From positions 62,001 through 126,000 of the forward strand of contig FN649739.1 of the NCBI GenBank assembly GCA_000310025.1: 64,000 nucleotides of DNA, given 5' to 3'. Below are positions 1-64,000 of this stretch, one piece after another. The notes under the pieces were generated by a model, which was not told the DNA's origin, searched no databases, and saw nothing but the letters and a program-made list of their open reading frames with translations. Origin of the DNA: Ectocarpus siliculosus. Its lineage: Eukaryota; Sar; Phaeophyceae; Ectocarpales; Ectocarpaceae. The translations under genes were made by a program, and so were the position numbers. Every line of letters starts with the position of its first letter. The stretch's first letter is position 1.

Positions 1-3000
1 CTTCAGGATCAGGCTGTCGATGAGTGCGATCCTCAAACGTCCTCACGGAAATCGTTAGTGATCGAATCGGGGTATATCAAACCACGCAGACAACTTTCAA
101 CTCTGCGCAGGTGGTCCAAAACTCTCAATGCATCTACAGTAGTTTAATGTATGTAGCCTCCTTCTCTCAGACTGCAGACAACGCGCGAGCGTATGTGAAG
201 CACAACTTTTTTATTGTATAACTGCAGTCTGACTTTGATCTCGGTTATTCTGTGGCACACGCGAGAAAGAGATGCATGATGCACAATAGTCTCGCATTTG
301 CTCCATTCAGCGATATATTCTGTTCCCTGGCAGAATTGGGAGTTATCTCGTGTGGCGGCCCTTCCTTGTAAACACGCTGGCAAAAAAGGGGCTTCAGTCG
401 AGGCCGGGGCGAATCCCCTTCGACTGTGGTTAGACTATACCTCGAACGGGTAGACTTGTCCTTGTGTGGTTTGTTAAAAAAACACGGACATCGTTCAACT
501 TGGGCTGGAAATGAGTTGAGGGATGAACGCTAACCCTATTCGAATCGGCCACCTGTTGGAGGCTGTGCAGTGGGAAAACGTTGTAGTGCGAAGGAGAATC
601 AACCCTGGGCTTTTTCTAGTCACGCAAGGAGCCACGGGTCGAAAAATATAAGTATGTTCCGCAGCCCTATGTATGGCTAAATATCTCATGGATCTGGTTT
701 CACACAGGCTTTCGGTCAATCTAAAGACACAAAGCACACGATTGATTATAGCTGCAATATCGTGCCCCGTTGGGTAATGGAAACGGGAAAAGCGACCCCA
801 CACGTGAAACATTTTGAAGCTCGATATCAACCACGATGAAAAGGATACTGTACATAAAAAAAATGGATCCATTCTCGGAGAGGCCTCGACCAGACGGTTC
901 CAACGCCACCATCTTTTTTTTTTTTTTTGCGCCTTTACTCTAACATCTCACTGCCGAGAAGCCGTGGAGTCATCAAACATTGAAATTCGATCCAGGGTGC
1001 GTGATAATTGCGCCACCTCAGTCTCCTCGAACGAAAAAAACCTCAGTCCCGACGTCCTGACAGCATTGTCTTTGCCTTGCCGAGAATTGCGTCTGTTCCA
1101 ACGGTGAAGTAGACAAATCAAGACGCCCGCTCTTGGCCGAATCCGGCCACTAAAGGCAATGCCCGCATACACAACCGAAGGCCTGAGAAGAATCCCAACA
1201 GAGCCGCACGGTTTTCGTTTTTTCGATGCCGATTCAGAATCAGCCTTAGAGGTAGTTAGCGCGCATGCATGTGACGCGAGGAAAGAGAAGGCCCACAGTC
1301 TTCGCACGAAAGTCTATAGCCTAGGGGTGCACTTCCCTCCGTGTTCGCTCACCTTGCGGAGAATACGGGCAAACAACAACAGCATCCACAACGTCATCTC
1401 TCAAGAGTAGAGCGAGATATTTCGCATGGCCATCTCGTTCGTTCGACAACGGACTAGCTCGTCGTTTGCAGTTCTAATCAGATCGCCGCGAGGTTTTCGT
1501 TCCATCGCCAGTCTACCCCACCTTTCGGCATGTTCATGTTCTCGACACAGTAACTCTCCACCAATAATCAATCTTCCTGGTACTTCCGTTCAGTTGTCAA
1601 CGCGAGAAGGGCTTCTCTTCGCAATCCCTTCCATTTGTGGTGTGTAGATACGACTAAGTTGTCCGTATCCCAAGATGAGCCCAGAAGGTTTCGTTTCACA
1701 TGTTACCAGGCTTGCGCCTGAACTACAACTCAGCCGCTGTATTTTCGTGTGACCTTCGAATTTGCCGAGACAACGTCCCGCGCAAAACAAGAAATGGAAA
1801 CGTGGCTCTACAGACGTAATCTCACATACGTGACTCCATGTACTTTCCTTCAAGCCAGCCTTGTTCCAAGCAGGCACAACATCTGAAAGGCATTCATCCA
1901 CCTCCCCCCTGGCGGAAGGCTCCCTCCCCCGTCAAGTAGGCTCTCTCATGTGCAAGAACGACAGAGAGGTTGCCACAATGCATGACGTTACTATCCGAAA
2001 AGAACCACGACCATGCCGACATCAAAACGCCACCTCGCCCGGCCCTCGACTTCGACACGCCATTGGGCCAATAAGGGAAAACACGGCCCGCAAGGAGAGC
2101 ATAATCCCGCACCGACACGCTCTCCCGTCAAACCCTGCGCACCCGTTCAGTCACGTTCTATCTCACCGCAGTCCGAACCGTTGGCAAAGTCGGCCTAAAG
2201 CAAGGCCTACGCCATGTGGCCCATGCTCTTAGAGCGGGCGTTGCAACCCCGATTGCACCCCAAAACCTTTCAATCAAACCCAAATATCAACCCTTGAACG
2301 AACAACAACGAAAACAAAGTCGTGTAGTTGACAGCGACACCGATGGATGGCCAGTTCCTTCGCAGTAGCCAAACACGCACATCTTTAAGAAGCAACAAAT
2401 ATAGAAGACAATCGCAAACTAATTTACTCCAACCTTTTTGCCCAAGCCACCCCTTGCGCGCTGCCTGAATACACAAAACCAGCACCCCCCGAGGCAGTTT
2501 CCAACCATGCGGACGGTCATAACACCACCGCTCTAGGCATGCCCGGAAAAGAGCACAAAACTTCCGCTACGTGACACCCTGGCTCCAGTGAGGTTGAGCA
2601 ACCAGCACAGGCATCACAGTTTCAGACTGGTGGGTGCTCCACGGGCATCAAACACTCTCCTTCCCGCTACAGAAGAAGCGCCGTCTACCACATCGCATCA
2701 AACTGTTCCTAACTGCCACCAACCGTAACAGCAGCGTCCACTAACAACCTTCGGCAACGTGGAGCGCCAATTTCTTGTCGGCTCTTGCGAAGAACATTGC
2801 CAAGCGTTCAACCAAAGAAGACAAGCTTTGTTGACGCCATGAAGTGTATAGCCTAGCCAGCAGAGAGAGCGAAAACGCACCCCCCGGACGAAATTCATGC
2901 CAATCAGCTGCTTTAACCCAGTTCTTCTGTCGCTGCCGATTGCCGTTGAAATGTTGCCAGCCTTCCATAGATGACCCTTGACAAAAAGTCGTCCGTGTAA

Positions 3001-3027
3001 GCACACGACTGCTGTGCTCTGCATCGA
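1..3027. other. No supported gene; region downstream of the splicing-factor gene
   Basis: I see no convincing exon here on either strand. Open frames are short, of mixed composition and lack paired splice sites that would join them. The part next to 3028 must hold the 3' UTR of the minus-strand RBM39-type gene. A short plus-strand frame from 1426 begins with an Arg/Ser-rich stretch that could resemble a mitochondrial presequence, but no continuing exon was found. Confidence 0.5.
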
Positions 3028-6000
3028 TCAGGCGTTCATAGCCGTGGCCATGGCAGTCTCGGCTGCCTTAGTCGCTTCGGGGAACTTGGCTGTGTACACC
3101 TGATGGAAGGAAGGCGAAACACGTACCGAACGAACGTGCGAAGGGGAACATATTTAGAAAGAGGAGCTCAACCGAAATTCATCGACATTTCTTGAGATCA
3201 AGGGTGCCACCCAGCCATCGAACTTGGGCCGCTACACTTCAGACAACTCAAAACAGCATGCCACCCATCGGACCCAACCGCCTACATTCGCTCCAGGATA
3301 CTGCTGTAGGATCGAAGTATCGAACTCAGGCCAAGCTTCCTCACAAGCAGTGAGCCCGACGATTGCGAGCGATTTCGTCACAACTACCACCACGATTTTC
3401 TTGAAAAGAATCCCGTCCCAGCTCCATTTCCAGGTTGCTTCTCCCGCGCCCGCCCTTGGTAACCCGTCACCTGATGCACCCACACGCCGTAACAAATACC
3501 CATACAGCAAACCCAACTTCTTGTGTACAGGTCCAACGCGTTTTCACCTTTGGGTTGAGGTACTCCACGAGGACCATCCTTCCGGCGAACCAGCGGCCGT
3601 TCAGCATCTCCGCAGATGCCTGGTATTGTTTTTTGTAATTTTTGTAAAAAATGGGGGTAAGCATTGGTCAGAGGTATTGATGCAGCACCAAGTTACATGG
3701 GTTAGGCAAAACTGACAAGAGGCACGTTTCACCTCTGGCGAAGATGAAAAAAGGAGGAAATCCAAAATATACACTGAGGTTGGTACTACTTCGGTTTTAC
3801 TACAGGTGGTTTCACCTCTGGCAAAGATGAAAAAAGGAGGAAATCCAACATATACACTGAGGTTGGTACTACTTCGGTGGTACTACACGTGGTTTCACCT
3901 CTGGCAAAGATGAAAAAGGGAGGAAATCTAAAATATACACTGAGGTTGGTACTACTTCGGTGCTAAGACGTGTCAAGATCCGTCCTCAATACATGCACTG
4001 CTATTTTGTTGTGTTTACCAAAACATTGCGCTCTGATTACTTTTTCCGAACAAAACTCTACAGAATAAACACCAATTGAGGCAAATGTGTGAAGCGACCT
4101 ATAATAAAACACATGCGGTACGCCTGAAGAAGGTTGATTGACGAGGCAACACCACCATTGCTATTGCTGTCGAAGAGACCCTCACCACAGCGGCCCCGGT
4201 AGTGCTGAACATCACATACACCAAGCCTCCGGGCTGCCTGGACTCCACGTAGCTGTGCATGACAGCCCCGTGCTTTGAGCACTCCTGCATGGGTTAATCA
4301 ATCGAGCATCGACGGGCTGCCAGTTAGGGGTGAGGTTGAGGTTTGGGATGGAGCAAGTCAATAGAGGAACGAAAAGCAGCAGATGCAACGTGTACCGCGC
4401 AAATTGATGTCTTGGGGCGGGGATAAAACATCGGGCGGGAAACGAGCTGCAGAGAAGCAACCAGATTTGTATTTGAACACACGACGAAGCTCGTTAAATT
4501 GCCACCACATGTTGATTAGAGAGTAAGATACACGTAAGCGGCCGTCGAATCTAGGATTGATAGCATGAAGCAGACCTCAATCCACTCGTTAAATCATCGT
4601 CTCTGTGCTCCCAAATCATTCCAGTCTCCATTGAAATAATCCACAAGACATAGAACACAAACCGCCACTGCAAAACGTTGCCCAACAAAGCTCCCAGTTT
4701 GAACACACTACTTACGACCGAAAACCCGGCAACAACTGTGTGGGGTTGCGTCACCATCGTCACATCACCGCTCACCTCCTCCATCTCCTCCTTGATGTCA
4801 AGCTCCCACCCCTCGTCGGTCTCCGTGGCGGGGTCAAACATGTTCTTGACCAGTAGACAGAAGGTAGGGGTGCCGACCACGGGGGGCGCGGCCGCCGCCG
4901 GAGCGGCGGCGGCGGCGGCGGTGGGTACAGCGGCAGCAGGAACGACAGCGACACCAGGGACGCCCGCTCCCATCCCCGGGAGCATGGCGCCTGTACCGAC
5001 ACCAGGGAGGCCGGCGGCGATGGCGGGATGGAGAGGGCCCTGCCCCGTACCTTGCCCAGCCGCCTGCTGAAACCAAGGTGCAACAACGGTGACATTCCGG
5101 GGGGGGGGGGGGGTTAACGGTTAAGTATTGACCCAATAGGGGGTCAAAGGCCCCAAATCGAATGTTCGTCAACGGATTCCAAGAAAGTGAGCGAGTCCGG
5201 TCGTACGATGGCAAAGTGACAACGATCACGGGAGATAGAGGAATAAACTCCACCGCTTCAACGGCACCCACCGTTTGGCGCCGTGCCCTGTGCAACGCCT
5301 CATGGCCAGGTGTTTGACGCCAAATACAACGAGCGGGGATCTACAACAACCGAAGCATGAGCGGAGCCAACGCCAGAGAAACACAAAAAGCGCGCGAAAC
5401 AAAAGTAAAACGACGTCTGGCCTACCACCTGCTGCTGTAGCCCCATCGCCCCGGCGGCCCCGGCCCCGAAAGCCGTTCCACTAAGCGCGGCTTCGAGGGC
5501 AGCGTTCGCGGCAGCAGAGGGCGATTGGGAAGCGACGCCCGTCATCCCCGTGGACATCGCCCCCCCCATGCCCGTGCCGGACATGCCGGGCAGGGTCGCG
5601 TGATTCATCATGCCTGAGGAGTAGACGAAAAAACGGAACGAACCGGGTTGTGTGGGGTGGGGCGGGATAGGCAGCAATGGGCTTGCTCGTGGATAAGCGC
5701 GACGCCCGCCTACACGAGCAAACCAACGGGAAACCACGCCGATGAAACAAAAACGCGCAAGCCGAAGGGCATGCTAACAAAAGAGGCGATCACGTCAACA
5801 GCACGGGATCTTTGCCAGCGGTGTTGTCAGAAATATAAGCTGGATATTGATGTTCAGGTTCACGAAACGTTAGATGCGTCGCCAGTCTTGCGACCCAAGA
5901 GGCAAGCAACAGAGAGAGTGCAGATTAAGCCCACACACCCCAGCCCCATATGTGCACTGGTGGTACATAAACCAAGCCGTGGTTCAAGTTTCGCTGTGGC

Positions 6001-9000
6001 GGTGACCTCGCCCGCAACTTCACAGACTAGCCAATTCCTGGACTCGCACCGCCGGCGAAATGCCTCACCTGGGATACCTGCCAAGCCCATGTTCATGGCC
6101 GCTGTGGAAGCGGCAGCAGCGGTAGCAGCAGCAGTCGCAGATGCAGCACCGAGCGAGGCCGGCGGAAGGCCTGCCAAAACCAGGAATGTGCGGGAGAGGG
6201 CGAAATTGAGATGGACAGTGAGGGGGGCAGTTGGCGTCACCAGGGATGGTCAAAATAAGAGACTGTCGGCACTGCAACTCTCGAGTCCACAGCTAGCTGT
6301 CCACACTCGCAACTTCAGGGCTAGCGCATACCGCTAGGTATATCCAGGGGCGAACGCCCACCTCGGTTGCGTTCAACTGATTGTACGGTGCACGAGAAAC
6401 AACAAAAGCTACACGCCTGCCTACAAGCAGGGTTAGAGCATCATCTCGCTTGGATCGGAAGCAACACGTCTTGACCCTTGAACTACAGCCAAGCACGCGG
6501 ACAAACCCTTCCCAAACAAAAATGAAACCGCCCCCTAGGCCAATGATTGCAGCATCGACGACACCAGACCCACACTGAAGAAACAACGGCACCATGAAAT
6601 AAAGCGGTTCGTCTACTGTAGACCGTTTATAAACGCTTCTTCAAAAACTGCTGTGATGTAGCTACGGCGAGCCATCATTACGAGAATCCGCCAATAGTGC
6701 TCTCATGGCATCTAGGGGCAAAGAACAAAGAACAGATTCTACTGTGACGAAGAAAACAGCTTCTACTGCGACGAAGAAAACAGCTAACAACAACAACTCC
6801 CCCGCAACGGTACCTCCTCCGAAGCGCGACATGATGTTGGCCCGGTTAGTGCTGTCCATCTTAACCCCGCCGGCTCCCTCGTCATCGTCGAGCTTCCAAT
6901 TGCTGGATGCCGCAGTAGACTGCTGCCCGGCCGTAGTAGCAGCGGCCAGGGAGGCCGCGTGAGCGGTGGCTGCGGCCGCCGCGGCGGCCGTGGCGGTAAC
7001 GTTGGCGTCGAGGTTCTTGGGGATGCTCTTGGGGTCCGCCTTGCAGTAGGAGACCTGTTGGTGACGGTAGTGTTGGCGGTCAAAAGCACGATGATGTGCA
7101 ATACTGTTCCGATTTCGTGTCTTGCGAGTGCCGTTGCGGCCAACTTGGGATCAACGTGCAAGGGAAATTCAAGTCCGAGCAACCGGCGACCAATGCTCGT
7201 TGGCAGCAATCTTCCAGGCACATCTTCCAGGACAAGAAGGAAACAATGGCGAAGACAGCAACAACGGCGACAACTACGACGAAAACCACTAAAGCAGCAA
7301 CACAAACGTCACGTGCAAGGGTCGTGCAACTAAAAGCACCCGGCGACCAGTACTCGCTGGGAGGAAGCTGCTACTTCCAGCCACATCGTCAAGGACAAGG
7401 CGGCAACAACTACCACTAAAGCACCACAACCATCACCAGCGAACAACAACGTACCGACAGAGCCTTTCCAGCCACCTCGAGGCCGTCGAGCTTTTCGAGG
7501 CAGGCATTGGTGCTCTCCGTGTCGGCGTAGGTGACAAAGGCAAACCGCTTGCTCTCTCCGGCTTCGTCTCTGTGCAGGATGAGCTGGGTGACCTGGATTT
7601 TCGTTGAATGAGGGGAGAACGCGCAATTGGAACTCAACGCATGAGTGCAAGCGAGAAAGAGCGACCACAGCAAGAGAAAGGACGCCACGTGCATACATGG
7701 CAACGTCAGCGAAGGAAATCTCATGCAGAAACGAAAGCCCAACGGTTGTGTATATCTTGCTCTCTTGCGGGCGCGCTTTAGGGCACGGGACTCAACAGCC
7801 TACAGGAAAGGGGGGGTAACAGATCAAGAACGGTCCAGAGGGCGAGGTAAAACATCGGAGAGACCGAAAAGCGCGAGCAACTTCGTACCTTAGCCGCTCT
7901 GCCGACACCATACTCGATACTCCGTGAATACTCCGTGAATGGTGTTTCTTTTTGAAACAAGTTGCTCGGAGATGTTCCGTCCCAAGCGTTGCCTGGGAAA
8001 CGAACAACAGGCGCTACCACGCGTACCAGACGCAGATGGTCCAGATGGCAAGTCGTGCACAAAACAAACCCAAGATAATCCTTCCGACGAGGCATGACAT
8101 GGGGAGCTTTGCCACGGACCTCTCCGAAAGAGCGGCAGATCTCTCCCAGGTCGTCTTCCGTGATGTTCTGGTGCAGGTTTCCGATGTGCAGCTTCAGACC
8201 GGCCAGAGCGGCGGCATTTCCAAGGATGACGTGTCCCGTTGGGTTCTTCGCCTTCTCTTCCTGTTGTCCCAAGGAAATATATGACGAATCAGTCTATGCG
8301 AGCTGATGGGATTACATCGGGCACGGTAGGACAACAATCATCAATTCGAACACGCAACGGGTCAAGCTCTACGCAAACAATACGTGAGACGAGATTTCAC
8401 CAAACGCCAAAATGGGGAATCGGTATCGTCCCTGATGGGACTACGGGCCCTTGCCCTTTCTACGACGCGTATGCATCGTTTACTACTTCGACGTAACATA
8501 ATTGGCCACCGCTTAACCGTGATCCTCAAGACCCGATCGAGTCAATATCCTCCCTGCGAGTCCCGTTGAACAAAAGCAAGATACAAACGGCACTCGCCGA
8601 CTTTCGGTTAACTTGGCGCCGAAATTTGGTGCGAGATGATGCTGGTATGAATTATTTGACAATTCACCTGATCCTCGAATCGGAGTGGAAACGAGTCTCG
8701 CCTTCAGAGAAACGACCCCGAGAAGCAAAATCACAAAAACAGCCGATTTATGTGCCGTGTATTATGCCTACGTAGCGGTATTCTTTGGCACGAAATACAA
8801 ACATACACACGCGAAGAAAAGCAAGCCACCGCTGTTTACGACTCGCCTGCTTGGCGAGGTAGTTCTTTTCCGCTTCGCTAGCCTTCACCATGACAGGGAA
8901 CTTCTGGAAGTCGGGCACGCGCTCGTTGAGCTGCAGCACCACGGGCACCGACTCAAGGCTCTTCATCTCCACGTACGCGAACCCCTGGAGAGGAGGTCGG

Positions 9001-12000
9001 AAAACACCAAGTTTTGGGGCGAGCGAGCGAAGGGGGTTGACTTCTACTGAACAATAGAACATCGGAGATGTTTACGCAAGCACGAAAGGTTGAGTGCGTG
9101 GTTGGGTCACAACGAACATAGAGGTGGGGGGGGATTGATTACAGCGGTATCCGACAGATGCCAAGTAATGAAACCTCGAAACATAGAGCAAGATCTATCC
9201 ATGAATCAAACACACTTGACCTACAACTTCAACTATCATGCCGCAACAGTCGAGAAACCCTAAAATCGCACAACACAACATGGTAGCGTGAGGTGGCCGC
9301 TGGGTCGCATTTGGTCCACGTTCCACTGGACACCAGTCGGGGAATAAGCTGCAGTACTGTGAATCAGAGACGCGTCTCTACTGTTCGAGAGTTACCGGAA
9401 CCGAATCGGCCGGGATTTTCGTCATGATTTCAGGGTAAAACTTCCCACCAACCGAGAAACTATAGTCGCAACAAAATTTTGAAAGTAACGTCTGGACACA
9501 CAGTAGTAGGTGATGGGGGATATTTTTCAAAACCATTTTGGCGGGGATCGGGGCTATTACCTTGTGACGGGGCAGGGCCCGGCCCCGCATGGCGTCGCCG
9601 CCATCCTTCATGCCCGTCACCAGAAACACGAAAACGATAAGGTAACCATGATCATAACAAGATTGTCACATATAATAAATCACGAATATAGGGTACCCGA
9701 CGATGCAGCAGCCAGAGGAAATTGCGGCAGCCACGACAAGATCGAAATAACTAGGTACAAGGAGGTTGAACAAACTTTCACGCGACAGTTTCCGCAACAA
9801 AGCCGTTAATGGGTTAACATACCGTGACTCATACTTTTCCCGCACAAGAGAGCGGGATATTGCGAACTACCCCATCAGCCGCAGATATTTGACACCGAAA
9901 TCACCGTCGTGGAACACAAATGCATGTGTTCAAGGGTTGAAGAAACAAGTTCAGCACAGCAAACAAAAAGAAACACTGTGAAGAACTCATGAACGCATAT
10001 TGGGAGAAGCCGTATTGCTATGCCAACACCTCAACATTTCTAAAGCGACTTCACCTCAAGAAGAGAAAGAAATCGTCAAGACCGTTGAACAAACCAAGCA
10101 CAAGACATCTTATCACATTGCATCCGTCAATTGTTCGTTCCATGGTACCACCCGCAGCAGTTAGAAAACTACTAGTTTCTTCGATTGACAACGCACGGTG
10201 CAATATGCAGTCTACATAGTTCACCCAACTTCAACTGGACATGCGTAAATCTGACATGACGGAAGAAATAGTTTCGTGCGTCTCCACATAGTCCAGTATG
10301 AAAGGTTAGAGGAATAACCGCTCCACACTCGCTGTAGGACAAGACAGCACCATTCAGGTTATCGATTGTATGGGCGCACCTTGTGGCGACTGGTGAACTT
10401 GTCGCGGAGCATGATGACGTTGTTGACCTCCCCTAGCAGTCCGAAGTACTTGGCCAAGTCATCCTCGGTCACCTGGACAAAACCAAAATCGCCCGCGAAG
10501 ACAGGAGAGGAAAATTTATACCATTATCACACACGCGGGTCAAAAACACGGTCCTACAAATAAGGTACCTACACATTACGGTTGGAGATGCCACATTGTT
10601 GTCACAAGATCTCTGTTGGAAGCCTTCGGGTTTGACTACGGAGCCCCCCTGACATGGCATCGTGACCTAACCCAGGTTAGACACGCAGACAGGCCGACGA
10701 CACACAAACAACCATTAACGAGAGAGCAACTGCGCAGTTTTGACGTTTTTCGGGGCGCAGGGGACAAAACACCGGTACCGTCTCCTCACACTGCATGGGG
10801 TACCCGATACTGTGCTACAACAAAGTCCTTCGTGCGTTCAAGCAGCATTCACACATGTAGAGATTACCAATCAATTGAAGCCGACATACGGAATATTCAG
10901 CAAGGAGCACACGTGGTTGATTGTTCTTCATCGTCCTACTGCTAGATAACGCATCGCGCGCTTTGGACTAGGAAAACGCACCCGACGTACGCGAGGAACA
11001 ACGGAGATTAAGATTGCGGGATCGAACAACACCCAACACACAAGTCTTATCTCAAACACTTACTTTCATGGTGAGCTGGTTGACGAACACGGTACGCTGG
11101 TCACGCGTGAGTTCGTCGATGGCGGCACGCTTAGCTGCCTCCTCCCTCTCCTCCTTGCTCTTCTCCGACCTCTCGGACCTCTCGGAGCGGCGAGGGCTGC
11201 GGCTGCGGCTGCGGCTCCTGCTGCGGCTCCTGCGACGAGAGCCGCCCTCCTGCTACAGTGCAAGCAGCAGCAAACGCAGCGGTGGCGGCGGCGGCGGAGC
11301 CACCGAAAATGACGGGGGTGGGTTGACACAGAAGACATGCTCTGCTTCCTCAACACTTCTCCGCCACTGCTGGATCAGTGCCAACAAAGGCACGTTTGGC
11401 ATGCAGTATTCTCACCGATGCACAGCTACCAAACTCAGGTAAAAATGTGCACTGCTGCGTTCCGCACACAAGTGTCAACCCGACCCGGACGGTCTCCATG
11501 CCCACAAGAGACAGCGCTTGACAAGTGCCACGATGAACACGCGGAATCGTCTAGACACTCCGTGCTGAGCGCGATGTATTCATAACACGAGCGACGTATG
11601 GCCGCCACCCTCGTTCTGGATGATTGGACCACAGAGTGGACAATCCTTCGGGGGGGGGTGTACTCATAGTCGTGCATGCCGTAGTCGTTTGACCATTGAC
11701 CTCGCATCCCTACAAAGCCGGGACGGAGCACGCCGGGTTCTCACCGGACCAGGCTCTCACATCAACAAGCGCGAAGCGCCGTGAGGTATTTGGCGAGTCG
11801 CATGAAGGGTGAGCTGCATCCTGCTAAGGGTGTTCGGCATCTTGTGCTTACTTCCTTGCGTACGGATGACAGCTACGTATGACTTAATTTATTTTCTGGT
11901 GCTTTCACTTCCAGAGACAGTTGTAAGCACTGTGTAACTGCCTCGAGGAAGCTTGACCATTTTAACACAACGTGGTGCGATCATCCCCCGTTGCGCGGAG

Positions 12001-15000
12001 TGAGGTTTCTCGACCCCGCACAACATTATCTACTCGACCACCATTATGGTTACCGCCAAAAAAAAAACCAGAGGTAAAAAAAAAGACGGTAACCTGGTTG
12101 CCGAGTTCACGAAGTGAATTGGCTTGTTTTACAACGTCGTTGCCAAGCGACGAAAACCCAAACCCCGATGGCAAACACCGGGGGGGGATCCTTCGGGGGG
12201 GGGTTACAATAAGATCATCGATATTTTCAATAATCATTGAGCAGACACCTTGTACATGCGATTTCAGGGGGGTCTACAACTCGAGATCCTCTGAGCCTTC
12301 GACTTTTGGCCACAAGCACAACAAGTTGACAAGCTAAATACTCCGCGATGCTCAAGGTACCCTAGACGTGCCATAATTTGGCTCAATCAACTCTGACCAA
12401 GCACAAGGGGCATTTAGCGTCGTCGAAATCCCAACGAGTTTCAACACTCAGTCTGTATGCGTGCCATATATACGGCGCACGTTCTGTGTGACCACGGGTT
12501 GGAGTAAACGGCACAGATGCTGTGAGCGCTGACTTGAAGAAAGACAAAAAAAAAAAAATCTTGCTCACCCTTCGGTCATCCCTGTCTCTGTCCCTGTCCC
12601 TGTCTCTGCGGTCACGATCACGGTCCCTCCTGTCCCTGTCCCTGTCCCTGTCGCGGTCTCTGTCACTGCGGCGGCTGCTTCTGATTTGGAGAAATTCAAC
12701 GTCCGGTGTACATTGAAAAGGGTCCCGTGAATTGCTGCACGAGGATGACAGCATGAAGAACTATTCCGCTAGTTGCAAGCTGTGCCGCTTTCCTGACAGG
12801 AAACCTCCAACCTCGATACATGCAAACTGTAAAGTAAGTCTAGAACCTGTCGTATCATTGGAGCTACAGTACCATCCCTACCACGCGCAACTTCTGATGA
12901 TTTAGTCTTACCCGTGGCGCCTGCTGTCCCTGTCCCTGTCCCTCTCCCTGCTGCGGGACCGGTGCCTGTCCCTTCTCTTGTCCCTGGAGGACCTGGACGA
13001 CCTGTCTTTTTTAGACTTGGACGACTCGCGCCTCGACTCCTTGTCTTTTTCTTTCGAGTCAGTTTCCTCGGTGGGCTCTTCCGCTTCTTCTTTGTCTTCT
13101 TTTTCTTCTTCTTTTTCTTCGTCTTCCTTGTCTTCAGCGTTGCCGTCTTCCTGGACCGGCGACGTTTCTGGGTTGGATTCATTGTCCTTGTCCACTTCCA
13201 TCTTGTTGCCATCGCTTCCGTCCTTATCTTCCTCCTCCTTCTCTTCGTCATCATCTTCCTCTTCCTTCTCTTGCTTCTTCTTGTGCTCATTCTCGCCGGA
13301 GTGGCGGCTCCTCCTGCTCCTCCTGTCATCACCAACATCACGACGAACAGCAGCAAAGGAGTTAATGGCGCAATATCGTCAACCCAGCAGCAGAACCCAA
13401 AGAGCGCCGACGGAGACCTAGGACCAATGCGTCAATGTCTGCAGGGTTTCGCCCTGTGTCTGTTTTAATATGGGGCAAGAACAGGCCCAGAGTGGTATAT
13501 GGTATACCGCAAGCTTCGGATAGGACCAGTTGGTATTGTTCCTTGGCGGTGGTGGTAGTGGTGGCATCGTCCCCAACAACCGCTACATACCGCGAGGAGA
13601 GAGGGTTAGCTTTGCACCCTGGTATGGGACCTTTCGTTTGCGGAATCTGCCGAATCGCTTCAACTCGGAAAATGTGTATACTGTAGTGTGTGGAACCCTC
13701 ACCATATTGAGCTATGCACCACGAACCACATTTTGACTTCGAGGCTCACATGCGGACATCGGAACACCCTCCTCTTCGTGGTTAACCAAGAAGGAAAGCG
13801 CCACCCACCTCCGCACATTTCGATACCGCAACAAACGCACACCCCCGCATCAGCAGCTTGGCTTGCTACGCTGCCACGGTGTTATAACACACGTTATCTG
13901 ACCTTGTGCAAATCTACCTCACCTGCCGGAGTCCCTGTCTCTGTCTCTGCTGCGAGATCTGCGGGAGGATCGGCGGTCCCGGTCGCGATCGCGCCGGTCG
14001 CCCCTGCTGCTGCCGTGCCTGTCCCTGTCCCTGTCGCGATCACGGTCACGATCCCCCTTGCGGCTGCTGTGCCGGTCCCTCCTTCGGTCCCCGCTCACAC
14101 TCCTGATAGTTTAGCAAAACAGAGGAATAGGTACAACGAGCCCGGCGGTAGGTGATGCTACTGCAGATGGTGATCAGAAAATAATGATTCTAGCCTGGGT
14201 GACAACGAGTTACAATAGCGCACGTGTGTAGCTTTCATGAGACAACTCGGGGCATGTCTTCATCGGTTGGTAATCCGCAGCTCACATAAAGGCGATGTAC
14301 AATCGTGCAACGCTACAACGCGGTTCCAGGTGTTTGTTGAGCTACCGCAACGCCGCGCTGGCATCTGGTGTGGGCATGATACCCTAAGCCTGGTGAGGGC
14401 TGGTGGCCCAGATCCCGCCTGGTCGGTCTTGCCCCTCCCCCACGTTTGCTGAAGCCCGACAACGAAAATCTACGACACTGCATTCGTTTCGCGGCATCGC
14501 AAGCTCTTGGCGAACTCCGTTGGTCTGGTCGATCCGGCGTCGGTGGGAGCACTCACATGGTTGACGAAACGCAGAACGTTCTAGGAACCGTTCTCCAATC
14601 TCTTCCAGGGGAGCCTGAGGGCGTGTATGTTTATGTGACAGCCATCGTGTGGTTTAGAAGTTTGAAAGGTTGCGTTTTAGCTGAGAAGAAGGCCCAAAGA
14701 CACTGACATGTACCTGTGTTTCGTACTTCCAGGCTACAGAGCACCTCTCTATCGGCATCTCAATCACTACGGTAAAGCTCCGTGTTTAACGTGCACCAAA
14801 ACAACAGCAAATCACAGCAATCACCGCCACAGGCGTTTGCAATTTATGTGCAGGGGCCGACGAAAGCTAACAGGCAGGCTAACCCGATATCACAGTTTAC
14901 CGCAATCACTGACTGTTGCAATCCGTGAACTATTGTACAACAACCCACGACCAAGGAGACACCGGACCAGGAAGCACACTACGCCAGTACATCAGTAAAT

Positions 15001-16691
15001 ATTTCCATACGCAAGTCCTGACTATTCGCCGACCTGCCCTCCCTTCACGACTGAGCAAAACATCTTCACGCGCGTCCCCCGCAAAAAAAAAGGGGGCAAA
15101 GAGGGTGGAAACCAAAACAATCCCGGTGTCGGTTGTAGGTTACGGGTCCTGGGGTGGCCTTTTCTCCCCCTGGGCGCACCTTTGTCGTACTGCAGCCAAA
15201 CTTTGTCCTCGACTTAGCCCAGCAGAATCTCTCTTACGTGGTATCATCTCTTTTGCGAGACGGAGAAAATGGTTCGAGATGCAGAACGGGTCAGCTGCTG
15301 CAACAAGGACTACAGCAGTACATAGATGTACATGATTGTAGTGTAGTAGGTTTCTCTTGCGGCGGTACAAGTAGTCGTCAGATCAAGGTGTGATGTGTGA
15401 TGTGTGATACGTCAACGATTTTTTATCCGGCGGCGACCATCGGCCATTAAATAAATGTGCTTGTCCAATACATCGATTCTATGAGGAAAAACGAACGATA
15501 AGATCAAGTATTCCTCCTCGTCAATCCCTCTATTAATACTTGTACTACATGTTTGTCCCACCAAACCACCCACCACAATATGCTCAAAGGAACAGAGGTA
15601 AAGTCTGAGGTATGAGGTAGGTACGACACATGTGAGCATCATCACCCGATAGCTGGCCGCCCCTCCTCTGCGAAAATGCCCAAGAAAGGGCTTTCATCGC
15701 GAAAATAAAAGTTTACACAGCTGTCACGGCACGTGGCGTTAGCCGCTTGGGAGAATAAAATCTGAACACCAACAGAGATGAATCGCCTCTGTGTACTTGT
15801 ATCAACTTCAACTTCCGGGCAGCAACGCGGTTCCACCTCTACAGCAGAAGCAGCTGGCGTATCCGTTTTTCACCGGTCATCGGCGCACCCGACTCGAAGG
15901 AGTTACATGTACAACAGCAGTAAATCTCTACAAAATACGGGAGCCTGGTGACACTCAGAGTGCTTGTCGTAGCTCGTTGTCACTAGAAACTTGGCACAAT
16001 CTGAACAAAGATCTTCGTGTCCGTGGATCGAGGTCGGCGATATGCCAATCTACCTTTCGCATCAAGGCGCTAAGTTCATAGGCCGTCGGTGCGCGCGGAG
16101 GGAAGGCCAACAGGTTTGCAAGCGGCTGGGCTCCAACCACCAAAATCTATCCTCTATCCTCTATCCTCGGCCACAACTATTGGCCATGAAAAATATCTGT
16201 GGGCCGATACATCAAGATTGCATTCCCGCAGCAGACTATGAGCAGTTCTCAGAGTGGGCGTACCTCCTACGGCGCTTGTCACTGTCCCGCTCCCCTCGCC
16301 CGCGGCTCCGGCTCCGCTTCCTGCGGTCATCACGGTCCCTGCCCCTGTCCCTGTCGCTCCTCCGGCTGCTGCTTTTCTTGTGTTTCTTGTCTTCCTCCTC
16401 TTCCTGCTCTTCCTCCTCTTGCTCCTCCTCCTCCTCCTCCTCCCCTTGCCCCTCCTCGTTCTCGCCTTCAGCGTTGTCGTCGCTGTCGGAGCTACTTCCA
16501 TCTGAGCTGCTGTCTCCGCTGGATGATCCACCGCCCTCGCTTGCTGCGGCCTCGTCCCCCCCGGCTCCCGCCTTCGATCCGTTTTCCGGGTCGTGCCCGT
16601 TTTCGGCATCGCCTCCTCCGTTCTCCTTGCGCCGAGGCCCTCCCTTGACGCTTGCGAGCTGCTCTTCGAGAAACGCATCCACGTCCCCCAT
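3028..16691 (-). CDS. RBM39: RBM39/CAPER-type SR-rich splicing factor, 16 exons, complete
   Basis: Nuclear RNA-binding splicing factor and coactivator family (RBM39/CAPER/CC1-like). Exons: 16264-16691, 13923-14102, 12912-13322, 12569-12680, 11064-11252, 10380-10472, 8847-8984, 8120-8260, 7455-7592, 6814-7054, 6069-6170, 5429-5613, 4776-5066, 4186-4284, 3548-3619, 3028-3099. They sum to 2892 bases, 963 aa plus TGA. The N-terminal 380 residues are acidic, then RS/RD-rich. RRM1 (about 430-510) starts at RTVFVNQLTMK; RRM2 (about 537-610) contains LKLHIGNLHQNITEDDLGEI. Next come the family-typical WKLDDDEGAGGVKM and an Ala/Gly/Met-rich linker. The C-terminal UHM-type RRM3 (about 851-940) has CLLVKNMFDP, EGWELDIKEE and LNGRWFAGRM. 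Human RBM39 is about 530 aa, so the extra length lies in the RS region and the linker. The intron after exon 7 appears to use a GC donor. The family call is firm. Confidence 0.95.
3727..3963. repeat. Three tandem copies of an 83-base unit inside an intron
   Basis: Each copy begins with TTTCACCTCTGGC, contains AAAAAAGGAGGAAAT and ends with GGTACTACTTCGGT. Copies start at about 3727, 3810 and 3893, a constant 83-base period, and differ at only a few positions. The array lies in the intron between the last-but-two and last-but-one exons (3620-4185) of the RBM39-type gene. Confidence 0.9.
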
Positions 16692-16931
16692 CTTTGAACA
16701 AGATTTGCTGCGCCGCACGCAACCGTCAGCTACTCTCTCTCTCTCTCTCCCGCTTTCTCTGTGCTCCGGTGTCCAACACAACCTTTGCCGGACTCGAGGG
16801 GGCCCGCAGATGCTGGTTTGTGTTGAGGAATGGCGGGGGCTACTTTTCTTGTTTCGGTCGGACATTGCTGCTGGCTTTGCATCTACATCATCCTACATCA
16901 TGGACCACATCGCAACACACGTCACGGCGAG
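16692..16931. promoter_or_regulatory. Divergent promoter and 5' UTR region shared by two genes
   Basis: About 240 bases separate the minus-strand ATG of the RBM39-type gene (16691) from the plus-strand ATG chosen for the PA-RING gene (16932). Both 5' UTRs and promoters must fit here unless an upstream non-coding exon exists. A short TC microsatellite occupies about 16733-16755. I see no clear TATA box. Confidence 0.55.
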
Positions 16932-19900
16932 ATGACATCCTTTGGAAAGCAGCGGCAATGGGGGTTGTTGACAGTCGTTTTGGCCATGGCCGTCGGCAGC
17001 ATTGACCTGGGAGCAGCCGTAATACTAGTGTACAACGAGGGCACGACGCGGTTCGATGATGTGCCGTCGATGGACAACTTCGGTCCGAGAATACCTGAAG
17101 AGGTGAGTTGCTGAGTTGCACTTGTAGACTCTGGTATTCCTTGAAAGCAGGGTGGTGAACCGGAGGGATTGGGAACACCGCCCAACCGGAGGAATTGGGA
17201 ATGCTGCCCTCGCCCTTTCTCCATATCTCGTTCTCTGTCTGCCTCTGTGCCTCTGTGTTGAGTATCACGAAAAAGAGCGGTTTTGAAAGAACCTGGGTTT
17301 ATCTTCTGTAAGGAGTAGGGAGGGCTGGCTCTTCACGTTCAAGGTCCTTCCTTGTGAACAGCTACATATTTAACAACTTCTTCAGCGCTTCGAACTTTGA
17401 ACGGTCTTTTGGCCCTTTTGAACACCACGAAGTTTCAGTTAGTGGCCTTTAAATGTATCTCTTGTATGCATATCCATACCGACAGCAGGCAGCAGAATAG
17501 TGTGTAAAAATCTACGCCTGCCTCCCCCCCTGCAGCTCGCATTGCTGCTGCCTCAGCTTTCTTTACCCCTGCTTTGCTGATGTATTGTATTGGCTGTCTA
17601 CAGCAGCTGCTTTTTTTTTTTTTTTTTTCTCAAGATGACCCAACGAATCCATCTCCATCAATAGAAAAGAGATACGTACATAGATTTGCAATGGACCCAT
17701 AGCGTCAGCGGAGGCTACCTGTATTTCCACGATTTGGTCTTGTTTGGTCTTGTTCTCTTCACATCATTAATAGTAACCGTTGCGGTGTTCCGGTCTCCGC
17801 TCATATGTACCTTGTATTGTCCGTACTGGTCAAACTCCTCTTGTACGACCGAAAATCCGCAGGGATTCGCAGGACGGCTCCAACTGGCCCAACCGAACGT
17901 GTACGCCTGTTCCGCCATCAGCGGGCCAACATCCACCACAGCAGTAGCGCCGGCAGCAGCCGTCAAAGAGGCAGCGGGCGAATTAGATTTTGGAGGCGCC
18001 ACTCCACCATCAAGGACCCGCGCACACAGCGGGGTAAGCCGCGGCATGCCACTGGCAGTATCGCGGCAACCCCCTCGCGGCGAGATCTTGGAGGCGGCTT
18101 GGACGACAGCGGCGGCGACGGAGGCGGCGGCAGCTGGAGAGGAAGATCTTCCTTCGGCTGCGCTCATCTCGAGGTCGGAGAAGGATGACCCTAATGGGTG
18201 CACCTTCGAGACCAAGGTGAGAGAGCGGCGGGTCTAGAGGACGGTTGGCCCGTTGTTCCAAGGCGTACTGATCAAAACACGGCAGGCGGTATCGACAGAA
18301 TATGGAGGCGTGAGGTGGTGGTGATCGTGGGGTTCGGGGGTCGGATCTGGTGCGTCCCTCACCAAGCGGCCTACAAACAATACCAATATGAGAGGTGACA
18401 CGTGGTATGTCGTTTTCCTTTTTCAATCTGTTTTGGTACGATCGATGGTGATTACCTCGCGATACCGCCAATGCTACATACTACAGCAGAACGTCTTGCC
18501 AACAATCAACGGTCCCCTTTGTTCCCACGCACCACTCCCCCTTCTAGTCTACTTGTAACACCCCATGGTAGTTTGCTCAGAACCATGTACGCTCGGTTCT
18601 TCTTTACACTCGGTGGTGTGGGGAGGGGTGTTGTGCCTTAACCTGGAGAAAGTCTTTTACTGGTACTTGTAGTGAAAACATTCTGAGCGTAGCGGGTTGG
18701 AATTGCCGGATGAACGTGAGGGAAGGCCGTACCAGTGGTCAGATGGAGGAATAAGGTGGCACAAAGATGTACCCGTGGACACACAGACGTGCCCATATGG
18801 CGAAGGCAGAGGGAGAGCATACTGTACGATGTCTTAAATAGAGAACGTGATCCCTGGACTGGACAAACAGAGAAGGAAGGAGAAGACTTGCCGTCGTCGG
18901 GGGGCAAGACCAGAAAAAGTAGAGGAGGCGGTGGTGCGACGACATGAGGCGGGAAACGCGTGCGATACACAGCGTTAAAGTTTGAGAAGCGTCTTGGGAT
19001 TGGGATCAGGCTCAGAGGTGCTCCTACCTCCAAGTGTCGCTGATTGGCCAACAGCTACTAAGCAACAGAAGAGGACACGCCCCGTATCTATGGTCGTGAC
19101 AAGCGCGTTACTTTCCGTGTAAATGCCAAGCGAAACACAGTACAACGCATCATGCGTTGGCTTTTCGGAAGCACAGAGGGGAGTGGTGATGCTGTCCAGT
19201 GCTGAACATCCACCGCACCCCCCCGCCGTTGGCGTTTCTACTCTCTTAGGTCCTTAACGCGCAGGCTGCAGGGTTCAGCATGGTGATCGTGTACGACTCT
19301 CGACAGGAGAACATGTTCAAGATGGGCAGAAGCTCCGCCAAGGGGGCGAAGCATCCAAAAGTCGAGATACCGTTGGTGAGTGAGTGAGTGAGCGTTACCT
19401 TGCATTGCCAAGACTGAAACGGTAATACCAAGGCCTTGATGACTAGTATTTTTTTGGTTGGGTGCGTGAACTTGGGACAGAATCGTACTCGGACGGCAGC
19501 AGGCGACAATTTTTCTGTCCGGAGAATGACTCCGTGGTCATTTTTCGTTGTATCCATTCCAACCGCGCTGAGCCCTGGTTGTGGAAAGAAGGTAGAGTAG
19601 TAGCAGGCTCCATCGTATTGAGCGCAATCTGATACACCGACATCAGCAGCAACTCGTATTGAGGAATGTTCGATCAACAAACCACAACGAAAACAACACC
19701 ACCACCAGGTGTTGGTTACGCATGCGTCTGGCCTGGCTTTGAAGGCGTTGATCGCGACTACGTCGGACAACCGCGGACCAGAGGTGTACGTGGACAACAC
19801 CGACCCCTTCGGCATGTTTGTGACGGTCGATCTCACCATGTTCATGCTTGTCACCGGGTGAGTGTTGCTTCGAGAGATGGAGGAGGAGACCTCATTTGGT

Positions 19901-22266
19901 TGCTGCAAAAAAACGGGCAGGTGTATTGTCGTTGGGGCACTTATTCACGGCGGATCATCGATGTCGTGCTTCTGGCTTTTCTTTCGGCCTGTCTTGTTGA
20001 GCAGCCTACGTGGGTCACCACAAACGAGTGTTCTGGGGGACTGGATGATGGTAACGGACCAAACCCTGTCGGCGACTGCTGTGCTGATTGTCTAGGCAAT
20101 CCAGAAACTTATTTTCCGTTGTTGTCTTGGATACATGCTCCTTCGGCGTGTCCTCGAAGACCAACCTACCGTGCTTGCAACGTGCTGGCCAAGAGGTACT
20201 TTGGGAGGAGGTGGTCGTGCGTTACGTGTGCATAGTTTCGGTTTGTGTCGGTCGGACTGCTGTGCTGTACCGCGCTTCTTCCTGTGTTGAGGTTCGTGTA
20301 GCGTTTCGCTGTGTGTTGCTGTTCAAATCCTCAAAGCCTCTAGTAGCTGCTTGAGCGTTTGCATAGCTGCTTGGCGACGTATGTACCCTTCCATGCCACT
20401 CTTTCCACAAGTGCACGTTGGATACCAAAATTGCACACTGCAACATCGCGGTTGCCAAGCAAAGTGAGGTTTATTTGCTCACGGCGTCGGAAGAAAGTGT
20501 TTTACAGTGCTGCTGACCTCCGCACGCACTCACGTTCAAACGCATATGTGGTGAATACCTAAGGAAAGCAGGCATGCGAAATACCGCTAGGGGAATGTGG
20601 CAAAACGTCCGAGCAGAAAGGCGTAACTGAGGCTGTTTTTTTGTCGTGTTTCCGGCTTGCGTCGTTGGCAGGTTCTTGCTGGCGCTGCTGACTTGCGGAA
20701 GCATGATGGTGGTGACCCTCCACCGTTACTTGCGCCGCTACGAAAGTCTGGTGGCGGGCACCAACAGGTTATGTTTTGGTTGGTCACAAGCAGAAGTTGT
20801 GGTGCACCAGAAAAACACCAAGCGATCGCTTTAGCGTTTTTCGCGACGCTGGTCTGCCCGCACACTCCCGTACCACACTGTTTTGTCGCCATTTCTTGGC
20901 GTGGTCCCCTGCGTCTTCGTCTTTCTGGCGCCCGTAGCCGGACCATTGGCGGTGTTCCGTGCGCTGCAGCTTTCGGCATGGCTGGTTCTGTCTTCAACGT
21001 GGACAGACTATTTCGACAGTGCCTAGTTCAATCGTCACATTTGACAGACGATCAACCATGCCGCTCAGATCCGATAAGCGAGCTAGACTCCAGTTAGTAG
21101 CGTACATAAGGCCTCAGATAGATGCCCTTTCAGCATGTGGCCAAGGCGCGCGCACAATACCGCCACGGAGTTCCGTCGGCAGGGAAACGGGGCGATGAGC
21201 ACTCCCCACCTTCGGAGGGGTGAAAGGCCGCAGGGAATTGACAGTTATCTTTTCGATACAACGTTTTGCGGAGATCGAAACTATGTGCCAAATTGACCAA
21301 ATGAATTGGTTGTTCCAATGGATACGATCCGTGGCGAAAGTGTGCGATAGACTGACCAGTGTCACCCATCGATCGTTGTGATCTTTGCGACGTACGATGC
21401 GTGTCTTTCATCGTCTTGCCTCGATCGATGACCTGACCACACGGTCTCCGTAACATGTGATGCCGTTATCAGGCCAATGTCCTTGCCCGAGGTGCTGCAA
21501 CTGCCAGAAGTTCGTGTGGAGGAGGGGTCTCGCCTTGAAGGAGACTCATGTCCGGTGTGCTTGGAGGCGTACCGAATAGGGGACAAGGTGAGTTTTTTCC
21601 CTGGGTATAAGTGACGGAGTAGGTCGGGGGTGGTACCGCTCTCGACGGCGATCTGTTGTTGTTCATGGGCATCATCTCTACTGCTGGTTTGCCTTTCTTT
21701 AGCTCATCTTGGCCGCGTACACCTCCAAAGGCAGAACTCTGTGATCATACTCCAAGTCAGCACGTTCTTGTGGTTACCTTGTCCATCACCTCGCCCCCCA
21801 TGACCCCCCTTCCTTTTTTGGAGGTGTTGACTGATAGAACCAAGGACAGTCGATCCCCTTCCGAACGTGTCGAGCAACTATTTCAAGCAACAAACGTGTA
21901 CCCCCCCCCCCCCCGCCCCCGGTGCGAACGTATCCTCAGCTGCGAAGCCTCCCCTGCCAGCACGCCTTCCACGCGGGGTGCATCACGCCTTGGCTCACCC
22001 AGCGTCAAAGAAGCTGCCCCATGTGCAAAGACCCGGTGACTCTGACGGTAGGGCTGGCTCCTCCTACAAGTAGCTCCCCCTCATCTTCATCTGCTTCTTC
22101 GGCCGCCCCTGCGGCCGTGATTACCGCACCGGCGATGCAAGCTGCGCGCGCAGACGGCGGGGAGAGGGGGGACGACGGTGCCGGGGGCGACCGGTTGCCG
22201 CTGTTGTCGAATTCGAGGGGGGCGCCTATCGCGGGGGGGTCAATTCAAGACACCTCTCCGGTGTAG
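16932..22266 (+). CDS. PA-TM-RING E3 ubiquitin ligase, 7 exons, complete
   Basis: Membrane RING-H2 ubiquitin ligase with a lumenal protease-associated (PA) domain, the architecture of RNF13 and plant RMR receptors, which act in the endomembrane system. Exons: 16932-17102, 17863-18216, 19250-19375, 19709-19857, 20672-20767, 21473-21587, 21940-22266; together 1338 bases, 445 aa. Residues 1-30 form a signal peptide (core LLTVVLAMAVGS). The PA domain (about 45-250) shows FGPRIPEEGFAGRLQLA, then an Ala-rich insert, then CTFETKVLNAQAAGFSMVIV. A membrane segment (about 255-282) spans exons 4-5 and is followed by RYLRRY. The RING-H2 (about 325-367) is CPVCLEAYRIGDK, then LPCQHAFHAGC and SCPMCKDP, giving the C2-C-H-H-C-C2 ligands. 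A C14 run sits in the polypyrimidine tract before exon 7. The tail is low-complexity Ser/Ala/Gly. The ATG was chosen for the signal peptide; an in-frame ATG at 16830 is less likely. Confidence 0.92.
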
Positions 22267-25211
22267 GTTGGTGGTTGTGATGTTACCCCACCGGTTTGAC
22301 GGCTTTTATCATGGAAGGTCAGGTCGGAATGGATCATGTACATGTGTAATAGAGTGTTGGATGAGATATAGACTCGTCAAGATGATATCTGTGTGAGCAA
22401 GGTGTAGGATGCACGGCAGCATTATGTGTAGAAACAAGACAACCCTGGCCCCTGTTTGGTTCAGTGAGCGAGGACGCTCTTTGGCACTCGAAGTGCGTTG
22501 TTAGCGCGACAGGTATGAGGCTACGTACACGAACCTCGCTGCTGCGCGTGCCTGTCTTTTAGTTGGTGGGTGTTTTTCATTTTGTGACGTGGGCTTCTCC
22601 CCCCCCGCCTGCCCGGTTCGATTAGCGGCGTTTCCCCTTCCCCCCCCGTCGTCTTGGAACCGCTGAGACGTTGACTTCGTCTTTCGTACCTTTTTGGTTT
22701 TTCTCTTAACGGTTTGTTTGCTTGTGGTTGGCATATTGGTCGAGTATGAAGGGGTCGTTGAGAGTGTGACGTAGATGAAACGCCATGATGGGTGGATTTC
22801 GGTGTTGGGCCATGCGTGTGTACTTCGAAGTAAGTGTAGCTGAGTAGGAAGTGACGTTGTGTCTGCCCGCTGGTATATGGACGATCTTGCACTGATCGGG
22901 ACTATATTTGTAAAAATTGTTTTGGGCCGACTACATGTGCCGTCGTCCGTCACAACATTACGCGACAAACGGCTGCTGTAGGAAAGTCGGCGCTACATGG
23001 CCATCGGTCTTGTCGTTTGTACGAGACGAGCTGCCCATCTTGCTTGTTGCTTGTACATTGTCTGAAGGGGAACAAAGCAATCTGAAATTCCATTTTCCCA
23101 TGAATTCAAATGGAATGGAGTGCATGTTCGCTGTTTCGCCGGTGGAAGAAGATTTTGTATGCGTAGGCCGTACTTCTTTCAACTTATTTTTGCACCTCAC
23201 CTGCGTCGGCCTGTAACCTCGCTCATCACTTTGCATCATTTATGTTTTAGGAGGGTGCTGCATTAGGATTCTACGGGTGTTTTTGATGCGAAGACGACTT
23301 CATTCGGTCCGGCCCGCCGGTGAAACTAAAAAGAAAAGTAGAGTGATACACGCCGACGTGTGGCAAGGACACGCTGGCGACGGCGCACGACGAAATAGGG
23401 TTGTCCTCGCTGAGCGATTGCTGTTATCCCAGCAGTCCGACACGGGTATGTGCGACAAGCTTGGTACGTCAATCTGCGTTTTCTACATACTCCTGCCAAC
23501 GTCGCAGATAGGGTTCAGACGCGAAACTTCCCCGAGTCTGTCTCACGATGGTGCGGGTGGCACGTCTCTCGTGTTCCTTCCCTGTGCGCACTTCTCTGAA
23601 ACCAACCGTGCCAGCGACACAGCATGACCCTTGTTCGGGGATGCGGGTGAGCTGTCGCCTTCGCTCCAAAAAAACGCCGCCGTCTGACCCCCGAGACCCT
23701 CTAATCCAATCACGATGCGCAGCTCCTCAGGCCCAAAGAACGACCCGAAAGATGTGCGATGCCAGATCATGTCAACCATCACCGAGTTCGACCAACAAAA
23801 TCTCTCGCATCAGAGAAAGTAGAGACTCGAAGACTCAAGACCTGTGGTGGCCTTGAATGATGCCGGTAAGTCGGGTCGTGATATTTCCGGCGTGTCTCAC
23901 GTACATAGTGTACAGTAGAGTGGCGGCGCACAAGCACAAGGGCACAAGACGGTCGGTTTTCGGTTTCGTGCCGTTGGAGTTTGTTTGCCGATTTCTGCTT
24001 GAGATCCAACACTTGACAGCAACTACTGCAGTATATCCGTTCCAAGCATCATTGGTAATCCCTGTTCTCGGAAGAGTTTCTTTTCGAACCCCGGGGAGGG
24101 CAGGAGTACGTAGGGGTTCTTGAGGTAGTCATGGTTGCGCATGCCGTGTAACGTTTTGGCCTCGCACAACGGGAGGGGTTTGCTCGTTGTATGCATGCAT
24201 GCCGAAGTCGTGGGCTTTGGTCGTCGGTGGCCATGGAGGGGAGGGCCCTCTTCGTGGCCACCGCAGTGTTGACCGGAGAGGCATGTTTGAGGAGAAAGGT
24301 GGCGTCCTTATATATGCACTGATCACCTTTGGGTCTGTTGGCCCTGGCGCATACACCCCCTTCGAGAAAGAGGATGGGCGTCAAGTCCAGGGAAACATAC
24401 CAGCGTTCGGACTTCTGGCTGTCTTCGCGATTTGCAGACGTTGGTGTTCTTCTCTACGGTTTCACGCTCGGAACAAACTACCCTAAGGTCTCCAAGTAAC
24501 CCGCAACAGTTTGTATCGGTCTACGCGGAGTGGACCGTCAAGAGTAGAAAAGCAGCAGCATTGACAGCGTTGGTTGCAAGGCCCCAGAATCAAACGTCAC
24601 AAGTTTGATTTACACGTTTGATCACGTTTCACCATTCCTACGTCATTTTTTGGGACCAAGAGCGCGACATCGAGCGCAACTATGTAGCTCCGCTACAAGC
24701 AACCTCATACGGACAGATGGGAATCAAACGGAGGGGGTAAACGCCATACTCTATGCAACAACGTCTCCCGTATTTCAGCATCCTCCCGTATCCATCGATC
24801 AATGGAAGCGAGAACAGAGAGGAAACTCCGCAAAAGCCGCGTCTCAAGTACTATCCTCAAGAAATGAAAACACTTGTAAAACGACTAATCATCCGAGCCA
24901 AAGACCTTGGGTGTAACCCTGCGCAAAAACGGCAGTTTCCATGGGTGCCCCGGAGGTAGAATTACGCCAATTAACCCAGTCATTCCACAAACGACAAAGA
25001 ACGAACGATTGGACCTGTAGGTAGTCCGGTCGGAGATGGTCACGGCTCGTTGAGACGTCGTGGTCTCAAGGCTCTCTACCCAAACACACCAGACTCGCTC
25101 GAGACACGCCCTGCAGCCGCATTTCTAAACACATTCCCCGCTTGCATGAGACAACACGACCTAATTCAACCCGTCGACTCGATGGTCCGTGGCTGAAATG
25201 AACGCCAGGAT
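22267..25211. other. No gene resolved downstream of the RING gene
   Basis: This holds the 3' UTR of the RING gene and intergenic sequence. A minus-strand frame ending at 22501 has a Lys/Arg-rich stretch (start codon about 22733) but no supporting splice partners. Short frames near 23.5 and 24.2 kb on both strands are equally unconvincing. Confidence 0.4.
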
Positions 25212-25448
25212 CTACGCCGCTCGACCTATGACCAATACGTTGATACTTGCAAGGTAGCAGATGTTGCCTGCCTCCGACTCCCTTGAGCATCCGGTTCCTT
25301 CGATTACCACATAGATTTCGCTGGTGGCGCGGAGATAGGACCATAAGAGTGCGTCATAATCCGTAACCGCCGTGTGACGAAACTCGGCCAGGCCACGCTG
25401 ATTTGCGATATGTCTAGTCGTGTTAACGTACATGTAACTCTGGGAGAG
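25212..25448 (-). CDS. Possible internal exon of an unrecognised minus-strand gene
   Basis: I do not recognise the product. After a pyrimidine-rich tract and a CAG acceptor ending at 25449, one minus-strand frame stays open to 25212. It reads like folded protein, with segments such as TRHIANQRGLAEFRHTAV and YDALLWSYLRATSEIYVV. The exon's 3' end is not fixed; a possible GT lies inside the frame. Further upstream on the same strand, a short start-codon frame at 27065-27110 (MVEDEQAVRQLLRSQ) ends at a GT, and an acidic stretch at about 26078-26170 (MEEEEERAAAVNAVR) also ends at a GT donor. The phases of these three do not join directly, so a linking exon would be needed or they are unrelated. 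Confidence 0.25.
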   Translation of the reverse strand, partial: LSQSYMYVNTTRHIANQRGLAEFRHTAVTDYDALLWSYLRATSEIYVVIEGTGCSRESEAGNICYLASINVLVIGRAA

Positions 25449-25988
25449 CTGGGGTGTGAACAAGAACAGCCCGGCACGGAGGGATAGAAAATCGAAAAGG
25501 GCGCATTGGTGTGCCGTGGCATACAATAAATAGTGTTCTTTATATACCCTCTAGCGTCATCTACTGACCATACTGTCAACGGCGACGCCTTCCTTGAGTC
25601 CGTTCGTATTTTGGAGGGCGGAACACAGAAGCGTGGCGCGAGAAAAACCAGCTAAAGAGTGTGGGGTAATAAAACACAGCCGGTGCAGAAAAAATGCAGA
25701 TGCTCTGCTACCGCTCTATCAACCGCATACACAGTTTTTTGGTGCAGCGAATAATTGTCTTTGGTTTGCCCTCATACTACAGTATTCCATATTTTACGTT
25801 CCGCTTTGATGGAGCATCAGAAACAACAAACACGGCCTGAAAAACAGGTTTGGTTTACCACGAACACAGAAAGTCGAAACCTGAACTACCGTGCCGGCTA
25901 GACTCCACCCTCTGTTGTTATAGCTATTGTCATCGTGGTCCTCAACCAAAGCACAATCCAGGATTCTTCCACGGGGTTAATTCAAGAA

Positions 25989-25992
<4 letters not shown>

Positions 25993-26065
<73 letters not shown>

Positions 26066-26066
26066 T
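25993..26066. repeat. GA dinucleotide microsatellite
   Basis: About 37 GA units, nearly perfect, with a single A-rich interruption near the right end. On the minus strand it is a pyrimidine tract directly downstream of a candidate donor at about 26078. Confidence 0.95.
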
Positions 26067-27110
26067 AGGAGTACACGCACCTCGGACGGCGTTGACGGCC
26101 GCCGCACGCTCCTCCTCTTCCTCCATGTACAACCCCGCGGCCGCCCCCACACTCCCTTTCAAACATCGAGTCCTATTGACAGAGCTCGTTGAACTAACAA
26201 CACGCCGAAGTCGGGAACGGGGACGGGTTTGCTGGGGCTTGACCCGCAAACTTGCTTCCGGGGCTGTGCTGGGCCTACGGCCTACCCATGAAGAAAATAT
26301 GGTTGCGGTGTAGAGGCCAAGACGGGGAAGACAGTGACAGCAATCAATTCAAAATGTGAACGTTAAGTCTGGCATTAATAGTGCTAACCAGACAAAGATC
26401 CAGCATGATCTAGTCGGTGAGAAACCCAGCTGCGAACCTTACACAAGTGACTTCGCAAGACGTACTTCAAGTCGCCAAGGTTGATCAATAATAGAGCGGC
26501 GTCTGCTCCACGAAACGTTAGTGTCCCGCAACACCAACGTTCACCACATCGACCAAACAGCCGGAAAGTCGTTAAACGAGTGTTTCAACCGGCTTGGCAG
26601 GGCGTGCCACGCCTGTCCCAATGAAAATTTGTTCTTGTCATGCTATTACCGAAAGTGGCATGCATAGCCCTACTCGGAAAATAAGAGGTGGGGTGAAGAA
26701 AGGAAAAAGTGGCGATCGGTATTGCCGATGTGGTCTGATGCTCAAGTACAATCGTTACGGTCCGCTACTCTGTGCCGGAAGCTTCCTCACCATTGTTGAG
26801 GGTGGGAGGTAGGTCATACGATCCTGGCCCGAGATGCTCGCCATCAGCTCTAGCCGTTTTAAACAGAACAGCGTCTCCCATCAGCCTCTGCTCAGACATG
26901 GGGGTACACGTAAGCATCTATGATAAGCAACAACTCAGAACGCGGGGGCTACCTGCTAGACTTTGGCCGTACACGGAAGAATATCAACTCCCACAGCAGG
27001 GTGCCAACTGAACGAGAAACGTTGTGGTTGTGTTGGGCAGCGGACCCCGGACCCTCGGTGGAACCTTGTGAACGAAGGAGCTGCCGCACAGCCTGCTCGT
27101 CTTCTACCAT

Positions 27111-30078
27111 TCCCTTGAAAGCGGAACCACACGTTCGTAAGAAGACATAGTCGTGTCAAAGTCGATTGGCTTTTTACCTGTCGCTAATTTGCTTGGCTAC
27201 TTCCCCGTTGAACCTGGGAAGAGTTGGATATTGTAGTATATTTCTATTGAAACAGCGGGTTTGCTGTCCCTTTGCCAGGCCTCGCGAGGCCTTCCGATAA
27301 TGCTTGAAACCTGGAAATACAGAGTTCTGAATGTTTCCGTCGCCGGCTCGAAAGCACTACACAGCAGGTCGCCTCTTGCGTACCGCACATGTCTTGTCTC
27401 AGTTCGAACTTGGAGAATTTATCTGCCATCCATAGCCTTCCCACGCGTGATACACTATATTTTCTCTGTCCCTACATTTGTGTGTCCCTCAAGGGCGAGA
27501 GGCAATGTCTAAGGGTCCGCGCTGCGCGTTGATATCCGACCGAACTTCGTCCTTCTGTGGCGCAAGGCACGACAACGGGATGACGAACATTGCTACTGTC
27601 CGCGAAGCCCCCCCGTCGGACACCTACGCCGTACCTTCGATCTCCCGCTGTTGAGGAAGGAGTGGAAGCCTCGTCTACTCCCTGGGAGGAACATGATCGC
27701 GTCGGTCTTGGTCAAGAAAGAGCGTGACGCCTGCCGTGCAAAGGGAACCATTAGAATCTGCCCCCACCATGGGATCCGCCCTGAAATATAGAAAACCTCC
27801 TGCGCGCGTGCTTCACGTTGTCTTTGTCGAAGAATCCACACCTGATTGCTGCTGTTGACGCCATACGTTGCCGTTTCTTCTAAGCAGAATTTTTCTCCCC
27901 GAAGGTGGCATCAGCTTCTACGCTCCAAACACGAACCTTTTGCCGAAATATGTACAAAGAGGGTAATGTGGATGAACTCTCCTCACCCAACGACTAGAAT
28001 GTTGTTCTGAAGCTCGTAAGGGGCGGGCCGGGGAAGGTATCTAAACGCTGCCTATTCACGTCTCGACCACCCGACGAACGTACTGAAAACCCGTAGATTT
28101 TGAGGCGCCGAGATCAGGAGAAATTAGGACAGCGACTTGCCTGATGGTATACTCCCGGTGCTAAGTTGGGGTAGTCTTTCCGGCCTGGGTACCAGTTGAC
28201 CTCTGCCCGCGGAACTGCGGAGCGGTGACCCCCACTGCCCCCTAGAATGCTTGTTGTATGGTGTAGGGCGTGTGACGGGCGAGTTTAGCCTCCAAGCCGT
28301 TGAATCTACGTAATGTTGGTGTCAATGTTTTTCTACATGAGGTAAGTGTCATCGGCGAGAGGTATTTTGCTCCACTGCTGCACGTGCTGCAAGTCCTACA
28401 GTCAGCAGACTACTATTAAAGCTGCCTTTTTGGACGGGAAATATAAGGGGACAAAGGCGAGAACGGGCAAACGAGTATTTTGAGTTCAAATGCTTGCCCG
28501 TGGCATGTTTGTGTTGGTCGCATTTCTCATCTATTCAGCTCGGCATGTCGCTGCCGGGGGAAGGATTTGTCAATCATGGCGCGTGTGTTCTGCCGGTGGC
28601 AGGAGAGGGGTCCATGCTCTGGTGGCCTCTAGTGGAAGCGGAAAGGGATTCCTTCCGAAAATTGGCCCTTGGACGGGCTCCATCTCCCGCCAAATCAAGG
28701 TACTGTCCCGAAATTTGGGTAACATATGAAGTGCCGGAGAAAAGTAGCCAGTGACCGTGTCGAAAGTAGGCTTTGACCAATCAGCTTGCCAACTTTCACG
28801 CTGTTTTACGCAGCTGGGTCGAGTATTGAGCAGGGTTTACCCCGTGCCCTTTGCGCTTTGTGAAACACTTCGTACATTTCATACATCGACCAAATCTATG
28901 TGACCACAGCAATCCGTTCGCCTCAAAGTGCGAAAGAGGAGGCCCTATTGCATAGTCTCTAGTTTTTCCTTGTCGACCAGAAAACATCAAACATCCGGCG
29001 TCTGGTGTGGTTTCTGTTGACCGTTGACAGTTGATAGATGCGTGGTTGCGACAGATTATTTGAACATCACGACAACAGCACATACATAGACTAGACTAAA
29101 CTATAGTAGAAGTTGGTCGCTTAGACGGCGTACGACGGGGGTCCATCGATAGTGTACTGCAGGGTCATTGAAAATGCTCTGAAGAAACTCTGAATGCAGT
29201 TGTGCCGGGCGCTTGGTATAACGACACGGTGAACCTGACGGGCACATTCCAACACTGAGAGGGACACCAACCGTACATCCATGTCGATATCGATGGCTTT
29301 GCTTCAAGGTTGTTCAACCACTCTTGCGGATTCCTGGACTGGACGCCCGTTCGCCGCGAAGATCATTTGTTGTCAGCGTTGAAGGCATGTTATTCGTGCG
29401 TATTAAACAGCAGTTCGAGTTGTTTGTGGTCACCTTCCCCTGGTCTTCGGGCGGGACTGTTGCAGCTCCATCATCGACGACCGGTCGTACTTGCCCGGAC
29501 CAAGGTCTCGGTAGTCGTTCTCTTCCCGTCTGCAGCGGCCCCTGCGGCATGACGCCACGTCACGAAAACGTTCCTGCGTGCGAGCAGCAGGCGCAGCACA
29601 CCGACTTCTTTACATACGACGGCAGCGTGTTTGTTTGTTGTGCTCTTCGTGAGAAGGAAAAACAAGCTCTACAGAAACAGAGCCTTACATACATACCGAG
29701 GAGGAGCGGAACGAGGACGAAGGCCTGTCACGGGAGGCAATCATGTTGAAGGACGCGTTCGCCTAGCTTGAAGGCCACGCCGTACTATTCCCTGGATCTC
29801 GCCCCTCAACCTAGTTCGGCGTGGTGGGGTCCGGTCCTCGACAAGGGATGCATGGGCCTCGAGACACAACAATGAATGCACTGCACGTCCAAATGAGATG
29901 ACGTATCATGTCATGCAATGTCTGATGTGACGAACGTTTCATGATCCAGTGGCGTGCCCCCCCCATGGCAGAAATGAGCAATCTGCGGCACCCCCATCGC
30001 AACATGTGTTGTGTCGCTCCGCTATGGCTGCGCCACACTGCTATCAAGGTCTCCTACGGCAGGCATCCTCTCTGCACG
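27111..30078. other. No gene resolved; two suggestive frames only
   Basis: A plus-strand frame from 28490 begins with a hydrophobic signal-peptide-like stretch (MFVLVAFLIYSARHVAAG) and reaches a possible donor near 28700; an AATATAAGG sequence lies about 50 bases upstream. No partner exon was found. A second plus-strand frame of 141 codons at 29324-29749 has no recognisable motif. Everything else appears non-coding. Confidence 0.35.
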
Positions 30079-33000
30079 ATGAACCTTCTACTGCACACTC
30101 TTCTGCTCTCGGTGTTGCTATGCTTGAGGACGTGCCAGGTAAAACCACTATCCTGCTCCGAAGCCCATATTTGACCTGGAAACTGCAGCTCGGCAGTCAC
30201 CTGTCATGGTCGTAATTCGCAGTGTACAGCAGCAGCGTAGTCTGCTGCTGTACCAGGTAGCTCTAGAGCTACCCTGAGATGTGCTGCTGTTGTGTATCAC
30301 CTGACCACGCCTTGAAGTGTCGCATTCCTAAGACCCTCTGAATCCGTTGATTTATTCGCTCCAGCTTGACACGTGGCTCATGAGTCACATGTTGTCCCCA
30401 CTGTACACAGTACACTCTGAGTTTGTATGGATAGAGGGTACAGAACACGCTCTTGAGGTGTGCCTGGTACAGAGATGTGTAGAACGTTACCCTCAGGGGA
30501 GACACCGCCGGATGCTGCTAGGGGAGTCGTAGAAACTTAGGTAGGTGGTCATCATACAACACGTGAACCCATCTGTCCTGGACTCTGCAAGGACTACAGT
30601 ACATACTTTGTAGAAGAAGACGTTTATTCGGAAAAACATGATGTGCATGTATCTAAAGTACACCTGGTCCAGCAAGAGTCTTTAGCAGTCTACAATACAT
30701 TGGGTCGTCTAGCTAGTAGAAGTGGAGGATAGGGGCCAAAGGGGCAGACAACAGAGTCCAATGATGGGAGAAAAAACAAAAAAATGCATACATACATACA
30801 GCAGCAGTTAACGCTCCCTGCGCCTGCGTACCACTATGCCGTAAAAAGCCATGCATTACGGCAGTATGCCAAAGTTCAGAGCTCTATGGTGTTGTACTGC
30901 TTGACCGACACGCTTTTGAGCGGCGGGGTCCGCTTTTTCCGTATTTCGTCCCGCTCACACCGTGCACCACACCACTTGCTGCTATTGCAGGCCTTTGTTC
31001 CCTTGCTGAAGGCACCATCGGCATCGTCTCAAAGCGCTCTCACACGGGCACCTACAAGGTCAGCGACAGCAGAACCCGCAGGGAGGAGATCAAGGGGGCA
31101 GTCGCGAGATGCATCAACGGGGTTGACTCGGCTGGGCATGATGTTCGGTCGTGGTCGAACCCCCCCCCCGACGCTGTCGGAAGAGGACCTGGCTACGATG
31201 GCCAAGTCTAGAGAAGAGGTTAGTGAAGAACACAATGTGCAGCTGGGTGACTGTTTCGTGTGTGCCTTACCCTCAACCACGGGCCGTGCAGAAAAATATG
31301 TATGTGCAGCGGTGGTCAGGCGACCGACGCTACATCGGGCGACCGATTCTACATGGTCCGGGTATTTATCAGGATGAATGCAAATTGTACATGATGGGGT
31401 GGTTTCTGCCTTTACAGGCGTTGTAGCTCTCGTTGCGGTAAATTGCTTCGGGAGGCGCAACGCCCAGTCTCAAGTGTCCTGTGGTAAGGAATCGCGGTTG
31501 GCGCCACCCTCGCGGTCGAAATGTAGGTACAAGCTTCGACAGCTTTGGTCGAGGTCGTGAGTTCGATTCCCGGCAAGGCACTCCATTGTTGCCGAAAAGG
31601 GTGTCATTCTGCGAAAATCCTACAGAATCGTTTGGATGAGGCAAAGGGTTTGCTATAACTGTATGAACCTTCTCGTGAAAAAAAAACAAAGGCGTACGCC
31701 GCCAGCCGCGACGCAAGAAGACTGGTGACCAGACTTTTAACACACTAGCAGCCGATCCTTGAGGAGGTATGTAGCCCGTGCTTGCATTTGTCAGGGCACT
31801 GTCATGCATGACGCCCATGCAGAGCTGAGCCATGAGAACCCAAGACACTCTTTAACTCCGAAACCATCAGATAGTACTATTCCCGTAGGCTCCGTGTGTC
31901 ATACCGACCGCCGTATACACCAAACACCCGCTTTTCGTCCTTACGCGCGCCGACCTCATTATTTCTTCGACAAGGCAAGTACCTCAAGGCGAGTTTCCTC
32001 CATCTGGTTTACCGTCGAGTCTTCCCATCGGTGACTTCCGCTTGCGGCGCGCTCCCCGTCGTTCTTCTTTTTTCAGGCGAACCACAAAATTGACAATTTT
32101 TTGGAGAAGAGGCGGGCGGAGAGAGAAGCCAGGAAAGAAGCGGAGCAGGCGGAGCAGCGCGAGAAGGTCGCGAATCGCATGAAGGCCAAAAAAGAGGAGG
32201 TGAGTCAAGTCAAGAGTGTTGTGTTCTCGTTCGCGGTGTTCCTTCCCGAAAACTTGCGTAGGACGTCGATCATCGGTACTATGGATCGGTTTGTGAGTGG
32301 AACGAAACAAGCGTCCGCTGATGCACTGCGTCCAAGGGGAGGGGCGAACGGCGTTGAGGCCGGCAAGCATAGAATGGATCTGGCCGTTAATTTCGTAGAG
32401 GAGCACTTGGCAGGTCACGTCCTACTCTCATTTTGCTCCCCATGGCAAATCCGGATGTTGAGGATTCAGTCCTTGAAGGCGGACAGAGGAATATTTCTCC
32501 CTCCCATTGAGGTTCACGGCTACCGCAAATGCGAGGATGGACTCGTTAACGTGGAAACCTTGCCTGTTGTAGTTTCACATACGGCCGCACATCGACAAAA
32601 GCGTTGCAGGGTGCCTCGGTTACAGGTTTGGCTGTCCTTGTTTTAAATGGCCCGCGGAATGCACAACAGAGTTGCGGGTGGGATAGTAGCAAGCCACAGG
32701 TGTGCAGAAAACAAACTACGCCGAAAAAGCATCAACTAGGCATGACACACTTGTACGTGGTCAAGAGAGCCCATTTTATCGCGACGTTTGTGTGCGAGCT
32801 GAGATGGTGTTTTCGATGTCGCACATGGGCAGGCGGAGAATAACATGGATCGGCATACTCTAACCCGGTTGAACTAAAGAATCAGAAGAAGCCGCCATGC
32901 AAGTCGCATTGTGAATGGTCGTACGAAGCGCATACCGCATGCTTGCTTGCGATAACGAGCCATGAGGTGCTCAAGGATGTTTTTTTGTTTTCCCGCCACA

Positions 33001-33134
33001 TTTTTCAGGCCGAGCACAACAAGGTCTACATCCCGCAACGGTTGGAGGAGATTGAGAGAGAGCAGGCCGTGCTGAAAGACAGAATGTCCGCTTTCAACAC
33101 CAAGATCAAAGACAAGGACATCGAGGACCTGTAG
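30079..33134 (+). CDS. Small plastid-targeted coiled-coil protein, 4 exons
   Basis: Function not recognised. Exons 30079-30138, 30991-31218, 32077-32199 and 33009-33134, all phase 0, sum to 537 bases, 178 aa. Exon 1 is a 20-residue signal peptide (MNLLLHTLLLSVLLCLRTCQ). Exon 2 opens with AFVPLLKAPSASS and continues Ser/Thr/Ala/Arg/Pro-rich for about 50 residues. That is the heterokont plastid import signal: signal peptide, A|F at the cleavage point, then transit peptide. The mature part begins near MMFGRGRTPPPTLSEEDLA and becomes a highly charged helix (about 90-178), for example EKRRAEREARKEAEQAEQR and YIPQRLEEIEREQAVLKDR, ending KDKDIEDL. No membrane segment is visible in the mature part. 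Structural or assembly roles are possible but unsupported. Exons 3-4 are firm; the link to exon 1 rests on phase and targeting logic. Confidence 0.75.
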
Positions 33135-35539
33135 TGGGTTAGAGCGCACCTCTGTATTCTGTAAGAGCTCCTTGTGTTTTGTGATCTGCCGTGTTGGAAC
33201 GTACCCCTTGGAAAGCATGGCCCGCATCCATAGACGAACCTCGGTGCCATAGGAGCAAAGCACGGATTTCCGGTAGTAGACGAACGCTGGATGCACCGTT
33301 GTCATAGAAACAGCTGCCGGTGGTACCCTCGCGTTACAGTATGTGCAAGACTGTTGTCTGTGGTGAAAATAAGCGGTGGTTACGTCGCTGGACTACATAG
33401 AATTCAACACGCATCTTTTTCAGGGTAATTGCAAGCGAGCACGAGAAAGTTGTTGACTTCCGTATTCACATTGTGCTTCCCGGGCGCATGGACTGTCTGT
33501 CACGATTATGCCAACTATTACCAAATGCGGGCATCAACGACATTGCCCCGAGTGTCTGGCAGCCCCGTGCTCAAGGTTTCTCGTTTTGCCCATTCTGTAT
33601 CACGCTCCTGCCCTGGACGCGTGGACGAGCATGCATGTAGCAGTTACACGGTCGTCTCAGTGGCATAATTTCTCCGTGAGATCGCTTTCGCAGATCGGAT
33701 GTCAACACTCGCGTATCATTGAGATAGCCTTGACACGCGGGCCCTACACTGCCTGCACTGCACTGCCTGCATTGCACTGCCAGCACTGCCAGCACTGCCA
33801 GCACTGCCAGCACTGCCAGCACTGCACTGCCAGCACTGCACTGCCAGCACTGCACTGCCAGCAATCGAGTGATGACGCATCCCAGCAATGATGATGTGAC
33901 GACACCAAGGTTCTCTTCGACCTTGCCACCTACACCATCTCCTCGCCCCCGTCTTGTCTGACAACGAGCATCTGGCGGATAGTTAGTTGGCGAGCGCTGA
34001 GCGAAGTGATGTTCATGTTCTTCAGATGCACGCCACGCAGAAGCACACCGAAACCAAAATGGACGTCAAAATGGTGGTGCGAACAGAAGCACCAACAAAG
34101 AAAGCTTGTCTGCACCGTGTCGTTCAGTCTTTGAAATCTCTTGAGCAGAGAAAGGAGAGGTCTAGGGCGTGAGAAGGCACCGCCGCGATCTCGTGTGGGG
34201 GGGTTTCGTGAGTGCAGAGAACTCACAACCGGGCTCAGTATATTTCCAATAGCTTTTTTGCCTCCGGGTTAGGCACGGGAGACTGAAGGGAGGACGCCTT
34301 TTGTTGTATGCATGGAGGATGCAATCCACGACAGGGATTACAGTTCTCTATTCCCTCGGTTCCTCCAAGAAGTGAGAACAATAAACCAACGCCCAGAACC
34401 CCCCCTATAGCCGAGTTTCATCCTCTTCGTTGGCAGCGAACACCCCGAAGGCACCGAGACGGGCCTCACTGGCTGCGCCAACTGTATCTTCAGGTCCTGG
34501 TACCTTGGCATTCACGAATCCCGTGTAGCAAGGTGGCCTTGCCACACGTCACTTCCTCTTGGCAGGATCTGTGACTCGAATCTGCTCCAGTTTGTTCATG
34601 ATTTGCTGACAGAGCATCCTCATTCAGCCACCCATGGCACTCATAGGCAACCCATGACACTCCTGCTCCATCGAAAGCACGGCTCCTCACGAGTGGAGAC
34701 ATTCCGTCCCAGCGAGAAACATCATTACTTGATGACCTTCCTTCGGCACCAACCTGTCCAACGAGCTGTGGAAATCTTCGACCACACGATGATTCGAGAT
34801 CTTCATGTGGGGCATGAGCAGAGACCCCATGCACACACAAAGCGGAAAAGCTTTGCCTTGTGCGACAGAAAAGCATGATTTCACATATCAAATCTCATGA
34901 GATTCGACGCCAACCTCCCGAGACTTGTCACGTTAGAAATCTCATGGACGAAGCAACCGCCATTGTTCGCGCCCAGGCAGCCTGACAATCCGCTCGGCAT
35001 GAGGAAGAAAAGTATTCTATGAGCACGATCTCCTTCGAGCTCGGGGCAGGTTAATATTGACTAGAGATCCCCGGAAAAGATTAACTGTGGAGAGCACCTG
35101 TCATTCTTGTTAGCTGGTACTAGCGTTACGGTGGTAGGAGATGTATGGCCCGGAAAGTTACGTACAAGAACACCTCAGCCTCGCAGCTCAATGGCCGAAT
35201 TTCCAAAGTGACATGATCCTCTTCACTGTTTGCTACGCCCGGCGCTTTGGACTATCAATCTGTTGTTGATTGGCGTCAACTCTGACCTATCTCAGTAGCG
35301 CTCACGCATGCTCGAGGACCTCGCAAACATTCCATTCGATCGACCGCGACGGTAGAGCAAGGGTTAGTACTCGCGCTCCCTGGTAAGTACTGCAAGCAGG
35401 TTTTCTGTATCTCGTGGCTTGTTTCGGGTCGCTGCCCCCACTTCTCATCAACGCCGAACCCTGGGCACAACGCTGCATGGGGCATCCCCCGCCTATCAAG
35501 CAGTTCGACACTCCAGTACAACCGCTTGATCAACACGTA
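33135..35539. other. Intergenic region with a minisatellite
   Basis: Lies between the plastid-targeted gene and the convergent discoidin-like gene. It contains the TGCCAGCAC minisatellite listed separately. I found no exon with credible splice sites; frames of up to 133 codons near 34.5-34.9 kb have no coding character. Confidence 0.5.
33747..33866. repeat. Minisatellite of TGCCAGCAC and TGCAC units
   Basis: A run of TGCCAGCAC 9-mers (five in a row in the centre) flanked by alternating TGCAC and TGCCAGCAC blocks. All six frames stay open across it because neither strand can encode a stop, so the repetitive Cys/Gln/His or Gly/Ser/Ala frames here are artefacts. Confidence 0.92.
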
Positions 35540-38500
35540 TTACATAGCATTTGCAGCGAACGAGATAAACATCGCGCCGACCGCCACCACGCCCACGAGC
35601 CCCTGTCTAGAGCACACCCCTCCGCGCGCAAGCGCGCCGTTCCCGAAGTTGTCGATGTCAGCGGCATCATCTGCATCATCTCCAGTCGACGACGGCAAGC
35701 CAATGGTAGGACCATCGTCTCCGCTGGTATCACCGCCAGCTTCGTCGTTAGCCGTCGAAGACGACGAATCATCGACAAGATTGTCGTCGCCGCCGGTAAC
35801 ACCGCCAGCTTCGTCGGTAGCCGTCGAAGACGACGAATCCTCGACAAGGTGGTCGTCGTCGCTAGAAACAACAACACCAGCGGCATCATCGTCATCGTTC
35901 GCCCACATGTAATAGTCGTCGGAGTCGTCACCGTTCATCCACGAGTACACGGGAGCTTCGGTTTCCGGGGTGGGGACGAACGGGGCCGGTGTAGGCGTCG
36001 CATCAGGGGTCTGAACGAAGAGCTCCACCTAATAGTTGTTGGACGTGCGAGCTCAACATGGTTACTGCCACGTTGTGTTACAGCATGCGAGCGTGTATCA
36101 ATCACACGAACATTTTTTCGGAACGGTCACATCACTGCCAGCCTCCTCCTTCATTGATATATCGTAGGACGCCAACCACCCATCGTCCATTTGCCCAATG
36201 CCGTGAGCAAACCTTGGTGGCCTAAATCCCATCGCCGCACAAATGACCGCACCTCGCTGATACTGACGATTGCTCCAGCCGACAGGTTGAAGTGGATGCC
36301 GAGGGACACGGTTAAGGGCCTGATCAGGTTGACCCGCTCGCCTTCTCCTAGGGGCGTGCCGGGAACGGTCGTAGATGACCCGACAAGCTCGTCAGCGTAC
36401 TGTAGGCAACGATCGGCCATCACGCGCACAACGGAGACGAGTGCGGTTGTTGAATGGATCCAGGGGTATCCAAGTCGAGATATCCTTCCATATAGCACCC
36501 GTCCGAGCGGGCCGGTAAATTCATGAAGCTCCTGGTGGTCTGCGCGAGGAACAGGCTACTATTTACTCCAGTGGCGTGCCAAGGTGACACCGAGCACATA
36601 CTAGCGGCGACCGTGGCCGCCTCTTCTGCTGGTGTCACCTTCGCCGTCGTATGATATTTACTCGACTTACGCCGTTGTAGCAGGAGTACGCGTCATTAGT
36701 GCAGGTGGTCACGTCGAATTGTATGGGCTCCTTGGTGGCATCGTTGCTCTCGTGGACATCTGGGATCGTCAGCAGGGGTGGGCGTAGTAGCACCGGGCAC
36801 GGTCATTCGCGAGTCAGTCATGGGTGTCGCAAAAGTAAGATTCACGTTGTTCTGTCTCGGATCTACAGCGGTGAATTGGTGATTGTTGAGAAGCACGATA
36901 ACCACTGGACTCTGCATCGGTCAGCGCTGACTGGCAGTTCAGCGGCCATCGTGCTTCTCAACAAAACTCAACTCCAAGCACTCCCAACGGTGGTTGACAG
37001 CCACGGAAAGGCAGCCCTGGCACATTCTGTGTGAGCAACACACGTACATAGCATCATGTAGGAGGCGGTGTACTCGTCGTTCAGCTCGAAATACAGCCAA
37101 CAGGAGTCGTGGTCGAACGAGGACTCGTAGCCGAACGAGCTGCTCAATGTACCGGTTGGCGCCTGGCATGACCAATATGAGGCGGCCACCGTGTTGTCAT
37201 CGCCGTCCTGCGTTTGACGGCACAATGGTCACGGGCAACGAGGGGGGGATTACTGGCCTGTCGCATGCTGAAACTACAAGCAGCCTCTCCCGCGTTTCAA
37301 GGAGAGTCATGGATCGCTCCCAATGGTACATAGTGGTTGGTTCACCTCAGAAACCGCGAGCTCTCTCACCGTTGTCATGTTAGGGCCGAAACCGGCGACC
37401 GACCAGGAGGCAGAAGGAGTTACGGTGGTGATCGTATCAGCGGCCACTGTGAACAAGCAAAAGTACAGCGACCAAGCGGGTGGGATTAGTGGTTGGAGAG
37501 CGTAGTTGGCAAACCGCCGGCGCAGGTGCACTGCCGTGAGAACAACTGTCTATGTGGCACGGCATCGAACCTACTAGAGACCAAGGAGGCAAGGCTTTTC
37601 ATGTGGGTCGAGGCAAGGGAGAATGCACACGTCCCGGGATCACAACAGAATGGAAATGGAGTTCTGACACGCGTCCGTGCTCACCGTCGTTCCAGGCTTC
37701 CGCAGCGGGAATGAACACCTCGGTCTGAGTCACCTCCACGTAGATCTCCACCTGTGAAAGAGAGAAAAGCACCCTGTGAAGCTGGGCATGTTTGGGCGAA
37801 GTAGCTCTTCGCACGACCACATTTATTTCGCAGGGAGAGGCTGCAAGCAGTCTCGTCGAGTTGTTGTGATCAGCACAGGCCACCCCGTCCATTTCTTAGT
37901 CAGCGTTGGGGTAAACAAAACTGTAGCCTGGGCGGAGAAGGGCCGCCCGCAAATATCCTACTAGCTAGACTACCCTCCCGAGCTTCCGGGTCGCGAGCGT
38001 GCCCGATAACCACTCACGAACCTCACTGATGTCAACCCACTGTCCTGCCGAAAGCACGGGAACGACCGTCAACGACGTGGCCAAGGGTCTATTCAAGTTC
38101 ACCCTGTGACCGGCTCCGAGTGGTGTGCCCGGTACGGTCACAAAGGAACCGGCGGGGTCATAGATGGAGCTGCTACTGTACACGTTCATGGTCATTGCTT
38201 CCTTGGTGGCATCATCGCTCTCGTGGACATCTGGGGATTCACGACAGTTCGAGGGGCATACAATAGTAGGAGAACGATGGACCGTCGGGCAGCAAACGGG
38301 CAGGGCCAGTGGGTGTGATAAGTAGTGCGTGCGACGTAAACCACGTCTCTGAGGGGACATTCCGACAGATCAGAATGTGCAATTCAAACACGACGGGCAG
38401 AAGACTGCGCCGTCAGTGGGCGGGTGCGTGATCAAAAATTGCAGCGGCCGAAGCAGTCCTGCCTCTACCGCACAATAGTTCGACGAGCACGGTGCGTTCG

Positions 38501-41250
38501 CCAGCGAACATGGGGGAGTCCATCGGCCACGCGTTTGACGAGCGTGTGGCCAAACGCACGTAATCGAAGGCAATAACTCACATATCACCACGTGCGAAAC
38601 AGTGAACATGGGGTTGTCATCGTCCCAGACGCTGCCGCCTTCGTCCCCGAACACGAATTGCAGCTGGCAATGTTGGGGGCTTGAGAAAGATACGTCATCT
38701 TCCACCTCCACGTCCAGGCTCGACTCGCAAGACCACCTCGAGGATGCGACAGTGTTGTTGTGGCCGTCCTGTGGAGGCGCAGGCATGGAGACGGCGCAGT
38801 GGAGGCGTGTGGATGTGCACGTACGTTCATGGGTTTTGCGTATTCGTATGCATGGCCCCATGCGACCTTCGGTGTTGTACCAAACTCGGCACACCACCCT
38901 AGAGCTGCGATATATTGTTCATGCCCTCATATAGGTACCGACAACAACTCCATCATCCTGACAGCCGGATGAAGAGGAGCGAGTACCAAGTTCGAGGGGC
39001 ATGTTTAATATTACAGCATGCCTGTTGTTGTCTTTGCTAACATCCACGCAACCAAGTTCTAACGAAAATTTCCGGGAGAACCCAACAGCTAAAAATGTCT
39101 CCAAACATTCGAACGACAGCAGGCAGCGGGTGGTTGGTACGCGACGAGGCATGCTGACAGCACTCAATGCATGTATGTGTGCGTGGTTTTGGTAGGGCTG
39201 GATGAAGTGGAAGACCAACGCCGAGGTATCGTCCTCCCGTTGATGCCGTCACCCATCAAAGGGTTGACGGTCACTCCGGAAACCGTGATGAAAGTAGAAA
39301 GCAGCTACGAATTGTGAACCTTTTTTACGCGCTGTGGGGTGGCGGGTCAGTTTCAACGTCGGTGAGAGCATCAATACTGTCGGTGGACAGTCCACAGAAT
39401 TCAAAATGTAGAAGACACGCCATGTGTGCCAGTGAGCCCGTCCGTGTCGGGGGCGACATAACAAGAATTGATATGATGACTTCACCCTGCCATATACGAC
39501 CACGCGTACTGCCTCGCCGCCGTACAGTGTAGAAGCCGCCTGGTCAATGCCCACTCACATGTGCGAGCAGAGGATCGCAACCAGCGTCCCCACAGCCTGC
39601 ATCCGTTCTCAAGTCCCAGAAAGTTGCAGCTGCCACGACGTTGGAGACGGTGTCCACTTTCACTAGGAAGTGGTTTCGTGTTCAACGCAGGAAAGGCGGC
39701 ACAATGGTGACAATTGGGTACCAGTGAGTGGATGGGTGGGCCGTTCCCTTGCCAAGCTCGTGCGGCGTATCAACAACAGCAAAGCGCCTGCCCAAAAACG
39801 ACTAGCACCTTGAGTTCGAGCATAACCAACTCAAAGAAGATATGAACACAACCCAAAGAGCAATGTAGGCTTGCACCCTCTCCATCACGCAACGGTCGTG
39901 CAGTCGAAACCCGCACCGGTCGATATTGTAGGAAGCGTCGCAACCACCACATCGTCGGGATCGTCTACGTCCAGGTAGATTTCCACCTACAGCAGTGCGT
40001 GAACATGTACGCGTGGTGCAAGGTGTAGGGCGCGAGAGTCACCAAGACGGCCCTGAACGCGGGGAGTCTCTGTGCCCAGTCGACAGCTCTCCATCAAACT
40101 GCGTTAATCTTTTGGGGCGCAAGCCGAAGGATGTGCACATCCTGCGCCTTCAGCGCTATTCCAATCGGTTCACTTTGCGTATCGTGTGTGCTGAGGTCTG
40201 TCTCAAAGAGTGACCAACAGCCGCTCGACAAGCAATGTAGGGTACAGTACCTCGCTAACATCGATCGCCTGATCGCTCGTCAGGTCGAAGAGCAGATGGA
40301 GGTAATTTCCAGATGCGTCCGGTGGCATGTTCACCCGCTGTCCCGCGCCCAGGGCGGTCCCTGGCGACGTCAAGTCCGTGTGCACAGTGTCGTACCCGAC
40401 TTCAACGTCGAAAGAAATCGATAGTTGTGTGGCGTCGTCACTCTCGTGGAAATCTGGTGGCTCGACAGACGGTAGACGGACAGAGAGGGCGGTTTCGTTG
40501 GCCGCAACTAAGCGGAGGACTGTCTCGGTTTTCACAGGGCAGGGTGTGGGTGGTCGGGCTCCCATCTCAGCCGTGTTCTTGAAGGGCTTATGGAGGGTAC
40601 GGACGTCATACTCGCAAGCACAGTTCATCATCACCGACGATCGATGGGTAAGTGTTGCCCACAACTCCCAGGGCTTCGACAGAGGGGAGGTCAACCGCCT
40701 GCGACAACGGGTACGGTTGCAAAATGGTGGATACTCACAGATCATCAAGTACGAGACATCGAAAATATCATCGAACTCGAATTGAAGCTCGCACGTCGTT
40801 GTTGTTCCCAAGGTGCAAGACCAGCGCGACTCCGTCACGCTGTTGTCCTCGCCGTCCTGGGTTAGTGTATCACCCATACGGTATTGGGGGACGGTATTGA
40901 GTTGCATGAAGTCCGGCTGTTTTTCAAGTACCCCTCATGGCACCGAATGAGTGCGGAAGTACATCACGACTATCATGCCCAGAAAATGGGGGGGAAGGGG
41001 AGGGTGATGCACGACTGGGTGTTGCCAACGACTTCTCCGGCACGGGGCAAACAACACCAAAAGAGCACACGACGGAGACCGAGAGCTCTACCGAAAACCA
41101 TTCCGCAAAGTCCGCCTAAAGCGTAGGCAGGGATTCTCACCCTCGTCAAGCGGGGATCGCATCCTGTTAGGCCACAGCCGCCTTCGCTCCCCAAGCGGAG
41201 GTCCCACGCGGTGGCGTCGACCACGACATTGGTGACATTGGCCGCCTCCA
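35540..41250 (-). CDS. Secreted/surface protein with three discoidin-like modules; 5' exon missing
   Basis: Thirteen exons: 41141-41250, 40739-40856, 40251-40453, 39917-39986, 39559-39662, 38582-38768, 38022-38230, 37685-37751, 37370-37446, 37048-37207, 36671-36759, 36253-36399, 35540-36028. All phases agree and give at least 676 codons to TAA; one base comes from an unseen upstream exon that should carry the signal peptide. Each module runs: DG(D/E/H)(D/N)N(T/S)V, (Y/R)WSC, a short Cys-containing strand, an HES(D/N)DAT segment, PGT(P/A)LG(A/E)G(E/Q/H)RVN, then (I/V)SEVE(I/L), the end motif usual in galactose-binding F5/8C/CBM32 folds. The last exon adds a Thr/Pro hinge, an Asp/Ser-rich stalk with a 22-residue repeat, and a hydrophobic C-terminus (GLVGVVAVGAMFISFAANAM), compatible with a GPI or membrane anchor. 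Carbohydrate binding at the cell surface is inferred from fold resemblance only. Confidence 0.82.
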
Positions 41251-42043
41251 CTGAGAACAAGTGGAAATTCACACGCAAGAGCAACCGCACCACACGATGT
41301 TGGCGACATCACTTGAGCATGAACGCCCACAAAGTTACGTTTGATGTTCCAACCAACCACGTTGTAGTGCAAAACGTGACAAACTGGTAGCACACGATCG
41401 AGCTGCAGCAGGCTACGTGTGGAAAGAGTGTTCCCGGGCCGTGTAACGAAAGCCGAGAGGAAGGTACGGTATGGCGTTCAGCACGAGGGAAATCACTTTG
41501 GATGCAGGCCATTCGAAATGAAATATGCTGTCGTGTTGAATAAAGGGACCGCAGACCATTCAAAGTGAAAACCAAGTTTCAACGTACGTACATGTTACTA
41601 TGGAGAGCAAGGTCCGGGGCCTTGCGGCAGCGTAAGAACTTTACACGTGTCTGGCGAGGCGAACGAAAAACTGGGGCTAAGGATCGAGCGGGATGAGGGT
41701 CGATCGGCTTCTTTTTTCACAGCGACGATGGAACAACACTCTATGAAGAGGAAATTTGACAAACAGTACTAGCAAGGTGGTTCTCACACTTTTATGGTGA
41801 AGCGCATGCTTTCTTTTGCAGTCGCGTGCATTTGTTCACCGGCAGGCACACCAACCGCAGAGTTCACGACGTAGAAGTCACTCCTGTTCGTGTGTATGCA
41901 TGTAGGAAGGATATGAGGACGGTTCTGTGTTCCGTAGACTGAAGGGGCCTACTGTGGTACCTGCTGTAGTAGACTTGGATGAGTCAGTGACAATGACAAT
42001 GAGTGGCTCGCCAATACCGCCGAAGAAAGCTACCATGGATTTG

Positions 42044-42135
42044 GCGATGTATCATTGGAAGTGAACACGACAAACACCTACAATATGATTGCCGGGTCGA
42101 AATGAAAATGAAATCAAGTAGGGAGTTACAATGGA
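42044..42135 (+). repeat. Dispersed repeat, copy 1
   Basis: Begins ATTTGGCGATGTA and contains GTGAACACGACAA, GGGTCGAA and TGAAAATGAAATC. These landmarks recur in the same order about 610 bases downstream with substitutions and small indels, so the two are direct duplicate copies. Confidence 0.75.
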
Positions 42136-42654
42136 GCGAATCAATCGTAAAATGACATTTAGACTACAGGACACGGGGTGATTGCTTAGAATCGGTCGTG
42201 CACAACGAAAATCTATCCCTCGTATTCTAGCTTGTTACGGTGAGGGTGCGCATCACGACGGCGGTGCATGAAAATTATCTTATCATTATCATGCACCACC
42301 ATACACCGTGAGATTGTCGTGGTGCCCACGAAAATATCAATCAAGAGCATTTCAAGGGTGCAACATCCTGAACCTAGGTATGTAGTGATCCGCCCTCCAA
42401 GAAAAGTGGGAACGCCCATTGTCTCGCCAGCCACATTAACTGCGAGGCGCGACGTTGACCCTTACAAACCTGTCTCACGCCCCGCCGCAAAAAATACCAG
42501 CCGGGGGAATACGAAACGTAGGAGTCCCGAAACTAACCAAGCCCCCAAATGGTACACACCATTCTACAGTACACACATCGAGGTCATTTTGCGGACAACT
42601 ACAGAGACACTTGCCATAGACGTCGACTTTTTGTTCCCCGTTCCAAGTTGTCGT

Positions 42655-42757
42655 TGATTTGGCGATGTACCATCAAGAGTGAACACGACAAGCACCTCCC
42701 AAACATAAAGACTAGCTGGGTCGAACTGAAAATAAATGAAATCCAGTGACGAATTTC
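42655..42757 (+). repeat. Dispersed repeat, copy 2
   Basis: Direct copy of 42044-42135: ATTTGGCGATGTA, GTGAACACGACAA, GGGTCGAA, then AAATGAAATCCAG. The copies are clearly diverged, so this is an old duplication or two members of a small repeat family. Confidence 0.75.
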
Positions 42758-43018
42758 AATAGGGTTAGAGGAGTATGGTGATGACCACGGTTCGGTAAAC
42801 ATACATGCATTTGAGTGCTATGTCCCCTTGAATGCTGTTTCCCCAAAGTGACCGCATGGTTTCCAGTGATCCATCCACCCCGTGAAAAGTGAAAGTATGT
42901 CGCTTTATCAAAAGCGTGGATGATGCACAATATATTGGACACAAAACTGGGGCCTTTCGTGCATGCATATAGACTATGCATGCATAGAAAGCAAACATAT
43001 ACACAGAAGATAAAAGAT

Positions 43019-43403
43019 AGGGAAATGGACAAAAGTGGGTATACCCACGCCATTCTCGGACAAAAGCCGGGTACTCGAAAATCCGGCGCGCGCGCCCTCC
43101 AGAGGCGACCCCCAAACGACTCAAAACCCTATTCTGACACCTGGGCGACACAGCCAGGGACCATACACAGCACAGGCATCGATTTTTTTCCCACTTTCAG
43201 GCACCCCTTTGGCCCTAATACCGCCGAGGCGCGCAAGGCCTCACCAGAGTGCCCACTTCTGTCCGACATCGCGGTGGGTATACCCAGCGGCGTCAACTAA
43301 TTTTTTCATGTACCCGCTTGTGTCTATATTTTGACCCACTTTTGTCCAAATTGTACCCCACTTTTGTCCACTTCCGGACAGCGGAAATCGAGCGGAAATC
43401 GAC
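43019..43403 (+). repeat. Left terminal inverted repeat of the fold-back element
   Basis: Runs from AGGGAAATGGACAAAAG to GCGGAAATCGAC. It contains several internal copies of CCACTTTTGTCC or its complement, the probable sub-terminal motif of the element. Confidence 0.9.
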
Positions 43404-43849
43404 TTCGTATATACATACATGTAGTGAATATGAATACCTTTAACATCACGTAGTAGTTGGGTGGTAAACTGCCTCGACCTGCTGCTGCTGCCCTCGCGAG
43501 TGGGTGTGCACTCGTAGTGGTGGTCGGTGTTTTTTTGTGCGTGTGGCGCATGTGTGTGTCTGTGTTGCTATATGCGCGTCTTTTTGTTCTGTATGCGCGC
43601 CCGTTGGTTTTGTTGTCCGTTGTGTGTCACGCATTTTTTTATGGCGTGCCGTTAGTGCGCTGCTTGCCGGGCTTGCCGCGGGTATCTTCCCGTGCCGGTA
43701 CCGAAGGGGTCTGGCATGTTTCTGACATGTTCCTCCGCGGTCGGTCCGCAGTCGGCAGCCATGGATAGGAAAGATGCCATGGATACGGTGATGGGAGATT
43801 CTGAGACGTTCCGAGGCCAGTCGATGTTCTGCCGTGCGGTGACGTGGAG

Positions 43850-44236
43850 GTCGATTTCCGCTCGATTTCCGCTGTCCGGAAGTGGACAAAAGTGGGGTAC
43901 AATTTGGACAAAAGTGGGTCAAAATATAGACACAAGCGGCGGGTACATGAAAAAATTAGTTGATGCCGCTGAGTATACCCACCGCGATGTCGGACAGAAG
44001 TGGGCACTCTGGTGAGGCCTTGCGCGCCTCGGCGGTATTAGGGCCAAAGGTGTGCCTGAAAGTGGGAAAAAAATCGATGTCCGTGCTGTGTATGGTCCCT
44101 GGCTGTGTCGCCTAGGTGTCAGAATGGGGTTTTGAGTCGTTTGGGGGTCGCCTATGGAGGGCGCGCGCGCCGGATTTTCGAGTACCCACTTTTGTCCGAG
44201 AATGGCGTGGGTATACCCACTTTTGTCCATTTCCCT
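43850..44236 (-). repeat. Right terminal inverted repeat of the fold-back element
   Basis: Inverted copy of the left arm, from GTCGATTTCCGCTCG to CCATTTCCCT. It differs from the left arm by scattered substitutions and one- or two-base indels. Confidence 0.9.
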
Positions 44237-44243
44237 AAAAGAT

Positions 44244-46152
44244 AACTTATCACTCACAGTCAACCAAGAAATCTCATGATGAACATGAGTTTAACGAAGT
44301 GTTTCACTGACTTTGATTGTTGTTTCTTTTGTGGGGAGACGGGGGCGGCGTGCTCAACGAATCCGACTCATCCGTGTCCCTACTTACTTCCTGTCAGTCC
44401 ATTTCCTTTTGTTTTTTGTCCTACCGTTCTCTCTTAGAGTCACTCGGTTTCGCTCACTCCCCCCACAGGCAACAAGCAATTGACCAAAAGAACCACTGCA
44501 CTGCACCACTGCTTGCAACGAAACACAGTTAGATTGGCTGCTTGTATCAGATACGAACCCGGAATCAAGGTCGGTGGCCGGTGCATTCCACAAGATGGTC
44601 CTGGATCATTCCCGTCATAGATTTGACGATGCTCGATGCACCCCTTGCACTTTTTTGTCCCGCGTACGTCGAGGTTCCTCATGAGATTTTCGAGGTACAT
44701 TTGGGTATGAACATAATAAAATGGTGTAAGTTAGCGACGCATGGGGCAGCCTCACGGTGCCTCATGGTGCCCATCCATGGTGAACGATGCGATACCTCAA
44801 GACGTGACTCAATAGTCAAATACTGTAAACTTCCCTTGATTGTGGGTTGGTTTGTTGCTCCCCAAGCTTAGGTACTCCACGAATTGTAGTGTAGTACGTA
44901 CACGTATGTATCTGTGCGAAACGATTCTCTCTCTTCGTCCAACCTCGACGAAGACCCCGGCAAAAGCAAAGAGGGCGGGAAACCATGGACAGAATGACTG
45001 CAAGTAACAACAGAACATGGCTTGTGGATGCCACGAGCAAGTTGCCATGATAACATGAGAACATATGTGCAGCATCGATGCCTCTTTCCGGCCGGCGCGC
45101 CGTGAGCTGTCGATGCTTCTGCCGCGCGCGCCCAAACGAAGAATCGAAGATACTCGAGCATACAACCAACCAACACCGGTCGGTGCCGGCATATCGAATT
45201 GCATGCGCCACGCCGTCCTACAGCGGCAGGCTTTGGTTCGGTGGCGCAACAGAGGCATGGGGAAATTCAATCCCGGCAACCTAATCTTTTTGCCTCAGCT
45301 GCATCGAGCAGTGACTACTGTAACGACAACATGCATGTTGAGCTCGACCCACCAATACCATGCTGTTTTATTCGCGAAGAGAAGAATCAGAACTGCGGAA
45401 AGCAGTTTTGTGTGATCTACACATACATGTAGCACGCGACGAAAACCCAAAGCCCTACAACACAGAACAGTAGGGGTCGCGATGCGGAGGTCTGATCAAA
45501 AAGCTGGATTGCTACGTGGCCGGGCTGATTTTTTACTTCGTGCACAGCTCAGATACATGTCAACGGACATCGGTCTCCGGGTTCTTCTGACGCTCGAAGC
45601 CCTCCCAATGACTGCTGTCTGTGCACCAAATAGGAATGAACCAGGCGCGTTGTCCTCTTTGTTCGCCATCCACTTACTCTCACCGATCACTGCTATCGAA
45701 ACGCCGCTTGTGTCTACGAAAGCCAAGCTCAATGAGCGCGCGGACGTGAAATGCTCTCCATGTGAGGGCGCGTGGCAAAGAATACATGACCCTGACACCT
45801 TCGAAGTGCGAACCGTTCTCGTGAGAAACGAATGGTATATATTATTCATGTAGGTCCACAGTCAAAAGTCACGCACCAATCTCAGCGCTTGCGAACCGGC
45901 TCGCCATCGACAGCACCAGAGCGACCATCCCAAGCCTTGCCATCCACCCATGCGACATCATGATCCTTCCCGCTGCCTGGGCTTGGCCTGTTTCCTTCGT
46001 TTTGTTGCTCGTGGTGTCAGACGAGCGGGGGCAGGGACTGAGGACTGGTCCTCAATCCTCAAGCTCCGAACAGAAAAAAGATCGGACCGATTTTTCGTTT
46101 TTGTTTCGCCGCTTGTGAGAGAAGAGGCCCCCTAGTAAATTTCTGAGAAAAT
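44244..46152. other. No gene resolved
   Basis: At 45482-45853 both strands carry an open frame of similar length (about 117-123 codons). Neither shows a motif or splice partner that would decide between them. The rest shows nothing I can support. Confidence 0.4.
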
Positions 46153-46299
46153 ATGAGATCACTGGAAGACTTTCCGTTCGAGATGATGGCCGACGGGGAG
46201 ACGGGGCGTGTCAAAAAGTTACAAACGAGAGCTTCCAGTGAGCCTGCTTCATACACTGGCGGATCTATCATTGATTGGTTGATGCCAGCGGACACAATG
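46153..46299 (+). CDS. Possible first exon with DEP-like sequence
   Basis: A plus-strand ATG frame of 49 codons ends exactly at an ATG|GTACGG donor. It contains EMMADGETGRVKKLQTR and SYTGGSIIDWLM. This resembles the start of a DEP domain, in which a helix and a basic segment precede a conserved G-s-x-(I/V)-(V/I)-(D/E)-W-(L/I) motif. DEP domains bind membranes or G-protein partners. No following exon was found downstream, so this may be an isolated or decayed exon. Confidence 0.28.
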
Positions 46300-49200
46300 G
46301 TACGGTATTTATCGTACGGACCATATCTGGGCAGGCAGAGTAAATCTCTATGTACCTGTATTACAGAACATTCACCCCTAGGGGCCGGCATTCAACGGAA
46401 ATAATTATGGGGAGAAAACCTCACAACAAACAACTTGCTGAAGCTGCGGGACCACATACAGCAGCTTCTAAATATTTGAAGTACTTTAACAAACAAACCG
46501 CAATCCTCTGCCGTTGAGAAATACATGTGGCCCATCAAAGCCTGCTGTTGTATCTATAAGATGCATATATATGCATGATGATGAAAAGTGATGCGCGGAA
46601 CATGTAGATGAACACGAACTGATGAAGGTGCATGGTGTGCGTATATGAGTCATGATCGCTGTGCTTCTGTGCTTCTTCAGTGCGGCGCGAGAGAGAAAGA
46701 TGGTTCATCGCGAGAGAGAACTGACTTGTGTCCTGTTGTTTCGCTGGCAGTTGGAAAAACACCGAGAACAAAAAAGAGGGGAAAGCGGGTTCAGTAATAG
46801 TGTATGAGGGGGGTATGCATGACCACGACCGGGATGTGGACGGAGGGGGGGTAACCGGGAGGTGAAATTTAACGTTACCTAGATAGAGCTCTCACACCAG
46901 CGCACAGCAGGTGTAGTAACAGGTGTGTGGTGTTTGCACTCTGATTCCGCCCGTGGACGCACACGTCTGACGACAGTAACATCTATCAGCTGTCGCTCGT
47001 TGTAGGACAGACAGCTAGTATATCTTTTCTGCAGGATTTTTGTCTTACGTGTAGAGATGATGTCGGCCGTCGAGACGTTCCGCTGACTCACTGAACTGAA
47101 GGTGGTTCTCCAACCACTTTCTGTACAGAGGGGATCCCTGTTCAAATGCCGATAAAATGTGCCCAGAAAATTCACCATCAATACCGTTCCAATGCCGGCA
47201 TGTAGTGACAATGACTTGGAACTTCATCGTCAGTGTGTGCCCGACGAAAACACCGACACTATACCGGGCATTGGCACTATTCAAACGGCACTAACAGTAG
47301 ACACGATTGATTCCGAAGTACAAAATGAAAAAATCAACGCGAACCCGGAAAGTGTACGTCAGTACGACATTCGGCCCAGGACCAGAGTTCGGGTCTCAAA
47401 AAATTGAGCACCACTGCTACCATTGCCGTGCTCGATGCATGCCAAAATAAATTCAGTCTACAGAACTTGTGCCCTTTGTTTGGTATCGCCGGCGAGTGAG
47501 CCCAATTGGTGTTTCTTGCTCTTTCATCAATAGTCTTCTACCTTCACCGCGATTTCTTGACTACCATGTTGTAAGGATATACAAGTACGGAGGATGTTTG
47601 TAAAAATAAGACCACACTGCTGTGTGCGTTTTCACTCCAGGTAGAGTCGAACCCGTGACCGAGGGCCAGAAGCTTTTTGGGGGGTTACCACAGCTACAAA
47701 TGTAGCTGCTGTAACTGCTGTTTGTTGGCGTGGTCGGGCTAAAGGGAAAAAGAAAAGTGAATGAATATTCAAGCGCCGACACGCAAGGCCGATCGATGCG
47801 TTCGGTGCGGAAACAATGCGGGATGATATCGCCATCATGTCGATGGAGGTAGGGTGTCCAATAACGTGCCGCACGTGTTCGGACGTTGACCACGTGGTGG
47901 TAAGGGGACGGCGTCAAAACTCCTACCAAATGCTGGGAGAAAGGAGAAATAAATGGCTTTGTTCAGGCGCAGGCCGGAGCGTGCGTGTCTGGTTCGAAAA
48001 CATTGTACGGAAGAGAGATCCATCCGCAAACGACATCTTACGGCCACGGCACGAGACATCAACACACGCAGCAGAAGAAACATCAACGGACAACCACCCA
48101 GATCGTCCGCTACCCTGTACACGTCAACGCACATCGAACCAGACACGCCACACCTGACCTACGACAGTGACTGACCCCCCCCCCGCCACCAGACTGCAAG
48201 CACCCCTTCGTGGGGCGGTGTACTCATTGCGCTTGTCGTGTCAGCCAAACACCGAAGCGAAAAAAAATAACCCATTGGAATCAGACGGCCTACCTCAAGT
48301 CTCCAAGTTCTAGCTGGCACCAGTCACAGGAAAACTCAACTCTTTCAATCGCTGCTTGTCCCGCTCGTTCTTCTAGTAGAAAATCCAGTAAAGTGGAAGA
48401 AATACACTCTTCGACTGAAGTACGGCGGAACTCCCAAACCCACCATGCCTAGCAAAGAACCGTGACCATTCCATGGTGTTTGAGCCAGCCGGCTGTAATT
48501 CTGATGCGTCCGCTCCTAGATGCCACGGTTTAGTCTCAGGAGGAGACCCACAGAAAAGTATCCGCTGGTATTTGAACCTAACAACGAAAAACGCCTGCCT
48601 GATAACGACAAAATTGCACGTGTGTTTGCACCACCCGATAAAACAGCTCCAAATAAAATTACCGGTGATTTCCCCAAATAAAAAATAAAGCACAAAAAAT
48701 TTCACGAACCGCTGTCCAACCGCGGACACACACCAGAAGACCTGAAAGCTGGCGAAACATCATACGTACTGATCAATCAGGGCAACGAATCGACCAATTC
48801 ATTTCGGATACCCGAACTTCCGATCACGGGTCCTCGAGGCCCCCTCGGTGAGCGGTGTCTCCTCGACCACAATCGTCGTCTAAGCAGAGGTTATTTCCCA
48901 GCACCCAACGAAGCAAACGTACCAACGTTCCACTAACCCCTACCCTATCTCCAAAAATTAACGTCACAATATTCACACCCGCCACCTGTGGAACTAGTTC
49001 GTGGCTTCAAAGCTTCAACCGCAAGCCACAGCACACAGTGTGAGAGCTCAAGATAGCGTGCCGTACAATGCCCCACCCTGCGCTGCTACGAGTGCATTCT
49101 GTCTAGGCTTTCAGCCAATGGACTACAAAACCAAAGCGAAGGCCAGCCAACAGAAACGCCACACAACGTCCGTCTTCGCATTCTACTGTAGCATTCGCAA

Positions 49201-50154
49201 CTCATTCTGTCGGGAACGAGCACCTTACCCTAACGCTGACCCTAACCCGAGAGTCAATCAGCAACGGGAATGCTCGCCAGAAGGCCCGCGAAATCGATAG
49301 ATGCAACGTTTCTCGGGAACACACACAGATGCCGACATATGGCTTCGCCGCGTTGGGGTGCACGGCGTAATGCTACTCTGTCGCAAACTCCACGCATGCT
49401 GGCTGCACTTGCCGGAAGCGAGGCGGTGTAGCTCTGGATACACCTTATGCATGCACAGACGCCCTGTGTTCTTCTGTGGCAAGCGATCCCCCGTAGCTAG
49501 TACTCTGCCTCGTGCATGTGCGCCGTGCGCTTTTGTCCCATCTATTCCGGCGCTAGCCTACACCTCCCGCTACACATTGAACGAATCAGCCGGGGTCATC
49601 ATCACATACCACGGCGGTGCTCCCATTTTTGCCACTCTCTAACGGCTGATTGGCTAACTAATCAACACCCACGTACGAAGCCGATCAAAAGCCGACTGTG
49701 GCAATACTATCGCTCTCACCGGGAAACCGCATCTGACCCACTCGTCCACCTGCTCCGAGCGGAATGCCTTTCGCCGCTTTCGCGGTTCACTTCATTCCCA
49801 TTCCCGCGGATGACGTTAGCATGCATCGAATACAACCTTATTCCCATGGAACTTAACCCTCAGCCCCAGCCACCGCTGCCCAGATTCCAAGGTAAACGAT
49901 GCACTCGATAGCACCCCGTTCAGCAGGACGAGTCCGACCAATTAGACCTCTTGGCAATCAAGTCGTGCGGCAGTCCAATCGCTATACCGTACCGCATCCC
50001 ACGAGTCCAGCCCCATCCGGTCCAACATCGTCGAGGCACTCCTCCCCCCAAAGTTCCGTTTCACCTAGCCTCATGAAACCGAAACTCCACACCGCACTCG
50101 CACACGTAACGGAGTAAATAAAAAATCTTCACGGCTCACCCTGCAAGCTCAGCT
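46300..50154. other. Non-coding stretch with a small palindromic repeat
   Basis: No exon could be supported on either strand. It contains the palindromic repeat at 47186-47285 (listed separately) and a tRNA-like B-box on the minus strand near 47648, without a foldable tRNA around it. Confidence 0.4.
47186..47285. repeat. Palindromic MITE-like repeat, copy 1
   Basis: The left arm, GTTCCAATGCCGGCATGTAG, is approximately the inverse of the right arm ending CACTATACCGGGCATTGG. The centre carries GTGTGTGCCCGACGAAAACA, found again near 60.34 kb. Confidence 0.6.
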
Positions 50155-51259
50155 TCACCTCCCTGGCTTGCCCTTTCTCCCGGTGAGTCGACGGAAGAAC
50201 CCGCCCACGCCACCTCTCTGCCAACACCAAAGGATAGGGTTAGCACAAAAACACACGACAAAAGCAGGAGGACTCAGACACGGAGCGAAAGAGAAAAATG
50301 CGTCAGCCAAGTACACAGTGTTCGGCGAGGTAGGCCAAACGGAAAGCACCACACACAGCAGTATTGGCGTACGCCGAGATACGGATAGCTTCACCAGTAA
50401 AAATGGGGTACTCGAACCTCCCGAAGCTCGCTTTTCTTGTTCGTTTTCGGTTGTATTGGAGCATAGGTGCAGCAGTAGTCTATCGAAAAAGGTGTTCCTG
50501 GTACAACGGGGTTCTTCTTACTTTAATTGAATTCAAAGGAATTAATTAGCACTACATCAAGGCTTATTGAAAATACTCGCAACTCTCGAAGCACTGCATA
50601 CTCTAGATTCCCCAACCAGGTAATAATCGTGATCAAGGGAAGGTACGTCATTGGAAGAAACCACATGATCCAGATTAATATGTCTAAACGAGCACGAAAA
50701 AGTGATGTTCTTTATGGGATAAGAAGTTCAACCCACAGGGAATTTGTCTAGGTTTTGGGTCGGGATGGGGTGGAAAATCATAGTAAGTCGAAGACATCGC
50801 ATCCTCAGGTTCGTACCTCTTAACTTCTGAAGCAATGGCACCGTCTGTATGGAGGCATCTATGGGCACATGCATGCGCCAAGGGACTGGTCCTCAACGAG
50901 GGAGTGTACGGAGAACTTCATTCCCTACCTTTTTTTCCGTGGGCGGCGGGGAATATGGACGCCGAACGAAGCCACCGAACCCGTCCGGAATGAACACCTC
51001 GCTACCCTCGACGTATGGGTCACTAGCCCCACCCCCCTGTGGGTACATTTGCAGGGCCACAGGCATTGGCGGCGGTGCTAGGTCCGGGTTGTACCCTTTC
51101 TCTCCTGGGTAGTAGCCCCGGCTGTCGGCGATCTGATTAACGGGGGACGGGACAAGGGTGTCGGTTTCGGCACCGTAAACTGCAGCGGTGCGCGCGGTCC
51201 AGGAGAAGAAGATGATACCCCGCCCGTCGTGCTGTCGGATGCCACGCGTAGGACGAAAA
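50155..51259 (-). CDS. Unrecognised protein, last two exons
   Basis: I do not recognise the family. Exon 50929-51259 (minus) has an unbroken frame with clear coding character: GRGIIFFSWTARTAAVYG, then TLVPSPVNQIADSRGYYPG, MPVALQMYPQGGGASDPYVE and GSEVFIPDGFGGFVRRPYS. It ends PPTEKK at a GTAGGG donor in phase 0. It joins in frame to 50155-50217, which gives RGGVGGFFRRLTGRKGKPGR and TGA. The 5' edge is uncertain: the frame could begin at the acceptor before 51259 (phase 2) or at a CTGCAG acceptor before 51179 (phase 1). An ATG frame upstream (about 51380-51450) could supply the start in phase 2, but it would imply an intron of only about 100 bases. The Gly-rich, very basic C-terminus is notable. 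The gene lies just downstream of ftsZ on the same strand. Confidence 0.65.
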
Positions 51260-52314
51260 CTATAGCTCTAACCCTGATCCAATTTCACTGACGTGGTTAC
51301 AGACTGATACAGCGGAAGACATGAGAGGGAAAAGCTGCAACAGGGGTCTACGTTCACCCGTTCAAAACGTTAAGAGCGAAACAAGAAAGCGAAGGCAGCG
51401 AGGGTAGCGGTTGTTCCAAAGCGGTGGCATGGATGTTGCGCATCAAACGCAATTGCCGAACCACGGCCGGATGGCAACAAAAACGATTCTGGCACCCTCA
51501 TGACCAACAGCGAAACTACCGCCAACACACGAGACACACCAGAGCTCTGGCCGTACGTCAAGTGCTCAACAAGGTATAGACGCATTGGGCAATCGGCACG
51601 AAGCACATCTGACAGCACCCACCCTGACTGGCCTCAGCACCTCACCATCACCAACACCCTTCGGCATAACATTGATGCTGCTAGCGGTGACGGCCAAATA
51701 GATACCAACGACAACGACAACGTACGACGATGACAAACTTCTAGTCATCTTCTACAGCGATGACACCGCCTAAGCGTCCATGCGGACGACGACAACACTA
51801 CCCAGAACAACCGCACACGACAGAATCAACCAAACGCAACAGCCCCAAGATGGCATCTCCAATAAAACGTGGATACGTTCCAGACCAAAACCGGGCAGAA
51901 TGATTAGGCCCACACGGCTGCGTGGTATCTTGGGTTCTCTTCTTGGCTGTGGTCGAGTCTGAGCAGGGACGGGCTCTGGTTTCCTTTTGTACCTTTTGCC
52001 TCAGGCCTCTCTTGTGTTAGGTGAAGCTACGGAATTAGTTGATCTGCAAGTCAATATTTTCACCACTACTCGGACTCTCTTCACTTTTGGGTGCGCACCC
52101 TATTCGGGATTGCCTGTGTCGGCCAGGCATTGTGCCTTCATCTTGAAGCGTACGGAAATGGAGGTGCTGAACAAAAGGGGTACGTTCTCCTTTTCATGAA
52201 AAATAACAGCAACAAAAGCAATACCACAACAACAACAGCGACGCGAACAACGTGAACAACAGCAACTGATTCGAACAACTTCAACACTGCTGTCAAGGCC
52301 TGCAATACACAGTC
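51260..52314. other. Region between the unrecognised gene and ftsZ
   Basis: Should contain the 3' UTR of ftsZ and the promoter and 5' exons of the downstream minus-strand gene. No exon could be fixed. An A/C-rich stretch with CAACAA repeats lies at about 52200-52280. Confidence 0.4.
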
Positions 52315-53567
52315 TCATCGCACCGGTTGTGGTGAACCTTGCTCTTGAGCAGAGTACCCGTAGCCCCCTCCTTCTGCCCCGTACTGCATCGACGCCGATC
52401 CTGCCTCTTGACCCCCGCTCGCCACATTCCCTCCGCCTCCATACCCAATCCGTTCGGGCCAATACCCTTCCGAAGGTGCAACGTTACCGCCCTGATACTG
52501 CTGCTCTTGCTGCTGCTGCGGCGGCGGCGGCGGTGGCGGCGGTGGCTGCCGTTGCTGCTGTCGCTGCTGCTGCTGAAGCTGCCCTGCGAAATGCGATACA
52601 AAGGATGGGGTCGTCAGTGGCAACAACAATGCTATAAGGAAGCGTCACTCTGTCGATTCTTCACGGTGATCCCTGGCTGAGCGTACACCATACAATAGTA
52701 CGGTGGGCCGATCAACGCACAATTAACTTTCCCGAAATATCTGCTACATAGAGGTCAGGGACCATCCCAAAGAGGTTAGAATGTTGAGGGGGATGACGGC
52801 GTTGTTATCCTCCGAACGTTCTTTGGAAGATACTCGAGGAACCTTTTCACAACCCTGCGAGGGTTAGGCGGGTGAACCCTCAAATATTGGGAAAAGCAAA
52901 GTTGGCGTGCTTCTAGTATTTCAGCTGCTATCCAGGACGTTTGAAGCAGTGCAAATTCCGCGCGCCACGGAGCGCGTGATGCCCGTTCCAGCATCCCCAG
53001 GAGGAAAGTGACACATGGCGCGTGCATCCATTTCCCCATTTTCATGTACGGTGGTCCGAGCCCGGCTATCGTCTCAATGGTGCCAACACTTCTGTGCTAG
53101 GTTGTGGAGACACGCGAACATGACAACTAATAACAAACGTATGTGCTGGGACCTCGGGGCGATCGAAAAGTGGCAAACTGCTCGCACCTGCAGATGCCCG
53201 TTCAGCCCCCGCAGGCGACGCGATCCTTCCACCCCCCATGGCCGGAGCCGGCGCACCGTTGTCCGGCGAAGCAGCACCACCGGTGGTGACGTCAGCGTTG
53301 GAGTCTTCAAGTAGGGAAGACCCGAAAGGGAGGTACGGCGACGATGGCGATTGCGATGATGATGGCAGTGGCGATAGGCTAGGCTCGCGCTTGACCGGCG
53401 AAGGCAGTGGCTTCTTGGCCTTGGTCTTGATGATTTGGGCCTCTGCACGCGGCACCGGCGCGCTGGGGCAGAACGAAGGAGTGGCCGCCGACGGGGGATT
53501 AAAACCAGTGAGAGGGAGAGATAGCGCGAGATACAGACAGAGAGATCAGACAGGTAGGCAGGCAGAA

Positions 53568-53600
<33 letters not shown>

Positions 53601-56600
53601 AACAGAGTGCGCTCAGATGGTTCAACCAGTCTAAAGAGCCACGAGAAAACAGGTTAGGTGCATCACACCAAGAGCATAATTGAGTATGCACAAGCGCAGC
53701 GTTCGGTGCAAGTAGAAACTGAACTTGACTTCCAAATGGAATCGCTGGTTTCATCTTTCATCGGTGCTTGGAGCAGCCCTGGGTCTGATGTTTTGGGTAT
53801 TGGCGTCGTTCTGACAGCGGTACAGTCCCGGTGCGGTTTTCTACTTTGCCTATTGTAGGCGTAAACTGAAAAAAATCAGCTGACGATTGGCTTTCAAGCT
53901 CAACACACAAGCCAGGCACAAACATACTGTATAACACCCCTCGCCCCCCTCGATAGACCCAGCAACAAGGTAACGATAACACAATAACGGTGTCTAGTGA
54001 CGAGGAAACGTGTCAAATCGGCGGAATGGTCAACGATCCTCCGAGAGACTTGAGACTGCTAAAGTTGGGCACAGACAAACACCCTTGAGTTGTGTGTGCG
54101 GTGCGGAGCACTTGGGAACTGTCTAGTCGGGCAAGGAGAATAATCTAATTGACACAGTGTGTCTCTCGCACTCACTTTCTGCCGCCTCCAAACCCGGTGG
54201 CGATGACGGTTACGGCCATGTCGTCCCCCATGTTGTCGTCCACCAGCGCGCCGAAGATTATGTTGGCGTTGGGATCCACGTTGGCGTAGATCACCTCCGC
54301 CGCCGCGTTAATCTGTCGAAAAGTATTCGGAGGAAATTGATCGTAGCCACCCACGATTTCAATGAAAACCGCGAAGAGAGACATCCTACTCGTGAAACTG
54401 CAGTATTGCAGCGGTGACGCACCATGATAGGTAACGATCGTGACCTGCCATCACGATGTAACACCCAAACAGGAAGAACGGTTATGAGCGCTGGCACTGT
54501 AACTCGGTCTTGTATTCGGAGTGATCGGAGTCAACGCGATCCGATGTGAGGATACATGACTCCAACGCTCCAACCTCGGCGCTCACCCATCCATGTCGAA
54601 CACGTCAAAGAGGGAAATTTGTCCTCTACCTCTATCTACGGCTAGAGATAGGTATGTAATGTTTCTGCAACAATAGCCCGCGCGTTTGACACTTCTCTCG
54701 CTGACGCTCACAATACGTTTGCGTTTTATGCACCCCATTCCGTCTACCACAACACATGCACCCATCAGCAACCAACATGTTCCTGCCTACTCAAAGGTTA
54801 CACAGCGGGAAACTGGAAAAAATTATGCCTGTCTGCTTGAGCTTGACTCGCTACCATCATCACATCAAATCACTTCCACAAGACCACTCTCGATTGTCCC
54901 ACCTCCTGCAGGCTCATGTCGTTGCCGCCAAGAACGTTGAAAACGATGCCCTGGGCTCCCGTGATGGGTACATCCAACAGGGCCGACATGATCGCCCCCT
55001 CCGCGCTCTCCTTTGCTCGGTTCTTGCCACTACCTCTACCGATACCCATCATGGCCGTGCCAGCCTCCCCCATGACAGACCTAAGGAAGCGTGTTTCGAA
55101 GGCAAAGCAAACGTCATATGTCGTGCCGCATCGTGTTCTGGTAGGCAGCACCAAAGCACCCACATAGGTAGCTCTTGCTTCTCCAAGGTATGGGAGGCGG
55201 CACAATAGAGGCGCTTCGCAATATTATCGAGGCCAGATGGGCAACGCATTCTTCCACGACGTGCGTCGCTGTTAAATAAAACGAGGCTATCGTTTTCATT
55301 TGATTGGTAGAGCCCTTCTTTGCTTCGCCAGGCCATGGGCGGGGCTGGCGTGATGGTTTGGGACACAAAATGATACCCGAGGGTTGCGAAGGTGGTTATT
55401 GGGGTCATACACCCTTGAGGTTTTACGGTCTTGCGGTCTTGCGTCCCTACGTTCCTACCTCACGTCCGCGAAGTCGACGTTGATCAGTCCCGGCTTGACG
55501 ATGATGTCCGAGATACCCACCACACCCTTTAGACAGCGGTGGTATGCAAACAATCGTTCACGATGATGATATCCCACGAAAGAGTCCAGGATACACGCGA
55601 AGAGCGACAGCATTTCGGCAGGCGCAACACCAACGTCAGTACACCGTGGGCAGCAACTAATCATCTAAACATGTAGCGGCAACGTCAGCACGACCCGACA
55701 CGTAAGACACAACGCCGTGGCTATGCAAACAACGGCAAGGGCGATAGGGCACCATTGGCATAGTCAACAGGCGGCACGCAGCAGCAGCAGCTACAGCTAC
55801 ATCACCACACAACACACAAGGCCACAACTATTGTACCAACACCAGCACTCACACACACCGAAAAAATACATCGATCCCGGCCACCCCAAACACTACAACC
55901 AAAGAGTCAACCCCATGAAAAACAGCTGCCAATTGAGCTTGAGCTGCCAATGTTGCCACAACGAACCCACCAACAAGAGGTCAACTATCGCTCCGAGCCG
56001 TACTCAACACCGTCCTTTATGTGTTTCGCTTTTCCTCGATTCGTATCTACCTGTCGGAGGACGTCGTCCGCAACCTTGAAGGCGTGTTCCACCGGCGTGT
56101 CTGCAGGGATGATCTTCAACAGCTGGTCGTTGTTCACCACGATGAGGGTGTCGACGGCCTCTTCCAGCTCCGCGATAGCCTGCTCAACACCAATACGTAC
56201 CCAAAACCGACGTCACCCACTACCACAAAGTGCCTTCATGGACACAGCAGGGGTCAAACACGGCAGGTAGGGGTGTACAACGATATGGATCCACCGCCAA
56301 TTCATCCTGCACTCTTCTTTCCATGGATAGAGATGAGTTATACTTATGGAAGTACTCCGAAGTATAGTTTTCGGCGAGAAGAAGCAAAATGAAACAAGCT
56401 TACCTGGTTCGCCTGCGCCATTCGTCTCCGTCCCTCGAAGCTGAACGGCTTCGTCACCACACCAACAGTAAGCGCCCCGGCCTCCTTCGCCACCTCGGCT
56501 ACCACCGGCGCGGCTCCCGATCCTGAGACCAACAACGAACACAACCAGCATCGAAACGTTGTTCGAAACGACACTTTGGCGGAAAAGGAAGACCCCACGG

Positions 56601-59276
56601 GCAAACAAAGTATGCCAAGGACCGTTGTAACAGCCGTGGCCCCTGCTGTGTGGAATAGTACCAACAACGGGTCCGTGCGTGTCGCTCAGCCAGCTGGCGA
56701 CCATGGGGGCCACCCGAGCCTAGACCTCGGATAACCCAAACCACAAGAATGGAGAAAAAATGACGCACAGGCGTATACAGGATTGAAATGGGATCAACAA
56801 CACGAACGCAGCAAGGTGTGGCTTTGCTCAACACGAGGATGCCTCAGGCTGAACTGAGGATTGGTCCAAACGCCATGACTAAAAACACCACCCCCGTAAT
56901 GGTATGCAACGAGGACAGGGAGGAACCAGTAGAACATAGATGGAAGTGGGGGATCGAGGAGATTGCAGTAGTGGACCAGTACAGATACCTCGGAGTAGAG
57001 ATCGCAAACGACTGCTCGTGGAATGCACACATGTCCAAGGTAGCGGAAAAGGGCATAGCACGAGGAGGGAAGCTGCACACAATACTCGCAAACCGGCACC
57101 TCGATACACGCATCAAATTGGCGGTTTTGAAGAGCGTAATCGTACCGCCGCTAGAGTACGCCGGAGAAGTATGGGAAGGAAATAAGAAGGTAGTGAAAGA
57201 ACTCGAGGCGGCGCAGATGAAAGCAGCGAAAATCATCCTAGGATGCTCCAAGCGCACAAGTAATGCAGCCGTAAGGGCAGAATTGGGGATCCAATCCCTA
57301 CGGTCGGGAAGAGACGCAAGGAAGCAGACATGGCAGTATCGCATGTGCGGGATGGGAGAGGAGAGGTTGCCGAGAATAGTATGGGAGGCGAAGTGGGCAA
57401 ACAAAAAGAGGGGTAGACAACCCACGGAATGGGTCAAGGTTGTAGAGGACGTATGGAAGGGGTTGGACATCGACGAAGATGAAACGCTGGAAACGGAGGG
57501 TCTACAGGGGTTCAAGGAGAAGATATCTGTTGCTTGTGCCGAGAGAGAAGAACAGAACCTAAGGAAAGAAAACAAGGATAAGGAGGGTCTAGAAGTGTAC
57601 GGAATGTTGAAAGAAGGAATAGGGTTCAAGGATTACCTACATGGACCAATGGGTGCAGGGACAAAGCTTAAGGTCAAATTCAGGACCGGGGACATAGGCC
57701 TTCGAGAACGTCGACGAAGACATAGGACGGTAGACGACGAACACGACAAGTTCAAATGTGATTGCGGCTTCGAATGCGAAGACCGTGTTCATGTAGTCGC
57801 GGAATGTCCGTGGTACGAAGAGGAGAGGGAAGCGTACATGACTGAGCTGGGAAAAATACAAGGGACGTACAGGGAGATGTTTGAGGCATGGAATAGAGAG
57901 GAGAGGACGGTAGCTGTACTGGGGAGTAGGAAGTGGTTTGAGAAGGCGGGAAGGGATATCGTTAGGATAGACAGACTAGGGAAGACATTTTTGAGCCACC
58001 TTTGGCAAAGTAGGAAGGAACGATTGGCCATCGGTGATCGGTCCTGTGGGAACAATGTTCCGTCCTCTCGAGGACGCGTGGTCAATGGTCTAACCGCTAA
58101 GGCATGCAAAACATAAGAGCACGCCCCCCCGCCCCCCCCGTCGTTGAAGTAGTTACGTCACGAATCCACCCCCGCGGCGAATGTCTCGGGACCCCCGAAA
58201 CGACTTCCGGTATTCAAATGAGATGCCCACGGCTGGCACCGGCACTTTCACCACTACCACGGGAATGCATAGTACCACCGCCTAGGAGCTGAGAGGAAGC
58301 TTACGACAGCCACCCACGCTGTCTCAAGAGCATCGCTAAATCCCTGGCACATCGGCGGCGGGCAAAGCCGACTGCCCGAAAACGCCTCCTAGCTGTCCAC
58401 ACAAAACGTGAGATACTCATCAAGCACATGAAGCCAAATTAAAGCTACGTTCGTCAAGTGATTCACACCCCAACAACCAGACTCCCCTTCGTCAGAAGAA
58501 CGGGAACACACACACCTGTCCCGCCGCCCATCCCCGCAGTAACGAAAACAAGGTCCGTCCCCTCGACGATCTCTTGGATCTGCTGGCGGCTCTCGTCTGC
58601 TGCCCGCCTCCCGATATCCGGAACTCCCCCAGCGCCGAGGCCACGCGTAATCGTATTGCCGATAGTCATTGTGCGGGCTCCGTACACGCGGCCAAGCGCC
58701 TGCGAAAAGAGAGGTCACCCCAAAGTAAAGGGCGATAGCATTGCCCACGTAGGAGCACCAACAAGAGTCAAGCTAGCGTTTGCAGTTGGTTCGAGGAGGC
58801 GTTGTACGCTTGAAGACGAGCAGATCGAAGGCCCAAAGCTACGGTAGACTTGATTGGCATCAACTGCCGTGAGGAGAGAGCAGCCGAGCCAGCTAGCCTA
58901 CCGAACGGCTATGTCTGGCATAGACGTGACATGCACGCGGACTAGTCAACGTCCCACAAGATCACGGTAGGAGGTGGAAGGGTGGTGGTGACTCGGCCTA
59001 TCCCCGTGGTGTGAAAACTTTACCCAGTTTGAACACGTTCATCGCGAAACGTTGTCACTAACAACACAACACAACGGCAGAAATCAAATAAAAAAACACA
59101 ATGCTGCCACCACTAGCAGCACCAACGCCAAAAGAAGCAGCAACATCAACATCAACAGCAACAAACAACAACAGCACCTGCACGTCGGTGTTGAGCGACC
59201 AGAAGTCAACGCCCTCGATCTCGGACTCCATCATTCGCTTCACGGCGTTGCTTCCCCCGCCGCCTACGCCGATCAC
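52315..59276 (-). CDS. ftsZ: FtsZ cell/plastid-division GTPase, 9 exons seen, 5' end missing
   Basis: Tubulin-like GTPase that forms the division ring; in photosynthetic stramenopiles a nuclear copy acts in the plastid, and the close fit to plastid/cyanobacterial FtsZ supports that here. Exons: 59178-59276, 58516-58699, 56404-56522, 56051-56179, 55459-55526, 54903-55080, 54176-54312, 53188-53462, 52315-52583; total 1458 bases, 485 aa plus TGA. Motifs in order: [23 protein letters not shown], the tubulin signature GGGTGSG (split by an intron), [26 protein letters not shown], the T7 loop [35 protein letters not shown] and [10 protein letters not shown]. The last two exons encode an extra Ser/Pro-rich and then Gln/Pro/Gly-rich tail. 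An alternative stop follows GGGRK if the intron after 54176 is retained. The transit-peptide exon(s) above 59276 were not found. The intron 56523-58515 contains an antisense LINE. Confidence 0.95.
56788..58116 (+). mobile_element. 5'-truncated LINE (non-LTR retrotransposon) in an ftsZ intron
   Basis: A single open frame of 442 codons, antisense to ftsZ. It is the C-terminal part of a non-LTR reverse transcriptase polyprotein. The thumb-region motif [12 protein letters not shown] with W(N)AH follows directly, then [18 protein letters not shown], a long charged helical region, and a C-terminal Cys/His cluster [17 protein letters not shown]. The catalytic RT core (with the FADD box) is absent, so the copy is truncated at its 5' end and cannot move alone. 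No RNase H domain is evident. The frame has no internal stop or frameshift, which suggests recent insertion or constraint. It sits wholly between ftsZ exons 58516-58699 and 56404-56522. Confidence 0.88.
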
Positions 59277-60165
59277 CTATTGTTACCAATAACAGGTGTC
59301 CAGCACGCAAACAAGGCCGAGAAGAAACAATCAACACGTACAATCATCATCTACAGATAGTGTCAAAATCGACATGGAGTGGTCTCGCCAGGGGCTTCGA
59401 GATGGGGGGGCGCTCAGCATGCTGGTCTGTTGTAGCTGTAGAGGAGGGGGGCGAAGGACAATTTGTGTCCTCCGATCGTAAAGCTCGTGGTCGACGGAGG
59501 GTGTTTAGATTGTTCGGGAAAGGCTACACAGCTGTGTGTTCGGGAACTCGGCCACAGAATCAACGACGAAGTATATGCAGGCAGCAGACGCTCGGGTTGA
59601 CCGGGGGAGCGCGAAAGCGGGTAGGAGAAGAAGGAGGCACAAGGGTTGAGTGCTTTGTACTGCTATGTACATGCCGTGGAGATGGAGGATGCATAGTGAC
59701 CTAGCGACCTCCTGAGGATAGGTGCAGCACCAGCCTTGGGACAAGGTCTATTATTGCGTGGTTGTTCCGCTTGCAACGGGCAACATGGAAGCGGCAGCGA
59801 TCGAGCAGGAGGGGTAAGAGCGCCCGGCGGCACTAGGGACACCCGTTCCCTTGCCGTTGGCGTGTCTGTTGCTACGAAGTATGTCACTGCTGTTGCTGTT
59901 GGACGAAACGCTGGTATCGTTCGCCCGAACTTCATCATGGCGTCCCCAACCAACCGGTGCTGCAGTTGGTCGCAATACCCCCAGCTGCACATGTTTGGAG
60001 AGGGCGCCGTTACAAGAACATAGTACCATGCTGTACCTGCGTGCGTCCGAAGGCGAGCTTTCGACTTTTTAGCACAGCACCATCACGGGAGGGTAGCATG
60101 GCGTGTTGGATATCCATCTGTCATGCCGCCTCTACGTAAACGACGAGCGTGAGTCTCTCTCTCCC

Positions 60166-60196
<31 letters not shown>

Positions 60197-60771
60197 GCAT
60201 ATTTTTCTACTACTGTGGGGGGCCTTCTATAGTGCCGGGGCGTGTCCCAAGATTTTACGATTTTTCCTACCGGCACTTTACCGGGCACTGGAACTATTGA
60301 GAGTACATAACGACTTGGTATTTCAGTGTGTGCCAGCCGAAAACACCGACACCATTCCGCGCGCCAGCACTAATGAGGGCCCCCCACTTACGTATCTGCA
60401 TTTTTCTCCCTTCTCCGTCTGCTGCTCTCTCCTTTCTGAGCTGGGCGCGGGGTGCATACCGTACAGCAGTAGTGTCGCGGAGCTTCTGCTACCTCGTCCT
60501 ACTGTTAAACGTCTATGAGATAGGAGCGCTTGCTCCTATCATAAGGAGTGCCATCAGGGTTGGGGGGGTATGAACGGGCTTGTGCTTGTGGCCTCGTTTC
60601 CGTGTCATGGAAGCTGATCCCCTCCTCCGACATTCCGCATCTCCCTCGTTTCTGTTGATTCAACCGGACGAACTGCTTCCGAGCTGGGGGTATGGTTCCC
60701 TTGGGCAACAGGTGCGAACTCCCGTCCATTTTCCCTACGATTCTCGCCGTCAGACGTGCCCGTAGAAGCAG
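59277..60771. other. Upstream of ftsZ; first exon(s) expected here but unresolved
   Basis: The transit-peptide exon(s) of ftsZ should lie here or beyond on the minus strand. The minus-strand frames at 59663-60029 are Ser/Asn- or Pro/Ala-rich and could be presequence, but none ends in phase 0 at a donor joining to 59276. A CT microsatellite lies at about 60154-60196 and a repeat copy at 60262-60372. Confidence 0.35.
60262..60372. repeat. Palindromic MITE-like repeat, copy 2
   Basis: Shares TACCGGGCA, GACTTGG and GTGTGTGCC, followed by CGAAAACACCGACAC, with 47186-47285, and again has partly complementary ends (GGGCACTGG against GCGCCAGCAC). The two copies are diverged. Confidence 0.55.
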
Positions 60772-61724
60772 GTGGGTATATCGGGTGGAGCGCCAGGGGT
60801 GGGGAAACTACAGTATGCCATATCTTTGGCTGCTCCACGGCAAGCGGCATGGATAACAATGTGTCGAGAGCTCGCTTACCCGCCTGCACATCAAAGGAGC
60901 CGAGCTGTGTGTGTGTCTGTCTCCCCCCCTTGCCCACGATTTGCAAGTGCACCTTTCCACCTTCGGGTAATCCTTGGGGCTGTACACTCATACCCATATC
61001 TATACGGAACTCAGGAGTCGGCCGCACCTGTCATGTTCCGAGCTGCACAGGCCATGGACGGATTTCAAATGTACAAGCGGGTTACGGAAAAAGAGGTCCA
61101 TCTGTTGGTGGCCGGTATCCAGCGAAATTTAACCTGCGATATGGCATCCTTACCGTAAAAAAAAATGGATGATGTTGACAACCAAACCTCAGGGAACATA
61201 CCGCTGTAGTTGCACGCCATGGGATGTCATTGTTGCCCTCTACACAGCACCAGAAACAAGAGCCTCGCGCCGTAACGAGGCAACAATCTTTCTGCCGCAT
61301 CCGAGATGCTGTACAAATTGTCGCCCATCCACAATTTCAAATCCAGCGGCTGACATATGATGACTTCACCTTGATGTTGCACGGGCTCTGCCCTCCCTCG
61401 GGGTGGATCTGCATAACCACCGTGGTCTCAGCTCGCCTACCGGCTGCTGCCGTCCATCCTCGCCTTGGCAGCAAAGGCTCCAACGGCCGTCCAAGAGCCC
61501 TCGCTGCTGGAGCAAAGCCTCCGCCCCTGCTGCATGAGAGCGCAGCCGCCGATCCCATGCAAGAAAACGAGGACACCAAACACAGGCCTCTAGCCCCAAC
61601 AAACAGAAGCACAAACGACACCCGAGAACGGCGTGGCAAGCAGAAGGGCGTCATCGTGTCCACCATGCAGGGTTCCGGGTTCTCTGAGCTGTGTGACTAT
61701 TATCTCACACGCGTGATCAGGTAG
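60772..61724 (+). CDS. Possible coding region with a P-loop-like motif; weak
   Basis: After a CAG acceptor at 60771 a plus-strand frame reads VGISGGAPGVGKLQYAISLA. This looks like the Walker A segment of RecA/RAD51-type ATPases, except that the usual Thr/Ser after GK is Leu. The same frame stays open to about 61158. Further down, a second frame (61224-61724) reads QSFCRIRDAVQIVAHPQFQI and QRLTYDDFTLMLHGL, then a long hydrophilic tail with TGA/TAG ending near 61724. The two frames are not joined by any splice pair I could verify, and no Walker B strand is visible. This could be a diverged RAD51-paralogue-like gene, a decayed copy or chance. Confidence 0.2.
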
Positions 61725-63086
61725 GGAGCCAGTTTACCCCTGCAGGGGGCTCCGCGAAATCAGGGCTCCTCAAATCAGGCAATCAGGCAATTTGCAAAAA
61801 GTGACAAATTGGACGATCAGCTTCGCTGTCGATGTGGAACGTCACGGCGTCACAGCAGCGCGGCCACAATAGGTCTTGCCTCACTATTATATCTTGAACA
61901 TCCGCACCAACAACAACTGCTTTGGGCTGGGTGGTTGTTCTCCCGTCCCTTCCTAATGGAGAGATGAACGAATAGAGAATACGGAGTGCTGCAAGAATGC
62001 AGAGTTCTGTACATCCACGAAGATTTCGCATGAAGAATGCAAGTGTGTAGACCCGTGGGCAAAAGTTTCAAGGTCTCCTCATTGCACACTACACTTGCGT
62101 TCTGTTCCGCGTTCTGTTCGGATAGGTATCATTCGTCACAAACATACCTCTTAACTACACAAATACATGGCTATTTATTGCCGTGGGTTCTTGCTCCAAC
62201 GCCCCTCGACATGTTGCCAACAGGGAGGGGCGAAAACCGCCAACACAGTAAATATAAATATATATTCCGGCCGGAAATTTTGATTGGCGACCCTGTTCAC
62301 TTCATTACTGATCTCAGCGCATCCATGGTTCCTGGGGACTACAGAACGCGAAAATGATGATAAAATGTTCACGGGTAAAGTACCCTCCACGTCCGGTGCT
62401 GTAAAGATGCCAACTACTTTTCACGCTAATCATCCGGGGGACGGTTAAGTAGTAATCTACCGCCCTCTTGTCTTTTTATTGTTTCATTCCCACAGCCGGG
62501 GGAAACTAAATCCTAAGGTCACTTCTAATAACCCAGACTATGGGAATGCAAAGTATCTCATGTCAAACACAGAACGCCCCACCATTTACACTCAGGAGCT
62601 AAGATAAGATATCGAGCCTCAAAAACCATAATTTCGGTATCGAGCCTCAAAAACCAAAATTTTTGAAGTTGAGCACCAATTGTAAGCTCGGCTAAGAACC
62701 CTACACTAAAACCTATATAGCGACCATTCGTAGCATGACCCTACGAACTAACAACCCCAGCCTCGGCCGAAACAATGTAGAGGTTCTGAAGTGGTGGCGC
62801 GTTCTATGGTGCACCATTGACAATATTATTCCGACCGGAACAACGCCAGAAGAATCCCTCGTCGTCCTAATGCCATAGGCTACACCAACTTATTTCCTGT
62901 TTCTGAGCTCAAATTGTAACCAAACGAATTGTGGCGCAAGCCGTGCTGCACGTACATCCCCAACACCTACAGGACGTGACGGTACTCAGGCAGATACTAA
63001 TCATACGGGGGGGGGGAATGGCACGTGCCTATTGCCCACGTCACGAAGCACCGCACGCAGAACTATACACGCCAATTGAGTGTTCT
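61725..63086. other. Non-coding, AT-richer stretch
   Basis: No exon seen. A 28-base unit beginning TATCGAGCCTCAAAAACC is tandemly duplicated at about 62610-62665. A G9 run lies near 63008. Confidence 0.5.
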
Positions 63087-63512
63087 TCAACCGCCGGCTC
63101 CGAACCCGACCTGAAACGGTAGCCGACTCTTCTTTCTCGAGGTCGAAGCGGAGCCCGAAACTGATCCCGAGGGATCATCTCTTCCAAGCTGCAGCTGTTG
63201 GTGGTGATGCCGTGAGGGCACAAGGTCCGCCGCAGATTCATCGGAGCTGATGCCGAATACGCTCTCACCGTCCTCTTGTTCCCTCTCGGAGGACTGGTCT
63301 TTGTGCGTTATCCGGGTATCCGAAGGCTTCTCTCCGCCACGGGACGGAGAACGAGTAAGAAGCTTTTTATTTTTGCGATTCTTTCGGTGCTGCTGCGCAG
63401 CGGCGAGATCTTCAGTGGCCGCGTTTAGACCCCTTTGGAGCGTGGCCGACACCCTGGCAGCCAGCGACTGAGCCTCGAGAGACAGAACCTCGCTCTCTTC
63501 CTCTACGGCCAT
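63087..63512 (-). CDS. Unrecognised protein, probable 3'-terminal exon
   Basis: A minus-strand frame of 141 codons ends in TGA. It begins MAVEEESEVLSLEAQSLAAR, continues with a helical, heptad-like stretch (RVSATLQRGLNAATEDLAAA), then a basic patch (QQHRKNRKNKKLL) and an acidic/Ser-rich tail, ending PFQVGFGAGG. The ATG directly follows a good CAG acceptor (pyrimidine tract then AATCAG), so this may be an internal or last exon rather than a gene start. The N-terminal helix could be a coiled coil. No family assigned. A plausible upstream exon on the same strand (63607-63894) could not be joined with confidence. Confidence 0.5.
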   Translation of the reverse strand: MAVEEESEVLSLEAQSLAARVSATLQRGLNAATEDLAAAQQHRKNRKNKKLLTRSPSRGGEKPSDTRITHKDQSSEREQEDGESVFGISSDESAADLVPSRHHHQQLQLGRDDPSGSVSGSASTSRKKSRLPFQVGFGAGG

Positions 63513-64000
63513 CTGATTTTAGGGGGGGGGTGAGCGCAAGAGTCGAAAATGGAGGGCATGGGAGGATGCTACTTTTGGAAGGCATCATGACTTGTCAGGC
63601 CATTGGTCACGCACAGCCACCGCAAAACTGGGCAGGTTTTCGGGGGTCATGACTTCGCGCCACATGTGCCCGTAAGTGGGCAATACTCCAGAGTCTGACG
63701 ATGTTTTCGCCCGAGAACAGGTGGGATTTTTGTCTGGCCTCAAGGCTCAAGGAACTTGTCCCTTGTCCGCGACCGCCGGCCGTTGTGGGCAACGAGGATA
63801 GGGTTGTGGCGTTGCGGAAGAAAAATACCAGTTTGAAGACTCGACAGCATAGGGCTGTATTTAATGATATCCATACGCCATGTGTGTGGGGCACTCCTCA
63901 TTTTGGATCAGTCAGTCTTGAGGACGAAAGTCCTTCTGTTCTGCTACGGGGAGATGGGCCTTGGAAGCGATGTGAGTTGTTCGGTAGATATACCTTGGAG
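63513..64000. other. Window edge, unresolved
   Basis: A minus-strand frame of 95 codons at 63607-63894 contains SLEARQKSHLFSGENIVRLW and could belong to the same gene as 63087-63512, but no donor joining the two was found. Confidence 0.3.

Follow-up and report, generated by a model that had tools for sequence, protein, structure and literature searches.

The window analysed here, a stretch of 64,000 nucleotides from the brown alga Ectocarpus siliculosus (contig FN649739.1), carries on its minus strand a gene running from 41250 to 35540, with at least 13 exons which encode three modules, referred to as A, B and C, followed by a stalk. All 12 introns between these exons have GT-AG borders, a single open frame is kept throughout, and the 13 exons contain neither stops nor frameshifts. 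The span coincides with that of the original prediction, and the strand is the minus one. The features, in the order of transcription, are the following.

45877..45961, minus: candidate first exon from rule-based scans, with the putative signal peptide MMSHGWMARLGMVALVLSMASRFASA/EI, phase 1 out
41141..41250, minus: module A W exon, phase 1 in, 0 out
40739..40856, minus: module A DG exon, 0 to 1
40251..40453, minus: module A HES exon, 1 to 0, weak donor GTACTG
39917..39986, minus: module A VE exon, last strand and linker, 0 to 1
39559..39656, minus: module B W exon, 1 to 0
38582..38768, minus: module B DG exon, 0 to 1
38022..38230, minus: module B HES exon, 1 to 0, weak donor GTTCGT
37685..37751, minus: module B VE exon, 0 to 1
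37370..37446, minus: module C W exon, 1 to 0
37048..37207, minus: module C DG exon, 0 to 1
36671..36759, minus: module C HES exon, first part, 1 to 0
36253..36399, minus: module C HES exon, second part, past an extra intron, 0 to 0
35540..36028, minus: last exon, with the VE strand of module C, a Pro/Thr linker, an Asp-rich stalk, a hydrophobic C-terminus and the stop
35715..35862, minus: 69-bp tandem repeat in the stalk, 2.1 copies of a 23-aa unit

The VE exon of module A has another possible donor, which would move its end to 39911 and leaves phase 1 either way, the donor at 39917 being the better one. For the W exon of module B, another possible acceptor lies 6 bases upstream, with the phase unchanged. 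The composition, the isoelectric point and the whole-protein database search refer to the version with the 39911 donor, which is two residues longer, and the aligned module stretches stop before this difference.

Intron phases 1-0, 0-1, 1-0 and 0-1 recur in all three modules, as had been claimed, and under random phases the chance that both B and C would match the four phases of A is, by simple arithmetic, (1/3)^8 = 1.5e-4. The codons split by the introns correspond as well: at the entry of the W exons of modules B and C the intron divides a Val codon as G/TG, the W exon of module A likewise begins with TG, the G ahead of it being presumed, and in 3/3 modules the intron between the DG and HES exons divides a Tyr codon as T/AT. 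Pairwise identity among the modules is 42-50%, a moderate divergence rather than the strong one initially proposed, and third codon positions hold most of the differences in each of the three module pairs. Each module has four Cys residues, an even number. The repeated phases, the matching split codons, the level of identity and the third-position bias support the earlier proposal that a multi-exon cassette was duplicated. The accompanying statement, that every module is built from the same four exons, holds for A and B, whereas in C one extra phase-0 intron (36670-36400) splits the HES exon and brings the number to five.

The register of the cassette differs from the one first put forward, in which the VE exon opened a module. 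Since this exon contributes the final strand of the module before it (SE/VEIY), it ends a module, and the cassette reads W-DG-HES-VE. Only three VE-type exon starts are found on the minus strand of the 64-kb window, and the register VE-W-DG-HES was rejected because a fourth start is absent there. In the predicted model, modules A and B are bounded on both sides by phase-1 introns, the phase of the intron upstream of module A being taken from the frame of its W exon, while module C has a phase-1 intron on its 5' side and continues at its 3' end into the stalk. On these predicted borders, W-DG-HES-VE is a symmetrical class 1-1 unit. Two duplications of this four-exon block would generate the three-module array and, as phase-1 introns in the linkers flank the block, the reading frame would be kept with each added copy.

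A profile of the three modules, searched against 2392 six-frame stretches of the window, returned nine matches, all within this gene (E 2e-45 to 0.002); the best stretch outside it reached E 0.53, and no other copy of the module was detected in the 64 kb. A pattern scan combined with tblastn confirmed no relatives in viral contigs or genome contigs and gave one chance-level match each in phages and plasmids (E 6 and 2), for module B only. A PHROGs search yielded three weak families, the best at E 0.17. Viral contigs were also searched for relatives of a further ORF of the window, at 56764-58116, and of a TIR-end pattern, and none was found; neither Rfam, at the gathering score, nor ARAGORN found anything.

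That the locus is a decaying pseudogene is very improbable. Its weak donors, in the HES exons of modules A and B, and a TIR element that lies within the putative first intron would be compatible with decay, but the 13 exons are free of stops and frameshifts and the differences between modules are biased towards third positions; the pseudogene reading was rejected.

The candidate signal-peptide exon (45961-45877) joins the W exon of module A in frame. The simple rules that define such a match picked out two in the 4.7 kb upstream, where the density across the window would predict about 0.3. Joined to the 13 exons, the candidate exon would give a protein of 702 aa with an acidic stalk and a hydrophobic end. 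The stalk is also Ser/Thr-rich, Asp is the commonest residue of the protein, and the computed pI is 4.05. A signal peptide and membrane anchoring are both putative, the hydrophobicity of the C-terminus having been judged by eye; the stalk and this C-terminus make a surface role, as originally suggested, plausible. A GPI-anchored surface protein would need an N-terminal signal peptide and a C-terminal GPI signal, for which the rule-based exon and the hydrophobic end are the candidates.

The modules had been described as discoidin-like. At E <= 10, no match to F5/8C (PF00754) was obtained with five ORFs, the three modules or the whole protein, and sequence searches of Pfam, NCBIfam and PDB gave no match supporting a family. 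Module C matched Pfam M64 at E 0.03 with 13.9 bits, below the cut-off of 26. The letters WSC represent a local motif, and a WSC domain was discarded, the Pfam match being absent. An AF2 run on a contiguous read-through produced an unusable model (pLDDT 45.6, pTM 0.26).

Profile-profile comparison with bacterial F5/8C domains of the CBM32 type gave a different picture. With hhalign, the three-module profile scored 40.6 against 15 CBM32-type domains, a set seeded by a hand-typed consensus chosen for its resemblance to the module, and 25.9/30.2 against 27 PF00754 domains, the sources of the two sets overlapping. The controls remained lower: four other families reached at most 15.9, the reversed profile 20.6, 100 column shuffles 21.9 and 200 block shuffles 22.5. 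The alignment is colinear and spans template columns 7-119 of 120, with a probability of 22-89% that varies with set and direction. Single modules scored 19-22 and 12-19, not above shuffles. Because the profile-profile score exceeds the controls but database searches and single modules fail, the comparison supports a distant homology to F5/8C domains, not family membership; the discoidin likeness stands at the level of the joint profile and not at that of individual modules or sequence searches.

The full-length alignment extends to F5/8C PF00754 and to the CBM32 of alginate lyases, e.g. AlyQ (PDB 5xnr, 7d29), with which the modules share the motif order DG...W, LQF(D/E), a strand, a loop and an (I/T)SEVEIY end. 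In contrast to these domains, the modules lie below Pfam detection and have their own WSC...C pair, HES(D/N)DAT and PGTxLGxGxRVN motifs. It is unlikely that they represent an unrelated, undescribed beta-rich extracellular domain whose likeness to F5/8C, with DG, W and EVEIY suitably spaced, is convergent. The silent sequence databases, the failure of single modules against shuffles and the variable hhalign probability point that way, while the colinear full-length alignment and the scores above both types of shuffles and the four other families speak against it.

We favour, with a probability of about 0.6, a functional spliced gene whose product, secreted and probably anchored in the membrane, has three distant F5/8C-type modules and an acidic stalk, the array having arisen via two block duplications. 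In a working model of this protein, the stalk would hold the modules away from the membrane, several weak carbohydrate or matrix contacts would sum up, and two loops, that of HESDDAT and the one preceding SEVEIY, might form the binding face.

The nature of the ligand can be approached through the CBM32 of AlyQ, which binds cleaved alginate and in which W303 is a ligand Trp and R248 has been proposed to contact the uronate carboxyl (PMC5651945); the CBM32 of VxAly7B is reported to bind alginate gel (PMC8776709). With AlyQ numbering counted from its sequence and module positions taken from the profile alignment, the position of W303 holds Trp in module B, Ala in A and Ile in C, and that of R248 is Ala in 3/3 modules, so that none of the three combines the Trp and Arg of the alginate-lyase type and alginate binding is unproven. 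The protein may, as first suggested, bind several ligands; the residue at the W303 position varies from module to module. Unlike the alginate-lyase CBM32, the modules are in tandem, exon-encoded and in a eukaryote. A wall lectin binding alginate in the manner of these lyase domains is quite unlikely: the nearest profile is of their type and module B keeps the Trp, but the Arg is replaced by an invariant Ala, and CBM32 ligands are widely varied. A somewhat unlikely alternative is that the modules bind one another or other proteins instead of sugars, in self-association or adhesion, with the acidic stalk binding wall calcium, as the loss of Trp in two modules and of Arg in three, the abundance of Asp and the low pI would suggest; the many sugar binders in the fold family argue against it.

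The gene is a genuine case of duplication, and its general kind is broadly known. In brown-algal LRR-ROCO and NB-ARC-TPR genes, exon shuffling has been described in which one 72-bp phase-2 exon corresponds to one LRR (PMC11378527) and repeated exons of constant phase lengthen the binding region, as they do here. Here, however, one globular module takes four exons, joined at inner phases 0, 1, 0, and no sign of shuffling between genes was seen. Animal class 1-1 extracellular modules, as outlined in PMC8001218, are likewise mainly-beta and phase-1-bounded and have a phase-1 border at the signal peptide, to which the candidate signal peptide with phase 1 out corresponds. The algal block apparently does not follow an animal pattern; it has three inner introns, and tandem duplication only, with no transfer to other proteins, is seen in its history.

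The same source attributes the bias towards phase-1-bounded modules to introns at the border of the signal peptide, and raises the question of why exon shuffling should be 'restricted to Metazoa'. It is improbable that a multicellular alga took this route, argued to be a metazoan speciality, independently of animals and built a surface protein from a class 1-1 beta-sandwich block which was copied beside a phase-1 signal-peptide intron and recurs in other genes of the lineage. A single gene alone is a modest finding; if the module family recurred in an independently multicellular lineage, such a layout outside animals would favour the mechanistic explanation and make it testable, and the gene would also be a new candidate for a protein of the surface or one that binds the matrix. 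Among the open-access papers listed by the literature searches, no title or abstract opening names this gene or a brown-algal array of discoidin modules.

The gene occupies 35540-41250 on the minus strand, where 13 exons are read in a single unbroken frame up to a stop that ends at 35540, all 12 introns between them being GT-AG. The exons form three modules (A, B and C), each built from four exon types called here W, DG, HES and VE, with the module as suffix (W_A, for example).

Exons of the three-module gene
41250-41141, minus strand, module A, W exon
40856-40739, minus strand, module A, DG exon
40453-40251, minus strand, module A, HES exon
39986-39917, minus strand, module A, VE exon
39656-39559, minus strand, module B, W exon
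38768-38582, minus strand, module B, DG exon
38230-38022, minus strand, module B, HES exon
37751-37685, minus strand, module B, VE exon
37446-37370, minus strand, module C, W exon
37207-37048, minus strand, module C, DG exon
36759-36671 and 36399-36253, minus strand, module C, HES in two exons
36028-35540, minus strand, module C, VE with stalk
45961-45877, minus strand, candidate signal-peptide first exon, the best-shaped upstream scan match

Exon phases run 1-0, 0-1, 1-0, 0-1 in all three modules, as the original prediction of a repeated four-exon phase pattern had it, although module C carries an additional phase-0 intron inside HES. A Val codon is split G/TG at the entry of W_B and W_C, with the same TG opening W_A, and the DG/HES intron splits a Tyr codon (T/AT) in each module; since the split codons match, common descent of the modules is supported beyond the phases. 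Identity is 50% for A-B, 42% for A-C and 46% for B-C, and 43 columns are invariant, including the blocks DG..N.V..S.WSC, HES.DAT, PGT.LG.G.RVN and SEVE. Third codon positions differ most in every module pair (0.60, 0.57 and 0.52; first positions 0.42-0.47, second 0.27-0.35). Repeated phases, matching split codons and 42-50% identity thus show duplication of a multi-exon cassette within one gene, as predicted; exon shuffling between genes is not shown. A profile of the three modules, run over the 2392 stretches of 15 aa or more that the window gives in six frames, recovered nine stretches of the gene (E 2e-45 to 0.002, the VE exons being too short to score), and the best stretch outside the gene reached E 0.53.

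The DG/HES introns measure 285 (A), 351 (B) and 288 (C) nt, each a multiple of three; that of module A (40738-40454) is stop-free in frame and, if retained, would add 95 residues in frame. A contiguous read-through (DG_A, the 285-nt intron and HES_A, together with parts of exons from modules B and C), which includes translated intron sequence and is not the spliced module, folded with pLDDT 45.6 and pTM 0.26.

The cassette had been delimited as VE-W-DG-HES, a register that is likewise symmetrical (0-0), so that phases alone cannot decide. In F5/8C (discoidin, PF00754) domains the stretch (I/T)EVEIY is the last strand, with which the end of the alignment to AlyQ, an alginate lyase with a CBM32 domain, agrees. 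SE ends the HES exon and VEIY or VELF opens the VE exon; the HES/VE intron therefore interrupts the last strand, so that the module is completed by the VE exon, which also encodes the linker. On the minus strand of the window, an AG acceptor with V-[DE]-hydrophobic-[YF] after it occurs at exactly three places, namely VE_A, VE_B and VE_C. The array therefore reads (W-DG-HES-VE) x 3, its last VE running on into the stalk. The unit W-DG-HES-VE is symmetrical (class 1-1), and all that a first exon has to contribute is a signal peptide that ends in phase 1. The available text of PMC8001218 presents class 1-1 modules as the animal pattern, and that of PMC11378527 reports repeated in-phase exons in brown-algal ROCO and NB-ARC-TPR genes.

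No match to the modules was found in NCBIfam or PDB sequences, and the one Pfam match, M64 on module C, has E 0.03 and falls well short of its cut-off. F5/8C domains were gathered starting from a hand-typed consensus of the CBM32-type (bacterial) subset, which matched PF00754 and AlyQ chains and led to 79 loci, from the best 80 of 200 confirmed places; the CBM32-type set (109 loci, 131 domain matches) was narrowed to 15 domains by filtering on length and capping identity at 55%. Sets for PF00754 (27 of 30 loci usable), Laminin_G_3 (28 of 30), CBM_6 (28 of 30), fn3 (29 of 30) and NPCBM (4 of 4) were taken from ten genomes. By hhalign, the three-module profile gave 40.6 (89%) against the 15 CBM32-type domains and 35.0 (75%) in reverse direction, and 25.9 and 30.2 (22% and 47%) against the 27 PF00754 domains, the two sets sharing source loci and hence not being independent. 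The other four families gave at most 15.9, the reversed profile at most 20.6, 100 column shuffles up to 21.9 and 16.7, and 200 block shuffles up to 22.5 and 20.2. The alignment spans columns 7-119 of the 120 of the 15-domain template. Single modules were no better than shuffles (19-22 against the 15, 12-19 against the 27). A module HMM run on 4563 ORFs from the fetched loci, most of which were F5/8C loci anyway, weakly ranked F5/8C loci at the top (best sequence E 0.0011, domain 0.017). NPCBM has a discoidin-like fold, yet its four loci matched neither module nor F5/8C, so the profile comparison misses remote members. The predicted discoidin-like character is thus upheld by the joint profile, which exceeds its controls, but not by single modules or by Pfam, NCBIfam and PDB sequence searches; judged from sequence, the modules are probably distant homologues of F5/8C domains (about 75-80%), and we conclude that they should not be filed as PF00754 or CBM32 members.

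For AlyQ, the available text of PMC5651945 discusses W303 and R248 for uronate binding and reports that the CBM32 binds cleaved, not intact, alginate. With residue numbers on the aligned chain counted by hand, the profile alignment places Ala (A), Trp (B) and Ile (C) at W303, and Ala at R248, within HES(D/N)DAT, in all three modules; unlike AlyQ, no module has the Arg, and only B has the Trp. AlyQ-like binding is thus not expected in modules A and C. The HES.DAT loop, invariant in the modules, sits at the place of the CBM32 GDxR loop and may contribute to the binding of a ligand or metal.

The last exon encodes a Pro/Thr linker, an Asp-rich stalk and a hydrophobic run up to the stop, and the protein may be anchored at the surface. 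The model lacking the candidate first exon, with VE_A ending at 39911, has a computed pI of 4.05 and contains 13 Cys; by hand count each module holds four of these and the tail one. A 69-bp tandem repeat (2.1 copies) lies in the Asp-rich stalk.

Upstream of W_A there is an in-frame stop, with no ATG in between. A scan of both strands of the 64 kb for an ATG, hydrophobic core, small-residue cleavage site and phase-1 donor found six distinct donors on the minus strand and three on the plus. Because two matches were seen in the 4.7 kb upstream against about 0.3 expected at that density, 45961-45877, which gives a 702-aa model, is a candidate and not a result. The putative first intron (4626 bases) contains a terminal-inverted-repeat (TIR) element at 43020-44235 (with flanks 43011-44244), bordered by a perfect 9-bp repeat, TAAAAGATA; its inverted arms, 387 and 389 bases long, agree in 376 of 390 aligned columns. 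Such long arms and 9-bp duplications are reminiscent of Mutator-like elements. Also upstream of W_A, the stretch 42027-42697 contains a 53-nt repeat in two copies that are 79% alike and separated by 618 bases.

The window has about 53% G+C and contains spliced genes. An ORF at 4554-5120 (minus strand) matches Pfam RBM39linker (E 3.1e-9) and belongs to a gene for an RBM39-type splicing factor. A 450-aa open frame at 56764-58116 (plus strand), with no Pfam match and no relative in viral_contigs, resembles, by eye, the C-terminal portion of a non-LTR reverse transcriptase protein. An 83-bp repeat (2.9 copies) occurs at 3726-3962, and units of the CACTGCCAGCACTG type form a short tandem array at 33743-33863.
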